From: JBFMHD01 sp040752395 [NCBI: Candidatus Hydrogenedentota bacterium]
GTDB taxonomy: Bacteria > JBFMHD01
DNA length: 5,264 nucleotides
Direction of reading: 5' to 3'
Assembly: GCA_040752395.1 (NCBI GenBank)
Contig: JBFMHD010000197.1
Span: 1 to 5,264, forward strand
In this document: positions 1-5,264 of the stretch, piece after piece
How the letters are laid out: each line of letters begins with the position of its first letter
How positions within the stretch are numbered: position 1 is the first letter of the stretch
The notes under the pieces: model-generated
The model's input: only the letters and a program-made list of their open reading frames with translations
What the model was told of the DNA's origin: nothing
Databases searched by the model: none
Position numbers and translations under genes: made by a program

Positions 1-1607
1 AACCTGATTTTAATGGGTTTATTGTTTTTATCAAATTTAACTATAAACAGACCAGGGTCAAAATATTCAGCATAAACCTTTTCATCTCTTGTATTTGATA
101 ACAGGTCATAACCTCGTATTTCTACTGGTTTACTAATTTTTAAAACACCAAGTATCGTTGGGAATATATCAAGTATAGTTGCGATAGAGTTATCCTCACC
201 TGTTATTAATCTGTCAGGATATAAAATCACCAGAGGTATTTTCAGTAGGTTATTATGTAAGGACCCCATATGTCCCCAGAGATTATGTTCAAAGATATTC
301 TCTCCGTGGTCCGAAGTAATGATTATCATTGATTTGTCAAATCTTTGTTTATCTCTGCTTAATATTTCGAAGAGATTTTTCAGGCAATCATCAAGATAAT
401 TTATAGCTGCGAGATAGTATTTATAAAAAAACGTTCTATCTTCTTGGGTATAAGTCAGTTTTGTATTTTTATCATATCTAATTTTTTTATATCTATTCAT
501 ATATTCATCTTTTGGTGGCTGATAACCCAGCCATTTATTTTTATAAGAATATGGCGAGACGTAAGGTTTATGGCATTCGAGCCAGTTAATAAAAATAAAT
601 CTTGGTCCTTTTTTATAAAAAAGCAAATTTTTAAGAAACTGTAACGACTGGTTAGCACCCATATCATGATCATCTAAATTCATAAAATAATGAAACAATC
701 TTAATAAAACAAAGTTATTTCTTACAAAGGGGAGAGAATAAAATCCTTTAAACCCGAGTATATTATGTATATTCAGAGCAACGATCGGATTAGCGCAGAG
801 TGCGTATGTGTTATAATCATTTTCAAGGAGTATCTCCTGGAGTGTAACCCAATCAGGGGACTCATCAAGCGTTTTATCACCGCTTACAGCTCCATGTTCG
901 GTTGTGTATTTAGAGGTAAAGAGCGAGGTATGAGCAGGGAGCGTCCAGGGCGAGACTGTGTAAGCATTATTATATACAACTGCTTTGTCTTTAAGTGTTT
1001 CAAGGAAGGGTGTGGTTTTTCTTTCTTTATAATAGAGCGAAACGTCTTTTTGTCTTAAAGTATCAAGGACTATTAAATATATATCAGGCTTCTCATTTTT
1101 GGTTGGTGCATCAAAACTGAGTAAACCCCAGAGAGTAATTAAAACTGCAAATATAAGAAAAAGGAGTCTGTTTTTCACTTCTAAATGGAGATTACGTTTA
1201 AGTCCTGATAATATAAGATAGATGCTTATAGCTAATAACGCTACACCCGAAGTCGCACCTGCTCCATGTAACGAAAAGATAGTGCATCTGGACGGCAATA
1301 CATCCCAGTTAATAACCAGTCCAACGGCTATAAATATAAAAAAAGCAAGTAGTAAAAGTTCGATATCTATTTTAAATTTTAAAAGCCTGTTAATTAACTT
1401 AAGGAAGAAACCAGAGGAGATAAAAAATAACGTATAAACAGCAAGAACATAAAGAAAGAATAAAATTTCATTGATAAGATGGTTCGGAAAGAGGTATAAT
1501 ATTTGTGGTCTATAAAGAAGATAGATATGTGTAGAGAAGATAAGATAAATTGTTTCAATAATGAGACAGATAAAACCTACTCTCAAAAAATCTTTGAAAT
1601 CTTTCAT
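1..1607 (-). CDS. Sulfatase-superfamily membrane phosphotransferase-like protein (3' end outside window)
   Basis: The minus-strand frame is open for 535 codons from ATG at 1607-1605 to the window edge, so the C-terminus is missing. Five hydrophobic stretches (about residues 11-30, 46-66, 83-100, 118-136, 147-165) precede a sulfatase/alkaline-phosphatase fold domain, the topology of LtaS and EptA. Visible motifs: LDTLR (D182), the nucleophile region WTLPAHTS (T222), H346 in CHKPY, and SDHGE (D433, H434) followed by GHMG (H446). The nucleophile position, two residues before the conserved Pro, is Thr, not the Cys/Ser needed for formylglycine. I infer a phospho-group transferase or phosphodiesterase acting outside the membrane, not a sulfatase; the substrate is unknown. 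An in-frame TAG at 1632-1634 limits the start; no well-spaced ribosome binding site is seen (GAG abuts the ATG). Its first codons overlap the B2-like gene head-to-head. A role in the neighbouring peptide pathway is possible but unproven. Confidence 0.88.
   Translation of the reverse strand, partial: MKDFKDFLRVGFICLIIETIYLIFSTHIYLLYRPQILYLFPNHLINEILFFLYVLAVYTLFFISSGFFLKLINRLLKFKIDIELLLLAFFIFIAVGLVINWDVLPSRCTIFSLHGAGATSGVALLAISIYLILSGLKRNLHLEVKNRLLFLIFAVLITLWGLLSFDAPTKNEKPDIYLIVLDTLRQKDVSLYYKERKTTPFLETLKDKAVVYNNAYTVSPWTLPAHTSLFTSKYTTEHGAVSGDKTLDESPDWVTLQEILLENDYNTYALCANPIVALNIHNILGFKGFYSLPFVRNNFVLLRLFHYFMNLDDHDMGANQSLQFLKNLLFYKKGPRFIFINWLECHKPYVSPYSYKNKWLGYQPPKDEYMNRYKKIRYDKNTKLTYTQEDRTFFYKYYLAAINYLDDCLKNLFEILSRDKQRFDKSMIIITSDHGENIFEHNLWGHMGSLHNNLLKIPLVILYPDRLITGEDNSIATILDIFPTILGVLKISKPVEIRGYDLLSNTRDEKVYAEYFDPGLFIVKFDKNNKPIKIR
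1471..1500 (+). promoter_or_regulatory. Putative sigma70-type promoter of the B2-like protease gene
   Basis: TTGATA at 1471-1476 and a perfect TATAAT at 1495-1500 are separated by 18 bases. Transcription would begin near 1507, placing the ATG at 1527 about 20 bases downstream and ruling out the TTG at 1503 as a start on this transcript. The promoter lies inside the 5' part of the sulfatase-like gene on the other strand. In AT-rich DNA such boxes occur by chance, but the exact -10 and the fitting position favour a real site. Confidence 0.5.
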
Positions 1608-1991
1608 CTCTTTTTTCTGTTTTGTTATGCTCTATATTTCAGAGTATATATTTTTATTTTACTAAAGACAAAGGGTCTTGATAAAGTACTGAGATCAATC
1701 AAGCCGCTTAATAATTTTTTTTCTTTTTTTATAAACTATATTAAAACCATTGAAAACTCAAGAATTTTAAATTTAATTAATTATACCTGCCTCTATAGGG
1801 CGCTTCTTATCTATAAGATATTATTAATTTCAGATGAGAAGCTCGAGTTTATTATAAGCGTCAAAAAAGATAGTAGTATTTTCAGTGCGCATAGCTGGAT
1901 AAAACATAAGAATACAATCCATCTTACTCCAAAAATAGAGGAATATAGTGAGATTTACGTTTTTAACAATAGGAGCAGAACTCAGGTATAG
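1527..1991 (+). CDS. Lasso B2-like transglutaminase-fold leader peptidase
   Basis: A 154-residue protein resembling the lasso-peptide B2 proteins (transglutaminase-like superfamily), which are cysteine proteases that cut the leader from a RiPP precursor. The N-terminal half has the usual hydrophobic helices (about residues 21-48, then KVLRSIKP). The catalytic half shows CLYRALLIYKILL with C88 as the likely nucleophile, then LEFIISVKK and FSAHSWIK with H122 as the likely catalytic His. The third acidic residue usually found about a dozen residues after the His is not obvious. ATG at 1527 is preferred: AAGAAG lies 6 bases upstream and a consensus promoter predicts a start site near 1507. A TTG at 1503 would add eight residues. 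The 3' end overlaps the precursor gene by 29 bases tail-to-tail; the 5' end overlaps the sulfatase-like gene by 81 bases head-to-head. It is inferred to process the adjacent precursor, delivered by the PqqD-like protein. Confidence 0.78.
   Translation: MCREDKINCFNNETDKTYSQKIFEIFHLFFLFCYALYFRVYIFILLKTKGLDKVLRSIKPLNNFFSFFINYIKTIENSRILNLINYTCLYRALLIYKILLISDEKLEFIISVKKDSSIFSAHSWIKHKNTIHLTPKIEEYSEIYVFNNRSRTQV
1643..1671 (-). promoter_or_regulatory. Possible promoter of the sulfatase-like gene
   Basis: On the minus strand TTGTCT (1671-1666) and TATACT (1648-1643) are 17 bases apart. This gives a start site near 1636 and a leader of about 29 bases before the ATG at 1607. It lies within the B2-like coding region. 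The -35 matches only four of six consensus bases, so this is tentative; read-through from the RRE operon is the alternative. Confidence 0.3.
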
Positions 1992-2145
1992 CGGTTCCGA
2001 CAGTCTGCGTGGTGCATCCACCTCCTCCTGCACAGCTTACATTAAGTGTCTCAGTGGGCGAGACCAGTGTTACTTTATCAATACTGCCGTATTTAATAAG
2101 AACAGGTTTTATAAATTTCTTCTTTTTTTTATAATTATCTTTCAT
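1963..2145 (-). CDS. RiPP precursor peptide with lasso-type leader and Cys/Gly core
   Basis: A 60-residue peptide read as the substrate of the adjacent radical SAM enzyme. The leader starts with a lysine run (residues 6-10), then F11-x2-P14-x-L16-x3-G20-x5-T26. This is the YxxPxLxxxGxxxxxT signature bound by lasso-pathway RRE (B1) proteins, with Phe for Tyr. After the hinge comes a small-residue core with four cysteines: C38 and C44 bracketing AGGGG, then C57 and C60 in a terminal CSYC. The start is fixed by an in-frame TGA two codons upstream. GAGGT sits directly against the ATG, unusually close, so translation is probably coupled to the radical SAM gene, whose TAA falls inside this gene's first codons (11-base overlap). 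The stop lies 29 bases inside the convergent B2-like gene. The modification is unknown; thioethers from the cysteines are the obvious guess. It is not an ordinary lasso core, since no cyclase is present in the window. Confidence 0.82.
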   Translation of the reverse strand: MKDNYKKKKKFIKPVLIKYGSIDKVTLVSPTETLNVSCAGGGGCTTQTVGTAIPEFCSYC

Positions 2146-3157
2146 ACCTCAATTTTGTGAACAGACACGATTGTTTAAATGGTTTTCTAAAATCACCATT
2201 ATTATCGCTATGTGCTAATCCCGGGCAAATAAAACAATCAGTTTTGAGCTTACATTTTGCGAAGCAACGTGTTTCAGTCAGAGAAAAATCAGCTAATTCC
2301 TTTAATTTTTCGTTATCATTCCAGAGCATTCCAAATCTTTTTTTAAACACATTCCCTGTTTTTAATCTCATACTTATACAGGGTAGAAGATCACCTGCTG
2401 CTGTGATCCCGGCAGTCGATTTAGCGAGACTGCAGCTTGTCTTTTTAACCTCACTCTCAATAATCTTTGCGCAATCTTTATACTCAACTAAATCACCTGT
2501 AATATTAATTATACTCTTTAATTGTGATTTTGCAAGTAAATGTTTCTGAATTTTTTTATTACCATTCCAATCAGGTGATATAAAATGCGAGTATCTAAAT
2601 GGGCATCCGAGTTTTTTAGAAAAATCCAGAACCGCTTCAAACTCTTTATAATTTTCTTTTAATAACTGCATTTTGAGATTTAATTTCAAGCCTTTATTTT
2701 TTGATAAGATGATATTATTAAAGACTATATCTCTTACCTCTTTTCCTGTGACATTTAAGTAAGTTTTTCCTGTGAACCCATAAATTGTTATATCCAGAGA
2801 AAAATAAGGATATTCCTTTAATTTATCTATCAGTTGAGGTGTCAGCAGCACCGCATTTGTAAATAAAATAACATTCATCTTCTTTTCCTGAATTATATAA
2901 TCAAGAATTTTTAAGATATCTTTATGCATCAGTGGTTCGCCGCCAGTGATAACAACTTCCAATGTCCCGGCCTCATAAACCTGCTCTATAACGTTTTTAA
3001 CTCTATCAAGTGTCATGAATAAATTTCTTTTATCAGGTGGTATATAACAATGGATACAATGTAGATTACATTTATTTGTAATTTCAAGCGAGATAAAAAG
3101 CGGGATTCTCTTTTTATTAAGTTTTGATTTAAGTACCGAGAATGGTCTAATCCTCAT
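2135..3157 (-). CDS. Radical SAM/SPASM peptide maturase
   Basis: A 340-residue radical S-adenosylmethionine enzyme. The Cx3Cx2C motif that binds the catalytic 4Fe-4S cluster is C30, C34, C37 (TNKCNLHCIHCY); the SAM-binding GGEP motif is at 72-75. A TIM-barrel core follows, then a C-terminal SPASM domain for auxiliary clusters: C242-x12-G255-x4-C260, then C298, C302, C308, C311 and C331. Enzymes of this build modify peptides (sactionine and ranthionine thioethers, the PqqE crosslink, mycofactocin). The start overlaps the stop of the PqqD-like gene as ATGA, with AGG four bases upstream, and its end overlaps the precursor gene by 11 bases. The three genes are thus very probably one translationally coupled operon. 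The cysteine spacing C-x3-C-x5-C-x2-C differs from the common C-x2-C-x5-C-x3-C. The substrate is inferred from position; the bond formed cannot be read from sequence. Confidence 0.93.
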   Translation of the reverse strand: MRIRPFSVLKSKLNKKRIPLFISLEITNKCNLHCIHCYIPPDKRNLFMTLDRVKNVIEQVYEAGTLEVVITGGEPLMHKDILKILDYIIQEKKMNVILFTNAVLLTPQLIDKLKEYPYFSLDITIYGFTGKTYLNVTGKEVRDIVFNNIILSKNKGLKLNLKMQLLKENYKEFEAVLDFSKKLGCPFRYSHFISPDWNGNKKIQKHLLAKSQLKSIINITGDLVEYKDCAKIIESEVKKTSCSLAKSTAGITAAGDLLPCISMRLKTGNVFKKRFGMLWNDNEKLKELADFSLTETRCFAKCKLKTDCFICPGLAHSDNNGDFRKPFKQSCLFTKLRYER

Positions 3158-3435
3158 ATAACCTGAATAAATCCTTCTTTAACCAGATCATTTAATAAAT
3201 CATCTATAGAAGCGGTTACAAGATCGATATCAGCATCATATTCATCACAACAGATATCAATGATTTCCTCGTATATTTTATTTTCAAAGAGTAGTTCCCA
3301 GATTCTCATACCGGTACTATTCAAGCTATAATAATGTTGTGTTTTAAAATTTAAAAATACGATCTCGTCACCGAAATTTTTCCATATCACCTTATCTGAA
3401 TTAATTTTAAACCTTTTTTTATTGAATTTTTTCAT
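3154..3435 (-). CDS. PqqD-like RiPP recognition element (RRE) protein
   Basis: A 93-residue PqqD-family winged-helix protein of normal length for a stand-alone RRE. Recognisable blocks are DKVIWKN and DEIVFLNF (the beta strands that grip the leader), HYYSLNSTGMRIWELL at 34-49, and a C-terminal helical part with DDLLNDLVKEGFI. Such proteins bind a precursor leader and present it to the modifying enzyme: PqqD to PqqE, MftB to MftC, and the lasso B1 protein to its B2 protease. Here one RRE may serve both the radical SAM enzyme next door and the B2-like protease, since the precursor leader has a lasso-type signature. It is the first gene of the minus-strand cluster, and its TGA overlaps the maturase ATG. 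There is no ribosome binding site before its ATG, and the predicted transcription start falls almost at the start codon. Confidence 0.9.
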   Translation of the reverse strand: MKKFNKKRFKINSDKVIWKNFGDEIVFLNFKTQHYYSLNSTGMRIWELLFENKIYEEIIDICCDEYDADIDLVTASIDDLLNDLVKEGFIQVI

Positions 3436-3442
3436 AGAATAT

Positions 3443-3471
3443 ATTATATAATTCTTTCAGGAACAATTCAA
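3443..3471 (-). promoter_or_regulatory. Promoter of the RRE-maturase-precursor operon (near-leaderless)
   Basis: On the minus strand TTGAAT (3471-3466) and a perfect TATAAT (3448-3443) are separated by 17 bases. The expected start of transcription is about 3436, next to the ATG at 3435, so the mRNA would be leaderless or nearly so. This agrees with the lack of any Shine-Dalgarno sequence before this gene. Confidence 0.55.
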
Positions 3472-3475
3472 TATT

Positions 3476-3560
3476 AAATTTCGGTTATTGATGTTCGGTG
3501 TTCGGTTCACCAATAACATAAAACCCAAAACCCATAACCAAAAACAAAAACACCGAATTT
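3476..3560. repeat. 85-base intergenic element with imperfect terminal inverted repeats
   Basis: The ends AAATTTCGGT (3476-3485) and ACCGAATTT (3552-3560) are inverted copies apart from one extra T. Just inside the left end, GTTATTGATG (3484-3493) pairs with CACCAATAAC (3508-3517) with one mismatched position, giving a 10-base stem and a 14-base loop that contains tandem GTTCGGT units. The right half is low-complexity (ACCCAAAACCCATAACC type, A/C only). It looks like a small dispersed palindromic or MITE-like element, or a decayed one. No transposase is present and copy number cannot be judged from this window. Confidence 0.5.
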
Positions 3561-3599
3561 AAGAACTCTACTTGGGATTGAGAAAGTATGGATTAAAAA

Positions 3600-3881
3600 A
3601 TGCAGAAGGTAAAATATGTTTGTAAAAGCTGTAATAAAATTATACCGGATAAAAAGACACGATATATACTTCAGATACAGCTGTTCGCAGATGGTGGCGT
3701 GTTTGAGCCTGATATTAATGATATGAATCGTGATTTAATAAAAGAGATGAAAGATTGTATAGCGCTTGCAAAGGACAAGAGTGAGGAAGAACTTAACTCT
3801 GAGATTTATGATGAATTTTATTTTATTTTATGTAAAAGCTGTCGTGATGAATTCTATAAAAAAATCAAGAAATTAATATGA
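3600..3881 (+). CDS. Small hypothetical protein with paired CKSC zinc knuckles
   Basis: A 93-residue acidic/basic protein of unknown function. It has two identical CKSC motifs, C8-C11 near the N-terminus and C78-C81 near the C-terminus, the pattern of a zinc ribbon in which both ends of the chain come together on one metal. Between them lie an ILQIQLF strand and a charged, probably helical middle (about 39-70) with an additional C53. No membrane or signal segment is seen. The ATG is preceded by an A-rich stretch without a clear ribosome binding site. It is divergent from the RRE gene across 164 bases and convergent with rdgB, leaving one base between the two stop codons. Nothing ties it to the peptide pathway. 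The open frame, the conserved-looking metal sites and the tight fit to rdgB make it likely to be a real gene; the function cannot be assigned. Confidence 0.75.
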   Translation: MQKVKYVCKSCNKIIPDKKTRYILQIQLFADGGVFEPDINDMNRDLIKEMKDCIALAKDKSEEELNSEIYDEFYFILCKSCRDEFYKKIKKLI

Positions 3882-3882
3882 A

Positions 3883-4500
3883 TCAACTCAGGAACTCTAA
3901 CATTTTTCTTATTGCGCGGGCACGATGTGATAACTCATCCTTTTCTTTAGGTTCCATTTCAGCGAACGTTCGGCCATCACCTTCATCTGGAACAAATATA
4001 GGGTCATAACCAAACCCATTCTTACCCCGTGGTTCAGATGCTATCTTACCTCTGACTTCGCCTCTGAACTTATAAACTTTATCGTTTCTGGAATTATATA
4101 ATACTAAAACACAGACAAATTTCGCTTTTCTATTTTTTTTATTTTTTAGTTTTTTAAGGAGATATTGACATCGTTCTTTATCATCTTTAATACCGCCATA
4201 CCGCGATGAATTTATTCCTGGTTCTCCTTTTAATGCGCTAACACATAAACCAGAATCATCAGAGACTATATGGAGGTGTTCAAAATTTTGAACCACTCCA
4301 TAAGCATCTGCAAACACCCTTGCTTTTAATAATGCATTCTTATAAAAACTTCTCGCTGTCTCAATCTCGTTTGTATCAATGTTTTTTATTTTGAGATACT
4401 CATTTATTATTTTTATTAATTTGTTGTTCCCTATAATTCGTTTGATTTCTTTTATCTTTGCTTTATTCGTAGTTGCAACAATGACTTCTATTGTTTTCAT
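3883..4500 (-). CDS. rdgB: XTP/dITP diphosphatase (Ham1/RdgB family)
   Basis: A 205-residue house-cleaning nucleotide pyrophosphatase that hydrolyses XTP, dITP and ITP to monophosphates plus pyrophosphate, keeping deaminated purines out of DNA and RNA in the cytoplasm. Family signatures: ATTNKAK at 9-15 (phosphate binding), EIETARSFYKNALLKA at 45-60 (usually ETGxTFxENAxxKA), SDDSGLCV at 80-87 with the metal-binding acidic pair, GEPGINSSRYGG at 92-103, GFGYDPIF at 162-169 (base recognition), and SHRARA at 191-196. Length is normal, and the start MKTIEVIVATTNK matches the family. It follows rph after 24 bases on the same strand, a common pairing, so co-transcription is likely. No Shine-Dalgarno sequence is evident in that gap. 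A slight divergence is Ala-Arg replacing the usual Gly-x in the ETG motif. Confidence 0.96.
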   Translation of the reverse strand: MKTIEVIVATTNKAKIKEIKRIIGNNKLIKIINEYLKIKNIDTNEIETARSFYKNALLKARVFADAYGVVQNFEHLHIVSDDSGLCVSALKGEPGINSSRYGGIKDDKERCQYLLKKLKNKKNRKAKFVCVLVLYNSRNDKVYKFRGEVRGKIASEPRGKNGFGYDPIFVPDEGDGRTFAEMEPKEKDELSHRARAIRKMLEFLS

Positions 4501-4524
4501 AAAGCTATAATCGCAGAGTTCTTG

Positions 4525-5250
4525 TTATAATAATTGGTGTGCGAGTAAATTCTTTTCTGCTTTGATCAGCTGTTGTATGCCGTACCAGCCATATTCTATC
4601 ATTCTATCAAGCTGTTTTTTATCAAAGACCTCTTCTTCACCAGTTGCCTGTACCTCAACCAATTCTTTCTTATCAGTCATAACAAGATTCATATCAACGC
4701 TACAAGCAGAATCTTCTTCATAGTTAAGATCAAGTATAACCTCGCCATCAAGTATGCCAACACTTATAGCAGCTAAATATCTTTCAACAGGCATTTTTTC
4801 AATAACATTCTCTTTTAAAAGTTTTCTCAAAGCTAAAACAAGTGCAATAAATCCACCTGTAATAGAAGCTGTCCGTGTGCCGCCATCTGCCTGCAATACA
4901 TCACAATCAATTATTATGTGTTTCTCCGGGATAAGGCTTAAATCAACAACTGCTCTCAAACTTCTTCCTATCAGTCTTTGAATCTCATGGGTTCTGCCTT
5001 TTATCTTGCCTTTTACCGATTCCCGAGGCACCCTTGTCTGTGAAGACCTCGGCAACATCGAATATTCAGCATCGATCCAGCCTTTACCTGTATCTTTAAT
5101 AAAAGGCGGCACATATTCATCAAGTGTTGCGCAACATAAAACCTGCGTGCTACCCATTTTAATAAGAGATGAACCTTCAGCGTATTTATTTGGGTTTAAA
5201 ATAATCTCAAATGGTCTAATTTCTTTTTGTTTTCGTCTGTCAGCTCTCAC
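4525..5250 (-). CDS. rph: Ribonuclease PH
   Basis: A 241-residue phosphorolytic 3'-5' exoribonuclease that trims tRNA 3' ends, using phosphate and releasing nucleoside diphosphates; members work as ring-shaped hexamers in the cytoplasm. The whole protein aligns by eye with the family: N-terminal RADRR, STQVLCCATL, AEYSMLPRSS, GRTHEIQRLIGRSLR (85-99, R86), DCDVLQADGGTRTASITG (115-132, with the GTR phosphate site at 124-126), EEDSACSVDMN (178-188, D180 and D186 as metal/catalytic acids), and VEVQATGEE. The start is GTG at 5250-5248, nine bases after AGGAG at 5264-5260, at the very edge of the window; the family N-terminus R-x-D-x-R fits this start. It is the upstream member of the rph-rdgB pair. 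Confidence 0.97.
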   Translation of the reverse strand: MRADRRKQKEIRPFEIILNPNKYAEGSSLIKMGSTQVLCCATLDEYVPPFIKDTGKGWIDAEYSMLPRSSQTRVPRESVKGKIKGRTHEIQRLIGRSLRAVVDLSLIPEKHIIIDCDVLQADGGTRTASITGGFIALVLALRKLLKENVIEKMPVERYLAAISVGILDGEVILDLNYEEDSACSVDMNLVMTDKKELVEVQATGEEEVFDKKQLDRMIEYGWYGIQQLIKAEKNLLAHQLL

Positions 5251-5259
5251 GATAGTTAT

Positions 5260-5264
5260 CTCCT
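5260..5264 (-). promoter_or_regulatory. Ribosome binding site of rph
   Basis: AGGAG on the minus strand lies nine bases before the GTG start of rph and supports that non-ATG start. It is the clearest Shine-Dalgarno sequence in the window and is cut by the window end. Confidence 0.75.

Follow-up and report, generated by a model that had tools for sequence, protein, structure and literature searches.

The window, a 5,264-nucleotide stretch of contig JBFMHD010000197.1 from a Candidatus Hydrogenedentota bacterium, on balance probably carries a RiPP locus in which a lasso-type RRE and a B2-like peptidase serve a radical SAM/SPASM-modified peptide, with no lasso ring. The observed basis of this reading comprises the genes, the leader register, the conserved Cys and His, the cluster cysteines and one independent recurrence. 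A discrete lasso-type RRE would bind the FxxPxL leader of a 60-aa precursor and hand it to two enzymes, one after the other. First, the radical SAM/SPASM enzyme, itself lacking an RRE, would modify the Cys-rich core, most likely with thioether crosslinks; the B2-like cysteine peptidase would then cut after Thr26-Leu27 and release a linear, crosslinked peptide.

All four ORFs that the original prediction had described at 1527-3435 were present. The discrete PqqD-like RRE (3154..3435, minus strand, 93 aa), the radical SAM/SPASM maturase (2135..3157, minus strand, 340 aa) and the precursor peptide (1963..2145, minus strand, 60 aa) formed a minus-strand operon, with the first codons of the precursor overlapping the 3' end of the radical SAM gene by 11 nt. 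The B2-like leader peptidase, a transglutaminase-fold cysteine protease (1527..1991, plus strand, 154 aa), was encoded on the opposite strand and was convergent with these genes; the four therefore do not form a single operon. Its gene shared a 29-nt 3' overlap with the precursor and an 81-nt 5' overlap with a sulfatase gene, and about 355 bp of its ORF was free of overlap with other named genes. The cluster was flanked by this sulfatase-domain gene on one side and by rdgB and rph on the other. Promoter-like sequences, identified by consensus match only and weak as evidence, were located upstream of the B2-like gene (1471..1500, plus strand, 11/12 consensus matches, within the 5' portion of the sulfatase ORF and ending 26 nt upstream of the B2-like gene) and upstream of the operon (3443..3471, minus strand, 10/12); 18 such matches were found in the region versus 12.9 expected. 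No transporter gene was found in the window, and an Rfam search returned no match. The RNase PH of the window showed 54-58% identity in 4 of 5 Bacillota genomes, weak or no match in the other 9 of 13 genomes, and no match in viral contigs.

Profile searches placed the RRE above the gathering score of PF05402 (E=5.2e-15, 56 bits; gathering score 23.4). Its top NCBIfam matches were lasso models, though under their cut-offs, the best being lasso_PqqD_Bac (46 bits, cut-off 80), and its closest solved relative was the lasso RRE TbiB1 (5v1u, E=7.8e-13), which places it as a PqqD-fold RRE nearest to lasso RREs. In the RRE LppB, Asp70 holds the leader Tyr (PMC13381572). The equivalent residue was Asp in 8/8 surveyed loci with an accepted YxxP precursor, leader-motif matches judged to be chance ORFs having been excluded by eye, and it was also Asp in TbiB1; in the window, a Phe leader was paired with Ser at this position.

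The precursor contained the lasso YxxPx[L/V/I] leader and Thr-2 register (FIKPVLIKYGSIDKVTL), with Phe replacing Tyr. The predicted leader covers residues 1-27 (2065..2145, minus strand; register Phe-17, Pro-14, Leu-12, Gly-8, Thr-2) and includes the putative RRE-binding motif FIKPVL (2098..2115, minus strand), a motif of the kind described in PMC13381572. The pattern [YFW]xxPx[LIVM]xxxGxxxxx[TSVI] was matched by 284 of 200000 precursor shuffles and by no other window ORF of at least 20 aa; the lasso leader model NF033521 gave E=0.12, below its cut-off. From the sequence, we infer cleavage after residue 27, which would leave a predicted 33-aa core (1966..2064, minus strand) with Cys at precursor residues 38, 44, 57 and 60.

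The radical SAM enzyme scored above cut-off for both PF04055 (88 bits, cut-off 29.5) and, in its SPASM domain, PF13186 (26.7 bits, cut-off 21.5). It carried CNLHCIHC at residue 30 and SPASM-type cysteines at 242, 260, 298, 302, 308, 311 and 331. The nearest solved chain was 5v1q (E=3.6e-8 over residues 12-182; the record reads 'Radical SAM'), which we take to be the thioether maturase CteB. CteB, SkfB, AlbA and StsB are sactipeptide/ranthipeptide maturases, with which the window has in common the radical SAM domain, the SPASM cysteines and the Cys-rich core. Unlike these systems, the window has no RRE fused to the N-terminus of the maturase, and shows a lasso-type leader and an adjoining B2-like peptidase.

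The B2-like protein fell below both curated cut-offs (lasso_biosyn_B2 in NCBIfam, 22.9 bits, cut-off 33; Transglut_core3 in Pfam, 22.4 bits, cut-off 26), so that the profile check set out in the original prediction held for the RRE, radical SAM and SPASM domains and fell short for B2, as it did for the two lasso-specific models above. The two libraries nevertheless picked B2 families at E about 1e-4. On a profile built from other B2s, the protein scored 24.6 bits, whereas 2000 shuffled versions of it reached 9.5 at most. It retained the otherwise invariant Cys88, His122 and Trp124 in the right order (Cys-x33-His-x-Trp), and Ser111 stood where Gly is found in 40/40 other B2s. Its predicted structure was of low confidence (pLDDT 55.9), and no meaningful match was found among solved structures. 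We regard it as a divergent B2-like peptidase, judging from its sequence.

The locus could instead be an ordinary radical SAM/SPASM pathway with an unlinked protease, in which the B2-like gene, divergent or decaying, is left over from a former lasso locus and has no role. We consider this unlikely, although the opposite strand, the scores below the curated cut-offs and the replaced Gly fit it, as does the report that the lasso RRE model picks up, as false positives, some 300 lasso-type RREs beside radical SAM enzymes (PMC7470986). Against a remnant, the reading frame runs unbroken through 154 codons, Cys, His and Trp are kept, a promoter-like sequence (weak evidence) precedes the gene, and the leader retains Thr-2, a residue explained by the RRE-peptidase-leader complex (PMC10885120). 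A remnant also accords poorly with the second locus described below, where B2 lies within the same gene run.

We searched for a lasso cyclase, whose absence had been part of the original prediction; no asparagine-synthetase-like macrolactam cyclase was found among the 8 window ORFs profile-scanned. Lasso ring acceptors are Asp or Glu at core positions 7-9; none is present there in the predicted core, which has Glu only at positions 5 and 28, both statements depending on the predicted cleavage site. The acceptor has been placed at core position 8 or 9 (PMC4289311). We infer that the locus makes no lasso ring. The lasso-type leader, RRE and B2 would also suit an incompletely seen lasso pathway whose cyclase is encoded elsewhere and in which the radical SAM enzyme does the tailoring, and a genome with such a layout is noted below (G304); we hold this to be improbable, given the core without Asp/Glu at 7-9, the flanking sulfatase-domain, rdgB and rph genes, and the cyclase search in the genome of the second locus. 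The least credible reading takes the B2-like ORF for no real gene but a frame open by chance, antisense to the genes around it: overlaps at both ends and scores under cut-off would allow it, but the overlap-free stretch, the agreement of two libraries, the ordered Cys-x33-His-x-Trp and a profile score above all 2000 shuffles argue against it.

To assess recurrence, 73 B2 ORFs were annotated; a cyclase-profile match lay within about 8 kb of 53, and none was found for 20. The second B2 set held 69 places, 32 of them annotated (3 of the 32 below the family cut-off); the 37 left out comprised 35 high-scoring places (4 already in the earlier annotated set) and 2 weak ones. A further 8 below-cut-off B2 places were left out of the survey, and another such place, in genome G418, had no B2 ORF and stands outside the 73. 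A SPASM enzyme adjoined 1 of the 20 cyclase-less B2 ORFs, locus L072, so the combination recurs, but rarely, and the expected recurrence of the four-gene set without a cyclase is borne out at one independent locus. L072, whose host belongs to the same class as Thermoanaerobacter, consists of a precursor, B2, RRE, radical SAM/SPASM, an HprK-like gene and two ABC-type genes, lined up consecutively and all in one direction; its B2 exceeds the family cut-off (39.8 bits, cut-off 33), and its precursor has a lasso-type leader (YVKPEI...) and CRTWC in the core. No cyclase-profile match was found in its 16 kb or in 16.6 kb on either side. Elsewhere in the genome, the lasso cyclase model hit a single gene, about 573 kb away; with 486.9 bits for TIGR01536 (cut-off 267.1) versus 237 for the lasso model, it is an ordinary asparagine synthase. 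The L072 radical SAM, RRE and B2 proteins are only about 25% identical to those of the window, giving no basis to claim kinship of the two loci.

Other loci showed further arrangements. In G304 (L065), a second RRE and a radical SAM gene of the SPASM type came after a lasso set that includes a cyclase; at L158, a locus with a cyclase, a radical SAM profile match lay 6.2 kb off; L041, L045 and L112 had ORFs with the CX3CX2C pattern only. Scanning genome contigs with the window radical SAM enzyme found 10 relatives (22-31% identity). Searching their stretches with the window B2 and RRE by phmmer, an insensitive test, gave no match, and a B2 family match occurred in 1 of the 10 genomes, adjoining a cyclase. 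Viral contigs contained one radical SAM relative (28% identity). Among plasmids, 175 records matched the window radical SAM enzyme, none of them reaching 60% identity (25.4% for the top row), with no B2 annotated in the three neighbourhoods examined. Neither the window B2 nor the L072 B2 matched any plasmid; a lasso B2 query matched 5 records, and both of the 2 examined had an annotated asparagine synthase-related protein nearby.

We compared the locus with known systems. Split B1/B2 lasso systems (TbiB1, paeninodin, Bsf) have, like the window, a discrete RRE and the YxxPxL...T-2 register, and their B2-type cysteine peptidase has a divergent, B2-like counterpart in the window; the window differs in having no cyclase found within it and a predicted core without acceptor Asp/Glu at 7-9, with a radical SAM/SPASM maturase and a Cys-rich core instead. 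The Bsf pathway uses a single RRE for a tailoring kinase as well as for B2 (PMC10368454), giving the shared-RRE, two-enzyme idea a precedent. Linear polyphosphorylated peptides (LPPs) share with the window a discrete lasso-type RRE, a YxxP-type leader and the lack of a macrolactam cyclase; their product is thought to be linear, and their peptidase needs RRE presentation (PMC13381572). LPPs use a signal-peptidase-I-like peptidase, an HprK kinase and an NTP transferase, whereas the window has a B2-like peptidase and radical SAM; none of the three LPP enzymes was found among the 8 window ORFs scanned, and the window precursor, compared by eye, did not match the LPP consensus YxxPxVLxHQxIxFETxxS. 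Lasso-type discrete RREs beside radical SAM enzymes show the same adjacency as the window, which additionally has B2, a protein that the available parts of that report do not mention (PMC7470986). B2 with SPASM and without a cyclase was not found in the literature searched, in keeping with the claim that the combination is not a characterised class; the idea behind it, though, was presented as newer than it is, because both the pairing of lasso-type RREs with radical SAM enzymes (PMC7470986) and lasso-type RRE pathways that lack a cyclase (PMC13381572) have already been published.

Taken together, the proposal that one leader serves two enzymes through a shared RRE, with lasso-type release of a radical-SAM-modified peptide, gains from the lasso-type leader and RRE, the B2 Cys and His, a SPASM enzyme that has no fused RRE, L072 and the kinase/B2 precedent. 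It is weakened by a B2 that is encoded outside the operon, misses both curated cut-offs, carries Ser for Gly and has a low-confidence fold, by the rarity of an adjacent SPASM enzyme among cyclase-less B2 ORFs, and by the missing transporter in the window.

We tentatively suggest, as a possibility we would not yet favour, that the RRE and B2 of lasso pathways together form a portable module for recognising and cutting leaders, coupled more than once without a cyclase to SPASM enzymes acting on Cys-containing cores (the window, L072) and to B12-type radical SAM enzymes (L071, L082, L117). The SPASM form would then be a RiPP class, so far uncharacterised, whose thioether peptides are freed by a lasso-type peptidase. 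The search rule of B2 plus RRE without a cyclase picked further uncharacterised peptide loci in Bacillota and in the sample from the Bacteroidota phylum. If the proposed reading of the locus is right, B2 would be an RRE-dependent leader peptidase usable by other chemistries rather than a lasso-only enzyme, a radical SAM peptide pathway would gain a defined protease, and a system of one RRE and two enzymes would be open to dissection.

Across the window (G+C 32.7%), the genes for a PqqD-like leader-binding protein (RRE; 3154-3435), a radical SAM/SPASM maturase (2135-3157) and a 60-aa precursor (1963-2145) follow one another on the minus strand with end-to-start overlaps of 4 and 11 nt, forming a compact operon with the precursor last. 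The B2-like gene (1527-1991, plus strand) runs in the opposite direction, shares 29 nt with the precursor gene and overlaps head to head, by 81 nt, the 5' end of a gene for a sulfatase-domain protein (3-1607, minus strand), which has a hydrophobic N-terminal region and is cut by the window edge. Promoter-like sequences were located at 1471-1500, upstream of B2 (11/12 matches, the top score of the scanned region), and at 3443-3471, upstream of the RRE (10/12 matches); the same scan found 18 such sequences against 12.9 expected. Between the operon and rdgB (3883-4500, minus strand) lies a gene for a small Cys-pair protein of 93 aa (3600-3881, plus strand), which has two CKSC motifs and exceeds no family cut-off, and rph (4525-5262, minus strand) follows rdgB.

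The B2-like protein scored below the curated cut-offs of both B2-family models, with 22.9 bits for NF033537 (cut-off 33) and 22.4 bits for PF13471 (cut-off 26). Alignment with 40 further B2 ORFs, all of other genomes, revealed that three of the four invariant columns were kept (Cys88, His122 and Trp124), while the fourth, Gly in the other 40, was Ser111. An iterated profile built from other B2s gave 24.6 bits, compared to a maximum of 9.5 over 2000 shuffles of the protein's own sequence, and the structure prediction had a low-confidence pLDDT of 55.9. The B2-like identity given in the original prediction is supported by its conserved residues and profile score, and is weakened by the curated models and the Ser substitution; we call this ORF a divergent B2 and a putative peptidase.

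In the radical SAM enzyme, the CX3CX2C motif was found at residue 30, leaving no room for a fused RRE, and SPASM-type Cys residues at 242, 260, 298, 302, 308, 311 and 331. It matched 95 NCBIfam families; the 25 listed all fell short of their own cut-offs, which leaves no fitting name among them. The nearest solved relative was the radical SAM chain 5v1q, and the chemistry is most likely thioether crosslinking of core Cys residues. The predicted cut in the precursor, after Leu27 (...FIKPVLIKYGSIDKVTL-VSPTETLNVSCAGGGGCTTQTVGTAIPEFCSYC), places Phe at -17, Pro at -14, Leu at -12, Gly at -8 and Thr at -2, a predicted leader that matches the lasso register. This motif arose in 284 (relaxed) or 106 (strict) of 200000 precursor shuffles and was absent from every other window ORF of at least 20 aa. 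The precursor's only match was the NCBIfam lasso leader model (E=0.12, below cut-off).

Partly overlapping genome samples were searched with NF033537. Matches were obtained in 19/198 genomes of the Bacteroidota-phylum sample, 8/348 of the phylum of genome G001, 4/149 of the phylum of G006 (overlapping the G001 search), 1/13 of the order and 2/37 of the class of G530, 2/97 of the class of G392, 13/391 of the class of G002 (7 over cut-off), 1/11 of the order of G724 and 56/398 of the class of G004 (54 over cut-off). We annotated 41 and 32 B2 ORFs with our own profiles, the second set being 32 of the 69 listed places in the class of G004, covering about 7-8 kb to either side of B2, or less at contig ends. 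A match to the profile of the asparagine-synthetase-like lasso cyclase, in some cases a fragment only, lay in range of 23/41 and 30/32 B2 ORFs, indicating that the profile works. The 20 B2 ORFs with no such match in range included three surveyed stretches (L037, L082 and L117) with a short flank on one side. A SPASM-type radical SAM gene adjoined B2 (294 bp) in one of these 20 loci, L072; in L117, a SPASM-maturase-like gene lay 4.7 kb off, beyond other genes. The radical SAM match at 4.6 kb in L071 was MoaA-like. The B2 and SPASM set was found at 0/23 B2 ORFs in the Bacteroidota-phylum sample and 0/32 in Bacilli. The cyclase-less set named in the original prediction does recur, at only 1 of 20 cyclase-less B2 ORFs, and is rare.

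The L072 genome belongs to the same class as Thermoanaerobacter, as do G001 and G010. Its genes run in one direction: precursor, B2 (39.8 bits, over cut-off), RRE, radical SAM/SPASM enzyme, HprK-like kinase (matches below cut-off) and two genes assigned as ABC-type by sequence alone. The 36-aa precursor has a YVKPEIIEIGNLETVVL leader and two core Cys, with a Shine-Dalgarno-like AAGGAGG upstream; Val at -2 has precedent, since Ile/Val(-2) has been reported for lasso leaders (PMC10368454). The lasso cyclase model matched a single gene of this genome, about 573 kb away, which is an ordinary asparagine synthase by its scores of 486.9 bits with TIGR01536 (asparagine synthase; cut-off 267.1) and 237 with the lasso model. 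For a G561 gene beside B2, the lasso model was best (228.5 vs 177.7 for TIGR01536). The lasso-model score alone is indecisive, because the lasso-associated cyclases of G304 and G561 also fall below its cut-off. L072 and window proteins share about 25% identity, so L072 shows that the combination recurs, but does not show close kinship.

YEKP-leader peptides together with RRE, B2, HprK-like, DUF362 and B12-type radical SAM genes were found in L071 (7829-11142, G392) and L117 (6363-13013, G724), with no cyclase match nearby, and in L082 (2-4423, G635), a 4.8-kb contig with no cyclase match. By predicted gene content, these sets are a second radical SAM/B2 architecture. The HprK match exceeded its cut-off in L082 but not in L071 or L117. 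Run genome-wide, the lasso cyclase model had no match in G392 and several unsorted matches, all below cut-off, in G635.

Other arrangements were also observed. L065 (7549-9757) carries a lasso set (cyclase, B2 and an RRE whose Asp70 equivalent is Gln), then an Asp-type second RRE and a SPASM-type radical SAM gene, with peptides resembling linear polyphosphorylated peptides (LPPs; YVKP...FET) further along. L044, L045, L046, L050 and L052, from the Bacteroidota-phylum sample, have RRE and B2 in a conserved neighbourhood that gave no match to the cyclase profile or to the radical SAM profile; an HprK-like gene is also present in L044 (below cut-off) and L050. Two YxxP-leader peptides, in L047 (3844-4047) and L048 (7565-7816), share an AEYGGLD...FAMASP core; in neither locus did a cyclase match lie within 6-8 kb or so of B2.

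Asp70 of the LPP RRE LppB hydrogen-bonds the leader Tyr in crystal structures (PMC13381572). The equivalent residue was Asp in 8/8 loci with an accepted YxxP precursor (L038, L043, L048, L071, L072, L081, L082 and L117), or 8/12 if L039, L052, L053 and L066 are included, whose Y-type matches, beside RREs without this Asp, were set aside by eye as chance ORFs. The RRE comparison excluded L065, which has three RREs, and had no row for L036 or L047, both with YxxP precursors. In alignment, the solved lasso RRE TbiB1 has Asp at this position, and the Trp-type RRE PbaB1 has Gln. The window pairs a leader Phe with Ser at this position, which would be consistent with a cognate pair, as one case against comparison loci chosen by eye.

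For the predicted sharing of one RRE by two enzymes, the RRE most likely binds the precursor leader and would most likely deliver the bound precursor to the radical SAM enzyme first, then to B2. Such delivery has precedent, because BsfB1 speeds a kinase and assists B2 (PMC10368454). A lasso protease requires its RRE (PMC10885120), and RRE-Finder recorded radical SAM enzymes next to about 300 lasso-type RREs (PMC7470986). LPP systems also have a lasso-type RRE and no cyclase, but rely on a different peptidase (PMC13381572). In the open-licence papers searched, we found no account of a cyclase-less locus that combines B2 with a SPASM radical SAM enzyme, which is weak evidence of absence. We file the window locus as known parts in a combination not found described, with one independent recurrence.
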